64,000 nt of DNA from Candidatus Zixiibacteriota bacterium (GTDB lineage: Bacteria > Zixibacteria > MSB-5A5 > GN15 > JACZUZ01): NCBI GenBank assembly GCA_024280775.1, contig JAJRPM010000008.1, positions 1 to 64,000 of the forward strand, written 5' to 3'. Positions 1 to 64,000 of this stretch are shown here, one piece after another; positions within the stretch are counted from its first letter, which is position 1, and each line of letters opens with the position of its first letter. Below the pieces are notes generated by a model. It was not told the origin of the DNA, ran no database searches, and worked only from the letters and a program-made list of their open reading frames with translations. Both the position numbers and the translations under genes were made by a program.

Positions 1-2
1 AA

Positions 3-80
3 CATGTCATCAGAAACGAAGAAGACCTGGCAGACATTCGCAATTACATAAAATACAACCCGCAAAAGATAATATATTGA
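3..80 (+). CDS. RAYT (REP-associated tyrosine transposase), C-terminal end only
   Basis: The gene is cut by the window start. The 25 visible residues (His-Val-Ile-Arg-Asn-Glu ... Ile-Arg-Asn-Tyr-Ile ... Asn-Pro) before the TGA at 78-80 match the conserved C-terminal helix of IS200/IS605-related Y1 transposases of the RAYT group, where an H-x-I-R-N-E motif is followed by an I-x-x-Y-I-x-x-N-P motif. RAYTs are single-strand-specific HUH nucleases that move or process REP hairpins. The stop lies 3 bases before a REP-like doublet at 84-163, the typical RAYT-REP arrangement. The catalytic HUH and Tyr residues would be upstream of the window, so I cannot say whether the gene is intact. Confidence 0.72.
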   Translation, partial: HVIRNEEDLADIRNYIKYNPQKIIY

Positions 81-83
81 CTC

Positions 84-163
84 GTAGGGGCAGGGTCTCC
101 CTGCCCGTCTTCTATTCAAGCAACAGCTTTGATGGAAAGAGGGCGCCGAAACGACGCCCCTAC
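84..163. repeat. REP-like doublet, family A (GTAGGGGC ... GCCCCTAC)
   Basis: The outer arms GTAGGGGC (84-91) and GCCCCTAC (156-163) are exact inverted complements. Inside are two more hairpins: GGGCAGGG/CCCTGCCC at about 88-106 and an imperfect GGGCG/CGCCC hairpin at about 141-159. This is two inverted REP units (a BIME-like doublet), each starting with GTAG. A second full copy lies at 58454-58551 and a single unit at 58407-58429. The element runs into the open frame upstream of the PfkB kinase and creates a false N-terminus there. Confidence 0.85.
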
Positions 164-200
164 GGCAGAAGAACCATACAACAAAGGCGAACAACCACCC

Positions 201-1169
201 GTGATAACCGCAATTGGCAATCCTGTTTTTGATTTAATCAAAACCCAAAAAGTTGACACTAAAGAGCGCATCCTCTCAGGATGCTCCACTAATGCCGTAT
301 TGGCGCTGAACAAACTCGGAGAAGCCACCCGCCTGATTGGCGCTATCGGTCCGGATTTCCGCGAACAGTTCGAAACTGATTTCGCCGCGCGAGGCATTGA
401 GAGCGTCATCATTGATTCGAAATCCTCCGGCGGATTCTCATTGCACTACTATGACGACTTCGGTAATCGCACCTTGGATTTACTCGGCAAGGCATCGGAT
501 ATCACCAACATCAAACCCGAATGGTACACCGACAGCAAAGCGGTGTTGATTGGGCCGATACTCGGTGAAGTGTCATTTGAGGAAATCAAGAACATCCGTG
601 AAAACTTCGACGGACTTTTCTTTTGTGACCCGCAAGGTCTTTTGCGCGGTGTCGATGACGACGGACGAATCAACCACACAGCCATAGACGGAATCAAAGA
701 GGCGCTAAGCGCCTTTGACGTGGTGAAGCCCAATGAACTAGAAGGACAGGTGCTAACCGGGCTGGACTGCAGAAAACATGCGCATGAAGCCGCAAAGATT
801 ATTCACAGTTGGGGGCCAAAGATTGTATTCCTGACACTAGCGGAGCTTGGCGCGGTGATTTATGACGGTTCAGAGTGTGTGGATATTCCGCCCGATGAAA
901 TCAAGCAACCAGCAGACATACCTGCGGTAGAAGTAGATCTAATCGACTCAACCGGCGCCGGTGACACCTCGATGGCCGGTTTCACCTTCGAATACTTGCG
1001 CACTAAAGACATAGTAAAAAGCGCCTGTTTCGCCGGAGCCACCAGCTCAATAATGATAGAAAACGTAGGCCCTGATTTCAAAATGACCGAAGATATGGTC
1101 CGCGAACGAGCCGAAAAACTGTACGCCAAGATCAAAAACGGTTGGCGCCTGGAAGAAGTCGGGGCTTAA
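201..1169 (+). CDS. PfkB-family carbohydrate/nucleoside kinase
   Basis: An ATP-dependent sugar or nucleoside kinase of the ribokinase (PfkB) superfamily, 322 residues from the start chosen here. The N-terminus has the typical A-I-G-N-P-V-F-D strand, and the signature D-S-T-G-A-G-D-T lies at about residues 249-256, with Gly-Ala-Gly-Asp forming the anion hole and catalytic Asp. The substrate cannot be told from sequence. The frame is open upstream to an ATG at 129, but those codons lie in REP repeat 84-163, so I prefer the GTG at 201, which places the first strand at the N-terminus. No close partner gene: the next gene is convergent and 211 bases away. Confidence 0.85.
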   Translation: MITAIGNPVFDLIKTQKVDTKERILSGCSTNAVLALNKLGEATRLIGAIGPDFREQFETDFAARGIESVIIDSKSSGGFSLHYYDDFGNRTLDLLGKASDITNIKPEWYTDSKAVLIGPILGEVSFEEIKNIRENFDGLFFCDPQGLLRGVDDDGRINHTAIDGIKEALSAFDVVKPNELEGQVLTGLDCRKHAHEAAKIIHSWGPKIVFLTLAELGAVIYDGSECVDIPPDEIKQPADIPAVEVDLIDSTGAGDTSMAGFTFEYLRTKDIVKSACFAGATSSIMIENVGPDFKMTEDMVRERAEKLYAKIKNGWRLEEVGA

Positions 1170-1380
1170 GAGATGCCCACGTCCACTGGTTGACCTCCGT
1201 CGATTGATGCTTCAGGTAAAATGGGTTCGTTCGGTAAAATAGGGTATGTGATGTAGGAATGTTGTAGTGATTTTGCAACGCTTTTTACCTCCGATAACTT
1301 TCATTTCCACTGGTACATACCATCATAAACCCTGTGGAGAGTATTCTGCGGCAGGTTTGTAGCGTTCTTGAAAAAAGTGG

Positions 1381-4300
1381 TCACTGTGCGATAGCTTTAC
1401 GAAGCTTGTCGTATTGCTTAAGAATGCGATTGACCGTTCCTTGGCCTTCAAATAGGTTGTCTTCCTTTTTGCTAACGTTGCTGAATGTTGAAAGAATGTA
1501 TTCAACGTCATCTCTCTCTATTTCATAGAGGACAAAGTAAGCCGCGTCCAATTCAGCCATCAACTCTGCGCGGTCACGAGCATCCCATTTGTGAACACCC
1601 GGCTTAAAACCGGTGGCTTCGGCCAGAGGCTTCATATCATTACTGGTGCAGGTGAGTTTGAGAACACGCCCTGTTATCCATTCTTCCAAAGACATGCGTT
1701 TGTCCCACAAACAAGGTGAGTTGTAGAACTCCAGTGAGAATACTGGTAACTGTTCGACAATGAAAAAGTTGAGTGTTACTCCTCCGGTTTTCTGACGCGC
1801 TACAAAATCGAGCGCGAACGAATTCAGGTTTGCAATCAAGCATTGCAGGCGAAGAACTCCTGCTCCACTTCTTATAATCGGAAAGTGATTGGTTACACCG
1901 GCAAAAGGTATTACTGAGCTAATCATTGTTCTCCGGTTCGTGGCGCTAGTGATGTCTTTGAACCCTAGAAGCGGAGTCTCATCTGATATGGACAACTTAT
2001 CTTGTACTGCTTTCTTCGGAACCCACCATCTGGGTGTCGCGGAAAATTCAGGATTCATATGCTCAGTTTGAGTAGCAGGTGTAGTCTGTCCCTGTCGCAT
2101 CCAATTCTCAGATTTTATCTCAACACCGGCCGCCCGATGGTCATACATTTGAATCATCTTGGCTTCATAGAGCGGCAGAAACACCTGGCTCTTTTTCTTC
2201 CAAAGAGCTCCATAGCGCCTAAAACCCTTTTCCTTGAGTTGTTCGGCGGTATGAAAAAGTTCAGCGTCATTGGTTTGATGGAACATCGTGAAGAAATTGA
2301 TGCCCCATGGATTTCCACCCTCTTTGCGGTTGTGATCAATCAGAATTGGAACTCGCCGGTATATCGCCTTAGTGATTTCTGCGTCACGTTGAGAGCGAAA
2401 TATAGGACAGGTATGAGTGTTGGGGTTTAGGAGTTTGATGTCATCGGTAGACAGGGTTACATGCCTTGTCAGCGGCTTTAGATCGTCGATGCTATGGGCA
2501 AAGAACACATAGTCGCTGTTGTCATAAGTATATTCAACGCCACTGAAGAGAAGGACAGAAAACTTCATCCTGCCATCAATGTCAGGGAAAATACCTTTTC
2601 TGTTCTCAAAATCGTAGAGCGCGATTAGCCTTTTCTCATTTAGTAATGAACCAAAAAAGTCTTTGGTCGTCTTGTCAGTTGCAATTCCCGAAGGCACCAG
2701 CAATCCAACCCTACCTCTTGGAGAAACGATGTTCATGGCCAATTCGGCAAACAAGGCATAGGTGTTAATATCCCCTTTCGCGGTCAACGGGAAAGACCCG
2801 GCGCTTCGCACATGGTCAAGCGTTGCCTCGGCATTGTCCTTGGCTTTTTGATAGCGCTGATATAATTCCGGGGATTTCTTCTTGAGTTTTTCTATTTTCT
2901 TCCGTCTATCGGCGGCGCTGACAGCCCCGGCAATTTCGGGGGCTACAATATCGAAAAACTCACGCTCCTGCAATTTCATCCTCTCCCAGGGCGGATTCCC
3001 GATAACGCAATCAAAACCGCTGTTCTTCTTGCCAAATGCTTTAGGGAACGCCTTCTCCCAATGCATGGAACGAATATCCAAGTCGGCGCTAGTTACCAGA
3101 CTGTTGCCACAGATTATGTTCTTTGACAGGTCAGATAACGAGCGTCCTTCCTGAGCCGACCTAATCCACAAGGCTAACTGAGATATTTCAACTGCCTCCG
3201 GTGACAGATCAACGCCATAAAGGTTCTCATTGAGGATATACGCAGAGATCATATCCAAATGTTTGTTTGCTTCATCAATGTTGTGGAAGGCGAGCTGGTC
3301 CAGACATTCACGGTATTTCTCTTCCAGCAAATCATAAGCGGCAATCAGAAAGGCTCCGCTTCCGCAAGCTGGATCAACGACCCTGATACTTCGTAATTCA
3401 ACCATGCAAGCAGAGTAGAAATCTCCAACCTTCTTGGATGCAGTTTCTGAAAACAGGTCTTTGTCACTCAGACCAGTTTTTTTCTGAATTTTCTTGAAAC
3501 GCTCATCAACCAAATTGCCGATTACATTGTGTGCAATGAAGGCGGTAAACTCTGGTGGCGTGTAATATATCCCTGAACGTTTTCTCTCAGCGGACTTTCC
3601 CATTTTGGGACTCGCCGATTCGCTTTCAATTGGCTCCAAAAGTCCTGCGGCTTTGATTTTTCCTATGTCCCCTATTGACCGCTCAAACAAATGACCGAGC
3701 ACATCAACATTCACTTCGTCACGAAAGTCATAGCGACCGACAGATTCAAAGAAGTGCGTCCACTCGTCGTCAAGGTCAAGATCATCTACTTCCGGGTCCT
3801 CACGAAACAGACCACCATTGTAGGCGTTGATATGGTGTTGCGGATTCCCCTTGTCAATGCTCCGAAAGAGGTTTTTGAAATTTTGCCAACGCGGATTCGT
3901 AACTTTGCTAAATGGAGGAAGCTGGGTGTAAGCGCTGTTGATTGTTCTCGCGGGGAGTAGCCCCCGGTCCTCACAAAAGGCGACGAATACAATCCTGTCG
4001 ATGAGTTTTTGAGCAATATGAATTGCGGTCTCTAGAGGTTTCTTGTGTGAAGAGTTTACTAGATGGTGAATCAGTTTGGTTCTATTCTCAGAGTATGCGT
4101 TATAGAGGTCGTCGCCAACTCTTCGCTGTTGTTCACTGGTCTGATCGAGCAAAAGGAGCGCTCTGGAACTGTCCCCGGGCCTCTTTGGAATCAACCCCTC
4201 GCGCTGGAGCACATAGTAAAAACCTGCAAAGATATCAGGATCACGCAATTCCTGAAGGAGAAATAATTGATAAGCGCGCGTCGTCTTATTTCGGTGATAG

Positions 4301-4818
4301 AGCCGAAAGCTCACGTAATTTGTGACAATTCCCCAGGGACATCCAGGCGCATCATTTAGATACCCCCAACACTGTTGAACTGGTGTCCTGCCTCTGGACC
4401 TATCTCTATCAAGGTTCGTGCTCGGCCCTTTTAGCTCAACCATTGCGTAAGGCTGGTCAATTTCGTTACCGTCGAAAACACCTAGCGCCGCATCCGCAAA
4501 TCCGCCGTTTACCGAATAATCCGGTATTAGGTTCCAAGTATCCAGCCCCTTAGACATAGAGGCAAATCCCAAAGCCTCGCCAAAGACTTCGCTGAGAAAG
4601 CTAACCTGGAGGTTCTTTTCCTTCTGCTTGCCTAGCTTGCCGGATTTTTCGAGATCTGCCCATCGACAAATTATTCTGTGAGCGCGGTCCCAATCCTCGT
4701 CACGCAAAAGATGGTCCATCGCCTTCTTTTGCAGATATTTCGGCAGAAATAGGTTCTGTTTCTGTTTGTCGTCTCCGTAATGTGGCTGACTGTAACCTGC
4801 GAATAGGGACTGCTGCAT
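1381..4818 (-). CDS. Type IIG restriction endonuclease-methyltransferase fusion
   Basis: A single-chain restriction-modification enzyme of 1145 residues. The N-terminal part has a PD-(D/E)xK-like pattern: an Asp in F-A-D-A-A-L-G near residue 107 and V-E-L-K-G near residue 128. The central part is a gamma-class N6-adenine methyltransferase with SAM motif I (D-P-A-C-G-S-G) near residue 482 and catalytic N-P-P-W near residue 606. The C-terminal third should hold target recognition. This is the Eco57I/BREX-PglX-like layout; because no brx or pgl gene is adjacent, a stand-alone type IIG enzyme fits best. It has no partner methylase or specificity gene here. The reading frame is intact. The ATG at 4818 is the only Met close to the conserved region. 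Confidence 0.85.
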   Translation of the reverse strand: MQQSLFAGYSQPHYGDDKQKQNLFLPKYLQKKAMDHLLRDEDWDRAHRIICRWADLEKSGKLGKQKEKNLQVSFLSEVFGEALGFASMSKGLDTWNLIPDYSVNGGFADAALGVFDGNEIDQPYAMVELKGPSTNLDRDRSRGRTPVQQCWGYLNDAPGCPWGIVTNYVSFRLYHRNKTTRAYQLFLLQELRDPDIFAGFYYVLQREGLIPKRPGDSSRALLLLDQTSEQQRRVGDDLYNAYSENRTKLIHHLVNSSHKKPLETAIHIAQKLIDRIVFVAFCEDRGLLPARTINSAYTQLPPFSKVTNPRWQNFKNLFRSIDKGNPQHHINAYNGGLFREDPEVDDLDLDDEWTHFFESVGRYDFRDEVNVDVLGHLFERSIGDIGKIKAAGLLEPIESESASPKMGKSAERKRSGIYYTPPEFTAFIAHNVIGNLVDERFKKIQKKTGLSDKDLFSETASKKVGDFYSACMVELRSIRVVDPACGSGAFLIAAYDLLEEKYRECLDQLAFHNIDEANKHLDMISAYILNENLYGVDLSPEAVEISQLALWIRSAQEGRSLSDLSKNIICGNSLVTSADLDIRSMHWEKAFPKAFGKKNSGFDCVIGNPPWERMKLQEREFFDIVAPEIAGAVSAADRRKKIEKLKKKSPELYQRYQKAKDNAEATLDHVRSAGSFPLTAKGDINTYALFAELAMNIVSPRGRVGLLVPSGIATDKTTKDFFGSLLNEKRLIALYDFENRKGIFPDIDGRMKFSVLLFSGVEYTYDNSDYVFFAHSIDDLKPLTRHVTLSTDDIKLLNPNTHTCPIFRSQRDAEITKAIYRRVPILIDHNRKEGGNPWGINFFTMFHQTNDAELFHTAEQLKEKGFRRYGALWKKKSQVFLPLYEAKMIQMYDHRAAGVEIKSENWMRQGQTTPATQTEHMNPEFSATPRWWVPKKAVQDKLSISDETPLLGFKDITSATNRRTMISSVIPFAGVTNHFPIIRSGAGVLRLQCLIANLNSFALDFVARQKTGGVTLNFFIVEQLPVFSLEFYNSPCLWDKRMSLEEWITGRVLKLTCTSNDMKPLAEATGFKPGVHKWDARDRAELMAELDAAYFVLYEIERDDVEYILSTFSNVSKKEDNLFEGQGTVNRILKQYDKLRKAIAQ

Positions 4819-5167
4819 TTGTTGCCGTTTCTTGAATCTGAATTCTAGTAAAGTTTCACTTTATATGGCTTGAGTATTGGCAAGCGTTTGGAAAGAATAA
4901 CGCTTGGCGACAGTGTTGGCAATCACATTCCACTCAAGAGCCCATATCCACCAGTCCACCTGCTTTTTCAGTCCAAAAACAGCCGAAAAACACCGGCTCT
5001 CAGCCGATAAGCTATTGCCAGAAGCCAGTCTTTGCCCTTTATTGGGAATCTTCCGCTCGAGTTGGGCGGGGTTTTGTTGTGCGTAGTGGATTTGCGCATT
5101 TTGCTGAAATTAACTAATCGCTTGTTATAGAACACAGCTGTTGTGAAGGCGGCTTGATTGAAAGGAA
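4819..5167. other. Intergenic region between divergent R-M and inositol synthase genes
   Basis: This holds the 5' regions of both divergent genes. A short palindrome AAAGTTTCACTTT at 4850-4862 sits 32 bases upstream of the restriction-modification start and could be an operator for a controller protein, although no controller gene is seen nearby. A TTGTTATAG stretch near 5123-5131 could be a weak -10 for the plus-strand gene. No gene or structured RNA is evident. Confidence 0.4.
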
Positions 5168-6442
5168 ATGAGCCAGATGGCCAAAGGTAAGTTGAAAGTA
5201 GCTATTATCGGAGTCGGTAATTGTTGCTCCTCATTTGTACAGGGCGTGGAGTTCTACAAGAACGCCAAAGATGATGAATTTGTACCGGGATTGATGCATG
5301 TCAATCTTGGCGGCTATCACATTCGGGATATCGAGTTTGTCGCCGCTATCGACATCGACAAAAACAAAGTCGGCAAAGATCTCTCCGAGGCGATTTTCAC
5401 CAAACCGAATAACACCATAAAGTTCTCGGATGTCCCGAAAACCGGTGTCACTGTTCAGCGCGGCATGACCCATGACGGTTTGGGCAAATATCTCTCGCAG
5501 ATTATCGAAAAAGCCCCGGGTGACACAGTTGATATTGTCAAACTTCTCAAAAGCTCAAAGGCTGATGTAGTCGTGAACTATTTGCCGGTTGGCTCAGAAG
5601 AGGCCACCAAGTGGTATGTCGAGCAGATTCTTGAAGCCGGTTGTGGTTTTGTGAATTGTATTCCGGTGTTTATCGGTCGCGAAAGATACTGGCAGAAGCG
5701 CTTCGAGGAGAAAGGTGTTCCGGTTATCGGTGATGACATCAAATCTCAAGTCGGCGCAACTATCACCCATAGAATCCTGACTCGTTTGTTCCTTGAACGC
5801 GGAGTGAAACTGGAGCGCACCAGTCAGCTCAACGTCGGCGGAAACACCGACTTCCTCAATATGCTCGAACGTGAGCGTCTTGAATCCAAGAAGATTTCCA
5901 AGACCAATGCAGTCACCAGCCAGTTGGATTATGATATTGGCGCTGGTAATGTTCACATCGGTCCTTCGGACTATGTCGAATGGCTTTCCGATAGAAAATG
6001 GGCCTATATCCGTTTGGAGGGCACAACTTTCGGCAATGTCCCGTTGAATATCGAAATGAAAATGGAAGTTTGGGATTCGCCAAACTCTGCAGGCGTGGTA
6101 ATTGATGCGGTGCGCTGTTGCAAACTCGCTCTTGATAATGGTATCTCAGGTGTTCTCAAGGGCCCGTCGGCGTACTTCAAGAAATCACCTCCAGTGCAGT
6201 ATCACGACGATGTTGCTCGTGATATGACAGAAGCCTTTATCAAAAAGTATGCGCTGAAAACCAAGAAGAAAGCTGGTAGTTCTTTGAAGCTTAAATCCAA
6301 AGCTAACGGTTCCAAATCTAATGGAACTTCAAAGTCCACCACCAGACGCGCCTCGGTCAAGAAGGCAATCAAGGCCGCAGGAACAACCGGCAAGACCACA
6401 CCTGTACGCACAACCCGCAAACGTGCGGCAACTGCGAAATAG
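5168..6442 (+). CDS. ino1: Myo-inositol-1-phosphate synthase with basic C-terminal tail
   Basis: It converts glucose 6-phosphate to 1L-myo-inositol 1-phosphate with bound NAD, the entry step to inositol lipids and solutes. The NAD-binding loop G-V-G-N-C-C-S-S is at residues 15-22, and N-Y-L-P-V-G-S and [11 protein letters not shown] motifs follow. The core matches the short bacterial/archaeal form. Residues 364-424 form an extra tail with about 20 Lys/Arg and no Asp/Glu, rich in Ala, Ser and Thr, like histone H1 or bacterial HU tails; this is not part of the normal enzyme. An AAGGA box lies almost against the ATG at 5168, so the second Met (ATG 5177) is an equally good start. A terminator follows at 6535. 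Confidence 0.92.
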
Positions 6443-6463
6443 GTTGGTGAGGTAATCTTGCTA

Positions 6464-6505
6464 GTAGGTCGGGTTCCGAAGCGCCAAAGGCGCGTAGAAA
6501 CTCGA
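6464..6505 (+). repeat. Half copy of REP-like family B
   Basis: It begins GTAGGTCGGGTTCCG, as the left arm of the full elements at 13542 and 51267, followed by a small hairpin (GCGCC/GGCGC) and a degenerate version of the next segment. The right half is missing. It lies between the inositol synthase stop and its terminator. Confidence 0.75.
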
Positions 6506-6534
6506 TATAATAGAATCGCTTGATATGCAAATAC

Positions 6535-6568
6535 AGCCGACGGAGGTACATCCCCCGTCGGCTTTTTT
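6535..6568 (+). terminator. Rho-independent terminator
   Basis: GCCGACGG and CCGTCGGC pair around a short loop and are followed by TTTTTT. It closes the inositol-phosphate synthase transcript. Confidence 0.88.
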
Positions 6569-6632
6569 GTATCATATATTTGTATCATATTGGGGGCTAT
6601 CATTAGATATGAATCTATAAGAAGCAGAGCCA

Positions 6633-7304
6633 ATGAAAAATAAGAAACACAACCAGAAGAAATCAGGACTGTTTGTCACCTTCGAAGGCATTGACGGCTC
6701 CGGTAAGAGCTCGCAATTGCGCATGGCGAACAAATTCCTGCGCAAGGCAGGGTTTGAGACATTAGTCTTGCGTGAACCGGGATCAGCGCCGCTCTCAGAG
6801 CGAATTCGCAAAATTCTTCTCGATCCCAAACTGCAGGTCGCCGATTATCCGGAGCTACTTCTATATCTTGCCGCACGAGGACAGTTAGTGAATGAAATAA
6901 TCGCTCCGGCGCTTGATGAGGGCGCGATTGTGCTATGTGACAGGTTTCATGACTCTACGGTAGCATATCAAGGTTATGGCCGAAAACTGGACTTAGATTT
7001 TATAGAACAATTACGGCTTAGTCTCGTTGGAAAGGTATCGCCGCATAGGACGTATGTTTTCGATGTAGATTACCCTACGTCTTTGTCGCGACGAAAAAAG
7101 ACACCAGATAGACTGGAAAAAGAATCAGAGCTATTTTTCAAACGTGTGCGCGCCGGGTTTAGAAAAATTGCTCGTGAAGAACCAAAGCGAGTGGCGCTTA
7201 TCAACTCTATGCGGACTCCGGCTGAGATTAGCGCCGATGTATGTGACGACCTTGAGAAACTATTGCACAGCAAAAAACTATTGCGCAGGAAGAAACTATT
7301 GTGA
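6633..7304 (+). CDS. tmk: Thymidylate kinase
   Basis: It phosphorylates dTMP to dTDP. The P-loop G-I-D-G-S-G-K-S-S is near residues 19-27, R-E-P-G near residue 49 (here followed by Ser instead of the usual Gly-Thr), and the D-R-F motif near residue 94. The 223-residue length is normal. The last 15 residues are a repeated K-K-L-L pattern coded by near-identical AAACTATTG repeats, probably a neutral tail expansion. It overlaps the next gene by 4 bases (GTGA), indicating translational coupling and an operon through the HAD phosphatase. Confidence 0.9.
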   Translation: MKNKKHNQKKSGLFVTFEGIDGSGKSSQLRMANKFLRKAGFETLVLREPGSAPLSERIRKILLDPKLQVADYPELLLYLAARGQLVNEIIAPALDEGAIVLCDRFHDSTVAYQGYGRKLDLDFIEQLRLSLVGKVSPHRTYVFDVDYPTSLSRRKKTPDRLEKESELFFKRVRAGFRKIAREEPKRVALINSMRTPAEISADVCDDLEKLLHSKKLLRRKKLL

Positions 7305-8968
7305 CACAGACATTGCCGGATGATACATCGCAAGAACAATCCAAGGAATTACCCGCCGGAACACCGGCAGTGGCGTTCTTTCTGCTTTCGATGATCTTCG
7401 CTTTACTCACTGGCGCCTCGTTGTATGTAATTTCCTCGCCACAGTTGCGCAAAATTGCTCGCTTTGAAGGAACTGTTAGAGCAATAATGGCCGAGTATCC
7501 TGAAGACATTGACGCCGATGAGTTCTTCAAGAATTCTTCGGATGCAATCTACGGCACACTAGACAGATACAGCCGCTACGCCCCAAAGAAAGCCTACAGC
7601 CAAACTGTTGAAGAATACTCCGGATCCTATGCGGGACTAGGCGTGTCAATTGTTTCGCAATCACAGGGATTACTCATTGCTTCGGTGAATCCTGATGGCC
7701 CCGCCAGAGTCGCTGGAGTCAAACTAGGCGATATTCTTATCAGCGCCGACTCAATTGACCTGGTTGGGAAATCAACTCAACAGGCCAGCGAGATTCTCCG
7801 TGGCAAAAGTGGTGACACTGTAACTGTTGGCTTGATTCGCCCACGGGCGCAAAAAGCTCTGACCCGCAATCGTAAAGGCAGTTTATCGATTCAAGTAATC
7901 TATGACACTACGTTTTTGCCAATAGCTCGCGCGGCTGTGCCTTTACGCCATGTAACACTATTCGGAGTCACACCCAACGGCGCGCTATATATTAAGCTCA
8001 ATGACTTTGGCTCCGGTGCGTTTGCACAGTTCAAAAGCGCGCTTGATTCACTGCGAAAATCTAAGCCCGATAGTCGCGGGATTCTGATTGACCTCCGCTA
8101 CAACCCTGGCGGCCTTCTCTCGGAGTCTTTGAAACTTGCGGACTACTTTCTGCCTGATGAGACATTGCTACTAGGTGAAAAAGGCAAGTCACGCTGGAGT
8201 CGTCGCGAGTTTCATGGATGGAGTGACGATCAGACAGACGGCGCACCAGTGGTTATTATGGTCAATCGTTTTTCGGCTTCTGCATCGGAAGTATTCTCCG
8301 GAGCGCTAAAGTACGCCGGACGAGCAACGCTGGTGGGTGATACAACTTTCGGTAAAGGTCTGATACAGGAATACAATTCATTCTCTGACGGCTCAGCCTC
8401 CAAGTTAACAATTGGCAGATATTATTTCACAGGCGAACAATATCTAAATCAACCCGGCGCAAAGAAAGTTGATTCCGGTTCGGGTTTGCCGCCGGATATT
8501 CACTATCAATTCAAAACCGATGGCTCCTTGATGCAGGAATTGGGCCGGATGATGTTGTTCACCAAATTCGTAGCGCGCTATCAGGATAGAATCATAGAGG
8601 CCTATGAAAGCAAGAGCTACGACGACATAGTAAGTGAATTCCACCACACAGCAACCGAATCAGGTTTTACTTATCGCAGTGAGTTATTGCAACGCGCTAA
8701 TGATTTATATCTTTGGGCGTCAGTGTATGGAACAGAGAAAAAGTCACAACAGATTAGCGATAGAATTCTGAGTAAAGCCGAGACCCTGGAAGGTAATATA
8801 TTTGAAATGCAAAAAGAGCGAATCATTCGACGACTGGCGCGTTTGGCATTTGAGCGGCGCGACAATGAGAAGGCCGCTTTCCTGAAAGTAACTTTGCCAA
8901 ACGATCCTGATATCCTGACTTGCGAGAAGATTTTGCTCGATAGTGACACTACCAAGGTAGGCGCCTGA
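7301..8968 (+). CDS. S41-family carboxy-terminal processing protease
   Basis: A membrane-anchored periplasmic serine protease of the CtpA/Prc type, 555 residues. An N-terminal transmembrane helix spans about residues 24-46. A PDZ domain (about 105-180) begins near the G-L-G-V-S-I segment. The S41 core has L-R-Y-N-P-G-G, the nucleophile segment F-S-A-S-A-S-E near residue 325 and the general-base Lys in T-F-G-K-G near residue 352. The C-terminal 120 residues are an extra helical region. The start is a GTG overlapping the tmk stop. It probably degrades or trims envelope proteins; the substrate is unknown. Confidence 0.88.
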   Translation: MTQTLPDDTSQEQSKELPAGTPAVAFFLLSMIFALLTGASLYVISSPQLRKIARFEGTVRAIMAEYPEDIDADEFFKNSSDAIYGTLDRYSRYAPKKAYSQTVEEYSGSYAGLGVSIVSQSQGLLIASVNPDGPARVAGVKLGDILISADSIDLVGKSTQQASEILRGKSGDTVTVGLIRPRAQKALTRNRKGSLSIQVIYDTTFLPIARAAVPLRHVTLFGVTPNGALYIKLNDFGSGAFAQFKSALDSLRKSKPDSRGILIDLRYNPGGLLSESLKLADYFLPDETLLLGEKGKSRWSRREFHGWSDDQTDGAPVVIMVNRFSASASEVFSGALKYAGRATLVGDTTFGKGLIQEYNSFSDGSASKLTIGRYYFTGEQYLNQPGAKKVDSGSGLPPDIHYQFKTDGSLMQELGRMMLFTKFVARYQDRIIEAYESKSYDDIVSEFHHTATESGFTYRSELLQRANDLYLWASVYGTEKKSQQISDRILSKAETLEGNIFEMQKERIIRRLARLAFERRDNEKAAFLKVTLPNDPDILTCEKILLDSDTTKVGA

Positions 8969-8972
8969 TTAC

Positions 8973-9746
8973 ATGGATACGTTAACAGTCTTTGGAGGCG
9001 CAATTGCCGCCGGGTTGATAGCTGGGGTGATGGGGCTTGGTGGAGGGGTCCTGATTATTCCAGCGTTGACCATATTTGTGGGAATCCCGATTAAGCAAGC
9101 GGTAGGTATTTCGTTGACATCGGTAATTGCAACCTCGATGTCGTCATCAACTGTGTATCTCAAGAAAGACCTGGTTGATTTGGAAATCGGGATATTGCTG
9201 GCGATAAGCGCTATTGCCGGCGGGCTATCCGGTGGAATCCTCAGCGCTTATATTCGCAACGAACACCTGGCGTTCATATTCTCAGGGATTCTAATATACT
9301 CTGCGATATCTTTTGCTATCAAAAAAGAGAACCTGCAAGCTCCGGAGTCCAAATACAATAAGAAGACGCTATGGGTCTTCTTGCTGATTTCATATTTCAC
9401 CGGAATACTCACCGGGATGCTGGGGATTGGCGGCGGAATCATCTTTATCCCATTGCTGTATCTCGGCCTGAAGATGCCGCTCCCGATTGCAATTGGCACC
9501 TCGGCATTCAAAGTCGGGCTCACCGCCACCGCCGGCGCAGTTATATATTTTATGCGTGGCGATCTCGACCCGGTCCTCTCGATTATTCCTCCGGTAGTTG
9601 TGGGGATGATTGTCGGGGCTAGAGTCGGCGGGATGATTGGTGTCAAAATCAAGTCCAGCGTCACTAAAGGGTTGTTTTCTTTGATGCTGGTGTATTTCAG
9701 CTATAGAATGCTAAGTATGGGCCTGGCGGAATTGGCGAATAAGTGA
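8973..9746 (+). CDS. TauE/SafE-family anion exporter
   Basis: An integral membrane protein of 257 residues with about eight hydrophobic helices. The two halves each carry a glycine-rich motif (G-L-G-G-G-V-L-I-I-P and G-I-G-G-G-I-I-F-I-P), the internal duplication typical of the TauE/SafE (DUF81) family. Members export sulfite, sulfoacetate or related organosulfur anions; the substrate here is not known. It starts 4 bases after the protease stop and is followed by a DUF1634 gene with a one-base overlap (TGATG), a pairing seen in many genomes. Confidence 0.87.
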   Translation: MDTLTVFGGAIAAGLIAGVMGLGGGVLIIPALTIFVGIPIKQAVGISLTSVIATSMSSSTVYLKKDLVDLEIGILLAISAIAGGLSGGILSAYIRNEHLAFIFSGILIYSAISFAIKKENLQAPESKYNKKTLWVFLLISYFTGILTGMLGIGGGIIFIPLLYLGLKMPLPIAIGTSAFKVGLTATAGAVIYFMRGDLDPVLSIIPPVVVGMIVGARVGGMIGVKIKSSVTKGLFSLMLVYFSYRMLSMGLAELANK

Positions 9747-10045
9747 TGATTACTCTTTCTGAGAAAAGCAAAAGCATATTCACGCGCGTTAGTGACACGG
9801 CATTGGCGCTACTATTTGTTCTGATGGTTATCGGCTTTTTCTTAGATAGAAGCGGATTGGATCCCCGTTTTGCTAAGGAAGTAATTATCGCCGCCATAGC
9901 CCTGGCATTAGTTGCAACTCCTATCCGATTGCTGACTTTGGCGCTATTGTTTTCCAAAGAGCAACACCGACATATTGCGCTGATGACATTCTCGCTCATA
10001 GTGATTCTGGCGCTCGGGGTCTTGGTGAAATGGTATCTCCTATGA
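9746..10045 (+). CDS. DUF1634 membrane protein, TauE partner
   Basis: A protein of 99 residues with three hydrophobic helices (about 18-34, 45-65 and 78-98) and a conserved P-I-R-L pair between helices two and three. This matches DUF1634, small membrane proteins coded next to TauE/SafE exporters and presumed to form part of the exporter. The ATG at 9746 overlaps the exporter stop in TGATG; a GTG at 9743 is an alternative. Its own stop overlaps the next ATG in ATGA. Confidence 0.78.
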   Translation: MITLSEKSKSIFTRVSDTALALLFVLMVIGFFLDRSGLDPRFAKEVIIAAIALALVATPIRLLTLALLFSKEQHRHIALMTFSLIVILALGVLVKWYLL

Positions 10046-10710
10046 GCTTCTCATCAGGAGTTGAAGACTATCTGATATTCTGCGATTTCGACGGCACTAT
10101 AGCCGAAGTCGATGTTGGCTATCGCATGCTCAGCGAGTTTTCGGTCACCGGCAACGAAGACCTCGAAGAACTCTGGAACACGCGCAAAATCGGCGCAAGG
10201 GAATGTTTGAAACTCGAAGCCGAGCGCATCAACTCCACCCGTGAAGATATGCTGGCCTATGTCGACCAGTTTGCTCTCGATAAAACGTTTGCGAAATTTG
10301 TAGAATTCGCTGAAAAGCAAGGCAGAGGAATAACTGTCCTTTCGGATGGATTAGACTTCTATATTGAACATCTGCTAGGCAAATACGGCTTGGAACATCT
10401 GCCAGTGCACACCAACCACGCCATCTTCAACGGAACCAAGCTCACAGTAGAATTCCCCTATGATAAGGGTTGCGGAATCTGCGGCTCCTGCAAAGCCGCG
10501 CGCATTAGGGACATCAAGTCACAGGAAAATTTCGACGGAACCGTGGTATTCGTCGGCAATGGATATTCTGATATTTGCGCGATAGCGGAAACTGATCTGC
10601 TCTTTGCCACAGGTGATCTACAAAAATACTGTGTAGCAGAAAATATCACACACACAGCATTCAAGTCATTCGCAGATATTGGAAAAGCGATGTTTGCTGA
10701 CTGGAAATAG
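10042..10710 (+). CDS. HAD phosphatase, MtnX/phosphoserine-phosphatase-like
   Basis: A soluble HAD-superfamily phosphatase, about 222 residues. Motif I is C-D-F-D-G-T near residue 12, motif II is T-V-L-S-D-G-L near residue 98, and motif IV is V-G-N-G-Y-S-D. The Cys-rich segment G-C-G-I-C-G-S-C-K is shared with MtnX-like enzymes, which dephosphorylate an intermediate of methionine salvage. No other methionine-salvage gene is nearby, so the real substrate is open. The start at 10042 gives an ATGA overlap with the previous gene; an ATG at 10030 is also in frame. The gene converges on the structured RNA at 10743-11065. Confidence 0.8.
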   Translation: MSFSSGVEDYLIFCDFDGTIAEVDVGYRMLSEFSVTGNEDLEELWNTRKIGARECLKLEAERINSTREDMLAYVDQFALDKTFAKFVEFAEKQGRGITVLSDGLDFYIEHLLGKYGLEHLPVHTNHAIFNGTKLTVEFPYDKGCGICGSCKAARIRDIKSQENFDGTVVFVGNGYSDICAIAETDLLFATGDLQKYCVAENITHTAFKSFADIGKAMFADWK

Positions 10711-10742
10711 CTCTCCAAAAAACAGGCCAAGAAAACAGGCCC

Positions 10743-10779
10743 AAAAAAAGAGGCCACTGCAATCCGTTACAGTGACCTC
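10743..10779 (-). terminator. Rho-independent terminator of the structured RNA
   Basis: On the minus strand GAGGTCACTG pairs with CAGTGGCCTC (one G-U-type mismatch) and is followed directly by seven T. It sits 32 bases past the end of the convergent phosphatase gene, and the T-run is only on the minus-strand side. Confidence 0.87.
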
Positions 10780-11065
10780 ATAGCAGGTAGATTAGCTTGG
10801 GAAGAATGCATCTCTACCACCTTGCGGTGACACCAGACCTTAAAAAGTTGATTCGAGAATATCGTATTCTCAAAAACTTCTAATTTTCTCTGAGGAAAAG
10901 GTCCAGTTCCACCACTGTAATTTCTCCTCAGATCAGGGCGCTAATTTATGAACGGCCCAGCGGCCCACCGCACCTGTTCACATAGCGGCCGTGCGAAGTC
11001 TGCGTGAGAAGACCGGTCAACTTCGGGTATTCACTACCCGGGAATCCCTGTCTTCTATGTCCCCC
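10743..11065 (-). ncRNA. Unidentified structured RNA with its own terminator
   Basis: The minus strand reads as a highly folded RNA of about 320 nt. It starts near a run of five G at 11061-11065. Helices include: an outer helix pairing 11055-11060 with 10980-10985; a helix pairing about 11050-11056 with 11007-11013; a hairpin CGGGTA/TACCCG at 11024-11040; a long arm pairing 10925-10931 with 10890-10896; a hairpin at 10855-10871; a GCAA-capped hairpin at 10818-10829; and the terminator at 10743-10779. I looked for tmRNA (no 3' CCA or T arm), RNase P (no conserved P4 strands), SRP RNA (no GGAAG loop) and 6S RNA (too long, not one rod) and found none. No gene follows on this strand, so it is not a leader. 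A divergent member of a known family remains possible. Confidence 0.55.
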
Positions 11066-11329
11066 ATCAGTCTCTAGCTATCTATTCGATAGGCTATGCA
11101 ACCGACTTATTGGTTAAACGAGTTATTGGCTTTATAGTTTCACGCAAAATTTGCGCTTCTGTTCGTAGCTTCGTAAAATCGGTGTATTGCCCCTGGCTCG
11201 CATAACATTTGCCAAGAGCCCCGGTTGTGAATACTTTTGCATGGCTGTCGATAGTCTCATAATTAGAGTCAGACATCAGTTAGATTAAGAAAAATAACAC
11301 TTCAAATAGAGCATCGCGGAAAGACTAAT
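11066..11329. other. Region between the structured RNA and asnS
   Basis: This should contain the divergent promoters of the structured RNA (minus) and asnS (plus). A minus-strand TTGCAT at 11094-11099 followed at short spacing by TAGCTA is a weak promoter candidate for the RNA. An open frame of 60 codons on the minus strand (11094-11276) has no ribosome-binding site and no recognisable family; I do not call it a gene. Confidence 0.35.
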
Positions 11330-12730
11330 ATGGATTACAAAACACGAGTTCGAATCTCTACGATACTAATTGACGAAAAAGTTACCCCCGGGACCGATGT
11401 GACCCTCCTTGGATGGGTGCGCACAGTGCGCATCGGTAAGGCCGTGAGTTTCGTCGAAGTCAATGACGGCTCCTGCCGCAGTGGCATTCAAGGAGTCGCC
11501 GAAACCGAGTCACATCCCGAGTTGAAAACTATCACCACCGGCGCCTCAGTTCGCATGAAAGGCGCCTTGGTGGTTTCCGAGGGCAAAGGACAAAAATACG
11601 AAGTGCAGATTAGCTCTATCGAATTGATAGGCGCCGCGCCGGATAATTTCCCCTTGCAGAAGAAACGTCACAGCATGGAGTTCCTGCGTGAAATCGCCCA
11701 CTTGCGTCCACGCTCAAATACCTTTGGCGCGATAAACCGTCTGCGCTCCAAACTCGCGTACGGTATTCACAAATACTATCAGGAGCGCGGTTTCAATTAT
11801 ATCCATACTCCGATTATCACCGCCTCGGACTGCGAGGGCGCAGGAGATATGTTTCGGGTCTCCACTTTGCCAGCTGATAATCCGCCAAAAACGAAAGAAG
11901 GCGGTATTGATTGGGACAAAGATTTCTTCGCCGAGCAGACATTTTTGACCGTTTCGGGCCAATTGGAGGGCGAAGCGCTGGCTACTGCGTTGGGTGATAT
12001 TTACACTTTCGGACCTACTTTCCGCTCGGAAAACTCGAATACCTCACGTCACGCCTCAGAGTTTTGGATGATTGAGCCGGAAATGGCCTGGGCGGAGCTG
12101 GAGGATAACATGGACCTCGCTGAGGATTTCCTTAAGGAAATCTTCAAATTCACGCTCAATGAATGCTCCGATGAAATGGAGTTTTTCAATCAATGGATAG
12201 AAAAGGGCGCGATTGAAAAACTCGAAGGCGTGATCAACAATCAATTCGAGCGGCTTTCCTATACTGATGCGATCAAGATTCTGGAGAAGAACTCCGACAA
12301 GTTCGAATTTCCCGTTGGCTGGGGAACAGATTTGCAGTCCGAGCATGAGCGCTATTTGACCGAGCAGGTTGTCAAGAAACCTGTGATTCTCTATGATTAT
12401 CCCGAGGAAATCAAAAGCTTCTATATGAAAGTCTCAGGCGACGGTAAAACTGTCGGCGCGATGGATGTCCTGGTCCCGGGAATCGGCGAAATCATCGGCG
12501 GCTCCCAAAGAGAAGAGCGCCTCGATGTACTAGTAGAGCGCATGAAAAAGAAAGGCCTAAACCCCGAAGACGAAACCTATCAATGGTACCTCGACCTACG
12601 CCGCTTCGGCACCGTCCCCCACTCCGGCTTCGGCCTGGGCTTCGAGCGAACTTTGATGTATGTTAGTGGCCTGAGTAATATCCGAGATGTGATACCGTTT
12701 CCGAGAACACCGCGGTGGGCTAAGTTTTAG
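11330..12730 (+). CDS. asnS: Asparaginyl-tRNA synthetase
   Basis: A class IIb aminoacyl-tRNA synthetase charging tRNA-Asn, 466 residues. An N-terminal OB-fold anticodon domain (about 18-110) with L-L-G-W-V-R-T is followed by the catalytic domain: motif 2 is F-G-P-T-F-R-S-E-N-S-N-T-S-R-H near residues 223-240 and motif 3 is G-F-G-L-G-F-E-R near residues 436-443. The W-M-I-E-P-E and A-x-L-x-D-N-M segments favour AsnS over AspS. The ATG at 11330 has a GCGGAAAG box upstream. An uncharacterised HEPN-like gene follows after 17 bases. Confidence 0.95.
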   Translation: MDYKTRVRISTILIDEKVTPGTDVTLLGWVRTVRIGKAVSFVEVNDGSCRSGIQGVAETESHPELKTITTGASVRMKGALVVSEGKGQKYEVQISSIELIGAAPDNFPLQKKRHSMEFLREIAHLRPRSNTFGAINRLRSKLAYGIHKYYQERGFNYIHTPIITASDCEGAGDMFRVSTLPADNPPKTKEGGIDWDKDFFAEQTFLTVSGQLEGEALATALGDIYTFGPTFRSENSNTSRHASEFWMIEPEMAWAELEDNMDLAEDFLKEIFKFTLNECSDEMEFFNQWIEKGAIEKLEGVINNQFERLSYTDAIKILEKNSDKFEFPVGWGTDLQSEHERYLTEQVVKKPVILYDYPEEIKSFYMKVSGDGKTVGAMDVLVPGIGEIIGGSQREERLDVLVERMKKKGLNPEDETYQWYLDLRRFGTVPHSGFGLGFERTLMYVSGLSNIRDVIPFPRTPRWAKF

Positions 12731-12747
12731 GAGGCGAAATTGAGTTT

Positions 12748-13551
12748 ATGAAGACGAAGAAGAGTATCAGAGAAGAAATTAAGAAGTTAGAACTAGCTGG
12801 AGTAACAATACTGTATCTCGAACTAGCCTCAAAGAGCGAAAGATATCTCGACGCTCTTAAGAGCATCGATCAAACTTTTCAGAAGGCTTTGTCTGAGCGC
12901 AAGCCAAAGTCCACGATCAGTGACTATCAGGGATGGTATGCACAAGCACATGCAGTTGTACGACAGATTATCCCTGATCATCTGGATGAATTCGTAAAGC
13001 AATTCAAGCATCAGCGGGTGAGAAAAGAAATCACTTATGAGAATTACACGATTGAAGATTACCTGATTCGTCTAAGTATCACCCGGGGAGGGGATCCCTT
13101 ATTTGACACGCTGGAAGCGTTCCACTTCAAATTTGAGCGGCAAATAGAAATACTGAAGTCCGCTAATATCATGTTAGACTCCCAACTATCGAGCATTCGG
13201 GGCACCCTACAAGCTGAACTCTTTGACGATGAACTTTCTGCGGCGAGGCATCTTAGTGAGAAAGGTTTTCTCCGCGCCGCTGGAGCTCTTGCCGGTGTGA
13301 CGCTAGAACGACACTTATCATTAGTCGTAGAGGAGCACAAAGTACCGATTCGCAAGAAGAATCGAACTATTGCGGACTACAACGACGGATTAAAAGACTT
13401 CGGCACATATGACATCCCTGACTGGAGGTTCATCCAAAGATTGGCCGATATACGAAATATGTGCGATCATGACAAAGACCGAGAACCCCGCGATGATGAG
13501 ATCGTGGAATTGCTCGACGGCGTTGATAAGATTATTAAGACAGTTTCGTAG
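12748..13551 (+). CDS. Uncharacterised protein with C-terminal HEPN-like domain
   Basis: A soluble protein of 267 residues. The N-terminal half is helical with charged stretches. The C-terminal part (about 170-267) has a V-T-L-E-R-H-L helix and an R-N-M-C-D-H segment (R-x4-H) near residue 240 followed by an acidic helix. This resembles HEPN and DUF4145-type domains, where R-x4-6-H is the RNase active site. HEPN proteins often act in toxin-antitoxin or phage defence systems, but no nucleotidyltransferase antitoxin is adjacent. A strong GGAGG at 12730-12734 precedes the ATG by 13 bases, longer than usual. Its stop codon lies inside the arm of a family B repeat. Function is inferred only at the fold level. 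Confidence 0.6.
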   Translation: MKTKKSIREEIKKLELAGVTILYLELASKSERYLDALKSIDQTFQKALSERKPKSTISDYQGWYAQAHAVVRQIIPDHLDEFVKQFKHQRVRKEITYENYTIEDYLIRLSITRGGDPLFDTLEAFHFKFERQIEILKSANIMLDSQLSSIRGTLQAELFDDELSAARHLSEKGFLRAAGALAGVTLERHLSLVVEEHKVPIRKKNRTIADYNDGLKDFGTYDIPDWRFIQRLADIRNMCDHDKDREPRDDEIVELLDGVDKIIKTVS

Positions 13552-13672
13552 GTCGGGTTCCGTAGCGTCGCAGACGCGCAGAAACCCGACATCTCTGCTG
13601 ATTACCGAAACTATCATAATGTCGGGTTTCTGCGTCACATGAATGTGACTCCGGAACCCGACCTACGAAACT
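13542..13672. repeat. REP-like doublet, family B, full copy
   Basis: Perfect 21-base terminal arms (starting AGTTTCGTAGGTCGGG at 13542 and ending with its complement at 13672). Internal hairpins are GCGTCGCAGACGC, GTCACATGAATGTGAC and a longer pairing of GAAACCCGACAT with ATGTCGGGTTTC. The left arm contains the stop codon of the HEPN-like gene and the right arm the stop of the convergent methyltransferase, so the element supplies the 3' ends of both genes and probably folds as a two-way transcript end. Confidence 0.9.
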
Positions 13673-14456
13673 ATTCGTTGTTAGCAATGTGGTACATGAT
13701 ATTTTCGTCTTCCCAATAAATATTTGAGGTGTCCGAAAAATCATTGCGGATATTATCTTCAAACTGGCTTAGAGCCGATGTAAGTTCTTTTTCACTGTAA
13801 AGACTAAATGTGGAATAATGACGCTGCTTAACTAGCAACGCGAGTCGCTCTAGTGACATTGAGCGTTTGTAGGGGAATTTGGTCACAGATTTTAGTTCAA
13901 GCGTTTCTAGCTTCGACAATTCTTTTTCGATGACGTCCTGATGATAGAGACGTGATTCTTTTTCGAGGAATCCAGGAAAATATTTTCCCCAAATGCTATT
14001 GTTGTTTTGCTCTGCCAAACGCGTATATACGAATAGTTGACCGTGGTCAACCAGGAGACGAACGCTCTCCAGGAAAAACTCATTGAGTTGGAAATGATGT
14101 ATCGCATTAAATGTGAAAATTGCATCTAGAGCGGCATTTTCCAAAGGAATGTTTTCTGATGGAGAATCGACAATTGTGAATCTATGAATGTCTTTTATTT
14201 GAAATTGTACTTTGAGCTCCCGAAGCATTTCGGAACTGTTATCGCAACAAAATAACGAGAGTTGTTCTCCGTACGCTTCAGATAGCATCATAGAATAACG
14301 GCCAGATCCGCATCCTACATCAGCGCAAATTAGGCCTTTATGGCCTTTTAGATTTGAAGTGATGAAACGAATCGGCTCGGTATCTGTAGTTCTAAGATTG
14401 CTATATTCCTTGGCAACTTGCGTAAAATGAAGACCCATGCTTGTGTGCATTAGCAA
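13671..14456 (-). CDS. Class I SAM-dependent methyltransferase
   Basis: A small-molecule or lipid-type methyltransferase of 261 residues. SAM motif I is A-D-V-G-C-G-S-G-R-Y near residues 45-54, the acidic motif II C-C-D-N-S near 70, and motif IV F-N-A-I-H-H-F near 115, as in Methyltransf_11/25 families (UbiE/BioC-like). The substrate is unknown. The gene is alone on its strand, convergent with the HEPN-like gene; the two stop codons lie in the two arms of the repeat at 13542-13672. M1 or M7 (six codons further in) could be the start. Confidence 0.8.
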   Translation of the reverse strand: MLMHTSMGLHFTQVAKEYSNLRTTDTEPIRFITSNLKGHKGLICADVGCGSGRYSMMLSEAYGEQLSLFCCDNSSEMLRELKVQFQIKDIHRFTIVDSPSENIPLENAALDAIFTFNAIHHFQLNEFFLESVRLLVDHGQLFVYTRLAEQNNNSIWGKYFPGFLEKESRLYHQDVIEKELSKLETLELKSVTKFPYKRSMSLERLALLVKQRHYSTFSLYSEKELTSALSQFEDNIRNDFSDTSNIYWEDENIMYHIANNE

Positions 14457-15079
14457 TTTCCTTAGTTGAGCTAGAGTTCATATCTCCCAGACCACTAGAG
14501 TAGAACATCGATTATTTCGCCCAATTCAGGATAATTCATGAATGGTCAAATGAATCAATTGATACAACAAATACGCTACGGGCCTAGAGACCATAGATTA
14601 GTAAGGTAGCAAGCAATTCCCATTCAGTCAAGCAAGAGGCATGGTGGATAACCTCCCGCACAGTAACCACTTTAGCTGGCGTGGCCCGGACATTTGTCCG
14701 GGTTTCAGCTCGTTGCGCAACTGTTTCGAAAGAAACCGGGACTAACGTCCCGGCCACACTGCCGGAATAGAATCAAACGGAATAGAATCAAAACAACACC
14801 TTCTCAAAATCACCACCAACTCACACCATTTTCCGCATCGGCCTATTATAGATGCATCGCCCAACTCGCAAGCGCCAATAATGACACGAATTACAAAAAG
14901 ACTACAACATTCCTCCACGAGGTACTCATATTAACCAAACGAACCCATTTCGCATCGTTCATCTTATGTCCTCAAGCGGTATTTTTCACTATACTAATTA
15001 CGAGCCGCTCTTAGGCTCAACATTCTCAGCCCGGCGTTACGGGCCTCAATAAACTGGAATCTCATCACGAGGTGGATAT
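14457..15079. other. Intergenic region with a family C repeat
   Basis: Divergent promoter region of the methyltransferase and pyrF. It contains the REP-like doublet at 14681-14757, followed by a short direct repeat of GGAATAGAATCAAA at about 14764-14790. An open frame of about 100 codons here starts inside the repeat and is Ser/Thr/His-rich without family resemblance; I see no gene. Confidence 0.5.
14681..14757. repeat. REP-like doublet, family C (GTGGCC ... GGCCAC)
   Basis: Outer arms GTGGCC/GGCCAC, two strong internal hairpins (CCCGGACATTTGTCCGGG and CCGGGACTAACGTCCCGG) and a GTTTC/GAAAC pairing near the middle. The build is the same as families A and B: GTRG at each outer end, then a hairpin, in two inverted units. 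Only one copy is seen in the window. Confidence 0.85.
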
Positions 15080-15997
15080 ATGAAAGCCATAGACAAACTC
15101 AAGCAAGCCCAGGTCAAAAACAACTCCATGTTGTGCGTAGGCTTAGACTTAGACCCCAAAAGAGTCCCCCAGCCCTTCGGCGCATCCTCCAAAGGACTAT
15201 TCGACTTTGCCAGACTAATAATCGAATCCACCTCAGACTTAGTCTCGGCCTATAAACCCAATCTGGCGTTCTTCGAGGCCATGGGCTCCGATGGAATCTC
15301 TCTCTTACAACAAATCTGTCGCCGCATCCCCGAAGATATCCCAATCATCCTCGATGCCAAACGCGGAGACATCGGCAACACCTCCGCCCAATACGCCGCC
15401 GCTCTCTACAAAAACTTCGGAGCCGACTGGGTGACTGTGAATCCCTACATGGGCCACGACTCAATCAAACCTTTTCTGGATTATCAGGATCGCGGCGTTT
15501 TCGTCCTTTGCCTGACCTCAAACCCCGGAAGCATGGACTTCCAAACTCTAAACTGTGACGGCCAGCCGCTATATATGCGTGTCTGCGAAAAAGCCGCCCA
15601 ATGGAATACCAATCAAAACATCGGCCTGGTAGTCGGCGCCACTCATCCCGATAGCATGACCAACATCCGGCGCAGCGCCGAAGATATGCCCCTGCTAATC
15701 CCCGGTATCGGCGCCCAGGGCGGAGCTCTCGAAAAAGCCGTGATAGGCGGCTCGGCCAATTTCACCAAAACCGCGCTTCTAAATGTCTCGCGCTCAGTCC
15801 TCTATGCCAGCAAAGGGCAGGACTTCGCCGAAAAAGCCCGCGAAAGCGCCCAAAAAATCGTCACAAAAATCAACGCGCTAAGACCAACAAATCGTGACGA
15901 TAGCGCATCTCAGCCAGCTTCAAACCCGGGCGCTGAATCCGCGACCGAATCATGTCAAATAAACACCGAAACCTCATCGACAGGTCAGGTAAACTGA
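15080..15997 (+). CDS. pyrF: Orotidine 5'-phosphate decarboxylase
   Basis: The last step of UMP synthesis. The active-site strand D-A-K-R-G-D-I-G-N-T is near residues 93-102, and L-C-V-G-L-D and L-I-P-G-I-G-A-Q-G-G segments are present. Length and the extra segments between strands mark it as the long type 2 PyrF subfamily. The last 35 residues are a Ser/Ala/Thr/Asn-rich tail outside the enzyme fold. AGGTGG lies 5 bases before the ATG. It is monocistronic: no pyr neighbour is seen. Confidence 0.93.
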   Translation: MKAIDKLKQAQVKNNSMLCVGLDLDPKRVPQPFGASSKGLFDFARLIIESTSDLVSAYKPNLAFFEAMGSDGISLLQQICRRIPEDIPIILDAKRGDIGNTSAQYAAALYKNFGADWVTVNPYMGHDSIKPFLDYQDRGVFVLCLTSNPGSMDFQTLNCDGQPLYMRVCEKAAQWNTNQNIGLVVGATHPDSMTNIRRSAEDMPLLIPGIGAQGGALEKAVIGGSANFTKTALLNVSRSVLYASKGQDFAEKARESAQKIVTKINALRPTNRDDSASQPASNPGAESATESCQINTETSSTGQVN

Positions 15998-16667
15998 TTC
16001 TCAAGAGCCGCCTCTGAAAAGGCCTAGAAGCAAGACCTTAGCGGTCTGCGAAACCGAACTATTTCTTGACGAACGCCCCGCTAGAAGCTATATTTTCTCA
16101 GCGTTACTCTGAGTTACCAAAAGCTAATCTGCTACTGGTGATTTCATCGTAACCGTTATAGTTTTTACACAGCGACTTTGCCCAAACTCGCGCTATAGTA
16201 CTCTCTCAATAACTTCACCCGCCCTATGGTGGACTATAAAATTGGTGAATTGTTAGCATACACTTGATTTCAAACTGACAGTGAACAATTGAATTTACAC
16301 AATTCGGTAAGAGAATCTGTAAGAATTTCGCAACATCCGTTGCGCTGGGAATGGATTTTGCCCAACTGACTATAGATTGGTCTGCAAGGTGGGTTGATAA
16401 GCAATTCCACCCTAAGCATTTTATGGGTAAACAAACAGGAGTATATATTCTGACCGGAAAGAAGATTGCCGTAACTCGTTAGTCCTCAATGCACTCTAGT
16501 AAAGTGAGAATCCCCCATCGAAAGCTGAAGAATTCGCAACGAGAACTATGCAAAGAATTGCACCATTGACGCAGGTAGTCTCTACTGACTCTAGATTCTC
16601 CTTAGACCAAGCATGAATATCGAAAAAAATATCATAATTCATAAACATTCAACAACAGGGAGTAAAT
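15998..16667. other. Intergenic region / long 5' leader of the giant secreted protein
   Basis: A good promoter lies at 16066-16094 and the next start codon is about 570 bases downstream, so the leader is long or a second promoter exists. I see no tRNA, no terminator and no convincing riboswitch. An AGGGAG ribosome site lies just before the ATG at 16668. Confidence 0.45.
16066..16094 (+). promoter_or_regulatory. Sigma-70-like promoter
   Basis: TTGACG (16066-16071), a 17-base spacer, then TATATT (16089-16094). The same -35/-10 pattern recurs at 24708, 46988, 54181 and on the minus strand at 46861. Confidence 0.65.
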
Positions 16668-19600
16668 ATGTCATTTAAGCGTCTTTTATTGGTTCCGCTA
16701 GCCACTTTGGCTCTGCTGGCGTTCTTCGACGTTTCAGCCCAGGCCCAGGCAGACCCAGGCATTCGAGATACCATCAGAATCGTAGACGCACAGGTTAACG
16801 CGGGGGATCACTTCCCCTTGACTGTGCGCATTTTTAATGACGAAGGTCTCAATGGAGGCACAATCGGAATGCGTTGGGGAGACCCCGACTTGTTTCTCGA
16901 TTCGGTAAGTTATGTCGGAAGTATCTTGGAGGCCTTACCGCCTTCATTCCGGCCAACTACAATCGACAATGCCACCAATTTTGAAGTGTTAACTGGCTTC
17001 TTCTTGTTCGGAGTCCCGCCAGTCCCCGCTAGCGCTGGAGTTTGGACCACGTTGTGGTTCACAGTAAGTCCAACCGCGACCGACAAAATAATCCCGCTTG
17101 ATTCTATCAAAGTCGGACCAGCCGGTGACTTCCTGCTAGTAGATGGTACTAACGCTTCATTTCCACCAGAGTATGTTCAAGGATCGGTGACAATAGGAAA
17201 CCCCTCAAGCAACACACCTCCTGTCCTGACCGCCATCACTCCGCAAACTGTCGCCGAAGGCGCCAATCTGAATTTTACTGTCACAGCAACCGACGCAGAG
17301 TCAATCCCGACTCTCAGCGCCTCAGCTCTGACTAACGCTACTTTCGTAGACAATGGTGACGGAACAGGCGCTTTTGATTTCAATCCGGACTTTACTCAAG
17401 CCGGACCACAGAGTGTGACCTTTATCGCCACTGACGGAGAATTCAGCGACACTATCACAGTCGCAATCACCGTCACCAATACAAATCGTCCGCCAGTATG
17501 GACCGCCGTTCCGGCCAAAGTAGTCAACGAAGGTGACTCACTCACCTTCGGAGTAACAGCAACCGACCCTGATGGCGATGGCCTGACACTCAGCGCTACC
17601 AATTTGCCGCCGAATGCAAGCTTTGTAGATAGCGGCAATGGATCCGGTTCAGCTACTTTTGCTCCTGACTTCACTCAAGCCGGAGGATACACTTTCAGCT
17701 TTGTAGCTGATGACGCCCCCGGGCCGGCGCTTGCCGCTGGTATCTTGGCAACCGACACTCTCAACGTGTCAGTCACGGTAAACAATGTTAACCGTGCGCC
17801 GCAATGGACAGCCGTTGCCCTGCAAACTGTGAACGAAGGTGATTCGCTCTCGTTCACAGTCACGGCAACCGACCCTGACGGCGATGCCCTAACCCTATCA
17901 GATGTGAGTCTGCCGACTAACGCAAGTTTCGTCGACAATGGCGATGGAACCGGCTCAGTTTCTTTTACACCTGATTTCACTCAAGCCGGTGACTTTACTT
18001 TCACCTTCGCCGCTGATGACGCTCCAGGGCCAACTCTGGCGCTTGGTAGTCGTGTAGTAGTGACACTAGATGTGCAAGTGACAGTCAGCAATGTAAACCG
18101 CGCACCGGTTCTCGCCGCTGTCAATGACACAAGCATTCAAGTAGGCCAGACATTGACACTGAATATCAGCGCGACTGATCCGGATGGAGACAGTCTGACA
18201 CTTGGTTCTCCATTACTCTTGAATTCAACATTTACCGATAACGGCGATGGCACAGGTGTATTCAGCTTCACCCCGAATGCCTCCCAAGTCGGAGTGGTAG
18301 GTGTTAGCTGGACAGCTAGCGATGGCGACTTGAGCGATTCAACCGCCGCATCAATCACTGTATCCGCCGCGCCGCCTGTACTGGGTAGCGTCACACCCGA
18401 TACACTATCATTCACTATTGTCCAGGGTGACGCAGCAACTCAGACAAGTTGCGCGTTCCTGACATCGTCGAATGCCCCGGAATCCTATACCGGTGTAGTC
18501 GTTGCAGGTGGAGTCTCGCTCTTTACAACCCTAATAGACACTGCCGGCCTGACCGATGACTCAGTATGTGTCACTGTAAGCGCAGCCGGATTGACGCCGG
18601 GTGTGTATTACAACACTGTTGCTTTTACAATCAACGGTATTGATAACAACCCCGTCAATCTCGTAGCGCGACTAACAGTTGAGCCAGCCGCTGTTTTCGA
18701 TAGCGCTTTTGTGACCCCTGACACACTGTGGTTCACAACCATCGAAGGCTCAGGCGACATTTTCGACAGTAGCGCCTTTTTGACTTCGACCAATGCCCCG
18801 GCGGCGTATACCGCCTCAGCATCTGGTTCGCCGCTCTTTACAGCTCTGCTCTCAGACAGTGGCTTCACTGATGATTCGATTCGTTTTCAAGTCAATTGTG
18901 TAGGCATACAACCCGGACAGTACTACAACACTGTGACGATTAACGTTGGAGGAGTTGTCAATAATCCGGTTAGTTTCGTCAACTGCCTGGTGGTTGAGCC
19001 AGCGCAAGTGGATACTTCAAACCTTGCGCTTTCGGACTCAATGTTCCAATTCATAGCCAGCGTTGACACACCATTTATCGCTGGGGATTCTATTAGAGTA
19101 TTCAATCTTGGCCCAGGACCGGATTTTGGCTGGGTGATCACGGGGATTGAGTGCTTTTACACTGATTGTGTAACTCCCCTGCTTTGTCCTGATACGGTTA
19201 TTGGTATGCCGATTGACCCTGATTCCAGCGGCATAACAGTGGCTCCTCTTGCAGGAACTACACCGTCATACGCGTTTATCAATGTCGATAATCAGAATCT
19301 TGTTCCCGGAACCTACACTTGTTGGTTCCAGGTTGAAGGCTCACCCAATGTTGCAAATTCTCCCCAGCAATTCCATGTCGAGTTCATAGTCAAACCAACT
19401 CCGCAACAACCAACAAGCATCATGTCCGTCACACCAACACGCTTCGAACATGTAGTCGTCGCTGGTGAGCCGAATGTGATTACTGACACTCTGGAAGTCA
19501 CCAATGTAGGTGACGGACCAGATTTTAGCTGGAGCCTGAATCTTGATTCAGCCTATTGCCTGTTCGTGCCAAATTGCCCGCCACAGATTCCGTTCTGTGG

Positions 19601-22016
19601 TGACACAATTCGCTTCAGCGGAATTGATTTCGCAGGTATAGGTCCGGTTAACGGAACCACACCGAGTGTTCTGACTGCATCTTTTGCAACAGACACACTC
19701 CTGCCGGGTGACTACTGGTGCTTCTTCGACGTAGTAGCTGACTCTGGTAATGTCGATAATTCACCGCAGACAGTCAGCGCACATCTAACTGTCCTGCCGC
19801 CGCCAATCGGCCCGTCAACTGACACTCTCTTTATCTCAACTGTTCCGGCAACCCCGGGCAGTAAAGTAAAAGTGCCGGTCAATTTGATTAACAACGGTCC
19901 GGTATGTCAGTTGGATATCCCGCTGATGTGGGCCTCATCGCAAATCTTCCTGGACTCGGTTTCCTTCGCCGGAACGCGTCTCGATGGAATAGCGAAAACT
20001 GATTACACCGTCGACAATGGCGCGCGCAAAGTGACTATCACTTTCGATGCCGTAAATATCGCCCTGCCGGTTGGCTCAGGACGAATCGCCTATATGTTCT
20101 TTGATGTCTTCTCGGGTATCACTGATGGCGGCTTGGTTCCGATTGACCGCTTCGGCGCAGTCACTTCAGGTGATTGCATCAAGACCGGTCAAATGCCCGA
20201 GTTCTTCCCGGGTGGAATAGTAATCGACTCCAGCGGCAATGTAATTTGCGGCCGTGTAGTAGACACCGCCGGAAATGAAATCCCTGGCGCGACAGTGCAG
20301 GTCTGGGATAACTTCCCGGGCGGTACATTCTTCGCCGAAGACACAACCTTGCTTGACGGTTCATTCAAATTCAATGAGCTCTTCGTAGTTCCATACACTC
20401 TGTACGGTTTCGCCGAAGGCTACTATCCCAACACCGTAGAGGATATCAACTTCGGAGTTCTCGGAGTCGAAGTTGTCCTGACACCGGTCTCACCGGTTCA
20501 GCCGACAAACGAGTGGGTTGAGTTCTACTGCGACGCTAACACCTACAAAGGTGTGCCGCTACCGGTTGGCTCAGTCATCGACGCCTTCGACCCCGATGGC
20601 GATCATGTCGGAACCTGGTTTGTCTCCGAGCCTGGTAAGTATGGCTTTATGCCCATCTACCGTGATGACGCATTCACCGAAGTAGATGACGGCGCCGATC
20701 CGGGTGACACTATTACCCTGTATATCAATGGTATGCCAGCGGAAACAACCGGAGATAGAGTATGGACTCAGAATGGCGACCGTTTCGAAGTTTGTTTGAA
20801 CTTCGACGGCTCAGTCACCAAAGAGTTGGTACTCAGACCGGGATGGAATTTGGTTTCCTGGAATATCGATACCGATGTTGACGATGTAGCGTCAATCTTC
20901 GGACCGATGATGAACAGCATCGATGTGATTCTCGGCTTTGAAGAAGTCGGGTTGACCTACGATCCTGATTTACCTGAATTCTCAACTTTGACCAGCGCTG
21001 ATCACAAGCACGGTTTCTGGGTGCGCATTGATCCTGCCGTTGACACCGGTGATGTGCTGTTGAACATCACCGGACTACCGGCTTTGGTCAATACTCCGAT
21101 AAACCTTGAAGCGGGCTGGAACTTGATTTCCTACTTGCCGCCAGTGTCATTGCCGACAACTTCGGCCTTAGTGTCACAGGAAGGCAATTTGCGGGTAGCT
21201 CTCGGCTTCGACGGCGGAGCGCAGACCTATGAGCCGACACTACCGGACTTCTCTACCTTGAACACTCTCTCGCCCTGCTTCGGTTACTGGCTGAAAGTTT
21301 TTGAGCCGAGTACTCTGGTCTATCCGGGCTTCAATAGCGCTCCGTTTATTGAGCAGGATGAAAACACCGAAGGTGGTGTTCTCGCTCGCTTGGGTGTGGC
21401 CAATGAACTGGCCCCGACAGGTAGCTGGATTGATATCTACGCCAAAGAGCTAACGCTCGATGGAGCGCCGGTAAGCTCCGGCTCTGAAATCCGTATTGTT
21501 GACAATAATCAGCAGTTAGTCGGATTTGGTCGCACCACCAGCGGTGGCAGACTGAACTTCACTCCGGTCTACGGCTCAGCAACCAAGAATGAGAACGGCC
21601 TGCAAGCTGGCGGACAATTCTCAATTCTCGTCGATGGCAAAGCCACCAACGAAACCTTCACCTTCGGACAACGTGGAGATCGCCTCGAAATCGGCGCTCT
21701 GTCATTGCGCGAAGGAACAGACGGCACAATACTGCCGACTGACTTTAACTTAGCTCAGAACTTCCCGAATCCGTTTAACCCCTCAACGAAAATCAGCTTC
21801 TCACTGCCTAAGGCGTCAGAAGTTACAATTGAGGTGTTCAATGTGCTCGGTAAGAAGGTTGCAACCTTGGTGAGCGGCTCATTCGAAGCCGGTCAGTCAA
21901 CTGTAACCTGGGAGGCGAGGACCGATACCGGAGAGCCAGTGGCCTCTGGAATGTACTTCTATCGTCTCAAAGCCGGAAGCTTCACTCAGACTCGCAAGAT
22001 GGTTCTGCTGAAGTAA
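16668..22016 (+). CDS. Giant multidomain secreted protein with C-terminal sorting domain
   Basis: An exported protein of 1782 residues. Parts in order: signal peptide (1-28); a cohesin-like beta domain (about 30-175); four tandem Ig/cadherin-like repeats of about 90-100 residues (183-566) with E-G-D-S-L and T-D-P-D-G-D motifs; four BACON-like repeats (571-1044); a second cohesin-like domain (1046-1175); a carboxypeptidase-regulatory-like domain (1188-1270); a G-K-Y-G-F-M-P module (1278-1382) shared with the next gene; two tandem G-W-N-L-[IV]-S repeats (1384-1555); a further module copy (1578-1678); and a T9SS-like sorting domain (about 1690-1782) with N-P-F-N-P-S-T. AGGGAG precedes the ATG. 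It is probably a cell-surface or released structural or adhesive protein; no enzymatic motif is visible. Confidence 0.85.
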   Translation: MSFKRLLLVPLATLALLAFFDVSAQAQADPGIRDTIRIVDAQVNAGDHFPLTVRIFNDEGLNGGTIGMRWGDPDLFLDSVSYVGSILEALPPSFRPTTIDNATNFEVLTGFFLFGVPPVPASAGVWTTLWFTVSPTATDKIIPLDSIKVGPAGDFLLVDGTNASFPPEYVQGSVTIGNPSSNTPPVLTAITPQTVAEGANLNFTVTATDAESIPTLSASALTNATFVDNGDGTGAFDFNPDFTQAGPQSVTFIATDGEFSDTITVAITVTNTNRPPVWTAVPAKVVNEGDSLTFGVTATDPDGDGLTLSATNLPPNASFVDSGNGSGSATFAPDFTQAGGYTFSFVADDAPGPALAAGILATDTLNVSVTVNNVNRAPQWTAVALQTVNEGDSLSFTVTATDPDGDALTLSDVSLPTNASFVDNGDGTGSVSFTPDFTQAGDFTFTFAADDAPGPTLALGSRVVVTLDVQVTVSNVNRAPVLAAVNDTSIQVGQTLTLNISATDPDGDSLTLGSPLLLNSTFTDNGDGTGVFSFTPNASQVGVVGVSWTASDGDLSDSTAASITVSAAPPVLGSVTPDTLSFTIVQGDAATQTSCAFLTSSNAPESYTGVVVAGGVSLFTTLIDTAGLTDDSVCVTVSAAGLTPGVYYNTVAFTINGIDNNPVNLVARLTVEPAAVFDSAFVTPDTLWFTTIEGSGDIFDSSAFLTSTNAPAAYTASASGSPLFTALLSDSGFTDDSIRFQVNCVGIQPGQYYNTVTINVGGVVNNPVSFVNCLVVEPAQVDTSNLALSDSMFQFIASVDTPFIAGDSIRVFNLGPGPDFGWVITGIECFYTDCVTPLLCPDTVIGMPIDPDSSGITVAPLAGTTPSYAFINVDNQNLVPGTYTCWFQVEGSPNVANSPQQFHVEFIVKPTPQQPTSIMSVTPTRFEHVVVAGEPNVITDTLEVTNVGDGPDFSWSLNLDSAYCLFVPNCPPQIPFCGDTIRFSGIDFAGIGPVNGTTPSVLTASFATDTLLPGDYWCFFDVVADSGNVDNSPQTVSAHLTVLPPPIGPSTDTLFISTVPATPGSKVKVPVNLINNGPVCQLDIPLMWASSQIFLDSVSFAGTRLDGIAKTDYTVDNGARKVTITFDAVNIALPVGSGRIAYMFFDVFSGITDGGLVPIDRFGAVTSGDCIKTGQMPEFFPGGIVIDSSGNVICGRVVDTAGNEIPGATVQVWDNFPGGTFFAEDTTLLDGSFKFNELFVVPYTLYGFAEGYYPNTVEDINFGVLGVEVVLTPVSPVQPTNEWVEFYCDANTYKGVPLPVGSVIDAFDPDGDHVGTWFVSEPGKYGFMPIYRDDAFTEVDDGADPGDTITLYINGMPAETTGDRVWTQNGDRFEVCLNFDGSVTKELVLRPGWNLVSWNIDTDVDDVASIFGPMMNSIDVILGFEEVGLTYDPDLPEFSTLTSADHKHGFWVRIDPAVDTGDVLLNITGLPALVNTPINLEAGWNLISYLPPVSLPTTSALVSQEGNLRVALGFDGGAQTYEPTLPDFSTLNTLSPCFGYWLKVFEPSTLVYPGFNSAPFIEQDENTEGGVLARLGVANELAPTGSWIDIYAKELTLDGAPVSSGSEIRIVDNNQQLVGFGRTTSGGRLNFTPVYGSATKNENGLQAGGQFSILVDGKATNETFTFGQRGDRLEIGALSLREGTDGTILPTDFNLAQNFPNPFNPSTKISFSLPKASEVTIEVFNVLGKKVATLVSGSFEAGQSTVTWEARTDTGEPVASGMYFYRLKAGSFTQTRKMVLLK

Positions 22017-22032
22017 GAAACTCAATGCAAAT

Positions 22033-22082
22033 GGCCGCCGACCGGAGAAGACCCAAAAACAGCTCTGGTCGGCGCCACTTTT
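22033..22082 (+). terminator. Possible terminator after the giant secreted protein
   Basis: GCCGACC (22037-22043) pairs with GGTCGGC (22067-22073), followed shortly by ACTTTT. The loop is large and the T-run short, so this is a weak terminator. Confidence 0.5.
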
Positions 22083-22296
22083 GCAATTGAATGTATTGGA
22101 AGTTATAGTTGTAACAGGTTATGCGGGAGGAAATCACTCAGTTAGTAGCGCCAGATGTGTTCCGGGAGCCTGAATGGAATCAAATCAGCCCGAGACAATC
22201 AGCGGACAATAGAGTAAGTTCTTGCCATACATCACCTTAAAGAGACGCCGCGATGGCGTAACAAGTTGGCCCATCCATATATGCCGGAGGATTCTG

Positions 22297-23388
22297 GTGG
22301 AGTATAGATTGAAAAGAGCAACAACAGCGAACCGAAAACACCCACGCATTGCAACTCTCGCTTGCAGTTGTGCAATTGCGTTCGCCCTATTTGGCGCTGG
22401 TCTGTTCACAGCCAGTTCCGCTCAGGCAGGTGATCCCATTCCGACTCCGGTATGGACAGACTTTTTCGGAACAGTAGTAGAATTCAACGGCCAGCCGGTT
22501 CCGGTAGGCTCTCTCGTGGAGGCCTTCGATCCTCAGGGAGTGCTATGCGGCAAGTTCGTAGTCGCCACTGCCGGCAAATATGGCTTTATGCCAACCTACG
22601 GGGATGATTCTCGCACCCCCGGAGTTGACGAAGGCGCCGAGTCAGGCGATGAAATCACCTTCACCCTCAACGGTAGACCCGGGACTATCAGTAGCATAAG
22701 CGACCCGATTTGGGTTAGCGGTCCGGCAAGCCCTAAATTGGTGAATATCTTTGCCACGGGCGCTCTAGGATTTGAGTCTATTCAATTGCCCTCAGATAAA
22801 TTCGCCGCGCCATTGGATACTGTCAGCTTTGATATCGTGTTTCGCAATAGCGGTGATGTAACAGACTTCTACAAACTGGAAGTTACTTCAAATCTCGGTT
22901 GGGAGTTGATTTTCCCCGCTGATTTCATCTATGTCCCAGCCGGACTGACCTCATCCACTGTAACGTTCTCAGTGGTGGTTCCGCCATTTGTTCTCGGCAA
23001 TGTCAGTGACCAGTTGTCTTTCTCGTTAACCTCGGGTCTTGACTCCAATAATGGTGTCTCTGGAGTTGTGAATGCTCTAGTTTTGATTACCGATGTGGGT
23101 GATGATGACGAAGTTGCTTTGCCCGCGACTTTTGATCTCGGTCAAAACTATCCGAATCCGTTTAACCCGACCACCAAGATTCCATTTACTCTGCGCGTCA
23201 GCTCAGAGGTCACACTCAGCGTCTACAACGTCCTCGGACAAAAAGTGGACGCGCTGAATCTCGGAGTTATGTCCTCCGGCGCTCACACCATCGAGTACCA
23301 GCCCTCAACTCAGTCTAGTGGAGTGTATTTCTACAAGATTGTAGCCGGCGACTTCACCGCTACCCGCAGGATGATTCTGCTAAAATAG
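22297..23388 (+). CDS. Secreted protein with G-K-Y-G-F-M-P module and sorting domain
   Basis: 363 residues from the GTG at 22297, which follows a GGAGG box by 6 bases; an in-frame TTG at 22222 is an unlikely earlier start. A signal peptide ends near A-Q-A-G. A module of about 85 residues with P-V-P-V-G-S-[LV]-[VI]-x-A-F-D and G-K-Y-G-F-M-P closely resembles residues 1278-1382 of the preceding giant protein. Then comes an alpha-galactosidase-NEW3-like beta domain and a C-terminal N-P-F-N-P-T-T sorting domain. It probably acts at the cell surface with its neighbour. A strong terminator follows at 23422. Confidence 0.83.
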   Translation: MEYRLKRATTANRKHPRIATLACSCAIAFALFGAGLFTASSAQAGDPIPTPVWTDFFGTVVEFNGQPVPVGSLVEAFDPQGVLCGKFVVATAGKYGFMPTYGDDSRTPGVDEGAESGDEITFTLNGRPGTISSISDPIWVSGPASPKLVNIFATGALGFESIQLPSDKFAAPLDTVSFDIVFRNSGDVTDFYKLEVTSNLGWELIFPADFIYVPAGLTSSTVTFSVVVPPFVLGNVSDQLSFSLTSGLDSNNGVSGVVNALVLITDVGDDDEVALPATFDLGQNYPNPFNPTTKIPFTLRVSSEVTLSVYNVLGQKVDALNLGVMSSGAHTIEYQPSTQSSGVYFYKIVAGDFTATRRMILLK

Positions 23389-23421
23389 CTTAATAGTTAC
23401 CCTATAAGTACCAGACTTTCG

Positions 23422-23454
23422 ACCCGCCCAGCGACCTCGCCGGGCGGGTTTTTT
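23422..23454 (+). terminator. Rho-independent terminator
   Basis: ACCCGCCC (23422-23429) pairs with GGGCGGGT (23442-23449), followed by a run of six T. It ends the secreted-protein transcript. Confidence 0.92.
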
Positions 23455-23638
23455 CTTAGCCACCCTCGCCATCTATTATTTGCGCAAAATTGTTGAGAGT
23501 GTTAGCTTAACCAAGTTATGAGCAGGAGCTCATCACTGAAGGCAATAAGCAGATTTCAGGAAATGAACAAATGGAATTGTATTCACTCCGAACCTCTGGC
23601 GCCATTTCCCCAACCCGAAAAGAAACATAACGAACTAG

Positions 23639-24658
23639 ATGTCCCTAAAGCTTAGTCATTACGGTCGCACCGACACAGGATTAGTACGCCCCGGCAACGA
23701 GGATTCCCTTCTGTTGCTACCGGAGAAAAATCTGTTTGTCATCTGCGATGGCATGGGCGGACACAGCGCAGGAGAAGTAGCGTCACGAACCGCAGTCGGC
23801 ACTATCTCGGCTACTTTCTCAGTCGATAGCCCAGAGCTACGCGATGACCCACTGCTGAATCTCGAAGAAGACTTGCCGCCGCAGTCTGACTTGTTAGTCA
23901 AATCCATACGTCTTGCAAATCGCCGTATTTACAACCGTGGCGTGATAGACCAAAACCTGCAAGGGATGGGCACCACAGTTGTCGGAATGTGTTTTGGAAA
24001 CAAATTGGTGTCACTGGCCCATGTTGGAGATAGCAGAATCTATGTCTATCGCGGGTCCAGGCTAACTCCCCTGACCACCGACCATTCCTGGGTAGCAGAG
24101 GTTCAGGCCGCCGGCAATATGACCGAAGAGACCGCCAGCACGTTAGTGAACAAGAATATCATCACCCGCGCATTAGGAATAAAAGAGTCGGTTGAGGTTG
24201 ATATTCGCCTCGAAGAGTTCATCACCGGCGATATGTTTGTCCTATGCTCCGATGGACTTTGCGGGTATGCGACCGATGATGAAATTCAAAGTGTGGTGAC
24301 CGACTGCAAGAAGGACCCGAAACGAACAGTCGATAGCCTGATTCGTCTGGCCAATGATCATGGCGGGTCTGATAATGTAACTGTGATTTGCGTGCGAGTA
24401 GATTCCTGTGACGAATTAGCCACCTACCGTCCAAAACCGGTAGTAACCATTCCGGTTGAGTCAATTGTCACTGGCGAGCGTGAGGACGAATGGCTCGAAA
24501 CACTAGCGGAGATGACTCGCAATTCATTGGAAGCCGAAAGCGCCGATGACAACCAAGACGACGAGAGTAGCGGCTCACGGACCTTCATGATAATAGTTCT
24601 GTTGATTCTACTGGGATTGACCGCCGCCGCATATTACTACTTTGGCGAATTGTTATAG
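23639..24658 (+). CDS. PP2C-family Ser/Thr protein phosphatase, membrane-anchored
   Basis: A PPM/PP2C phosphatase (Stp/PrpC type), 339 residues. The metal-binding Asp motifs are in order: R-P-G-N-E-D near residue 17, V-I-C-D-G-M-G-G-H near 36, V-G-D-S-R near 126, C-S-D-G-L-C near 204 and G-G-S-D-N-V-T near 240. An acidic linker leads to a C-terminal transmembrane helix (about 314-334), placing the catalytic domain in the cytoplasm at the membrane. Such enzymes reverse Hanks-type kinase phosphorylation; no kinase gene is in the window. Confidence 0.9.
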   Translation: MSLKLSHYGRTDTGLVRPGNEDSLLLLPEKNLFVICDGMGGHSAGEVASRTAVGTISATFSVDSPELRDDPLLNLEEDLPPQSDLLVKSIRLANRRIYNRGVIDQNLQGMGTTVVGMCFGNKLVSLAHVGDSRIYVYRGSRLTPLTTDHSWVAEVQAAGNMTEETASTLVNKNIITRALGIKESVEVDIRLEEFITGDMFVLCSDGLCGYATDDEIQSVVTDCKKDPKRTVDSLIRLANDHGGSDNVTVICVRVDSCDELATYRPKPVVTIPVESIVTGEREDEWLETLAEMTRNSLEAESADDNQDDESSGSRTFMIIVLLILLGLTAAAYYYFGELL

Positions 24659-24707
24659 CTACTTCGTCCTTTGGGGATTCCAGGGCTCAAATTTGCGGCG
24701 AATCAAG

Positions 24708-24735
24708 TTGACTTTCGCTGGAAGTATCCTATATT
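24708..24735 (+). promoter_or_regulatory. Sigma-70-like promoter of tRNA-Arg
   Basis: TTGACT (24708-24713), a 16-base spacer and TATATT (24730-24735), about 80 bases before the tRNA. Confidence 0.68.
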
Positions 24736-24816
24736 TTGCCCCGCGCGTTAAGATTTTGTTGAGAATACCGCGCATCAAAAAGGCCGTCTATCGGCTCATA
24801 TTTCACAAGCATTTAT

Positions 24817-24890
<74 letters not shown>

Positions 24891-25069
24891 TTTTGTTTTT
24901 GGGAACCCCTATTTACCCAATCGCCCCAAGTATTACTATTTATCGACAATAGAAATTGAATACACCTGGCTCCCAATGAAGAAGCAGCGCGCTCTTTCAT
25001 GTCGCATTTGGAAATAACCATAACCCAAATAGCGATTAGAATCTTGAATTAAGTAATTGGCGCAAGTAA

Positions 25070-25957
25070 TCAGCGCAAGTAAATCGTGGCGTAGCGCCGG
25101 AGGGCGTCTTTTCGATGGGGCCAGTAAGGTTCAACTCCCCAATACAGGCCCGGCCAGCCGTCTTTGCGAATTCGCCAAACTTCATCGTGGATTTGCTGTA
25201 CCTGATAGTCAAGTGGTCTCAATCCATGACGTTTTGTCAGCTCTGTGCGCTGTTCCAGGTCTACTCCGTCAATGAAGACCACCGCTTTTTCATTTAGCAG
25301 AGGAAGCATATTGGCAAACATCTTTGAGGACAATTTAGGCTCGATATTTAGCAAAACATTTTGCAGAAAGAGGATGTCAGCCTTGCCGGTCTTTTCAACG
25401 AGATTTGGGTCGAGCGCATCGAGATGCGAAAATGTTACATGCTCTTTTATATTTGGACGGACTCGATATCCCGATTCGTTCTCAGAAACAAAAGTCTGAG
25501 AAATGAATTTTTCAGATAATGATTCATTGCTGAAGACTTCTTCTTTAGTGTATAGACCCTGTTGGCATCTTTCGACAAGCTCGGGGTTGATATCACCGGC
25601 AACAATCTTGAACGCCACATCCGAACGTTCATTTACAATTGACGAAGCAATTGAGTACGGCTCGGCTCCCGTTGAGCAGGCCAATACGACAATGTTGAGT
25701 GGTCGTCCGAGATTTGAAGGATCAAGAAACTCAAAGGTCGGGCCAAGCAACGCCGGAAGCTGGCTAGGGGTGCGACAAAAGCGAGTAAAAGCTTCATGAG
25801 GAGCGCGGTCGCTGGTTCTTAAGACCATCTTGTAACGCCAAACATTCATCCAATAGCGCATCGCCCGGCAAAGACGTGACTCGATAAAGAGCCGCATTAG
25901 TGGAGCCCTTTTCATTACAGATTTCAACATCTCGCTCATATTTACCTCCACCCTCAA
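25070..25957 (-). CDS. CheR-like SAM methyltransferase, paralogue 1
   Basis: 295 residues, with the catalytic-domain signature of CheR: F-T-R-F-C-R-T-P (CheR T-x-F-F-R) near 57, A-C-S-T-G-A-E-P-Y-S near 94-103, an Asp-Ile-Asn SAM-ribose motif near 122 followed by a G-L-Y-x-x-E-E-V segment, and L-F-L-Q-N-V-L-L-N (CheR F-C-R-N-V-L-I-Y) near 200. CheR methylates glutamates of chemoreceptors, but the usual N-terminal CheR helix bundle is replaced by a basic hydrophobic segment, and no chemotaxis genes are near. It is clearly paralogous to the gene at 28214. The target is unknown. It shares its strand with the propeller fusion gene upstream of it. Confidence 0.75.
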   Translation of the reverse strand: MRVEVNMSEMLKSVMKRAPLMRLFIESRLCRAMRYWMNVWRYKMVLRTSDRAPHEAFTRFCRTPSQLPALLGPTFEFLDPSNLGRPLNIVVLACSTGAEPYSIASSIVNERSDVAFKIVAGDINPELVERCQQGLYTKEEVFSNESLSEKFISQTFVSENESGYRVRPNIKEHVTFSHLDALDPNLVEKTGKADILFLQNVLLNIEPKLSSKMFANMLPLLNEKAVVFIDGVDLEQRTELTKRHGLRPLDYQVQQIHDEVWRIRKDGWPGLYWGVEPYWPHRKDALRRYATIYLR

Positions 25958-26340
25958 CTGTTACAAGACCTCTTTGGTCTATTCTACCTTTGCTCACAGG
26001 AAAACTGCTGGTCAGTGGTTAATAGTACCCGTTAATTGGATTGATAGGCTCGCGCCACAAAGAGTATCGCTAGTTCTATTCACCAACAATACATAAAAGA
26101 CCTACCCCTGCGCCAAACATCAGTATATATCCGCAAATGTTTGCGATTATACACACCAATGTAGTCTGCATAGGATCTTCCCTAACTTAGAGTTTAGCAA
26201 TTCTCGTGCCTGATTGGTCAGCGCAACATTGCGACAACCGCCCAGTAGTGAGAAGCTTTGAAGTAGTAGTCTCGAAGCGGGACTATCAACGGGAGTGTTT
26301 GTATTATATCAATTGAGGAGGTGTCAATGATTCATGAATG
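25958..26340. other. Intergenic, no recognisable feature
   Basis: About 380 bases between two minus-strand genes. I see no gene, repeat or clear terminator; it probably carries the promoter of the first CheR-like gene. Confidence 0.4.
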
Positions 26341-28065
26341 CTAGTCTGTTAAGAAGGGTTTCAAATCCAGCAATTCGATGTCACTCCGCTGTGCGAGTCG
26401 CTCCAGAAATTTGTATTTGTGTCCAGCGCCGAAGGTAATCAGTATTCGTTGTCCCTGATGACGTAGCAGGGCGTCTTCAATCAGTTGTAAGTGCGCGTCA
26501 TTGATATTTGTCCATCCACCGGGACCAATAAAATCGTTGAGATATTTTTCATACGGCTCCAGTTCCTCGCGGATTCTTTGGTCGTATAGATCGGAGTGAA
26601 TCACCAGCGGGTCTTCGTCGGAGATAGGGTTTGCCGCATGTTCAGCTTCTATGATTTTCTCATCGTGTTCATAAGCGCTGTTTTGCCCGGCATATTTCGG
26701 ATTCTCTTGAAACTCCTTGATGCGCGCATTCCGCAAGTCTGACATTTCCTTAGTCCAGGCCGCGCAAGGTTCAACTGCAAAATCCAGCTCAGATTTCAGC
26801 GGCAGGAGCACGTCAGTGTACTCCGGAAAGCGTTTGATTCTCGGCTCTTCAATCACTCGACGCTCCGACCAATCCTTCCAGGCGCGCTCCCAGCGATCCG
26901 GAGGGATTTCTGCGAAAATTACATCCGGCTTGTACTTTCTAATTGCGGCTTCGACTTCTTTGAGTCCCCAGGTTTCACTGGTACGATGACTTCCGTGTAT
27001 CATACCCATCACTGCAACTTCTGTTGGCTTTTCTAAGCTGGAAGTCGCCGTAGCTGGTGGATACTCCGAATAAGCTCTGGCAGCGCTGATGACATACAAT
27101 TCGTCACTACCTTCGCACCCGACCCACAAATCAAGTGTCTGTGGATGAACCGCCATAACAATTGGAATCTCACCGGTCGGAATTCTAGTGGTGACAGTTC
27201 GTGTGGCCAATTCAATTACCGATACGTCATTGTCTGCAGTATTGTTCACATAGGCGATTTGCCCGTTTGGAGAAAGCACAAAAGAAAAAGGACTCACTCC
27301 TATTCCCTCGGTGATTGAATCAACAATCATATGTGAGGCGCTATTAACAAATACAATTTTATTCTCCCCGCGTACAACAACCGCTATGTCAATGTCATCT
27401 TGCATCACTGTAGCGCCACTAGGATTAGTTCCGACTGCAACTGTCTCAAGAACTCGTTTGTTCCAAAGGTCAATCACCGTTAGTGTTCCGTCATCATAGT
27501 TCGGCACAAATGCCTTACGGCCATCTGAAGTCACACCGGGAGGGAACGGACGCGCCCCGGTCGGATACTCGGCCTGCATAGAAAATGCTTGCGCATCAAA
27601 AACCCAAACCTTATTGGCAGTTTCAGTGGGAATCAAATACAAATCATCAGAGAAAGGCCCGGCAAACAATGATGAGCCGACACCCGTAGTGAGTTTCCTT
27701 CCTGTAGTCCCATTCGCCAGTGACACCTCTATAATATGGTCAGAACGAAATGCGCTGACGGCCAAGCCCTGGCGTGACGGCAGTTCAATCACACCCAGTG
27801 GAACACCTGCTACTGTAATTGACTCAGCGACTTCCAAGCTCTGGCAATCAACAATAGTTATCTTATCGGAACCTGCCGCGGCGATGAATGCGCGTGAGCC
27901 GTCATGCGAAAAAGTAATCTGATGTGGCGCCGCGCCTACATCAAGAATCTTCCTGACTTTGAAATCTGTTTTGTCACTTGCCATAGAGGGCGCTGAGAAA
28001 AGGGTAAGAGATGAGAGAATGGCCAGGAGTGAAATAGTTTCTAGAACTGCCTTCATGGGCTTCAC
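26341..28065 (-). CDS. Secreted YVTN-type beta-propeller fused to a TraB/GumN-like domain
   Basis: 574 residues: a signal peptide (1-30), then a seven-bladed YVTN-type beta-propeller (about 35-335) with repeats such as N-N-T-A-D-N-D-V-S-V-I, then a domain (about 352-574) opening with M-G-M-I-H-G-S-H and ending with F-G-A-G-H-K-Y-K-F. The G-x-x-H start, the P-D-V-I-F-A-E-I strand and the final G-A-G-H resemble the TraB/PrgY/GumN and DUF5694 families, putative metal hydrolases or peptidases. Propeller plus TraB-like fusion is unusual. The gene lies between two CheR-like paralogues on the same strand. The role is unknown; the propeller may bind a ligand that the second domain acts on. Confidence 0.65.
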   Translation of the reverse strand: MKPMKAVLETISLLAILSSLTLFSAPSMASDKTDFKVRKILDVGAAPHQITFSHDGSRAFIAAAGSDKITIVDCQSLEVAESITVAGVPLGVIELPSRQGLAVSAFRSDHIIEVSLANGTTGRKLTTGVGSSLFAGPFSDDLYLIPTETANKVWVFDAQAFSMQAEYPTGARPFPPGVTSDGRKAFVPNYDDGTLTVIDLWNKRVLETVAVGTNPSGATVMQDDIDIAVVVRGENKIVFVNSASHMIVDSITEGIGVSPFSFVLSPNGQIAYVNNTADNDVSVIELATRTVTTRIPTGEIPIVMAVHPQTLDLWVGCEGSDELYVISAARAYSEYPPATATSSLEKPTEVAVMGMIHGSHRTSETWGLKEVEAAIRKYKPDVIFAEIPPDRWERAWKDWSERRVIEEPRIKRFPEYTDVLLPLKSELDFAVEPCAAWTKEMSDLRNARIKEFQENPKYAGQNSAYEHDEKIIEAEHAANPISDEDPLVIHSDLYDQRIREELEPYEKYLNDFIGPGGWTNINDAHLQLIEDALLRHQGQRILITFGAGHKYKFLERLAQRSDIELLDLKPFLTD

Positions 28066-28213
28066 AATCTTAAGAGGCGTTAGAATAGGGAAGGCGCCGG
28101 AAACCCGGTCACACTCTATCTGATACGTGATTCGATTATAAACTGTATTACTGCCACCCGAGGGGAATGTAAGGAGATGTAAAAGTTAGTCAAGCAGTAA
28201 GGGGTTAAATCGG

Positions 28214-29182
28214 CTAGGAAGATTTTTCGTAGAAATAGACTGTGGCATAGCGACGAAGAGTGTCTTTTCTATAGGGCCAGTAGGGTTCGATTCCCCAATA
28301 CAATCCCGGCCAGCCGTTTTCGCGGATACGTCTGACTTCACTATGAATTGTTTCAACTTCGAAATCCAATGGCTTCAATCCGTGGCGCGCCGTTAGTTTT
28401 TTGCGTTGATGCACATCCATGCCATCGAGAAAAACCACTGTCTTATCATGCAATAGCTGAAGAGCATTTTCAAACATCTTAGTTGAAACTTCAGGCTGTA
28501 AGTTAAACAATACATTTTGAAGCAGGAGGATATCCGCTTTTCCGGTGGCTTCAGCTAGGTTTGGGTCTAGCGCATCAAGAACCTTGAAATTAATGCGCTC
28601 TTTGATTTCTGAACGCACACAATAATGTTCATCCAATTCGCTACCACTTAGCGGATCAAAAATACCAGCGACGATTTCATCGGTAACGAGTTTATTGCTG
28701 AACACTTCTTCAGAGGAGTATTCCCCGGCTTGGCATTTGGTAACCAGCTCCTCGTTTATATCACCGGCAACCATCTGGAAATCTATCTCCGGTCTTTTGG
28801 TCACAAGTTCAGCGGCGAACGAATAAGGTTCGGCTCCAGTCGAGCAGGCCAGTACTACGATGTGCAATGGCCTGCCTAACTTATCAGGTTGCAAGAATTT
28901 AAGCGCCGGCCCGATCAAAGCCTCCATTTGGTGTGGATTACGATAGAAACGAGTGAAAGCCTCAAGCGGCGGGCGAGAGGCAAATCTGAGCGCGTAGCGA
29001 TTGCGCAGTATATCCAGCCTGTAGCGTAGAGCGCGAATCGGTCGGGAGCGAATAATCCGCCGCAATAGTGTTGACGCTTCTAGCTCGGATTGTTCTACTG
29101 CGCCACTTGGATTCTGTTTCATTATTAGTCTCGAAAATCTTACACCATGTTCAATCTCAATCCTCCCATATATTATCGACAT
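28214..29182 (-). CDS. CheR-like SAM methyltransferase, paralogue 2
   Basis: 322 residues and close in sequence to the gene at 25070: A-C-S-T-G-A-E-P-Y-S near residue 110, G-D-I-N-E-E-L-V near 138, L-L-L-Q-N-V-L-F-N near 225 and the shared C-terminus G-W-P-G-L-Y-W-G-[IV]-E-P-Y-W-P. The last motif is not part of CheR as I know it and marks this as a separate subfamily. The N-terminal 50 residues differ from the paralogue. Several in-frame starts exist; M1 is kept, but M21 is possible. Confidence 0.75.
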   Translation of the reverse strand: MSIIYGRIEIEHGVRFSRLIMKQNPSGAVEQSELEASTLLRRIIRSRPIRALRYRLDILRNRYALRFASRPPLEAFTRFYRNPHQMEALIGPALKFLQPDKLGRPLHIVVLACSTGAEPYSFAAELVTKRPEIDFQMVAGDINEELVTKCQAGEYSSEEVFSNKLVTDEIVAGIFDPLSGSELDEHYCVRSEIKERINFKVLDALDPNLAEATGKADILLLQNVLFNLQPEVSTKMFENALQLLHDKTVVFLDGMDVHQRKKLTARHGLKPLDFEVETIHSEVRRIRENGWPGLYWGIEPYWPYRKDTLRRYATVYFYEKSS

Positions 29183-29294
29183 TTATACGATTTGACTGAC
29201 TGTGAGGATGTTCTGCGAAATCGTCTGAAGGAAATAGGCGATTCCCCCATTCGGCATTGCGCTTTGAGGACGCATTATCGATAATTGCTGGGCA

Positions 29295-30191
29295 ATGAAT
29301 CTACCTGCCGCAAATCGTAAGAAAGTTTTACTCTCGGATCTCGGCCTATTCTATGCCGCGGCGATTTGGGGGTCTACTTTTTTCATCGTCAAGGATGTGC
29401 TATCGGATGTAGACCCGGTTGTCATGGTCGGCTATCGTTTCTTGCTTGCCGGGGCGGTGATGCTGGTATATTTGCTAGCTACTGGCAGAAGTCTATTCAT
29501 TGGAGCAGGCCGCGCTTTCTTTCTCTCAATTATTTTGTTCCTGCTATACATACCGCAAACTGTTGGACTAAAATACACAACCGCTTCTAATTCCGGCTTC
29601 ATCACCGGACTATTTGTCTTCTTCACACCTCTGTTCTTGCGCTGGATTTTCAAGAAAAAACCTACCCTGATGGAATGGGTCGGTTCGGCCATCTCTGTTG
29701 CTGGCTTGCTGGTCTTAACTGGCGGGTTGCATGAGTTGAACTTTGGTGATGCCCTGACACTAATAGCCGCTCTTACCTACGCACTACACGTGTTGTACTC
29801 CGATAAGTATATCAAAGCCGGAGTAGATCCATATGTCATTAGCGCTCAGCAGTTTTTGTTTGTGGGTTTTTTCAGCATACTCACCGGCTGGCTTCTTGAT
29901 TTGCCCTTTGCAGTGACAACCGCTAAGGCCGGTTGGGTAATACTTTTTCTGGCTTTGGGACCGACACTATCGGCCTTCGTCATTCAGATGTTGGCGCAAC
30001 GAATCACAACACCGGTAAAGGTCACTTTGATTTTCGCTTTGGAACCAGTATTTGCCGCGCTTTTTGCCTGGACAATTGGCGGAGAGAATTTTGAGACGCA
30101 CCGAGCCCTGGGAGGGTTGTTGATAGTGATTGCCTTAGTTGTTTCAGGGATACGCACACCGAGATTTCTCTCTCGAAGAATAAATCAATAG
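29295..30191 (+). CDS. DMT-superfamily (EamA) transporter
   Basis: 298 residues, ten predicted transmembrane helices in two EamA repeats (about 12-138 and 152-285). The first helix has A-A-I-W-G-S-T-F, the typical EamA opening. Members move amino acids, nucleobases or metabolites; the substrate is not predictable. It is divergent from the CheR-like gene at 28214 and convergent with the TfoX-like gene, so probably monocistronic. Confidence 0.87.
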   Translation: MNLPAANRKKVLLSDLGLFYAAAIWGSTFFIVKDVLSDVDPVVMVGYRFLLAGAVMLVYLLATGRSLFIGAGRAFFLSIILFLLYIPQTVGLKYTTASNSGFITGLFVFFTPLFLRWIFKKKPTLMEWVGSAISVAGLLVLTGGLHELNFGDALTLIAALTYALHVLYSDKYIKAGVDPYVISAQQFLFVGFFSILTGWLLDLPFAVTTAKAGWVILFLALGPTLSAFVIQMLAQRITTPVKVTLIFALEPVFAALFAWTIGGENFETHRALGGLLIVIALVVSGIRTPRFLSRRINQ

Positions 30192-30204
30192 TATGGCGCT
30201 CTCA

Positions 30205-30573
30205 CTATTTCTTAGGAGAACGTTTCTTCTTCCGCTTCGCGGCTTGGGCCACACTAAGAGCCTTCTGTCCCCAATTCCGCAATAGTGCGTCATCCTCAAG
30301 AATATCCGCAGGCGCCTCGTAGTATTGCATCGCCCGCATATCTTCTTTGTTTGATGAGTCCTTAAACGGCATGAATGGTCCCATTCCTTGCGATTCAAAG
30401 TCTGAGCGATTGCTGTCATCTACTTTGAAATACAAAGTGTCATCAGCAATCAAAGCAAAAAAGAAACCGTCACAATAAATCCCCACGCCGCCGAACATGC
30501 TACGTGAAGTTATCTCGCCTGCAACTTCCAGGCGTTCAAGAATAAACGAGCGGTATGAATCACTAACAGCCAT
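30205..30573 (-). CDS. TfoX N-terminal-domain protein
   Basis: 122 residues with the TfoX-N core: R-S-M-F-G-G-V-G-I-Y near 23-32, F-F-A-L-I-A-D-D-T-L-Y-F-K near 38-50, and an M-x-Y-Y-E-A-P-A segment near 80. A basic tail (K-R-K-K-K-R-S-P-K-K) follows. TfoX regulates competence in Haemophilus, but stand-alone N-terminal-domain proteins are widespread and mostly uncharacterised. The ATG is 5 bases after the stop of the selenoprotein, so the two are co-transcribed. Confidence 0.85.
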   Translation of the reverse strand: MAVSDSYRSFILERLEVAGEITSRSMFGGVGIYCDGFFFALIADDTLYFKVDDSNRSDFESQGMGPFMPFKDSSNKEDMRAMQYYEAPADILEDDALLRNWGQKALSVAQAAKRKKKRSPKK

Positions 30574-30578
30574 CTTAC

Positions 30579-30926
30579 TTACAGCAGAGATTTGGAGTAG
30601 ATTTCTTCATTGAAACCCACCACCAAAGTCTTGCCGATTTTCAGGGTAGGCGCCCGCAGGTTACCAGTAGGGCCAAGCATCAGTTCTGCCAGCGTCTTGT
30701 CATCCGGTTTGGCGTTCGGCAGGTCTATTGTAGTGACAACTTTCCCCTTGCACACATGCAAAGTTTTCATGCCCACAAGTAACTCAAGCGCATCGGCGAG
30801 TTGTAGTTTTTTGCTAGCGGGGGTTATCTCTCCGCCGGAGATATTATTCGAATCCAGGAACTCCTGGGTTTTTCCACAACTGGTTCAGCCGGGGCGATGG
30901 TAACGAAAGTCAATTTTCTTTGCCAT
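30579..30926 (-). CDS. ArsC-like thioredoxin-fold selenoprotein (UGA = selenocysteine)
   Basis: 115 residues when the TGA at codon 14 (30885-30887) is read as selenocysteine. The N-terminus then reads ...R-Y-H-R-P-G-U-T-S-C-G-K-T-Q-E-F-L, a U-x-x-C redox motif (U14, C17) exactly where ArsC/Spx-like thioredoxin-fold proteins carry C-x-x-C. The C-terminal half has the family signature G-P-T-G-N-L-R-A-P-T and V-G-F-N-E-E. Both sides of the TGA are in one frame, from the ATG at 30926 to the TAA at 30579. A SECIS-like hairpin follows the UGA. Routine gene calling would start at an internal Met and lose the active site. It lies 28 bases after the stop of the large secreted protein and 5 before TfoX. 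It is probably a thiol/selenol oxidoreductase; arsenate reduction is not implied. Confidence 0.88.
30854..30887 (-). promoter_or_regulatory. Sec UGA codon and bacterial SECIS-like hairpin
   Basis: On the minus strand the UGA (30885-30887) is followed after 22 nt by an apical loop AGUU (30859-30862) closed by the stem CCAGG/CCUGG (30854-30858 with 30863-30867). Bacterial SECIS elements lie inside the coding region, 16-37 nt after UGA, with a conserved G among the first loop bases; this one fits. It would recruit SelB. Confidence 0.72.
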
Positions 30927-30954
30927 GTGTCAGTTATTCCTGAATAGAAGATTA

Positions 30955-33678
30955 TCACATAATCAATACGAATTTACCCAATTGCGTGGAGCCATCAGGA
31001 GTTTCAATTACAAAATAGTAAATACCTGATACGGCTATCTGCAAGTTGCGCGTAATCAAGTCCCACGATTCATGCATTGCTGTTGCACCTCTGGCAGGCT
31101 CATTGTGTTGGATTTGCTTGAGTAAATCTCCATCAAGGGAATAAATCAAGATAGTGCATTCAGGTGGGAGGTTAATAAAATTAAGAGCGCGTGTTCTCTC
31201 CGGCAGGAAATCCTCTCTGCCGCGTCCTTCAAATCCGTCGTCACGATAATTGCCGTCAATGCGATACGGATTAGGGTAGACAATAACATTGAGCTCCTCG
31301 GCGGGTTTCTGTGTCACCCTGTCGAAGGCAAACATCTCCACCGCGGTACGCACAGGGTTCGTTTCCAGGAACGGAAGATTCGCGCCTTGAGAGCCGAAAT
31401 CAAAAGCCGTTACCGAGGCATAGTACAGTTGCGAAGCCAATAGATTACGAGCGATAAAACGATACTCAAAATATTTGAAACGTTCACCATCGGGAGTAAG
31501 CTCACCGCCCTTGTAGAAAGTAGTGGCGCCAGTCAATGGATTCGTATAGAGTGAATCGTCAGTGAAAGCAGAATCGAGGTTGAGCGTATGTGGAAAGGGA
31601 GCGTTGGGATAGATTTTATGAATTCCGTTAAGGTCAGATAGATCACTTTGATTGAAGTCTTGTTTGGCAAAATAGAATGTAGAGTCACCTATCTGCAAAG
31701 GGTGGTCTATTCCATTTGCTGTTGGCTCGTAGTCACGATTTCCATTCGCATAAATGTCCTGCACTTCGGTTTTGGAAAACGGCTTGTGTAAAATCACCCA
31801 GCGTCCGCTGGCGCCCAACAGAGGATTGAAATAGAATTGCGTAAAATCTTCAAAATCATAGGACGCTTGCAACACCAAGCCCACTGCAGATCTTTCCAGG
31901 CCGAGATACACCCTATAGCCCTCAAAATCCACTTCCCCACTAAATACATCCGGTGTTGTCTCCGAACGAATACCATTCCATTCAATAACAATTTGCCCCA
32001 ACGTGGGTTCGAAACGAACATCAGGTGATGGAGGTGGGGATGCGGCTCGGAGGTCTGGCACACCGTCACCAGTGTAGAAAATTGTATCTGCCGAAAGAGC
32101 GCCTTCGAAGGTGTCGATTACAGTAGTAGTCTCTGGAGGTGATACGGTTGTGTCTACCAGAATCGTAGTGTCAATAATCACGCCAGTGGCATTTACGCAG
32201 ATACGAAACTCGCCACTATAACCGTCATCGTCAGTGTCCACTCCCGGGTTGTCGTATATCCATTTTGCCCAATTTACGTTCTTGAGGAGGTCATCCCAGT
32301 TGAGTTTGTCCATGAATTCCTGGGGATTGAATGGGTCAATGGCATTTTCAACATCGACATGGAAATTCTCACCGCCGACAAGCGCTATTGCAAAATGCGC
32401 TTTTGCCTGAGGTTGCAGTTGGATTGGGCCGAATGATATCAGGTCATAATGATGATTGTGATTTCCAAAACCCGGTCCCAGCGCTATAGCCAGGGAATTA
32501 TCACTCGGAGGAAACCAGCCTTCAGAGCTGTGGTCTATGGCGCTGAAAATCTGGTCATAATCAAACTCTCCGCTGGACATCACATAGTACCGGTTCTTAT
32601 CCCCACTGGGAGTGCCGAAGATTCCGGCCATATTACGGAATGGTTTTTCTGCTGTCCCTCTTAGCCTTGGTCCCCAGTCTCTCGGGCCGCGGTCGCTGTC
32701 ATCCCACCAGTTATAGGAAATAGTCAAAGTGTCCGACGGAAGTTGCAGGAGCTTAATCGCGGTTACCGAAGTAGGGTCTCCTTCACCAAAAGTAGTCTGA
32801 CCGGTCGTCGGATTTCCGTCATTATCAGCGGCCCACCACAACGCTATGCTATCGATGTATTCGCATGAAGTCGGTTTCAATGAAAATGCAGGCGCTGTGG
32901 CTTTGTAGCCGGCTATCAAGTCCAAATCGAAGCCGCCGCGGACTTCCAGCCCTATGTATGCGGCGTCGATTGTTCTTGAGCCTATGTTTGTTATGAGGTA
33001 GTCGATAATAATGAAATCTTCGGCAAACTCGAAACTCCAGGCGTAGCTTGTTTGCTTAACCCGCAGGTTCAACGGAACATGTGGTCGGCTGTCGAAATCA
33101 TCGGTTCCGGTAAAGAACGGATCAACCAAAGTGTCATAGTATACAAAACTGATGTCTTGCTCAGATGAGGCGCTTTCACCTAGTACCCCAGTATCTAAGA
33201 TGCTCTTGACACTGAAGCCCTCCTTGTTGGTGATTTGACTTTCAAGAGTCGCCGGCCAAAACTCGATTACATTAGTGACCAATGTGTCACGGCCAACAAC
33301 TCCTCCTACCCACAAATGCGGAGTAGGATAAATGCGACCAGTGTTGCGCGGGAATGACATAAACTCCACAGCATTCAAACCACCGGCGCCGTATACGTCC
33401 GGCCCGATTATGCCATTGTTCTTGAGCGTGACAACATAGTTGTTGATGTTATGGGTGATTATATCAACAAATGGCGCCTCGCTGGCAGTAGTGCGAAGTT
33501 GAACTGTCGATGGTTTTGGGTGTGAGTGTCCGGGATAAACCGAGACAGCATAAGTGGATTCAGCAACAGAAAACAGCGATAACAAGCAGGCCAATATCCA
33601 AGCGCTACCGACTCTAAGCCGGCCTGGCGCAGAACTAGTACAACAAATAGGTAGCAATGTCGCCTTTGCAGAAATCAT
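30955..33678 (-). CDS. Large secreted beta-rich protein with variant C-terminal sorting domain
   Basis: 907 residues from the ATG at 33678 (a TTG 32 codons earlier lacks a ribosome site). The N-terminus is Met, polar/basic residues, then a hydrophobic core (about 27-42) ending at A-V-S, a long signal peptide. The body holds beta-sandwich segments with Asp-rich loops and an Asp-rich D-T-D-D-D-G-Y-S stretch. The C-terminus has V-Y-P-N-P-Y-R-I-D near residue 803 and ends G-K-F-V-L-I-M, the FlgD-like/T9SS-type sorting layout found in secreted proteins of this bacterial group. There is no catalytic motif. It is the first gene of a run with the selenoprotein and TfoX-like gene. Confidence 0.72.
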   Translation of the reverse strand: MISAKATLLPICCTSSAPGRLRVGSAWILACLLSLFSVAESTYAVSVYPGHSHPKPSTVQLRTTASEAPFVDIITHNINNYVVTLKNNGIIGPDVYGAGGLNAVEFMSFPRNTGRIYPTPHLWVGGVVGRDTLVTNVIEFWPATLESQITNKEGFSVKSILDTGVLGESASSEQDISFVYYDTLVDPFFTGTDDFDSRPHVPLNLRVKQTSYAWSFEFAEDFIIIDYLITNIGSRTIDAAYIGLEVRGGFDLDLIAGYKATAPAFSLKPTSCEYIDSIALWWAADNDGNPTTGQTTFGEGDPTSVTAIKLLQLPSDTLTISYNWWDDSDRGPRDWGPRLRGTAEKPFRNMAGIFGTPSGDKNRYYVMSSGEFDYDQIFSAIDHSSEGWFPPSDNSLAIALGPGFGNHNHHYDLISFGPIQLQPQAKAHFAIALVGGENFHVDVENAIDPFNPQEFMDKLNWDDLLKNVNWAKWIYDNPGVDTDDDGYSGEFRICVNATGVIIDTTILVDTTVSPPETTTVIDTFEGALSADTIFYTGDGVPDLRAASPPPSPDVRFEPTLGQIVIEWNGIRSETTPDVFSGEVDFEGYRVYLGLERSAVGLVLQASYDFEDFTQFYFNPLLGASGRWVILHKPFSKTEVQDIYANGNRDYEPTANGIDHPLQIGDSTFYFAKQDFNQSDLSDLNGIHKIYPNAPFPHTLNLDSAFTDDSLYTNPLTGATTFYKGGELTPDGERFKYFEYRFIARNLLASQLYYASVTAFDFGSQGANLPFLETNPVRTAVEMFAFDRVTQKPAEELNVIVYPNPYRIDGNYRDDGFEGRGREDFLPERTRALNFINLPPECTILIYSLDGDLLKQIQHNEPARGATAMHESWDLITRNLQIAVSGIYYFVIETPDGSTQLGKFVLIM

Positions 33679-33868
33679 TTTCCGCACAAGTCGCTCTCCG
33701 CTGATAGCGCCAATATGAAAATAGATTTCGTTGATCGCATATACCAAAATACCCAAAGTACAAGCATTGGTCAAGAGAGGAGATACGGTAATTGGATAGG
33801 GTGTAGGACGGAGAGTCTCAAGAAGTAGAGACGTGGCAATAACTTACATGAGTGTGCGTAGTTACGAA

Positions 33869-36061
33869 TCAAATGCTTTGCAGGTCAAAGAGGAAGTCCC
33901 GGGCCCATTTATTAACTGTTTGGTGCGAGATTTTCTTGAGCATGGCCTGGTGCCGGTCAATCCGCTCCTCCAGAGACATTTCCAGCGCCAGCGCGATTCC
34001 CTGAGCGGTGTCTTCTGGTAGATATGGGTTCACGATTACGGCCTCCTCAAGTTCCTCGACGGCCCCTGCGAAACGTGACAGAACCAAAGTCCCCGGATTA
34101 TCCGGATACTGAGCGGCGATATATTCTTTCGCGACCAAATTCATTCCGTCCCGCAACGGTGTCACCAGCCCTACGCGCGAATCGCGATAGAACTCGGTCA
34201 ATTTGTCTTGAGTGTAGGTGCGGTACAAGTAACGAATCGGCTCCCAGTCATGTTCGCCCATTTCTCCATTGATACGACCCACCAGCGAGTCCATACGTTG
34301 CTTTTGCTCAATGTACTCCGGGACTTGAGTCCGTGACGGCGAACTGATTTGCATAAATGAAATCTTCTTGCGCAATTTGGGATTGGTGCTCAGCAGTTTT
34401 TCGAAAGCCAGGATTCTTTCGGGCATTCCCTTGGTGTAATCGAGTCTGTCCACCCCGATAATTATTTCGCGTCCTCCGAATGAATCGCGTAGTGATTTCT
34501 TGCGTGGGTTTCTGTCCGCAAAAGTGGAATCCGGCAGGAAACGATTCACATCAATGCCAATCGGATATGCGCCCACACGTTGGAACCTTTCGCCTGTGCG
34601 CAATACATATCCGTCCCACTCCGAGCCTAGCGCACGCTTGCAGGCCTGTACGTAATTATCCATATAAGTGCGCGTCTGAAAACCAATCAAATCAAATTCC
34701 TGCATCGCCAGCAGGAAGCGCATGAAGTCCGGCAAAATCGCCAAATTGTCCAGCGAAGGAAAAGGAATATGCAGGAAGAAACCCAAACGTCCGCCCCAGC
34801 CTGCCTGACGTAGTTCGTCGCCTAGCAACATCAGGTGATAATCATGCGCCCAAACCAAATCGTTCTCTTGTAGCTGTGGAATCAATTGATTGGCGAACAT
34901 AGCATTGACCGAACGATACACCTCCAATTGCCAGCCTGACATTTTTGCTAGAGTAGGGAAATTGTGGAATAGCGGCCAAATAGTGTTATTGCAAAAACCA
35001 TTGTAATATGCCTCGTATTCACGACTCGTCAAATCCACTCCCATCAGGCGCAAATTACCTTCGGGAGCGTCTTGAATATTTGGCGCGCGACGAGTCTTCA
35101 AAGTCTTGCCGCTCCAGCCCATCCATAGACCACCGGCTTCACTTTGAGAAAGAGCAGCTTCCAGGGCCGTTGCCAATCCGCCAACTGGTTTACGGCGGCC
35201 TCCCTGTGCGTCTTTTTCCAGAGCAGGTAGACGATTGGAAATAACAACCAGACGAGATTTTCTGCGAGAAGCAGTGAATCTGCTTCGACCGTGTGTTACC
35301 GCCTGATGCCAGCGTCGCAAGAACACTTCAACTTCTTCTTGAGTTTCAAGATAACCCTGTGCGGCAGAATCCGAGGCGTCACTGCCAACTTTGACACCGA
35401 CCCCGCGTCCGGAAATTGTCTTGAAAGCGTCCTCATCGGTGTCATCATCGCCAAGATAAACCGCGAATACATCAGGAGAGGATTCCGCCAGAAGAATATC
35501 CACCGCTGTGCCCTTGTGATAGCGCCGCGAGCGTAACTCGACTCCACCATTGAACGCGCGGCATTCTAGGTCAAATTTTTCCGCAATTGGCGTGTAAATA
35601 TTCCAGGAGAGTTCTTCGACTTCAAGGCTCTTGTCTGGCTCCAGTCCGCGCACGTGCACCGCTATGCTCGCAGGTTTCAACTCCAGAAATTCCTCAAGCC
35701 CCACAGATGTAGCGGCATTCTTGGCCGCCTCAAGACCTGCGATTTCTTTTTCGGAAAGCTCCTGACGTGTCAATACGCCGTCCACAGTTGAGCGCTCGAA
35801 TCCATGAGCGCCGAAAACTTCCACATTCAAATCATCAAGTAAAGTGCGGACCTGCTGAGTAGGACGACCGGAAACCAACACTATGCGTGTGTGACCGGCC
35901 TCTAAAATTTCTGTGAGAATTTTGACAGTAGACTCAGGAGGGCGCGCCTGCATACGAAGCACATGAAACGGAGCTAGTGTGCCGTCATAATCAAGCATTA
36001 GCATTCGCTCACTAGCGGAATGCGCGCGCTCCCAGAATCCATCAGGGAGACTTGATAACAT
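33869..36061 (-). CDS. Trehalose-6-phosphate phosphatase-synthase fusion (OtsB-OtsA order)
   Basis: 730 residues making trehalose 6-phosphate from UDP-glucose and glucose 6-phosphate and then dephosphorylating it. The N-terminal HAD phosphatase (about 1-260) has D24-Y-D26-G-T and L-G-D-D-D-T-D-E-D near 205. The C-terminal GT20 synthase (about 268-730) has I-S-N-R-L-P, W-A-H-D-Y-H-L, D-R-L-D-Y-T-K-G and R-D-G-M-N-L-V-A-K-E-Y. Most natural fusions have the synthase first; here the phosphatase is first. The ATG at 36061 follows AAAGGA by 7 bases and leaves a 25-base gap after treT, so I prefer it to the upstream frame opening at 36112. Confidence 0.9.
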   Translation of the reverse strand: MLSSLPDGFWERAHSASERMLMLDYDGTLAPFHVLRMQARPPESTVKILTEILEAGHTRIVLVSGRPTQQVRTLLDDLNVEVFGAHGFERSTVDGVLTRQELSEKEIAGLEAAKNAATSVGLEEFLELKPASIAVHVRGLEPDKSLEVEELSWNIYTPIAEKFDLECRAFNGGVELRSRRYHKGTAVDILLAESSPDVFAVYLGDDDTDEDAFKTISGRGVGVKVGSDASDSAAQGYLETQEEVEVFLRRWHQAVTHGRSRFTASRRKSRLVVISNRLPALEKDAQGGRRKPVGGLATALEAALSQSEAGGLWMGWSGKTLKTRRAPNIQDAPEGNLRLMGVDLTSREYEAYYNGFCNNTIWPLFHNFPTLAKMSGWQLEVYRSVNAMFANQLIPQLQENDLVWAHDYHLMLLGDELRQAGWGGRLGFFLHIPFPSLDNLAILPDFMRFLLAMQEFDLIGFQTRTYMDNYVQACKRALGSEWDGYVLRTGERFQRVGAYPIGIDVNRFLPDSTFADRNPRKKSLRDSFGGREIIIGVDRLDYTKGMPERILAFEKLLSTNPKLRKKISFMQISSPSRTQVPEYIEQKQRMDSLVGRINGEMGEHDWEPIRYLYRTYTQDKLTEFYRDSRVGLVTPLRDGMNLVAKEYIAAQYPDNPGTLVLSRFAGAVEELEEAVIVNPYLPEDTAQGIALALEMSLEERIDRHQAMLKKISHQTVNKWARDFLFDLQSI

Positions 36062-36086
36062 CCTGTTTTCCTTTGCGCTGGTAGAG

Positions 36087-37400
36087 CTATAGTTCAATGC
36101 GTGAGCTGTCACCTTTCCGGAGGCCGAGCATCAGAGTCAAATAGTCACGGAGATGACGAGTAATCAAGAAATGTTCGCGCACAAAATTTCGCGCGGTTGC
36201 GCCCATCTCCAAGGCTAATTTGGGACGTGTGAGCAAATAACGCAAACGAAAAGCGGCGCCTTCTGGAGTATCCACCAGAAATCCTGTGTGGTAATCAACG
36301 ATTTGCAGAGTAATACCGCCGGTATTCCCGCCAATAACCGGCTTGCCCTTCCACATAGCTTCGGTAACTGTCAGCCCGAAACCCTCTTTGGTGGATTTTT
36401 GCAGGACAATATCAGCGGCTCTTTGCAAAGCGTTGATTGTCCCGTGCGCATCCGGTGGCAGAGACAAAATATGAATATCCGGGTCCCCATCTGCGGCGTT
36501 ATGCACAGCCGCCAACACCTCAGCGCCTTCCGGGTCATCAGAGGCGGTTCCTCCGGCTAAAACCAGTTGCAGTGGCAAATGTTTCTTCGCCAGACGATAG
36601 GCCTCGATTACACCGACCGGGTCTTTGAACCAGTCAAAACGCGAGACCTGCAATATCATCGGTCTTTGCGGATCAATTCCGAAACACATCCGAATTTTCG
36701 TCACTTCATCATCCGGCAAGTCGATATTCTTAGGGCTAAGAGGATCAATGCTGGGCGGGATCAGATACTGTGGATGTGGCAATGGCTGAGCGAAATTCGC
36801 CAGCGAGAAAATGCTCGCGTCATAGGGCTCAAGGTATTGACGCAAATAGCGCCAAATCGGTCGATGGGGACGACTTGCGTCTATGTGACAGCGCCATATC
36901 CATTTGGCGTTTGTCTTTGCCGATTTACCATCGGCTTCAGACATCAGAGCCAACAGCGGAGCCGGTTGGGGGTCATGAATGATTACATAGTCCGCTTCAG
37001 CAAGAGTATCGGCTAATCGTGCGAAATTCGTTTTGTTGACTTGATAATGCGCATCAAGTAGAGCTTTCGGAACATCAACTGCGTTGCCTTGCAGTCCGTT
37101 GTGAAATCCTTTGGTGGCCTGAAAAAAATCATCATTGCCTTCAATGACCTCCCAACTGGCCTCAAGCCCTAATTCTCCCATGACTGGGATCATTTGTTCA
37201 AGAATCTCAGCGACTCCACCCCCGGTGCGGGTGGAATTGACATGTACGATCTTTTTGCCTTCGAGTGGTCGGGCCAACATTCGCAACTGATCAACCACTT
37301 CAGCGCCAACAACCTCAGCATAGGCCGCCAGACGGGAGGCGGGCGCAGGTGTGTTTTCGGCTATGTTTCTCTGAGTGGCTTTAGATATTGAGGAAGGCAT
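36087..37400 (-). CDS. treT: Trehalose synthase, GT4 type (TreT-like)
   Basis: 437 residues, a retaining GT-B glycosyltransferase. It has H-V-N-S-T-R-T-G-G-G-V-A-E-I near residue 52, a nucleotide-sugar site V-L-A-G-G-T-A-S-D-D-P-E-G near 270, and the E-x7-E segment (K-E-G-F-G-L-T-V-T-E-A) near 345. This matches TreT, which joins NDP-glucose and glucose to give trehalose directly. It overlaps the DUF5752 stop by 20 bases and precedes the OtsBA fusion by 25, forming a trehalose operon with two routes. CAGGA lies 7 bases before the ATG. Confidence 0.85.
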   Translation of the reverse strand: MPSSISKATQRNIAENTPAPASRLAAYAEVVGAEVVDQLRMLARPLEGKKIVHVNSTRTGGGVAEILEQMIPVMGELGLEASWEVIEGNDDFFQATKGFHNGLQGNAVDVPKALLDAHYQVNKTNFARLADTLAEADYVIIHDPQPAPLLALMSEADGKSAKTNAKWIWRCHIDASRPHRPIWRYLRQYLEPYDASIFSLANFAQPLPHPQYLIPPSIDPLSPKNIDLPDDEVTKIRMCFGIDPQRPMILQVSRFDWFKDPVGVIEAYRLAKKHLPLQLVLAGGTASDDPEGAEVLAAVHNAADGDPDIHILSLPPDAHGTINALQRAADIVLQKSTKEGFGLTVTEAMWKGKPVIGGNTGGITLQIVDYHTGFLVDTPEGAAFRLRYLLTRPKLALEMGATARNFVREHFLITRHLRDYLTLMLGLRKGDSSRIEL

Positions 37401-38079
37401 TGCTAATCCTGTCTTTGAGTTCCGATAGCGAACAAAAATAGAAATCGATTTGTGAGAGTTTCTCAGTCAAAGAAGAATACTCGGAACCGAATGATTCAAG
37501 CCAGGCGCAATAGTCATTTCGCTCATAAGACAATCCTTCGCCTCCCTGGCTTTCCAGGCGCCTGCGTGACTCGATGAAATGATAGTAGACACTACCGGTT
37601 GAAAGTTGAGATATCAACTTTGCGAGTTGCTCAGGTGTTTCAGGAGCCAGACCGGTGTCATAGATAACCATTTGGGAGCGAAGGAATGTGAATTCATGCG
37701 CCGGCTTGGCCCAAACCAGACTTTCCGATTTGCATAAATCCTCCTCAAGTATATCAAGAATTGTTCCGCGCAATAGTTCCTCATCACTGTACTCAAGAGG
37801 ATTCAGTGTTCCGAGGCGTTCAGCCAGCGCCCGGTCTCCAAGACTGTGGCTGGCCCAGGCGGCGAAATCATTTGGGTATTCCGGATCATCGAACGCCGGT
37901 CTAAGCTTGGTTGCAAAAAAGTGGTATTCAAAGCATTCTGCCGGGCACTGTTCAATTCCATTGCGAAACTCACGCAGATTCAGCGCGCGCAATCCGGTGG
38001 AGATAGTTATCAGTGAGCAGTCCTTGATGTCGAAGGCCCCGTTGATGGTCTGGTTAGCTACTGGCTGTGTGTTTGGCAT
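37381..38079 (-). CDS. DUF5752-like protein of the trehalose operon
   Basis: 232 residues from the ATG at 38079; the frame is open to a TTG at 38202, but the extra 41 residues look non-coding-like. Aromatic and acidic, no signal peptide: F-E-Y-H-F-F-A-T-K-L-R-P near 55, P-N-D-F-A-A-W and a later Y-Y-H-F-I-E-S-R-R-R-L segment with repeated H/E patterns suggest a helical, possibly metal-binding fold. It resembles DUF5752, coded beside trehalose or sucrose-type glycosyltransferases in several phyla. Function unknown; likely regulatory or stress-related by position. It overlaps treT by 20 bases. Confidence 0.65.
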   Translation of the reverse strand: MPNTQPVANQTINGAFDIKDCSLITISTGLRALNLREFRNGIEQCPAECFEYHFFATKLRPAFDDPEYPNDFAAWASHSLGDRALAERLGTLNPLEYSDEELLRGTILDILEEDLCKSESLVWAKPAHEFTFLRSQMVIYDTGLAPETPEQLAKLISQLSTGSVYYHFIESRRRLESQGGEGLSYERNDYCAWLESFGSEYSSLTEKLSQIDFYFCSLSELKDRISNAFLNI

Positions 38080-38262
38080 TTCTGTCCGATTTGTTCTGTC
38101 TGAATATTTCTGCTCGTGTAACCTGATTAGGAGCTTGTTCCTGTTTATGTTGTCGCCCAAAAGGCGTTGAATCTTGAGCGATGTTGAGCGCTCGATTCGC
38201 AACTAATGTAGGGATAATTACGAGGAAATACCTGACTTAATTGGGCTAGTTGTACTGATGAG

Positions 38263-39450
38263 CTATTTCTCCATCAAGGGCAATCCGGGGAGGATTTCCT
38301 TGCGCAGGCGCAAAATCGTCTCATCCAGCGGAGCAAGCCGCAGAGCCTTATCTATCAATTTCGCCGCTGTGGTAAAATCTCCTTGCAGGGCTTTGGAGCG
38401 CGCCCAGCTGGCGTAGCCGTTTGCGTTTTCTGATTCCAGCGATGTTGAGATTTCAAACATCTCATCGGCGCGCTCAAACTCCTCCAAAAAGGCATAAACC
38501 AATCCCAGTCGATTTCGAAGTCGTGTCAGATAGGGCGCAAGTTCAACTGCCTTTTCCAGGTAATACGCCGTTGAATCCGCCAGGCCATCGAGCGCATTTA
38601 TGTCTGCCAGAGCCTCAAATAAGCTCTCATCTGGTCTGCGAATGTCCATTGCATGCGACAACCCGCGCCGAGCTTCATTTAGATTCCCGCGTGAGGCTTC
38701 AGCCATCCCCCAGCTTACATAGATCCGGTAGTCTGAAGCCCGGCCCTGAATTGAATTTTCGAATTCGCCGATAGCGCTATCAAGGTCCCCGGTTGCCCAA
38801 AGACAAAGCGCATAGCGATAGCGCTCTTCACGAGATAGTATGCGAATCTCATTTGCCTCTTCAAAGTCCCTGCGCGCGGCAGGCCAATTGTCATTCATAG
38901 AATGCGCAATAGCGCGCAGTGACCAACCTGTGGCATTGGTAGAATCAAAGATAATTGAAGTGTCAAACTGAGCGATAGCCGCCGGGAAGTCTTTGAGCTT
39001 GTAATAGGCGCGTCCCAGCGCCAGTCGTCCCGCAGGATAAGTAGGCGCCAGAGACACCGCAGAGTCAAACATCACTAGAGCCATTTGCAAGACACCGTCC
39101 TCAATGAGGATATCGCCGAGCATGATGCAAGCCAGCGAGTCGCTTGGGTCTTCGGCAAGTTTCTCGCGTAATTGCGCCCTCATTCGCGCGATATTGATTC
39201 GCATAATATCCGCGAGAGCGCCATAGGCGCGCAAAGTCTCCGAGAGCGAATTCAGTTCTGTCTTAGGAGAAAGATAAGGCGCATCCCAACCGGTGAATGA
39301 TTTACGAGTAGTCTGTTTGGGGGTAGAGGAATAGGCGGACACTGACACTAGCAGAGTCACCATAAGTGTCAAGAGAAATGACAGGTAGTGATGTCTAGGA
39401 TGGTGTTTGGGACATTTTTGGGGATTGTGTTTGCATCTGCGCGCATTCAT
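38263..39450 (-). CDS. Secreted TPR-repeat protein
   Basis: 395 residues from the ATG at 39450, which follows a GGAAA box; a frame opening at 39528 adds 26 residues and would run into the previous gene. An N-terminal segment rich in His, Lys and Cys is followed by a hydrophobic signal or anchor helix (about 22-40). Residues 90-385 hold about eight tetratricopeptide repeats (A-x-x-x-L-G-x-x-Y/A pattern, e.g. G-R-A-Y-Y-K-L-K-D-F-P-A-A-I-A-Q-F). A periplasmic scaffold, partner unknown. It follows the dockerin protein gene on the same strand. Confidence 0.82.
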   Translation of the reverse strand: MNARRCKHNPQKCPKHHPRHHYLSFLLTLMVTLLVSVSAYSSTPKQTTRKSFTGWDAPYLSPKTELNSLSETLRAYGALADIMRINIARMRAQLREKLAEDPSDSLACIMLGDILIEDGVLQMALVMFDSAVSLAPTYPAGRLALGRAYYKLKDFPAAIAQFDTSIIFDSTNATGWSLRAIAHSMNDNWPAARRDFEEANEIRILSREERYRYALCLWATGDLDSAIGEFENSIQGRASDYRIYVSWGMAEASRGNLNEARRGLSHAMDIRRPDESLFEALADINALDGLADSTAYYLEKAVELAPYLTRLRNRLGLVYAFLEEFERADEMFEISTSLESENANGYASWARSKALQGDFTTAAKLIDKALRLAPLDETILRLRKEILPGLPLMEK

Positions 39451-39503
39451 ACTGTTTCCAGTATCCCATGCCACGCAGGGAAAGTCAAACAAACAGGCCA
39501 AAC

Positions 39504-40556
39504 CTAAGGCATGCCCGCAGGACAGCAAGGAACAGGGCCGCCAGCGAAAATCGCGGCAATAGCGTAGGTCACATCGTTGATATTGACTTTGTTATCGCAA
39601 TTCACATCCCCGAGACCTGGCACAGGGCAGGGAGCGGGACCGCCTGAAAAAATGCGATCAATAAGAAACGTCACATCGGCGATATTGAACGAGCCATCAC
39701 CACTGGCGTCACCGCAGGCGATTTGCGCAGTGGACCCGACTCTGAATATTCCTGTCGCGCGTGAGGGAATCCACTCCACCGGAAAGTCCTCGTGAATCAC
39801 CGCCCATTCGTTGATTTTGCAGAATATTGTGAATGTATCCGGAGGTATCACCGATGAATCAATTCCTGATGAGGTGAAAGTCACGAACTTGAAAGTCCCG
39901 AAACACCCAATAGGCGCATTGGGTTTTACTATAAACCTTTGAATACAGAGTACATCAGCCCCGGGTTGCACTGAGTCGATCTCAATTCCAAGGGGCACAG
40001 CAACTATTCGAGCCAGATTTGGAATGTCGTTTTGGTAAAGCCCCTGAGTTGTTAGCCCACCCTCAATCGCTCTTGCGAATTGGGAAGTCCAAATGAAAAG
40101 CTTAATGGTAGTATCGCAAGTAGGGCCATTGCAGGAAATGATAGTATCATGAAACAAAACCGGATCGAGCAATGATGTGTCAAACTCGTAGAGCAAAGAA
40201 AACGCAGACAGGACGGAGTCGTTCTTGAAGTAGAATGGAATATCAACAGTGTCACCTGGCATAGCGAATGCCGAAAGTATGGCAATCGTATCGGTTAGGA
40301 CTGTTAGGGTATCTTGAAGAGTGTCACAGTTACCGAGTCCATGAGTGGAAATGCCAGAAAACGACGGAAACAAACTTTCTGATTCCAATGGCACAGCGTA
40401 TTCTGCCGTTAGTTTGGTAATCTTATCCGACTGGTTTGAAAAAGCCAAGCCTGTGAAGCCAAGAGCCGCTACCAATACAGATATGGCAACTCCGACTAGC
40501 CACTTTCTTGAGTCGTTTTTTCTCAGAAATACGAGCGCTTTGTTTTCTTTGATCAA
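39504..40556 (-). CDS. Secreted dockerin-type protein with cohesin-like domain
   Basis: 350 residues. N-terminal signal helix (about 19-40). The central part (about 90-280) is a beta-sandwich like cohesin-type domains, with G-D-T-V-D-I-P-F and F-D-T-S-L-L-D segments. The C-terminus has two dockerin I calcium loops, C-G-D-A-S-G-D-G-S-F-N-I-A-D-V and G-D-V-N-C-D-N-K-V-N-I-N-D-V. Dockerins bind cohesins; the giant protein at 16668 has cohesin-like domains and is a possible partner. The start is a TTG with AAGGA 6 bases upstream. Confidence 0.83.
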   Translation of the reverse strand: MIKENKALVFLRKNDSRKWLVGVAISVLVAALGFTGLAFSNQSDKITKLTAEYAVPLESESLFPSFSGISTHGLGNCDTLQDTLTVLTDTIAILSAFAMPGDTVDIPFYFKNDSVLSAFSLLYEFDTSLLDPVLFHDTIISCNGPTCDTTIKLFIWTSQFARAIEGGLTTQGLYQNDIPNLARIVAVPLGIEIDSVQPGADVLCIQRFIVKPNAPIGCFGTFKFVTFTSSGIDSSVIPPDTFTIFCKINEWAVIHEDFPVEWIPSRATGIFRVGSTAQIACGDASGDGSFNIADVTFLIDRIFSGGPAPCPVPGLGDVNCDNKVNINDVTYAIAAIFAGGPVPCCPAGMP

Positions 40557-40909
40557 TGTTCTTCCTTGGTGGTTACCTGTTACTTACTGCATCGACAGTT
40601 TCGGGCTAATTGCCTAGCTTGCTTGCTGGCAGAGGCTCTCAAGTCAATGAATATCAGCCGATTATGGCTCTGATGTTCTTACGTGAAACGCCCAAATAAC
40701 TTATAGCAGTAACAAGTAACTAGGTTCCCAGGCGGTAGAGATAGCTGACGGAATTAGGGAAATAATCTGAAAAAAACGGCGAAAATCTGACGGATGAAAA
40801 AGGCGGATAGCGAGATTATCTCTGAATCCTATCGCTAAACAAATATAACAGGAAATCAGTCAGAGTCAACGAGTTATTCGAGGGCGAAACTATCACCCCG
40901 GTGAGCGAC
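40557..40909. other. Intergenic, no recognisable feature
   Basis: About 350 bases between hemW and the dockerin gene, both on the minus strand. No gene, repeat or clear terminator. A purine-rich stretch with AAAAAAACGG near 40770 is the only compositional oddity. Confidence 0.4.
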
Positions 40910-42166
40910 TCACAGAGTCAAACGCGCAATGATTTCGTCGGCAAGAGCCAAGCCATCATCGGATAGCCGCAACCGGCCCTTGCTAATCTCTAAGTGGCCG
41001 TTATCGAGCAAGTTGTGATATTCATCGGAGTTGAAAATCTCTTCGGGTGAACGAGAGTGCAACTTACGAAAACGCGATATCTCTAATCCATCAGTGGTGC
41101 GCAGAGCCAACATGATGTCTTCCAGCATTCGGTCATGCTCGGTCAGTCTATCCCACATCAAGGGCCGACGATTGTCATTGAGCAATGAAGACACATACTT
41201 CTCAGTATCAGAGACTAGAGAATAGCGATGCTCTCCATTATATCCATGCGCTCCCGGGCCGAGAGCCAAGTATGGCTGATTGCTCCAATAGCGTTTGTTG
41301 TGACGGCTCCGTGCTCCGTCTTTAGCAAATGAGCTGACTTCGTAACGCTCAAAACCATTATCAGCAAAACAGTCACTACCAGCGCGATAGAAAACTGCCA
41401 TTGTGTCATTGTCCGGCAGTCTCAGCTTTCCGGTTTCAACATCTCTTGCCAATGGTGTATTGTCTTTGACTGTGAGTTGGTAATAGGAAATATGCGACGG
41501 TTCAAGGTCCAGTAACTCTGTTATATCGTGATGCAGTTGATGCAATGTTTGATCCGGCAAACCGAAAATCAAATCCGCCGAGATATTATCAATCCCCGAG
41601 GCGCGCGCAGTATAGAAAACCCGCAAGGTGTCCTCAACCTTGTGCCTTCTGTCCAGCGTTTTCAATGACGCAGTATTAAACGACTGCACACCCACTGAGA
41701 GACGGTTGACGCCGTTCTGTTGAAAAACTGCCAGATTCTCAGCATTGGCGCTTTCGGGATTGACTTCCACTGTGAATTCCAAGTCATCAGCGAACTCAAA
41801 TAGCTCTTTGAGTTGGGCCACCCAGGCGCTGAACAATTTCGGAGAGGCAAGCGAGGGTGTTCCACCTCCGATGTAGATACTCTCTAATACAATCTTGGCG
41901 GCTTTTTTTCGCTTGGCAGTGACCTCCCGGGCTGCTATCTCGGTATCAACAGCGAGCGCCTGGAAATACAACATTTCCTTGCGTCTATCAAAAAGCTCCT
42001 TGTGGAAATCACAATAGCCGCAAATCCGTGAGCAAAACGGAAAGTGCACATACAGAGAAAGCGTATCATCTACGCCATTGGAGACATTGGACTTCCGGCG
42101 AGATTTCTTATTGATGGAGTCGAGATTAGACCGATTAGTATTTGAAGCTTCGCTCATAGGACGCAT
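40910..42166 (-). CDS. hemW: Radical SAM haem chaperone HemW (HemN-like)
   Basis: 418 residues. The radical SAM cluster motif is C-S-R-I-C-G-Y-C-D-F near residues 44-53 (C-x3-C-x2-C), preceded by Y-V-H-F-P-F; the second-strand motif I-Y-I-G-G-G-T-P-S-L is near 98, and a HemN C-terminal domain follows. The single-Cys spacing and length fit HemW, which hands haem to respiratory enzymes, rather than the true coproporphyrinogen dehydrogenase HemN. The first 35 residues are a basic Ser/Asn-rich extension. It starts in TAATG overlap with lepB. Confidence 0.88.
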   Translation of the reverse strand: MRPMSEASNTNRSNLDSINKKSRRKSNVSNGVDDTLSLYVHFPFCSRICGYCDFHKELFDRRKEMLYFQALAVDTEIAAREVTAKRKKAAKIVLESIYIGGGTPSLASPKLFSAWVAQLKELFEFADDLEFTVEVNPESANAENLAVFQQNGVNRLSVGVQSFNTASLKTLDRRHKVEDTLRVFYTARASGIDNISADLIFGLPDQTLHQLHHDITELLDLEPSHISYYQLTVKDNTPLARDVETGKLRLPDNDTMAVFYRAGSDCFADNGFERYEVSSFAKDGARSRHNKRYWSNQPYLALGPGAHGYNGEHRYSLVSDTEKYVSSLLNDNRRPLMWDRLTEHDRMLEDIMLALRTTDGLEISRFRKLHSRSPEEIFNSDEYHNLLDNGHLEISKGRLRLSDDGLALADEIIARLTL

Positions 42167-42888
42167 TATAGCGCATGAGCGATTCTATCCCAACGGGTTC
42201 TTGAGGGAAATCCGATAATAGAGCTACCTAATTCAAAAAGGGCAGTGTGAATGTAAGGGAATGTCCACTCGGTGGGAGAAGGATCAGGAGTCCATGACCA
42301 ATACACAAACAGCGCCTTACCTTTGAGATTCTCCAGCGGCACAAATCCCCAGAAACGACTATCACGACTATCGTCACGATTATCACCCATGACAAACAAA
42401 TTGCCAGCGGGCACCTGAACCGGGCCGTAATTATCACGATTCGATAACTGCGCCGCCAGGGTATTCGGGTCTATATTCTTGCTATCGGGATAGAGCTCGG
42501 CAAGTTCTCCGTCAACATAGAGGATTTTGTCGATGACCTCGACAGTTTGTCCGCCAACTGCAATCACGCGTTTGATATAGTCTTTGTCGCGGCTTAGCGG
42601 GTATTCAAAGACAATAATGTCGCTGACTTGTGGCTCGCGATATTTGTAGGCTAGCTTGTTGACGAATATATAATCACCGGTAAGCAATGTATCTTCCATA
42701 GAGCTGGAAGAAACCCGGTATGCCGAAACCACAAACACACGCAATATCGCCGCCGCTATCAACGCCAAGGCAATAACCTCAACATACTCTCGCCAAACCG
42801 GCTTGCGTTGCGCGGTTTTGTAATACTGCTGTAGATGTTTGGCTGTTTCTTTGGCCTTATGATCGCGTATTAAAAAGTCATCACTCAT
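42166..42888 (-). CDS. lepB: Signal peptidase I
   Basis: 240 residues, inner membrane. One transmembrane helix (about 36-54), the catalytic Ser in S-S-S-M-E-D-T-L near residue 61, the general-base Lys in D-Y-I-K-R-V-I-A-V-G-G near 105, and box E G-D-N-R-D-D-S-R-D-S-R near 168. It removes Sec/Tat signal peptides, fitting the many secreted proteins here. It couples to hemW by a one-base overlap. Confidence 0.94.
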   Translation of the reverse strand: MSDDFLIRDHKAKETAKHLQQYYKTAQRKPVWREYVEVIALALIAAAILRVFVVSAYRVSSSSMEDTLLTGDYIFVNKLAYKYREPQVSDIIVFEYPLSRDKDYIKRVIAVGGQTVEVIDKILYVDGELAELYPDSKNIDPNTLAAQLSNRDNYGPVQVPAGNLFVMGDNRDDSRDSRFWGFVPLENLKGKALFVYWSWTPDPSPTEWTFPYIHTALFELGSSIIGFPSRTRWDRIAHAL

Positions 42889-43065
42889 AGGCCCAGTATC
42901 GGCCAGCGTCAGTCAATGCTTAATAACAAATGACCAAATACTGCATATTTGTTTCACTATGAATTGTTCCAAATTGCAACAATTCGTACAAAGAAAGCGC
43001 CTGCTATAGTCAGAACAGGCGCTTTCTCAGAAGACGAATTCACGAGTCTGGTTCAGCTACTAATT

Positions 43066-45369
43066 CTATTTCAACAACACCATCTTGCGGGTGGCGATGA
43101 AATCACCGGCAACCAGTTTGTAGAAATACATGCCACTGGCTACATTCTGACCGTTTTCATCGCGCGAGTCCCACGTTACTCTGTGTTCCCCGGCTGATTG
43201 CTCTCCCTGATAGTATGTCCTTACTATTTGTCCTAGGAGATTGTAAATCGAAACTGACACTTTGGCAGTTGCCGGCAATCGGTAGGCGATAACAGTTGTT
43301 GGGTTGAATGGATTCGGATAGTTGCCCAGCAGTTCTGTGGTTGTAGGCAGAGTTGATTCTGCCCTGAATCCAATTCTAGCTCCCGGGTTTTGAATACAAA
43401 TATCAAGACACCCGGTTTTGACAGAAGGAGCTTTGAAACTCAACGAAGTGTTTCCATTGTTGTCGATTGCCCAGATTTTCAGTGGATAGAATGTGTTATT
43501 CAAGTTATTGCAAAGAGTGTCTGTCAGGATTTGGATGTTGTCAATTACCAGGCCATACTCATTCCCACCTCCATCGACACCGTCAACTCTCATGATTTTG
43601 TAGTGGTCAATCGGTACAGCTTGGTTACCCGGCGGGTCCCATGTGGTGATTATTTGGTCGGTGAATTCAAGTAGATTTGGCTCCGCTTCCCCTGGGGGGC
43701 CCCCAAGGCTCTGCGTGGTTCCGCCTCCGAGACCAAAACTCTCGCCTCCGAATTGGAGACTACCACTTCCGCCACCACCCTGCAATCCCGATATGCAGCT
43801 TCCCAAAATAGCAGTAACAGAAACGTCCATACTCTCCGGCCAACGCGGCGGGGTGGCGACTGTGGCTATTGGTGAGTACAAATCGTCAAAGTTAGGAACG
43901 CCGATTGGTTTCACTCTGTATTCGTAGGTGGCGCTTCCTGCTGTAGAAAAATCCTCATAGATTATGGAGCCTGACGTATTTCCTGGCAAAGTTGCAATGA
44001 TATTCCAAACGGTTACGCCTGAAAGCCGTCGTTCAACAACCCAACCAGTTTCAAAGAAATTGCCGTCTAGCCAACTGATCCTCGTACGTTGCTGAAAGTT
44101 TGAGTAGCTTTCAGTGGACAAACTTGTTGGGGCAGAAAGCCCCGGAACGCCAGCAATCGTCGTTGCAAGTCGGATTGTAGGTGAGCTATGGTCTGACAGA
44201 TCGCTTGGAAACCATTTATTTACGGCCGAACCGCTTACGTCGTAGCCGACAAAGAAAGCAAATGTCTTAACCCATACTCCTTCCGTTGTTAGCGTGCTTG
44301 AATCGATAAACATGTAAGGGCCACCATGGGTAGGTTTGTCTCCACTGTATCCAGAAATACTCCTCATTCTCGCGATGACATCAGGTGGCGATGTGAATCC
44401 GTATTCAGAAAAATCAATATATTTCTTCGCTTCCCAGACATCAACTAATAAATAAAGACCGGCTGCAAGCCCATCGCCACTTAACATGGACCATGTCTGG
44501 TTGTCCAGGATTTTCGTAAAAGAATCGAACGACTCATCAGGCCGACTGAAAAACCTTTCAGTCGCATAAGCAACTGCGGCGGCGACATTTGGAGTTCCCC
44601 AGCCGGTCTTGTCATCGTATCCTACCCCTGTTGTTGTATTGTCAGTTGCTGTTAGATATAGAATCTCTTCGGCTTCGTCTGCTGTAAGCGATGGATTTGC
44701 AGCGCGGACTAAGGAAATAGCTGCTGTTACCATCGGTGTTGCCCCTGAAGTTTGCTGGAAATCCCGATAACCTCCACCATCGCTCAAGGTTTTTATGTCT
44801 CTCCCTTGAGTGGCCAACTTTACGCCATTACCCCAATTGGAGTCAATTCGCAAGGATCCATCCTTTTCTACGGCGCTTACTCCAACCACGAAATCATAGT
44901 CTGAAGGGTAATTTGAATTTGAGTTACCATCATTGCCTTTGGAAGCCACAATGCTAATGTCCATTTTCCAAGCATTCTCTAGCGCATCAAGAGTTGAGAG
45001 CGTTAGCGCTTTGTCAGTTCCAATGCTCATATTTAATTGTTTTGCGCCAGAATTCGATACTTGTTGTACCATTGATGCTATGTCAGAATTAAAAGCGCTT
45101 TCTGGTCCGTTTGTTCTTATTGCCCCGACGAATAGTTTTGCGGCCCAGTTAATTCCAGCTATGCCAATACCATTATTAGTTTCAGCCGCAAGAATTCCCG
45201 CAACTGAGATTCCGTGATTGCCCAAGTCGGTATCAAACCTTGTCAGAGGGGCTGCAAAACTTCCGCCTGCAATCTTGCTGTCAATGTCTGGGTGATCACC
45301 GTCAACTCCTGTGTCAATTAGCGCGATGATCTGGGATGAATCCCCTTTTGTCACATTCCATGCGCCCAC
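43066..45369 (-). CDS. S8 subtilisin-like peptidase with sorting domain (downstream part of a split gene)
   Basis: 767 residues. The catalytic triad is present: Asp in A-L-I-D-T-G-V-D, His in G-N-H-G-I-S-V-A-G and Ser in Q-T-S-G-A-T-P. After the protease domain (about 1-270) come beta domains including fibronectin-like segments and a C-terminal N-P-F-N-P-T-T sorting domain ending R-K-M-V-L-L-K. The first codon is a GTG that would not normally start such a protein: the frame continues upstream, through an in-frame TAA at 45406-45408, into the signal peptide and propeptide of the same protein at 45406-45897. As it stands the protease would lack export. Confidence 0.85.
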   Translation of the reverse strand: MGAWNVTKGDSSQIIALIDTGVDGDHPDIDSKIAGGSFAAPLTRFDTDLGNHGISVAGILAAETNNGIGIAGINWAAKLFVGAIRTNGPESAFNSDIASMVQQVSNSGAKQLNMSIGTDKALTLSTLDALENAWKMDISIVASKGNDGNSNSNYPSDYDFVVGVSAVEKDGSLRIDSNWGNGVKLATQGRDIKTLSDGGGYRDFQQTSGATPMVTAAISLVRAANPSLTADEAEEILYLTATDNTTTGVGYDDKTGWGTPNVAAAVAYATERFFSRPDESFDSFTKILDNQTWSMLSGDGLAAGLYLLVDVWEAKKYIDFSEYGFTSPPDVIARMRSISGYSGDKPTHGGPYMFIDSSTLTTEGVWVKTFAFFVGYDVSGSAVNKWFPSDLSDHSSPTIRLATTIAGVPGLSAPTSLSTESYSNFQQRTRISWLDGNFFETGWVVERRLSGVTVWNIIATLPGNTSGSIIYEDFSTAGSATYEYRVKPIGVPNFDDLYSPIATVATPPRWPESMDVSVTAILGSCISGLQGGGGSGSLQFGGESFGLGGGTTQSLGGPPGEAEPNLLEFTDQIITTWDPPGNQAVPIDHYKIMRVDGVDGGGNEYGLVIDNIQILTDTLCNNLNNTFYPLKIWAIDNNGNTSLSFKAPSVKTGCLDICIQNPGARIGFRAESTLPTTTELLGNYPNPFNPTTVIAYRLPATAKVSVSIYNLLGQIVRTYYQGEQSAGEHRVTWDSRDENGQNVASGMYFYKLVAGDFIATRKMVLLK

Positions 45370-45405
45370 AGCATCAATGGCGCCTCTATTGACTGAATTC
45401 TCGGC

Positions 45406-45897
45406 TTACAAATAGGTTTGTTCAGCAAAAAGAGAGTCATTAGCGCTATGAGTTATGAGGTTAAGCTCAGCATCAGGGGTGGTAGTTGAAATCGAATCGA
45501 TTGCGCTGAAGCCTATCGCAAAGCTGTCAAGGTTTAGGGAATCTGCGAAATAAACTTTGTAGTAGAGCGAAAGATCATGAAGCCGAACCTGTACCCCATC
45601 TGGGCGCAAGAAGAGCGTATCAGCGCGATCGAAATCCGGGACAACTTGCTTAATAGAGTCTGCTCCACAGCTATCGAGGTAATGGTATAGCTCAGGTGAA
45701 ATATATTGTGAATCCAGTGGCACAACGACAGCTCCGTTGAGATATATTGATGAGGACAAGTCTTTGATGATTGCACCGCGTGGGTCGTCTTGACCAAAAG
45801 CAGTTGTTGCGAATCCAAGAAAGCAGAAAATGATGGTCGAAAGTTGTACTCTCCAATTTGTTTCTTGCAACGCGTTCTTGATAGTGAAGTTGTGCAT
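45406..45897 (-). pseudogene. N-terminal part of the S8 peptidase, ended by in-frame TAA
   Basis: 163 residues: a signal peptide ending A-F-G-Q, then a propeptide-like domain ending N-D-S-L-F-A-E-Q-T-Y-L, the usual run-up to a subtilase catalytic domain. The TAA at 45406 is in the same frame as the protease at 43066-45369, with 12 sense codons between it and the GTG (45369). The simplest reading is one gene with a nonsense codon (a one-base change from CAA or TAC). It is neither a Sec nor a Pyl codon. Assembly error, true decay or readthrough cannot be separated here. GGAAAGGA precedes the ATG; the gene is 29 bases after the lipoprotein gene. Confidence 0.75.
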
Positions 45898-45926
45898 TGA
45901 TGAATCCTTTCCTGAACGAAGTTTTC

Positions 45927-46802
45927 TTATCTAAAACCTGTTACTCTTCTCTTATCAGTTCCGTCTCTGTTAATCCGCCAAACTTGCCAGCCATGTTGGT
46001 CGTCACTCCAGACGTGCAAAATGCTTGAATCGAAGCTTGAGACGCTCACCCACCCCAAACCGCAAGTGACAAATTCAAATCGCCCATCAAAGGTCACTAT
46101 TCCCACTCTCCTTAAGAAAGTTTGGACCGACAACGAGCTACCATCGATCCAATCCATTTTGAGAAAATCATCGTCGGAAGGCAGGCCGGTGTTGATAATT
46201 CCTACTTCCCCAGTATTCAGGTTTAGCAAGTATGGTATTGGTCCCGGCTTGATGAATGCCAATAGCGAATCTCCATCGGAAATACTGGGCACCAACGCAA
46301 AGCCGCCTACAATCATCACGGTTTCTTTTGATTGAAAATCATAGCGATATATACCTGTTGTGTCACCTGAATTTGGGATTGTTTGTGTAAAATAGAGATA
46401 TTTTCCGGATGGTGAAATGTCGAATATAGGCTGGCGAGAAGTTAGGCCCAAAAGTGTTGATTGTTTGGTGTTGAGGTTGAAGAGAACGAAGTCTGCTCCC
46501 GCATTGGTGACGATTTGAGAATCACCGGGCATCCAATGCATGGTTGCTCCATCAATTCCAAGTGGTTTCTTGAATGAGCCTAGCGTATCTGTTTCATACC
46601 AGCCAAAGGATAAATTACCGAGGCTATCCCAAGCGCTGTGGAAGGCGATTCTGGTTCCATCAGTTGACCAACTAGGTGAATGAATGCTGCTTGCAGGTTC
46701 AAACGGCGGAAGATTGCAGACAGGAATCCTTGATGACTTTGATGGCGAGGAGCCACAGGAAACACCAACTAACAACAACAATAGGATCAGAATTACACTC
46801 AT
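45927..46802 (-). CDS. Lipoprotein with WD40/TolB-like beta-propeller
   Basis: 291 residues. A lipoprotein signal with the modified Cys in V-G-V-S-C at residue 16. The rest is a TolB/PD40-like propeller: S-P-S-W-S-T-D-G-T-R-I-A-F-H near 43, F-D-I-S-P-S-G-K-Y-L-Y-F near 128 and I-N-R-D-G-T-D-K-R-R-V near 278. Likely anchored in the outer or inner membrane facing the periplasm. It heads the transcription unit with the S8 peptidase, served by the promoter at 46861-46889. Confidence 0.8.
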   Translation of the reverse strand: MSVILILLLLLVGVSCGSSPSKSSRIPVCNLPPFEPASSIHSPSWSTDGTRIAFHSAWDSLGNLSFGWYETDTLGSFKKPLGIDGATMHWMPGDSQIVTNAGADFVLFNLNTKQSTLLGLTSRQPIFDISPSGKYLYFTQTIPNSGDTTGIYRYDFQSKETVMIVGGFALVPSISDGDSLLAFIKPGPIPYLLNLNTGEVGIINTGLPSDDDFLKMDWIDGSSLSVQTFLRRVGIVTFDGRFEFVTCGLGWVSVSSFDSSILHVWSDDQHGWQVWRINRDGTDKRRVTGFR

Positions 46803-46860
46803 GTATCCCTCTTAAGTGACACTCAACACAATTACAACCAGCGGTTGCTTTACTTCAGCA

Positions 46861-46889
46861 TATATAACTGGTTCAACATTACTTGTCAA
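46861..46889 (-). promoter_or_regulatory. Sigma-70-like promoter of the lipoprotein/S8 unit
   Basis: On the minus strand TTGACA (46889-46884), a 17-base spacer and TATATA (46866-46861), about 60 bases before the start codon at 46802. Confidence 0.68.
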
Positions 46890-46892
46890 TCG

Positions 46893-46919
46893 CATAGTCG
46901 TTCAAACATAGTCGTTCAA
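46893..46919. repeat. 13-base direct repeat between divergent promoters
   Basis: CATAGTCGTTCAA occurs twice (46893-46905 and 46907-46919), with a 14-base period. It lies just upstream of the minus-strand -35 and 70 bases from the plus-strand -35, a place where a regulator shared by both units could bind. Confidence 0.5.
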
Positions 46920-46987
46920 GTTGAAACGGTAGCTGTTGATACTGGTTACTGCTTGCCGAACCGAATTGGCGAGCAGAGAGCTTGTCC

Positions 46988-47015
46988 TTGACAACCTGGA
47001 CTGAATTAGTATATT
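46988..47015 (+). promoter_or_regulatory. Sigma-70-like promoter
   Basis: A consensus TTGACA (46988-46993), a 16-base spacer and TATATT (47010-47015), about 150 bases before the lipoprotein gene at 47164. Confidence 0.72.
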
Positions 47016-47163
47016 CTTTTGGCTGTTGCCACACCATATCACTAGGTTAGACAATCACTTGGGCCAAGATCAAGTTCAACAGTATGTATTCTTGATGTCT
47101 TGTATGGCTTAAGCTAAGTATCACTGTATTGGAGACCTAAAGCTACAAACATCAGGGAGAATT

Positions 47164-50118
47164 ATGTCTCACATTATCTCACTACCGTCAGAGTTTTCAG
47201 CAAGAAAAGCAAATCACTCTTATCCAAAGAATCGAATCAATCGACTGGGCGTAACACAATTTCTGCTGGCTACTCTGTTATTAGCTACGCTAAGTTTTGG
47301 GCTTAGCTGTTCGGGCGATAGCCCTGTCCAAAGCGGCCCGGTGGTGAATGTTCCCGTCACAGTCACGCCGATTTCGGGTCCGCCACTGACATCAGTTAGA
47401 GTGCTGGGCCTAGATTCGATGAATGTCGATTTCTCCAACACCTTTGCCTATTTCAACGGCGTTCTGACGCCGCTTTTTATCTCGGATAGTGGCAAGGTTA
47501 GTGTCACTGTTCCGGCGATAGTTGATAGCGCAACAATGTGGATTGACACTTCTATCACAACTATGTCGTTGGTGATAGTTAGATCCATTACCGGTGATAC
47601 AGTTGCTCTAGGTAAGGACATATTCACCTTAGAGGCGCTACTTCCCGCTCCGGGCTCAGTTACCCAAATGCTAACTGACTGGACTACGATTTCCACATCA
47701 TTGCAAACTATCTCACAAATGTTCGGTGGAGTCCCCGGAGTTCAGGAGCAAATCAGCTCGGCGCTACTTTCGGCATTGGACTCTCTCGTAAACAGTTCAG
47801 ATTCCTTGTCACTGAAATCAGTAACCGCAAGACTAACTGCCGGTAATCCTCAAGAACTAGCCCTGTTGGATGCGCTGTTCGGCTCCAGTGGAATAGTCGA
47901 ACAATCTCAGAAGTACGCTGTGATGTTCCAGGCGATGGCTGATTCCGCGGCAATACTCACCGGAGCCACACAAAACCGTAGAGCTGTGTCACCGATGGTT
48001 ATCACTGATCAGTATTTGGCATTCAGTATGCAATTCTATGTAATTGTTCGCGAATTCGGACGGACGGTAATCACCCCCACTGCACAGACTTACGCAGTTG
48101 TAACCGGAGCGCTTGGTGTGATAGGTAACATCCCGCTGGCGACCATCATCACTACTTCGCTGACTATCATAGATTTTGTGGTTAACAAGTTTGTTATTTC
48201 TATGATGCCGGCAAAAATAGACTCTTTGCGAATAGAGCTTGCAGAGGACACAATCTTTGTAGGTGAGCAGACGAATTCAACTGTGATGATCTATGCTGCC
48301 AACGATCCGCAGGCCATCACGTTCAATGATTTTGTAGGTCAAATCCTTAATGGTCTGGGTTACGGTTCATCAATCACTTCACCTCGCGAACTCAATAGGC
48401 TCGTTGACCTGTTCGAAAACGTAGCGAATTACATGGCGGGGCTTCTACAAGCAGGATTCAGCAACTACGCCAGCGCTCACCCAGCGCTGAATCTGGACTT
48501 TACACTGTTTACCATGCCGCAGTTAAGGTGGAAAGCGCAAATAGTAGACACCAAGTTCATAGATCTAAAAACCCATACTCCCACCATCATCAACCCCATC
48601 CCCGGTCTGGTGAATTGGAAATCCGACCCATCAACAACCGGTGAAGGCAGAATATTTGCCGCAACAGTTGCCAGTGGAGCGACGGTGATACCGGAACCAA
48701 CCGGGTTTGCATATTCCGGCGGCGCCTTCGGTGAAGACGTAGCTGGCGCTCCGGCAGTGTCAGTTTGGTCATTCAAGAAAATGGCGATGGCCATAGATTT
48801 TGCGCCGATTATCACAGCAGGCGGCGCCAATGTGCTTGGTGTAACCGCCGGTAGCCTCGATGGCGCCGGCAAGCTAGTTCCCGAAGGCGGTATAAGGATT
48901 GATTTGGTGACAACCGGTGGTGTGGCAAACCCGGCCTCCGGACTAACTGATGCAACCGGACAGTTTAGTAGTGTAATCACTCTAAACCCGATGACTGACA
49001 CAGTGATTGTGCAAGTCACAGCTAGTAACACCGCAAGCAGTACAACAGCCAAAGACACAGTAAGCGCCGCAACGCAATCAGGTACCAGCAGAATTGCTTA
49101 TGTCTCATTCAGAGATGGCCGTCCTGGGATTTGGTCGGTCAATCCAAATGATACAAGCGATAACCTGAAGCTTTGCACAGTCGTTCCGATAGAATCGAAC
49201 CCATTTCCAGTTCGCAGGATTTTTTGGTCTAAAGACTCCCAGTGGCTTCTCTATTCAATGGGTGGTTTTTTTGGCACAGGTATTTATACCACAGGCGCAA
49301 GAGCGCTCAATTTCCAAAGAACAATACTTGACCCGCGAAACTATGAGATTCAGGCGCCAAACAGTCAGTCTTGGTTCACTACGAATCCGAACGAATTCCT
49401 GATTAGCGCGGATGGAAAGCGTTCTAGTAGCTCTATTCGAGGCCAGTTCCTTTGTACTGCGGCAGGTTTCAGGACTCTCATCACTGGAACAGAGCTTATC
49501 TCTCGCGCGGCGATGTTTATCTCTCCTGATGAGCAGACTGTTGCATACATCGCACCCTGCGGTCCAAACATAACTTGCATTAACACTCTAAATGCCAATA
49601 ATATGGCAACAGGAACTCCGAATCAAGTTGCCGGCCCATTCGATGGAACGGCACGTATACACCCCAACATAATAGGTTGGACAGAAGATGGAACTGCAAT
49701 ACTATACGCTAGAACAGACGCCTCGGTATCCGCAAGCAAGACTACCGCAATCAGAATGGTTGACAAGAATGGCTCCAGCGACAGACTCATAGGGACGGTC
49801 ACTGGAGGATTCGGTAGTTTCACGTTCCTCAAAACCAGGAACGCTCTTGCCTTCAATACAATTTCCAACCCCGGGAATAATAATTTAGTGTACGAACTTT
49901 ACACCTTGGACTTTGGCGGTAATCTACAAAACATCACCGGCGTGCAGAATAGTTTTATCGCGATAAGCTCCTCACCTGATGGAACAAAGCTCGTTTACGA
50001 CAGAAACAAAAGACCCGCGCCTCTATATATGTTTGACCTAAACACAATGCAGGAGACATTGTTCCTAAGTGACACTTCAGCTCATGTACCCGCATGGTCC
50101 GGAACAATGCAACCGTAG
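47164..50118 (+). CDS. Large lipoprotein with TIG-like and TolB-like propeller domains
   Basis: 984 residues. The N-terminus has a long n-region, a hydrophobic core (31-46) and a probable lipidation Cys at 49 (G-L-S-C). Residues about 58-155 look like an IPT/TIG fold (P-I-S-G-P-P-L-T-S-V-R). Residues 165-480 are helical and hydrophobic with no family I recognise. A beta segment with P-A-S-G-L-T-D-A-T-G-Q-F (about 590-625) suggests a bacterial Ig-like domain. The last 330 residues form a TolB/PD40-type propeller (Y-V-S-F-R-D-G-R-P-G-I-W-S-V near 650). AGGGAG lies before the ATG. The same propeller type is in the divergent neighbour at 45927. Confidence 0.75.
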   Translation: MSHIISLPSEFSARKANHSYPKNRINRLGVTQFLLATLLLATLSFGLSCSGDSPVQSGPVVNVPVTVTPISGPPLTSVRVLGLDSMNVDFSNTFAYFNGVLTPLFISDSGKVSVTVPAIVDSATMWIDTSITTMSLVIVRSITGDTVALGKDIFTLEALLPAPGSVTQMLTDWTTISTSLQTISQMFGGVPGVQEQISSALLSALDSLVNSSDSLSLKSVTARLTAGNPQELALLDALFGSSGIVEQSQKYAVMFQAMADSAAILTGATQNRRAVSPMVITDQYLAFSMQFYVIVREFGRTVITPTAQTYAVVTGALGVIGNIPLATIITTSLTIIDFVVNKFVISMMPAKIDSLRIELAEDTIFVGEQTNSTVMIYAANDPQAITFNDFVGQILNGLGYGSSITSPRELNRLVDLFENVANYMAGLLQAGFSNYASAHPALNLDFTLFTMPQLRWKAQIVDTKFIDLKTHTPTIINPIPGLVNWKSDPSTTGEGRIFAATVASGATVIPEPTGFAYSGGAFGEDVAGAPAVSVWSFKKMAMAIDFAPIITAGGANVLGVTAGSLDGAGKLVPEGGIRIDLVTTGGVANPASGLTDATGQFSSVITLNPMTDTVIVQVTASNTASSTTAKDTVSAATQSGTSRIAYVSFRDGRPGIWSVNPNDTSDNLKLCTVVPIESNPFPVRRIFWSKDSQWLLYSMGGFFGTGIYTTGARALNFQRTILDPRNYEIQAPNSQSWFTTNPNEFLISADGKRSSSSIRGQFLCTAAGFRTLITGTELISRAAMFISPDEQTVAYIAPCGPNITCINTLNANNMATGTPNQVAGPFDGTARIHPNIIGWTEDGTAILYARTDASVSASKTTAIRMVDKNGSSDRLIGTVTGGFGSFTFLKTRNALAFNTISNPGNNNLVYELYTLDFGGNLQNITGVQNSFIAISSSPDGTKLVYDRNKRPAPLYMFDLNTMQETLFLSDTSAHVPAWSGTMQP

Positions 50119-50200
50119 CAACCAAAACCGTTTTAGAGCTAATTTGTTGAGGTTGCGGGGGATTTCTAAGTCGTTGACGATATGGTTTCCCATTTGAACT

Positions 50201-51037
50201 TCAAGGTCCGGTGGTGAAGCTCACCTGGTTGGAAAGAGCAGAGGCTTCGCCACCTCTGGATACACGCATGCGGACAAAGTAGTTAGTTGATGGCGCGAGC
50301 CCGGACAACATCGCCGAATCCACCGAGCCGCCGTTTGATTCCATCAAATCGACAAGAATCAGCCGGGCCAAATCCAGTGTGGAATCAGTCACCGCAACCG
50401 TATCAAGAAGGAATTGAGCCGATACTAATATTTGGTTTTGCGGCAATGGCTCGGTCCAAATCGCTAGCGCTGTTGTGTCACTCGTCAACTCGATTCGCAA
50501 ATCGGTTACCGCGAGTGGGGGAGGGTCCGGCAATGGAGGCTTATTGTGGACTATGACTCCGTTGGCAATAAATGTGTGTGATTTCGAGTCTATAGTAAGG
50601 TCGAAAACGCGAGTCATTGTTACTGCATCTGAAATAGCAACAATCCGCGCGGCTGTGAAATCGTTGGATTTACTATTTGAATAAGCCACTTCACTGAAGG
50701 ACGTAAACTCTCCTGCGGGTTTGAATCTTAAACTCGCGGGCTCCCACAATGGATGCTCAGGTGTCACCTGCAAGGCGCCACCGTCCTCAAGCGAGAAAAC
50801 CAAACACTTTCGGAGAGCCGTTCTGATAGATGTCACACGACCCGTGTACCAACGTTTGGTAAGCGGATCAGGAGAAACAACAATGTCTCCAACGTGCAGA
50901 TTCTCAACTAGTATCTCGCCGCCCGGTGTAGCTATTGCTGTTCCTTCGCTAATACAGAAGCTTGAATCACAACTTGTGAGATTGAGACACGAAAGAAGCG
51001 CGACCGCACTCATAATGGCATAGTTCTTCATACTCAC
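50201..51037 (-). CDS. Lipoprotein with intein-like Hint domain and fibronectin III domain
   Basis: 278 residues. The lipobox L-T-S-C puts the lipidated Cys at 23. Only four residues (Asp-Ser-Ser-Phe) separate it from C28, the first residue of a Hint (hedgehog/intein) domain: C28-I-S-E-G-T-A-I at the start, T92-P-E-H95 (intein block B T-x-x-H), and V-H164-N165 at the end. The next residue is Lys, not Cys/Ser/Thr, so protein splicing should not occur but autocleavage could. A Pro-rich linker (166-174) and a fibronectin type III domain (about 176-278) follow. Such Hint domains also occur in bacterial surface proteins and pre-toxin regions; no toxin domain is present. Confidence 0.82.
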   Translation of the reverse strand: MSMKNYAIMSAVALLSCLNLTSCDSSFCISEGTAIATPGGEILVENLHVGDIVVSPDPLTKRWYTGRVTSIRTALRKCLVFSLEDGGALQVTPEHPLWEPASLRFKPAGEFTSFSEVAYSNSKSNDFTAARIVAISDAVTMTRVFDLTIDSKSHTFIANGVIVHNKPPLPDPPPLAVTDLRIELTSDTTALAIWTEPLPQNQILVSAQFLLDTVAVTDSTLDLARLILVDLMESNGGSVDSAMLSGLAPSTNYFVRMRVSRGGEASALSNQVSFTTGP

Positions 51038-51515
51038 TTCCTCAAGTTTGATTTTCTAGGCAGATTGAACTGGTGGACACTCATCTGAATATCCTTCTTG
51101 AAACAACAGGCGGTTGTTATCTCTAATATGTGTTTATCAAACACAATGTGTCAATCGTATAATTGTACGAATAAAAAACACGCGATTGTTTTGTTTTCCA
51201 GGAGCGTGTTTGAAGATGTATCTGTTTTTTCGTGAATATGGCAGGAACTCTCGGTGACGTAGTGACGTAGGTCGGGTTCCGGAACGTCGTAGACGTGGAG
51301 AAACCCGACATTTCTCTGGCATCAAGCATGTCGGATTTCTGCGTCACATGAATGTGACTCCGGAATCCGACCTACGAGACTGTTACCTATGTGAACGGTC
51401 CCAACCCCCATTTACTATAACATACTCCCCAACCAAGATATTGACAAACGGTAAAGTTTTGCGCTTGCTTGCTGTGGGTGTTTCAATGAATATCACCAGA
51501 AAGGGACGCTGTTAT
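51038..51515. other. Intergenic region containing a family B repeat
   Basis: Divergent promoter region of the Hint lipoprotein and the oxidoreductase. It holds the family B doublet at 51267-51375. An open frame continues upstream of the oxidoreductase start into the repeat, but those codons are repeat sequence and not part of the protein. Confidence 0.55.
51267..51375. repeat. REP-like doublet, family B, second full copy
   Basis: Starts GTAGGTCGGGTTCCGG and ends CCGGAATCCGACCTAC, imperfect inverted arms, with internal GAAACCCGACAT/ATGTCGGATTTC pairing and the same GTCACATGAATGTGAC hairpin as the copy at 13542. The right half is almost identical between the two copies; the left hairpin differs (ACGTCGTAGACGT against GCGTCGCAGACGC) but keeps its pairing, which is compensatory change. 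Confidence 0.9.
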
Positions 51516-52508
51516 ATGAAAGCAGTCATAATCAGAGAATTTGGTGGGCCGGAGAAGCTGGTCATTGAGGATGTAGAAAAACGTGCCCCAAAGGCGCATG
51601 AAGTTAGTGTCAAAATCAATGCCATCGGTTTGAACCGCGCAGAAGTAGCCGCCAGGGTTGGTAAGTATCCTTTGCCGAAGCAACCGCCGATTCGGTTGGG
51701 GTTTGAGGGCGCCGGAGTGGTTGAGGCTATTGGCGCTGATGTCAGAGGTTTCAAGGTTGGACAGCGGGTATCGGTTATTCCCGATGGGAGTAGTCATGTC
51801 ACTGAGGGAACTTATGCTGAGTATTGCAATATCGCCGAAGAGTGGCTGACATCAACTCCTGAGAATCTCAGCGATGAAGAATCAGCGGCGCTATGGATGG
51901 CCTATTTGACATCCTGGGCGGCTTTGATTGACTATGCTGGCGCCGCCAAAGGTGATTCTATTATTGTGACTGCCGCGAGTTCATCACTTGGAGCGCCGAC
52001 TTTCCAAACCCTCGCTCGCGAGCAAATGACATCCATCGCGACAACGCGCTCCAGTGATAAGGTGAAACGAATCAAACTATCAGGCGCTGACTTTGTCATC
52101 GACACATCAACCGAGGATTTGGTTCAGCGAGTCAAAGAGATTACTAACAAAGCTGGAGCGAATTTTGCCTATGATTGCATCGGAGGCCCGGAAGTCAAAA
52201 CCCTCATCAAATCCCTTGCCTACAACGGCAAAGTTCTGCTCTACGGAATGCTCGATAGTCGGCCTATGGACTTAATTCCCATGTCCCTGATGGGAAAACG
52301 AATCAGCATTCTCTCGTTTATCATTTTCCACTCACTGGCAGATCCAGAGATTAGAGCGCGGGGTGTGCGCTATGTCCATGAGGGCGCATCCTCAGGCGCC
52401 TTCAAGCCGCTAATCGCAAAAGTGTTTCCATTTGAAAAAATCTCGCAGGCGCATGAATATATGCAAAGTAATCAACAGGTTGGAAAGATTATTGTGAGAG
52501 TGGACTAA
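51516..52508 (+). CDS. Zinc-independent MDR oxidoreductase (quinone-oxidoreductase-like)
   Basis: 330 residues, medium-chain dehydrogenase/reductase. N-terminal GroES-like domain with L-G-F-E-G-A-G-V-V near 64-72 and a Rossmann domain with A-A-S-S-S-L-G-A near 150. It lacks the usual G-H-E zinc-site pattern, so it is probably an NADPH quinone reductase or enoyl-reductase-like enzyme with unknown substrate. The ATG at 51516 follows AAAGGGA; the longer open frame upstream begins inside repeat 51267-51375. Confidence 0.85.
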   Translation: MKAVIIREFGGPEKLVIEDVEKRAPKAHEVSVKINAIGLNRAEVAARVGKYPLPKQPPIRLGFEGAGVVEAIGADVRGFKVGQRVSVIPDGSSHVTEGTYAEYCNIAEEWLTSTPENLSDEESAALWMAYLTSWAALIDYAGAAKGDSIIVTAASSSLGAPTFQTLAREQMTSIATTRSSDKVKRIKLSGADFVIDTSTEDLVQRVKEITNKAGANFAYDCIGGPEVKTLIKSLAYNGKVLLYGMLDSRPMDLIPMSLMGKRISILSFIIFHSLADPEIRARGVRYVHEGASSGAFKPLIAKVFPFEKISQAHEYMQSNQQVGKIIVRVD

Positions 52509-52672
52509 GTAGTAGTCAAATATCTAATCGAAGACACTCAATCATAAGGCGCTTTCGCCGAATCATAGCTATAAGAACAAGTAGTTTTGCTATTTCGACC
52601 TTTAGAGGTGTGAATAGTCTTCCTTAGGCGCTGGATGTTCTCAGCGCTTGCAAGATTCGAAAGGGGCGCCAG

Positions 52673-53044
52673 ATGGCGAAGATATTGGTAGTTGATGACG
52701 AAGCGATGATTTGCGATCTATTGAACCGTTCGCTTACTATTGAGGGATTCACTGTAGAGACTGCAGGCAATGGTCTTTTGGGATTGGAAAAATGCGCCAG
52801 TAACGGATTCGATTTGGTGATTTCAGATATTCTGATGCCAGAGATGGACGGAATCACTATGATGGAAAAAATCAAGGACGCCCAACCGAATCTTCCGATA
52901 ATCCTGATTACCGGCTATGCCAAACAATACACGGCCCGCAAAGCAACCGAAGCTGGAGCCAGTGATTTTCTCACCAAGCCGTTTCGCAACGCAGAGATTA
53001 TGCAATCAGTTCGCAAGGCGTTGAATATCGCCGAGCCTGCGTAA
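52673..53044 (+). CDS. Single-domain response regulator
   Basis: 123 residues, a CheY-like receiver only. The acidic pocket D-D-E is near residues 8-10, the phosphoacceptor Asp in V-I-S-D-I-L-M-P near 53, Thr in L-I-T-G-Y near 83 and Lys in L-T-K-P-F near 105. It has no output domain, so it must act on a partner protein; no histidine kinase is nearby. AAAGGGG is 8 bases before the ATG. Confidence 0.92.
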   Translation: MAKILVVDDEAMICDLLNRSLTIEGFTVETAGNGLLGLEKCASNGFDLVISDILMPEMDGITMMEKIKDAQPNLPIILITGYAKQYTARKATEAGASDFLTKPFRNAEIMQSVRKALNIAEPA

Positions 53045-53065
53045 GGTTTGTCTACATTGTTTGTA

Positions 53066-53803
53066 TTATCTGTGTCGGCGATGATTGATGTCGCCTGAGC
53101 CGTGAACGCGCTTTTTGACTCTCGGATCTCCGTAATAGGTAATATCACCAGAGCCGCTAATACGAGCGTTGATATAATCTTCCACGGCCACGTCCACATC
53201 ACCGCTACCCTTGATTGATACATGCGCCTCTTTGGTCAGCAGTTTCCTGGCGTCTACATCACCAGACCCACGTATATCAACTTCAAAGATTTTCATTTCA
53301 CCGACAAGGGTAACATCACCTGAGCCGGCAATTGACAGTATCAATTCTTCTCCATCTAGTCCTTCTGCGCGAACATCAGATGAGCCGCGAATATCCAGCT
53401 CTTCGAGGCTGGGCATAGTGATAGTGAGACGGCTGTTGTGACGAGAATTGATTGAATACCCTTCGGCGAACGACACATACAAAGTTCCGTGACGCACTTC
53501 AGTCTCCAGTAACTCCAATAGATTGTCGTCAGCTTCCACCTCGACGCTAAAAGACTCCCCAATAGTAATATCTATGTCAGTACTGCCGCTGGTGTGGATA
53601 CCGTTGAAATCTTTAAGGTCTCTGGATTCGGTTGCCAATGTTCCCGAGCCTTTGATTCGTTTACCCTTGCCCCAATTCCAAAAATCGGCATTGGCTGTAC
53701 CCGCCATCGAAAGCAAAAGAACCGACAGCAAACCGACAAAAACTCCCAGCCGCGCTCGATTTGGTCTTATAGATTTCGAATTCAGACTTAGATTAGCGTT
53801 CAT
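53066..53803 (-). CDS. Secreted GIN-domain (DUF2807) protein
   Basis: 245 residues. Signal peptide (about 1-40). The rest is a right-handed beta-helix of the head GIN/DUF2807 family, opening at G-S-G-T-L-A-T-E near 53 and repeating G-S-G-D-V and related turns (I-A-G-S-G-D-V, I-R-G-S-G-D-V, I-K-G-S-G-D-V, I-S-G-S-G-D-I), once per coil. A His/Arg-rich end follows. A periplasmic or surface protein of unknown role, common in Bacteroidota and relatives. It is convergent with the response regulator, 21 bases apart. Confidence 0.87.
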   Translation of the reverse strand: MNANLSLNSKSIRPNRARLGVFVGLLSVLLLSMAGTANADFWNWGKGKRIKGSGTLATESRDLKDFNGIHTSGSTDIDITIGESFSVEVEADDNLLELLETEVRHGTLYVSFAEGYSINSRHNSRLTITMPSLEELDIRGSSDVRAEGLDGEELILSIAGSGDVTLVGEMKIFEVDIRGSGDVDARKLLTKEAHVSIKGSGDVDVAVEDYINARISGSGDITYYGDPRVKKRVHGSGDINHRRHR

Positions 53804-54713
53804 GGTATCCCTTTCTGGTTTATATTCTTTATCAATTATTGGATTCTGTTTCTGAGCTTGAGATACTTATTCCCAAGAGTTTTACGAACCTGCGTTCTAG
53901 TTCTTTTGACGGATTCTACAACTAAATGTTTCGTTTTTGACACGAATGTTAGTCCAAACCCGCAAACCCCGACAAGCGCAACGAGATAGGTCAAAACCCA
54001 GCGCTTTCTTCCTCAGAGACCAGGTATAATCGTTTAACAGATAACAGATTAGACTCTTAACAAGTTATCCACACAACTATCTTAGACAATACTAGATAGG
54101 GAAGGAGATAATTGTGTTTTTTGTAATTCTCCAATCCTCATAGACTTACGGAAATTATGCAATATATACCACCTTTTGTATTGACTGAGACAATTTCAAC
54201 TATATAATGTGTTCTTACAGCATCGACGATGCGGACTTGAGAGTAGGTACTGAGAGCCCTCCCCAACCGGTCAATGCTTCAAAAAAGCTTAATGGAGAGT
54301 GTTTCTCCCCTGCACAGGATTCTAGTCTAGGGGCTCGTATCTCAGGAATACTGCAGTTGATATAGAGGCGAGAATATCGTTTCAACAGCGGCGGCGCTTC
54401 TGAGACTCTGGCTGATTCTAGCTCCGATATTCACGCAGGACTGACTTCCGAATTAAGCCTTAGAACAACAGGAAACTAAGAGTGTTTTTCACGAGAAGGT
54501 TGAGAGCTAGTAAACAGGGACAAAGCTAAGGCAAGACTGAAACAAGACAGTCGTAGTATCTGGCAGGGAATAGCCGGAGAGACAGACAGTCACCTATTTT
54601 ATACGACCTCGTATTCAATTGCCAACGTCCGAACCATTAGAGTCTTACTAGTTAATCTCACTAGCGAGTGAAAAGAAGTTAGAGCATATTACAGCAAAGG
54701 AGTGTGACACCAA
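53804..54713. other. Long intergenic region and leader of the ribonucleotide reductase gene
   Basis: 910 bases. From left to right: the 5' region of the GIN gene; one perfect DnaA-box sequence TTATCCACA (54065-54073); an inverted repeat CTATCT/AGATAG (54077-54099); a strong promoter (54181-54208); a palindrome GCATCGACGATGC (54220-54232) near the transcript start; then about 480 bases of leader. I found no cobalamin riboswitch core, although the gene product uses B12. No open frame here looks coding. Confidence 0.5.
54181..54208 (+). promoter_or_regulatory. Sigma-70-like promoter of the class II ribonucleotide reductase
   Basis: TTGACT (54181-54186), a 16-base spacer, TATAAT (54203-54208). 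The A-C-T-A-T-A-T-A-A-T-G-T-G-T stretch over the -10 resembles an NrdR box, and GCAATATATACC at 54160-54171 could be a poor second one, but the spacing is not the usual 31-32 bases between centres, so NrdR control is only a guess. Confidence 0.65.
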
Positions 54714-57700
54714 ATGCGCATTGATCGTAGATATACCTCACCCGGGAAATCCCCATATGAATCACTAAATTTTGTCCCGCGACGATCTGAAATCCGCAAT
54801 CCGGATGGTTCAGTGGTATTCGAACAATCCGATATTCAAGCCCCTGAGAATTGGTCGCAGGTGGCTGTCGATATTCTGGCCCAAAAGTATTTCCGCCGCG
54901 CTGGTGTGCCGCAAAAAAACGCCGATGGAGCGCCAATTCTTGATGACAAAGGCAAGCCGGTACTAGGTGGGGAGCAGGATTCACGTCAAGTTTTCGACCG
55001 TCTGGCTGGTTGCTGGAGAGAATGGGGTGAAAAGCACAATTACTTCGATTCCTCCGAAGATGCAGACGCCTACGAAGATGAAATGCGCTATATGTTGGCG
55101 CATCAAATAGGCGCGCCGAACTCTCCGCAATGGTTCAACACAGGATTGCACCACGCCTACGGTATTACTGGTGTTCCGCAGGGGCATTTCTTTGTTGATC
55201 CCAAAACTGATAAACTCGATAGAGCCAAGAACGCCTATGAACGTCCGCAACCGCACGCCTGTTTTATTCAGCGTGTCGAAGATGACCTGGTAAACGAGGG
55301 CGGGATAATGGATCTCTGGACGCGTGAGGCCCGGTTATTCAAATTCGGCTCCGGCACCGGCTCAAATTTCAGCGCGGTTCGCGGCGCCGGTGAGCGTCTC
55401 TCCGGCGGTGGTGTTTCATCGGGGCTGATGTCATTCTTGAAAATCGGTGATCGCGCCGCAGGAGCCATCAAGTCCGGTGGAACAACTCGTCGTGCGGCAA
55501 AAATGGTCTGTTTGGATTTAGACCATCCGGATATCGAGGAGTTCATCAACTGGAAAGTAGTTGAAGAACAAAAAGTAGCCGCGCTGGTTGCCGGCTCACA
55601 AATGATTCGTAAGAGATTAGATCAGATGTTTGACGCCACACAGGTGTCGACAAAGGAAGGTCAGAGAACATATGAAACAGATCTTAAGAAGAACAAACCG
55701 CTCGCGAAACTTGTCAGCCAATCACTCAGGATGGGCGTCCCTGAGGGGTATATCAAGAAGACGCTGGAGTTGGCATCTCAAGGAATCACAAAGCTCGACT
55801 TCCAAACCTACACCACAGACTGGGACTCCGACGCGTACCTGACGGTATCAGGTCAGAATTCAAACAACTCAGTTCGCATTCCCAATGAGTTTGTGACTGC
55901 GCTTAAGAATGACGGTGACTGGGAATTGATAAGGCGCTCCGACCGCGGAGTCGCGAAAACTTTGCCAGCCCAAAAACTCTGGGATCAGGTGACCTATGCT
56001 GCATGGGCCTGCGCTGACCCGGGTGTTCAGTTTGATTCTACCATCAATGAATGGCACACCTGCCCGAATGACGGACGGATCAACGCTAGTAATCCCTGCT
56101 CGGAGTACATGTTCCTCGATGACACTGCTTGTAACTTGGCGTCAGTGAACCTGACTAAGTTCCTGCGCGAGGATGGTGAACTGGATGTAGCTGAATTTCG
56201 TCATGCCTGTCGCTTGTGGACTATTACACTGGAAATCTCAGTGCTGATGGCGTCATTCCCCAGCAAAGAAATCGCTCAAAAAAGTTATGACTATCGCACA
56301 CTCGGACTCGGCTATGCAAACCTGGGCACGATTTTGATGCGCATGGGTATTCCCTATGACAGCCCCAAAGGACGCTCGATTTGTGGAGCTATTACCGCCA
56401 TCATGACCGGCGAAGCCTATGCTGTCTCAGCGGAGATGTCCGCAGAGCTGGGGCCGTTCGCGCGCTATGAAGCTAACAAAGAGCCGATGCTACGTGTCAT
56501 TCGTAATCATCGCCGCGCAGCATACAATGCCGCCAAGAAGGATTATGAGGGATTGCTCAATACTCCGGTAGGTTTGGATCCTGCAATTTGTCCACAGTAT
56601 TTGGTCGAGGCCGCGCGCTCTCGTTGGGATGAGGCCTTGGAGTTGGGTGTGAAACATGGTTATCGCAATGCCCAAACTACAGTAATAGCCCCGACCGGCA
56701 CTATCGGTCTGTTGATGGATTGTGACACTACCGGTATCGAGCCGGACTTCTCACTGGTGAAATTCAAAAAACTCGCCGGTGGTGGTCATTTCAAAATTGT
56801 GAATCAATCGGTGCCGTTAGCCTTGCGTAAGTTGGGTTACACTGGCGCTGAGATTAAGGGCATCATTGACTATTGCCTCGGGACACAGTCGCTGAAAGAA
56901 GCTCCTTACATCAACCACGAAACTCTCAGCGCCAAAGGTTTCACTCCTGATTCTTTGACGCAATTGGAAAAAGCGCTGGATAATGCATTTGAGTTACGTT
57001 TTGCGTTCAACAAATACACTCTCGGCGAGGAGTTCTGTCGTGACGGCCTGGGGCTTAGCGATGAGCAACTTGATGATCCGGCATTTGATATGCTCGTCAC
57101 ACTAGGATTCTCCGAAAGAGAAATCCGTGCGGCAAACAATCACTGTTGCGGCACCATGACTCTCGAAGGCGCTCCATACTTGAAAAACGAGGACCTGGCG
57201 GTTTTCGATTGCGCCAACAAATGCGGTCATATCGGTCAGCGCTTCATTCAGCATCGCGCGCATATCGGTATGATGGCCGGCGCCCAGCCGTTTATTTCCG
57301 GAGCCATCAGCAAGACCATCAACATGCCGGCAGAGAGCACATTGGCAGATGTTTCGGACTCTTACCTAGAGGCTTGGGAACTTTCAATCAAAGCAGTTGC
57401 ATTATATCGTGACGGTTCAAAACTCTCGCAACCGCTGAGTTCCACTTTTGATCTCGAAATGGAGATGGAAGATGAAGAGCCAGTTGTAATTCCTGAAGTC
57501 GCGCCTCCGGTCGATGCAGTAGCTACTGTTATCGAGAAACCTGCCGCACCTGTTGAGGTAGCTCGGATTGTCTCTGACAGTGCGCTGGATGCAAAAGTCC
57601 TTCGCAAGAAACTTCCATATCGTCGCAAAGGTTACACCCAAAAGGCGGTTGTCGGCGCGCATAAAATTTATTTGCGCACCGGTGAATATGATGACGGAAC

Positions 57701-58391
57701 ACTGGGAGAAATTTTTCTCGATATGCATCGTGAAGGAGCCGCCTTCCGTAGCATTATGAACTGTTTTGCAATTTCAGTTTCATTGGGTCTCCAGCATGGT
57801 GTGCCGCTGGATGAATTTGTCGATGCCTTCACCTTTACTCGCTTCGAACCGAACGGCATGGTCAAAGGTAATGACAAGATCAAGATGACAACCTCTATCA
57901 TTGATTACATTTTCCGTGAACTGGCCATCACATATCTCGATAGAACAGACTTGGCGCATGTTTCACAAGAGGATATTCGCATGGATGCGTTGGCTCCGGC
58001 CAAAGAGGCGCCAGCTGAAAAGCCCGCAGATAGTCCGGCAGGTGACGTTACTAGTGACGGGGCTTCTTTCAAAGACTTGCCGGTAAGCGCTGATGATAAT
58101 GACGATACGAATTCGACAATTAGCTCAGTAGCTCCTGCCGCCGCCACTGATGTGGTTCCTGAATCTGTTTCAGTCACTGAGATAACTGACACTATGCAAA
58201 CCGGTACTATGCAAACTGGTATTATGCAAACTGTGCGGCATGAGCGCTCACGTATGGCGGTTCAGGCGCAAATTGCGCGCTTGAAAGGCTACGAAGGAGA
58301 TGTATGCCGTGAATGCGGTTCATTCACCTTGGTGCGCAATGGTTCATGTCTGAAATGCGAAACCTGCGGCTCAACTTCGGGTTGTTCATGA
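54714..58391 (+). CDS. nrdJ: Class II (adenosylcobalamin-dependent) ribonucleoside-diphosphate reductase
   Basis: 1225 residues, reducing ribonucleotides to deoxyribonucleotides. Landmarks: N-S-P-Q-W-F-N-T-G near 139, [10 protein letters not shown] near 208-217, the active-site segment [16 protein letters not shown] near 460-475, and A-P-T-G-T-I-G near 660. After a low-complexity linker comes a TSCPD domain (about 965-1085) and, at the very end, four C-x2-C-type cysteine pairs (C-R-E-C ... C-L-K-C-E-T-C) that can bind zinc or re-reduce the active site. Near residue 1162-1175 is a triple T-M-Q-T-G repeat from a 15-base tandem repeat (58191-58235). No beta subunit gene is needed. Confidence 0.94.
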
Positions 58392-58406
58392 TTGATGTTT
58401 GAAGGA

Positions 58407-58429
58407 GTAGGGGCACAGCGCGCTGTGCC
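58407..58429 (+). repeat. Single REP unit, family A
   Basis: GTAG, then GGGCACAGCG/CGCTGTGCC hairpin: one REP unit with the GTAG tetranucleotide at its 5' side, placed just after the ribonucleotide reductase stop and 24 bases before a doublet of the same family. Confidence 0.75.
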
Positions 58430-58453
58430 TTCACTAAGGAATAGACACAGATT

Positions 58454-58551
58454 GTAGGGGCGGGGTTTCCCCGCCTGCTCTTTCATCGGTAATTTTCCTA
58501 TTTCAAATATAGCCTCTGATTAAGAGACGGGCGCCGAAACGGCGCCCCTAC
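58454..58551. repeat. REP-like doublet, family A, second copy
   Basis: Outer arms GTAGGGGC (58454-58461) and GCCCCTAC (58544-58551); internal hairpins GGCGGGG/CCCCGCC and GGGCGCCG/CGGCGCCC. The same build as the element at 84-163. It ends 35 bases before the thioesterase start. Confidence 0.87.
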
Positions 58552-58586
58552 AGGGGAAGAAGTATCATACTAGGCATTGATTTCTT

Positions 58587-58988
58587 ATGACTAACCAAAA
58601 TGCTATTGACCAAGATTTCGGCGAGTGCAAAACGATATTCATCGATCAGGTTTTTCCGTCGATGGTCAACCACTATGGGACTCTCTTTGGTGGCATCGCC
58701 CTGCAGTGGATGGATAAAGCCGCCTGGGTGATTTGCACTCGCTATGCGCGCCGGATAATGGTGACTGTTGCTGTAGATCAAATCGACTTCAAGGAGCCGA
58801 TACCACTGGGGAGCATGGTCGAACTGCGCGCCAGAATTGAACGGGTGGGAAAAACTTCTATTACCGCTGTCGTCGAAACCTATTGCGAGAATCCTCTCAC
58901 CGGAAAACAAAAATTTGCCACCACAGGTAAATTCGTAATGGTGGCGCTTGATGAAGACGGCGCCCCTAGTGTCATAAAGCATCACTGA
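58587..58988 (+). CDS. Hotdog-fold acyl-CoA thioesterase
   Basis: 133 residues. The first helix region has N-H-Y-G-T-L-F-G-G near residues 28-36 with the Asn/Asp-type active-site helix (L-Q-W-M-D-K-A-A), as in YciA/ACOT-type acyl-CoA hydrolases, followed by V-D-Q-I-D-F-K-E-P-I. It hydrolyses acyl-CoA to the free acid and CoA; chain length unknown. No clear ribosome site; a family A repeat precedes it. Confidence 0.88.
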   Translation: MTNQNAIDQDFGECKTIFIDQVFPSMVNHYGTLFGGIALQWMDKAAWVICTRYARRIMVTVAVDQIDFKEPIPLGSMVELRARIERVGKTSITAVVETYCENPLTGKQKFATTGKFVMVALDEDGAPSVIKHH

Positions 58989-59038
58989 CTCTGCACCCTC
59001 GCTTCACTAACCGCACAAAACATTCTATCTTCTATCTA

Positions 59039-60046
59039 ATGTCCCGCAAACGTAAAGCATATCACAGAACATACACCAAAGGCAAGCGCGCAAGCTTCCT
59101 TCGGCGACACTCATTGAGCGTAACTGTTACTTTCGTTGTATTGTTTGCAGGAGCTTTCATACTCAGCTTATCCTTCCCTTGGGCCGGATTTTCAAGTGAC
59201 TCAGAAGAACAAAACAGCTATAGCGCCGAGGCGCCCAAAAGAGTGATTTCTTTAGCGCCGTCAATTACCGAGCTGATTTACACACTAGGCGTTGACTCAA
59301 TACTGATTGCAGACACCCGCTATTGTAAACATCCTCCACAGGCAGACACTCTGCCGGATGTAGGAGGGTTTCTAGATCCGAATTTGGAATTGATTGTCTC
59401 ACTGGATCCTGATTTGGTAGTTTTGCTAAAAGAATACAACGAGCTTAGCGGCAAACTCCGCAAATTGAACATACCGGTTTTCACAGTAGACCATCAGACT
59501 ATTGCAGGAGTGTTAGCGTCTTACACTCAACTAGGCGCGCGACTAGGAGCCAAAGCGAAAGCCGATAGCCTGCTTGCCTCTCATCAAGCCCATATCGCGA
59601 AAGTACAAAAACTCACCTCCACTCTGAATCACCCGAAGACCCTGGTTTCAATTGGTCATAGTGATAAGCCCGGAGTTATCCGCAGTGTCTATGCCGCCGG
59701 TGATGAAGGATTCTACTCCGAGTTGGTGCGCATTGCCGGTGGGGTGAACGTTGTAAAGGAAGACAATGTGCGATATCCGATTCTTGGTCCCGAGGCGCTA
59801 CGGACTTTGGCCCCGGAAATCATATTGGATATTTTTCCTGATTCGCAAGAGGGAGCGGCGCTTGACAAACGCTTTGTGCAAGAGCAATGGCGCTCGCTAT
59901 CGGATATTCCCGCGGTGCACAACAGCCGTGTGGTGGTCCTGGAGGGAAGTTTCCTGGTAATACCCGGCCCAAGATTTATTGAAATTCTGGATAAATTTGT
60001 TGTGGCTCTGCACCCGGAAATCAATGTCTCGCTTCTAACCCGTTAG
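59039..60046 (+). CDS. btuF: ABC transporter substrate-binding protein, BtuF-like
   Basis: 335 residues. A basic N-terminus, a transmembrane/signal helix (about 27-50) and the BtuF/FepB fold opening with R-V-I-S-L-A-P-S-I-T-E-L near 64-75; L-D-P-D-L-V-V near 121 and I-V-K-E-D-N-V-R-Y-P-I near 240 follow. The pattern is closest to cobalamin-binding BtuF, with siderophore binders as the alternative. The three importer genes (59039, 60125, 60988) run on one strand, 0.6-2.6 kb after the B12-dependent reductase, which supports B12. Confidence 0.82.
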   Translation: MSRKRKAYHRTYTKGKRASFLRRHSLSVTVTFVVLFAGAFILSLSFPWAGFSSDSEEQNSYSAEAPKRVISLAPSITELIYTLGVDSILIADTRYCKHPPQADTLPDVGGFLDPNLELIVSLDPDLVVLLKEYNELSGKLRKLNIPVFTVDHQTIAGVLASYTQLGARLGAKAKADSLLASHQAHIAKVQKLTSTLNHPKTLVSIGHSDKPGVIRSVYAAGDEGFYSELVRIAGGVNVVKEDNVRYPILGPEALRTLAPEIILDIFPDSQEGAALDKRFVQEQWRSLSDIPAVHNSRVVVLEGSFLVIPGPRFIEILDKFVVALHPEINVSLLTR

Positions 60047-60124
60047 TTTTGCCGCCTGCTTCGCTCTACTGTTCTTGTTTAACTGTGCCTTGCTCAGCGG
60101 TGATTATCTCGTATCTTCTGCAAC

Positions 60125-60991
60125 ATGTCCGATTCTGCATCCCAATTAGCCCGGTCAAGCGACAGCAAGAGTCCAAAACTACTAAGCGCTACAAATCTAT
60201 CTGTAGCTTTCGGTGGAGTCACAATTCTAAAGGATGTTTCCTTCGACTTGACCGATGGAGAGTATGTAGCAATAGTCGGCCCAAATGGCGCAGGTAAGAC
60301 CACACTATTGCGAGCCCTGCTAGGAGCTGTTTCGGCTCCAGCTACGTCCATCAGCCTATCGGGTAAGAGCGCCGAGAGCTATTCAAGCCTCGAACGCGCA
60401 GAATTCCTGAGTTATGTCCCTCAGGCTCGTGATGTGCCAGTCGGGTTCAGTGTGCGCGAATTTGTAGAAATGGGTTTCTATGCGAGAGGTCATCGTTTCA
60501 AACAAACTACTACGACTAGCAGCTTGATTCAGAAAACATTAAATCAAACCAGTCTCACAGAAGTAGCAGAACGTTTTCTCGAAACCCTGTCGGGAGGTGA
60601 GTTGCAACGTGTATATCTCGCGGCGGCGCTGGCGCAGGATGCACGCATAATGCTACTGGACGAACCGACAACTTTTCTCGACCCGGCGCATCAAAGAGAA
60701 ATGGTCTCAATTCTATCGCAGATTCGTCTGGAGAAACAAAGCGCCAGCGCCTTGATAGTGACACATGACTTAAACCTCGCGATTTCATTCGCCGATAGAA
60801 TTCTCGCGCTTAAGGATGGCGAATTGGTCTTCGACGGCTCACCCGAGGAGTTTTGTAACGAGGAACGTCTACGAGAGATTTATCAAACCACAATGCGATT
60901 TGTTACAGATCCCATCACCACCAAGCGGCTAATTGTTCCAGCCCTATTGGATGCAACACCAAGTGTGGAGCGCAAGGGACCATCCAAATGA
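60125..60991 (+). CDS. btuD: ABC transporter ATP-binding protein, BtuD/FecE-like
   Basis: 288 residues. Walker A G-P-N-G-A-G-K-T-T near 56-64, Q-loop V-P-Q-A near 97, signature L-S-G-G-E-L-Q-R near 157-164, Walker B I-M-L-L-D-E-P near 175-181, and the H-loop T-H-D near 213. It powers the importer with the permease that follows (ATGA overlap at 60988). The first 20 residues are a Ser-rich extension. Confidence 0.88.
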   Translation: MSDSASQLARSSDSKSPKLLSATNLSVAFGGVTILKDVSFDLTDGEYVAIVGPNGAGKTTLLRALLGAVSAPATSISLSGKSAESYSSLERAEFLSYVPQARDVPVGFSVREFVEMGFYARGHRFKQTTTTSSLIQKTLNQTSLTEVAERFLETLSGGELQRVYLAAALAQDARIMLLDEPTTFLDPAHQREMVSILSQIRLEKQSASALIVTHDLNLAISFADRILALKDGELVFDGSPEEFCNEERLREIYQTTMRFVTDPITTKRLIVPALLDATPSVERKGPSK

Positions 60992-61992
60992 TAGAGAGAA
61001 GTAGAACCATTAGAATCATCATTATTATGTTAGTCGCCGGGCTCGCGCTGGGGATTGCCCCTTTGCTGGGCGCAACTGACATCTCGCTATCTGCTATCCT
61101 GCAAGGCAATCTAAGTGACAGTCAAAGAACAATTCTATACTCTGTCCGTCTGCCGCGTGTTGTTCTGGGTTTTCTAGCCGGCGGTGCGCTGGCGCTTGGC
61201 GGATTAGTGTTTCAGTCGCTACTACGAAATCCGCTTGCGACTCCGTTTACTTTAGGAATATCATCGGGAGCCTCACTAGGCTCAGCGATGTATTTCCATA
61301 TAGGAATAATCTGGTCGATATTCGGTCTTTCCGGGGCCACTTTTCTGGCGTTTGCCGGAGCGGCGCTAGCTACTGCAATTGTGTTTGCAATCAGCAATGC
61401 GGTAGGGCGCAGGAATAATGTTACACTTCTGTTGGCAGGTGTCGCAGTGACATTCTTCTTTTCCAGTGTAATACTTTTTGCGCAATACGCCGCTGACTTC
61501 ACTGCGGTTTTCAAAATGATTCGCTGGGTTATGGGTGGGCTGAGTGTAGTGGGTTATGACGAAGTGTACACGTTAACACCATTTGCGGCGTTGGCTTTGA
61601 TAGTTGCAGTGTGGAAGTCACCAGAGCTTAACCTAATTGCCACCGGTGATGATATAGCGCTTAGCCGGGGTGTGGATGTCAAAGTCACAATTCGGATGTT
61701 CTACATAACTCTGACACTAGCAATAGGCGCCGCAGTGGCGCTGGTCGGGCCGATTGGTTTTGTAGGAATCATGGTTCCCCACACCGCACGCCTGCTTCTT
61801 GGCGCTGACAACCGGGTCTTGACGCCTGTTTGCTTTGTTTTAGGCGGAGCATTTCTGGTTGTTTGCGATACATTAGCGCGAACTATCCTATCTCCTGCGG
61901 AACTCCCGGTTGGAATAATCACAGCCTTGATTGGCGGACCGTTTTTCCTTTGGTTGCTAATTCGCACAAGAGGCGGAATGACATCATCCTAA
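60988..61992 (+). CDS. btuC: FecCD-family ABC permease, BtuC-like
   Basis: 334 residues with about ten transmembrane helices, and the FecCD signatures V-R-L-P-R-V-V-L-G-F-L-A-G-G-A-L-A near 52-68, N-P-L-A-T-P-F-T-L-G-I near 81 and G-P-I-G-F-V-G near 256-262, the coupling helix that meets the ATPase. It probably forms the BtuC2D2 complex with its neighbours for cobalamin uptake. Iron-chelate uptake is the alternative. Confidence 0.87.
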   Translation: MIERSRTIRIIIIMLVAGLALGIAPLLGATDISLSAILQGNLSDSQRTILYSVRLPRVVLGFLAGGALALGGLVFQSLLRNPLATPFTLGISSGASLGSAMYFHIGIIWSIFGLSGATFLAFAGAALATAIVFAISNAVGRRNNVTLLLAGVAVTFFFSSVILFAQYAADFTAVFKMIRWVMGGLSVVGYDEVYTLTPFAALALIVAVWKSPELNLIATGDDIALSRGVDVKVTIRMFYITLTLAIGAAVALVGPIGFVGIMVPHTARLLLGADNRVLTPVCFVLGGAFLVVCDTLARTILSPAELPVGIITALIGGPFFLWLLIRTRGGMTSS

Positions 61993-62037
61993 GTTAATGG
62001 CAAAAGTGTTACTTACAAAAAGGGTAGAGATAACTAC

Positions 62038-62526
62038 ATGAAAGCAAAGACAAAACGATATTGGCTATTCAAATCTGAACCATCCGGTTTTTCGATAGAA
62101 GACCTAAAAGCCTGTCCCAACAAGACTGAGCCCTGGGACGGTGTGCGAAACTATCAAGCGCGTAATTTTCTACGCGATGACATCCAGGTGGGTGACGGTG
62201 TGCTGTTTTATCATTCAAGAATTCCAGAGCCGGCGGTTGTGGGGGCGTGCATTGTCACTAAGTCCGGATATCCGGATACCACTGCTTTTGACCCAAAAGC
62301 CAAACACTACGACCCCAAGAGTGACTCCAGCGCTCCGCGTTGGTTTTTGGTGGATGTGAAGCTCAAGAAAATATTCAAACGCGTAGTGACACTCAATGAA
62401 ATCAAAGAATCGGCTGGTCTGGAAACAATGGTAGTTGCGCAAAAAGGATCACGTCTGTCAATCCAACCTGTTACAGAAGCTGAATGGAAAATCATTCATG
62501 ATTTGGCAGGGGACGCCATCAAATAG
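62038..62526 (+). CDS. EVE-domain protein
   Basis: 162 residues, almost entirely one EVE (PUA-like) domain: Y-W-L-F-K-S-E-P near residues 8-15, W-D-G-V-R-N-Y-Q-A-R near 33-42, V-L-F-Y-H-S near 55 and V-V-A-Q-K-G-S-R near 130. EVE proteins read modified bases (5-methylcytosine-type DNA or modified RNA), and stand-alone bacterial forms are common. The restriction-modification gene at 1381 makes N6-adenine, not cytosine, methylation, so no link can be claimed. Confidence 0.92.
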   Translation: MKAKTKRYWLFKSEPSGFSIEDLKACPNKTEPWDGVRNYQARNFLRDDIQVGDGVLFYHSRIPEPAVVGACIVTKSGYPDTTAFDPKAKHYDPKSDSSAPRWFLVDVKLKKIFKRVVTLNEIKESAGLETMVVAQKGSRLSIQPVTEAEWKIIHDLAGDAIK

Positions 62527-62555
62527 AGAGAGACAAATAGAAAAGCAAAATAGAA

Positions 62556-62599
62556 AGAGCGCCAGATTTGAGTCTGGGGTGACACAAAACTGGCGCTCT
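62556..62599 (-). terminator. Possible terminator between convergent genes
   Basis: AGAGCGCCAG (62556-62565) pairs perfectly with CTGGCGCTCT (62590-62599), and an inner AGATTTGAGTCT adds a small arm. On the minus strand a TTTCTATTTTG stretch follows, a loose T-run; none follows on the plus strand. It separates the EVE and DUF4234 genes. Confidence 0.68.
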
Positions 62600-62639
62600 G
62601 TAATAGTCTATTCTAAGACCTACATCTAATTCGTTACAA

Positions 62640-63029
62640 CTAGTTCGGCCTGCCGACAGTAGCAACTTTGTTTAAGTCGCTCTGTACCAGAAACCATACC
62701 GCAGGCGAAAAGAAAATCCAAAGAATGAAAACCAACCAGATTTCATACCTACCCTGATTCCATTTGTCATACAGCTGAGAATGCTTGTAATATGAATAGA
62801 AATTCGCAAACGGGATGAACAGCAATACCGTCCATAGCTCTGGTGAAGCATCACTATCCTGAGCCAAATACTGAAGCTCACGTGAGGTTACCAGGAACCA
62901 ATAGACTGAATAAAATCCGAGTGTGACAATCATCAGGAGAATCTGCATGCCCATACTACGATACTTGATAGACGTTGTAGAATAAGAATTACCTGCCGGT
63001 GGTTGTTGAGCCATACTCTGTTCGGTCAT
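62640..63029 (-). CDS. DUF4234 membrane protein
   Basis: 129 residues with a polar N-terminus (1-25) and three hydrophobic helices. The first, with T-L-G-F-Y-S-V-Y-W-F (about 36-46) and a following S-R-E-L, matches DUF4234, where L-G-I-Y-x-x-Y-W precedes a charged segment. Function unknown. It is 58 bases after the M28 peptidase stop on the same strand, possibly co-transcribed. Confidence 0.8.
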   Translation of the reverse strand: MTEQSMAQQPPAGNSYSTTSIKYRSMGMQILLMIVTLGFYSVYWFLVTSRELQYLAQDSDASPELWTVLLFIPFANFYSYYKHSQLYDKWNQGRYEIWLVFILWIFFSPAVWFLVQSDLNKVATVGRPN

Positions 63030-63087
63030 TCATACTTCCTTTCAGATAAACGCAGTAAGTTCAAATACTATCCAAAGCATTCTTAGC

Positions 63088-64000
63088 TTAGAAAATTAGA
63101 GTCATGGTAAGCTCTGTGCCGTCACGATCAACAACAACTTGCGTGGTGTCGCCCTTGCGGAATTTCGAGAGAGCCGCCATATAGGCGTATATATCTGCAA
63201 TCTCATACTCGCCTATCTTCACAACTATATCCCCTGAAAGAATACCAGCTATATCAGCGGCTCTTTCTTCGGTAACCCCGTCAATATGTAACCCTTTTTC
63301 CTCCCAGGTATAATCAGGCATCACACCAAGTGTAACTGTGAAACGTGGTGATTTACCCGGGGCGTCATCCTTGGTTTTAGTGAACTCAAGTTTTGGAGTT
63401 GAGGCGGCAAATCGCTCGATACAGGAACTTACAAAAGTAAGCACACTGGCCTCACCGCTGGCATTTATCATGCCGACATCATCTGTCGGCCTGTGATATT
63501 GCTTGTGCGCTCCAGTGAAAAAGAACAAAGTCGGAACTCCTCCGTTATAGAAAGCCGTATGATCCGATGGACCGACGCCTGATTCACTAGTTGTAATCTT
63601 GAAATCACCGTCATATTTCTCAAAATACTCCTTGAACGCCGGTGAGGTTCCAACGCCCTGAACCGGCAATCCCTTTTCTTCTTTCAAACGCCCAATCATG
63701 TCCATGTTGATCATAAACGTTACATCATCAAGCTCGATAGTGGGGTTCTTGACAAAATAGTTAGAACCCAACAGGCCAGATTCCTCACCGGAGAATGTCA
63801 TAAATAATATCGAGTAATCAAGTTCATCAGCCTTAGATGCAAAATAGCGCGCCAACTCTATCACTCCAGCTGTGCCACTTGCATTGTCGTCTGCGCCGTT
63901 GTGAATCTGTGGTTCCTTGCCAGTATATAGTGATCCTGAACCAGGTCCACCCCAGCCCAGATGATCATAATGCGCCCCCACAACTACAGTGCGGTTGTCA
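63088..64000 (-). CDS. M28 family aminopeptidase with PDZ domain (5' end beyond window)
   Basis: The C-terminal 304 residues are visible and the start is beyond position 64000. Co-catalytic zinc ligands are seen: H-Y-D-H-L-G, N-G-A-D-D-N-A-S-G, S-G-E-E-S-G-L-L-G, N-M-D-M-I-G-R, and the final His in P-S-D-H-T-A-F-Y. A PDZ domain occupies the last 95 residues (opening near V-T-L-G-V-M-P-D-Y). M28 plus PDZ is typical of secreted aminopeptidases of this bacterial group. It releases N-terminal amino acids from peptides outside the cytoplasm. Confidence 0.9.
   Translation of the reverse strand, partial: DNRTVVVGAHYDHLGWGGPGSGSLYTGKEPQIHNGADDNASGTAGVIELARYFASKADELDYSILFMTFSGEESGLLGSNYFVKNPTIELDDVTFMINMDMIGRLKEEKGLPVQGVGTSPAFKEYFEKYDGDFKITTSESGVGPSDHTAFYNGGVPTLFFFTGAHKQYHRPTDDVGMINASGEASVLTFVSSCIERFAASTPKLEFTKTKDDAPGKSPRFTVTLGVMPDYTWEEKGLHIDGVTEERAADIAGILSGDIVVKIGEYEIADIYAYMAALSKFRKGDTTQVVVDRDGTELTMTLIF

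Follow-up and report, generated by a model that had tools for sequence, protein, structure and literature searches.

An ArsC-related selenoprotein of family NF041106 encoded in a Zixibacteria genome

ArsC-like selenoproteins have been on record since 2006. One such family, NCBIfam NF041106 (ArsC_rel_Se_1, 'ArsC family (seleno)protein'), is listed as an 'arsenate reductase-like protein, UxxC' selenoprotein (PMC13188914, PMC9312934), and PMC13188914 takes its origin back to the Global Ocean Sampling survey (PMC2398784). The window, by which is meant the whole 64,000-nucleotide stretch of DNA that was analysed, carries a further member of this family.

Reading frame, family membership and relatives

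The ArsC_rel_Se_1 gene lies on the minus strand at 30579..30926, where an ATG is followed by a TGA at codon 14, by 101 more codons and by a TAA. Translation of 30926-30579 (-) gives MAKKIDFRYHRPG*TSCGKTQEF...SLL*, in which the codon-14 TGA (30887-30885) is the sole internal stop, in agreement with the single interrupted frame described in the initial annotation. If the in-frame UGA (30885..30887, minus strand) is read as selenocysteine (Sec), the product has 115 residues, with Sec at position 14 and at the first position of a U-T-S-C motif. The Sec-read protein matches positions 1-107 of the 107 in NF041106 with 115.6 bits, above the curated cut-off of 85 bits, and the family is therefore already known; the same model is matched by each of the 14 members of alignment A1. 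The initial annotation was right about a selenoprotein with an ArsC-like fold, and made no mention of the existing family. The gene provides a clean case of a gene truncated by ordinary ORF calling, and is otherwise unremarkable for a bacterium that uses selenium.

The selenoprotein gene sits between two neighbours on the same strand. The upstream gene (30955..33774, minus strand) encodes a 939-aa, probably secreted protein that has no Pfam match, and it terminates in an ordinary TGA stop about 30 nt ahead of the selenoprotein start. The downstream gene (30205..30573, minus strand) encodes a TfoX_N-domain protein (PF04993, 99.2 bits) that is not part of the Sec system. Both genes recur beside the selenoprotein gene only in a same-genus relative (congener L066), which bears out the caution, expressed at the outset, that the operon neighbours are not known Sec partners. 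Clustering of the neighbours at about 96 loci revealed no partner kept across phyla; the clusters that do recur include at most ten loci, in mixed positions and on mixed strands, and resemble families widespread in Planctomycetes, the dominant group in the set. Elsewhere on the minus strand of the window, adjacent trehalose genes (33869-36112 and 36087-37400) encode a fused trehalose-phosphatase/GT20 synthase and a TreT-type trehalose synthase, and two paralogous CheR-type methyltransferases are encoded close together (25070-25957 and 28214-29182).

Relatives were collected by a pattern scan of genome contigs. A single sequence used as the query found no relatives, whereas the alignment-based scan gave 499, and the 80 most similar were kept. 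By their record names, the relatives come from Planctomycetes, Acidobacteria, Gammaproteobacteria, Myxococcales, Entotheonella, Nitrospinae, Gemmatimonadetes and others. The 80 were combined with the Zixibacteria loci, and a duplicate and a frameshifted locus were removed, to give a comparison set of 96 relatives and the window. NF041106 is thus widespread, 499 relatives matching the pattern in a single collection of genomes, and Sec is almost fixed in it. A plasmid search with the protein returned no match. One member, L030 (G031:C345), is split across two frames near its 5' end, probably by an assembly indel; its TAA at the codon is due only to the frameshift, and the 5' piece has TGA.

Fold and predicted function

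The ArsC/Spx thioredoxin fold proposed in the initial annotation is confirmed by a Pfam match, a structural model and PDB matches by both sequence and fold. Pfam PF03960 (ArsC) matches the window protein with 26.3 bits, above the gathering cut-off of 24. An AlphaFold2 model from 48 sequences (pLDDT 93.9) places Sec14 immediately ahead of helix 1 (residues 15-26). The closest solved structures are those of Spx, ArsC-related proteins and YffB, with modest Foldseek TM-scores of 0.52-0.57 for matches at E up to 0.001. Thirteen residues are invariant across the 48 sequences (Y9, R11, U14, G61, G85, T87, G88, L90, R91, A92, P93, G98 and G104), and the invariant Arg-Ala-Pro (R91-A92-P93) corresponds to the Arg-Pro motif of Spx. 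The residue three after Sec is Cys in nearly all relatives and Ser in four (L023, L027, L045 and L145).

The best overall explanation, held with high confidence, is a genuine NF041106 selenoprotein, probably a small stand-alone Sec-dependent thiol/selenol reductase. The fold and the residue conservation favour, with reasonable likelihood, a stand-alone reductase rather than a regulator, and the 115-residue protein is probably cytosolic. Sequence and comparison indicate that SelB and Sec-tRNA bind a hairpin just 3' of UGA-14 and that Sec is inserted, yielding a 115-residue thioredoxin-fold protein of the ArsC/Spx branch. In the proposed mechanism, Sec would make the attack, with the helix and an Arg activating it and a cis-Pro loop lying opposite, as in thioredoxin-fold reductases. 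The selenolate could then attack a disulfide, an oxidised thiol or an oxyanion-type substrate. Where the motif is U-x-x-C, Cys17 would resolve the intermediate; in the minority with U-x-x-S, an outside thiol would do so. The variability of the residue at +3 suggests that an outside thiol serves for resolution in some members.

There is a slim chance that NF041106 performs a selenium-dependent reaction not known for other ArsC/Spx-fold proteins. Many phyla retain Sec, whereas the resolving Cys is dispensable, so on this slim-chance reading the protein may act as a monoselenol on a small molecule or metalloid and not by the usual disulfide exchange.

The selenoprotein might instead act as an Spx-like redox-sensing transcription regulator, with a U14-C17 selenylsulfide switch, and not as an enzyme. 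Spx entries are the best PDB matches by sequence and by fold, the C-x-x-C of Spx aligns with U14-x-x-C17, and the Arg-Pro motifs are aligned. However, the window protein reaches only 29.9 bits against the Spx/MgsR model TIGR01617, under the cut-off of 75.05, and a gap of four residues opens in the profile alignment around Spx positions 48-51, next to Gly52. Gly52 of Spx is needed for binding the RNA polymerase alpha C-terminal domain. Moreover, the four forms with Ser for the second Cys could not make a U14-C17 switch, and a regulatory role is considered improbable.

A Sec-containing arsenate reductase would fit both the Pfam ArsC score and the reviews that term the family arsenate reductase-like (PMC9312934, PMC13188914). 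The model for glutaredoxin-coupled arsenate reductase, TIGR00014, argues against such an enzyme, in that the window protein is unmatched at E up to 0.1 and only 1 of the 14 members tested matches, weakly; nor does a partner of any kind recur beside the gene across phyla. Judged from sequence, arsenate reduction therefore seems a doubtful function. A Pfam ArsC search of the bacterium's own genome reported no ArsC copy, yet the same search missed the window gene too, so that a paralogue may likewise have escaped it.

Recoding of the UGA codon

The initial annotation had inferred the Sec machinery, and selA, selB, selC and selD are all found in the bacterium's own genome (3.17 Mb in 17 contigs, 97.5% complete). 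There selB scores above cut-off and is adjoined by selA (478.5 bits), the tRNA-Sec gene (selC) scores 64.5 bits, above its gathering score of 47, and has the anticodon TCA (UCA in RNA), and selD scores 387.7 bits at G000:C15:182497-183417 (L034). The selD gene is itself a selenoprotein gene, with an in-frame TGA in SCAGUASK followed by the hairpin GGCCAAC-GGU-GUUGGCC. Of 133 Zixibacteria genomes, 114 have selB above cut-off and 18 have NF041106 above cut-off.

TGA is found at the Sec codon in 96 of 96 relatives, from several phyla, as well as in the window (94 distinct sequences). The peptide pattern of the scan lies far from Sec and so did not itself select for TGA, but limiting the set to the 80 closest may have tilted it towards Sec forms. 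A read error at the TGA, which the initial annotation had named as grounds for refutation, can be dismissed because the TGA recurs in the congener and in 95 further relatives. Single-stop frames are not rare in themselves, but a pseudogene, a sequencing error or a chance in-frame stop is refuted by the comparison of relatives, with TGA at the same codon across phyla, Cys instead in nine others and a coding frame conserved on either side, and retains a negligible probability. Genome-wide reassignment of TGA, to Trp or Gly for instance, in place of recoding by SelB drew no supporting evidence and is likewise extremely unlikely: the adjacent upstream gene uses TGA as its stop, so TGA is not globally reassigned, and the presence of selB and of a tRNA-Sec with a UCA anticodon, as well as replacement by Cys, also contradict it.

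The forms with Cys come from a Planctomycetes-centred sample of 294 genomes, from the phylum of a planctomycete. The sample contains 65 matches above cut-off; 55 of them have one TGA and the other 10 are free of stops. In 9 of the 10 stop-free members Cys is found precisely at the Sec position, which answers the proposal to look for Cys in homologues; the solved Spx structures also have Cys there. A second copy in one genome, L154 (G189:C12:140623-140940), has neither Sec nor Cys at the position (RSSDATC), and that genome also has a TGA copy. selB is above cut-off in 10/10 TGA genomes as compared to 3/10 stop-free genomes (Fisher p = 0.003, a value that overstates independence, as the genomes compared are related), and 12/12 further TGA genomes from several phyla have selB. 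In this sample, therefore, a change from Sec to Cys accompanies loss of selB, which provides natural Sec/Cys pairs with which to test the contribution of selenium.

In bacterial SECIS elements a G occupies loop position 1 or 2, and the loop lies about 16-37 nt past the UGA. The hairpin CCAGG-AGUU-CCUGG (30854..30867, minus strand; loop 30862-30859, loop G 30861) has both features: the AGUU loop lies 22 nt past the UGA, beginning at +23, and its second position is a G at +24. The initial annotation had pointed to this hairpin, which is present and is conserved in relatives. The hairpin region of the window folds with -8.2 kcal/mol; synonymous recodings that encode the same peptide average -2.2, and 0.5% of them do as well. 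For the 94 distinct sequences, the region from +13 to +36 past the TGA has a mean of -8.9 kcal/mol versus -3.3 in synonymous recodings, and recodings that fold as well make up at most 5% in 69 of the 94 and at most 20% in 92. In eight Cys members the mean is -4.0 kcal/mol and the SECIS hairpin is not kept.

Compensatory changes were assessed in the 61 sequences that share the commonest hairpin register. Pairing in the six-pair helix reaches 95.6%, and double-changed cells number 16 versus 1.8 in shuffles; the covariation score was attained by 0/500 shuffles, and pairing falls to 23-64% if the helix is slid. The double changes are confined to two of the six pairs because the peptide also constrains these codons. 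The register moves by about one base between subgroups, and L027 and L045 keep an AGUU-loop hairpin despite a differing peptide, with the loop G shifted one base. An Rfam scan of the region gave two chance-level matches under the gathering score and no SECIS family. In the SECIS check suggested for 30845-30887, the segment folded alone prefers another pairing and does not clearly outdo shuffles (z-score -1.4), whereas the comparative data support the element. At the level of sequence, it is the comparative data, rather than the folding of 30845-30887 alone, that prove the SECIS.

In short, the initial claim of a real selenoprotein is supported by the machinery, the conserved TGA, the Cys forms, the hairpin and the NF041106 match, and the window gene almost certainly encodes one.

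Comparison with known systems

Spx from Bacillus and Staphylococcus (PDB 1z3e, 6gho) shares with the window protein the fold, a C-x-x-C aligned to U-x-x-C and an Arg-Pro near the C-terminus. The window protein differs in that Sec replaces the first Cys, the score falls under the Spx/MgsR cut-off, a gap lies beside the polymerase-binding loop, and the second Cys is not always kept in the family. The UxxS-class ArsC-type selenoproteins ('Arsenate reductase (ArsC) 1' in PMC2398784) carry Sec at the catalytic site of the same Pfam ArsC fold, and four of the relatives compared here share their U-x-x-S motif. The window protein, by contrast, has U-x-x-C and falls into NF041106, a separate subfamily.

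A second ArsC/Spx-fold group with an in-frame TGA (GKFTUTSC) is found in other Zixibacteria genomes (L055, L056, L058, L059 and L062). The two members tested fall under both the NF041106 and the Spx/MgsR cut-offs and an AGUU-type hairpin is present in 4/5, such that the group may be an unmodelled selenoprotein subfamily.

The closest system is NF041106 itself. The window protein covers the whole 107-position model, with the U-x-x-C motif and the Sec position alike, and nothing essential differs; it is a Zixibacteria member whose identity even to its congener is just 63%.
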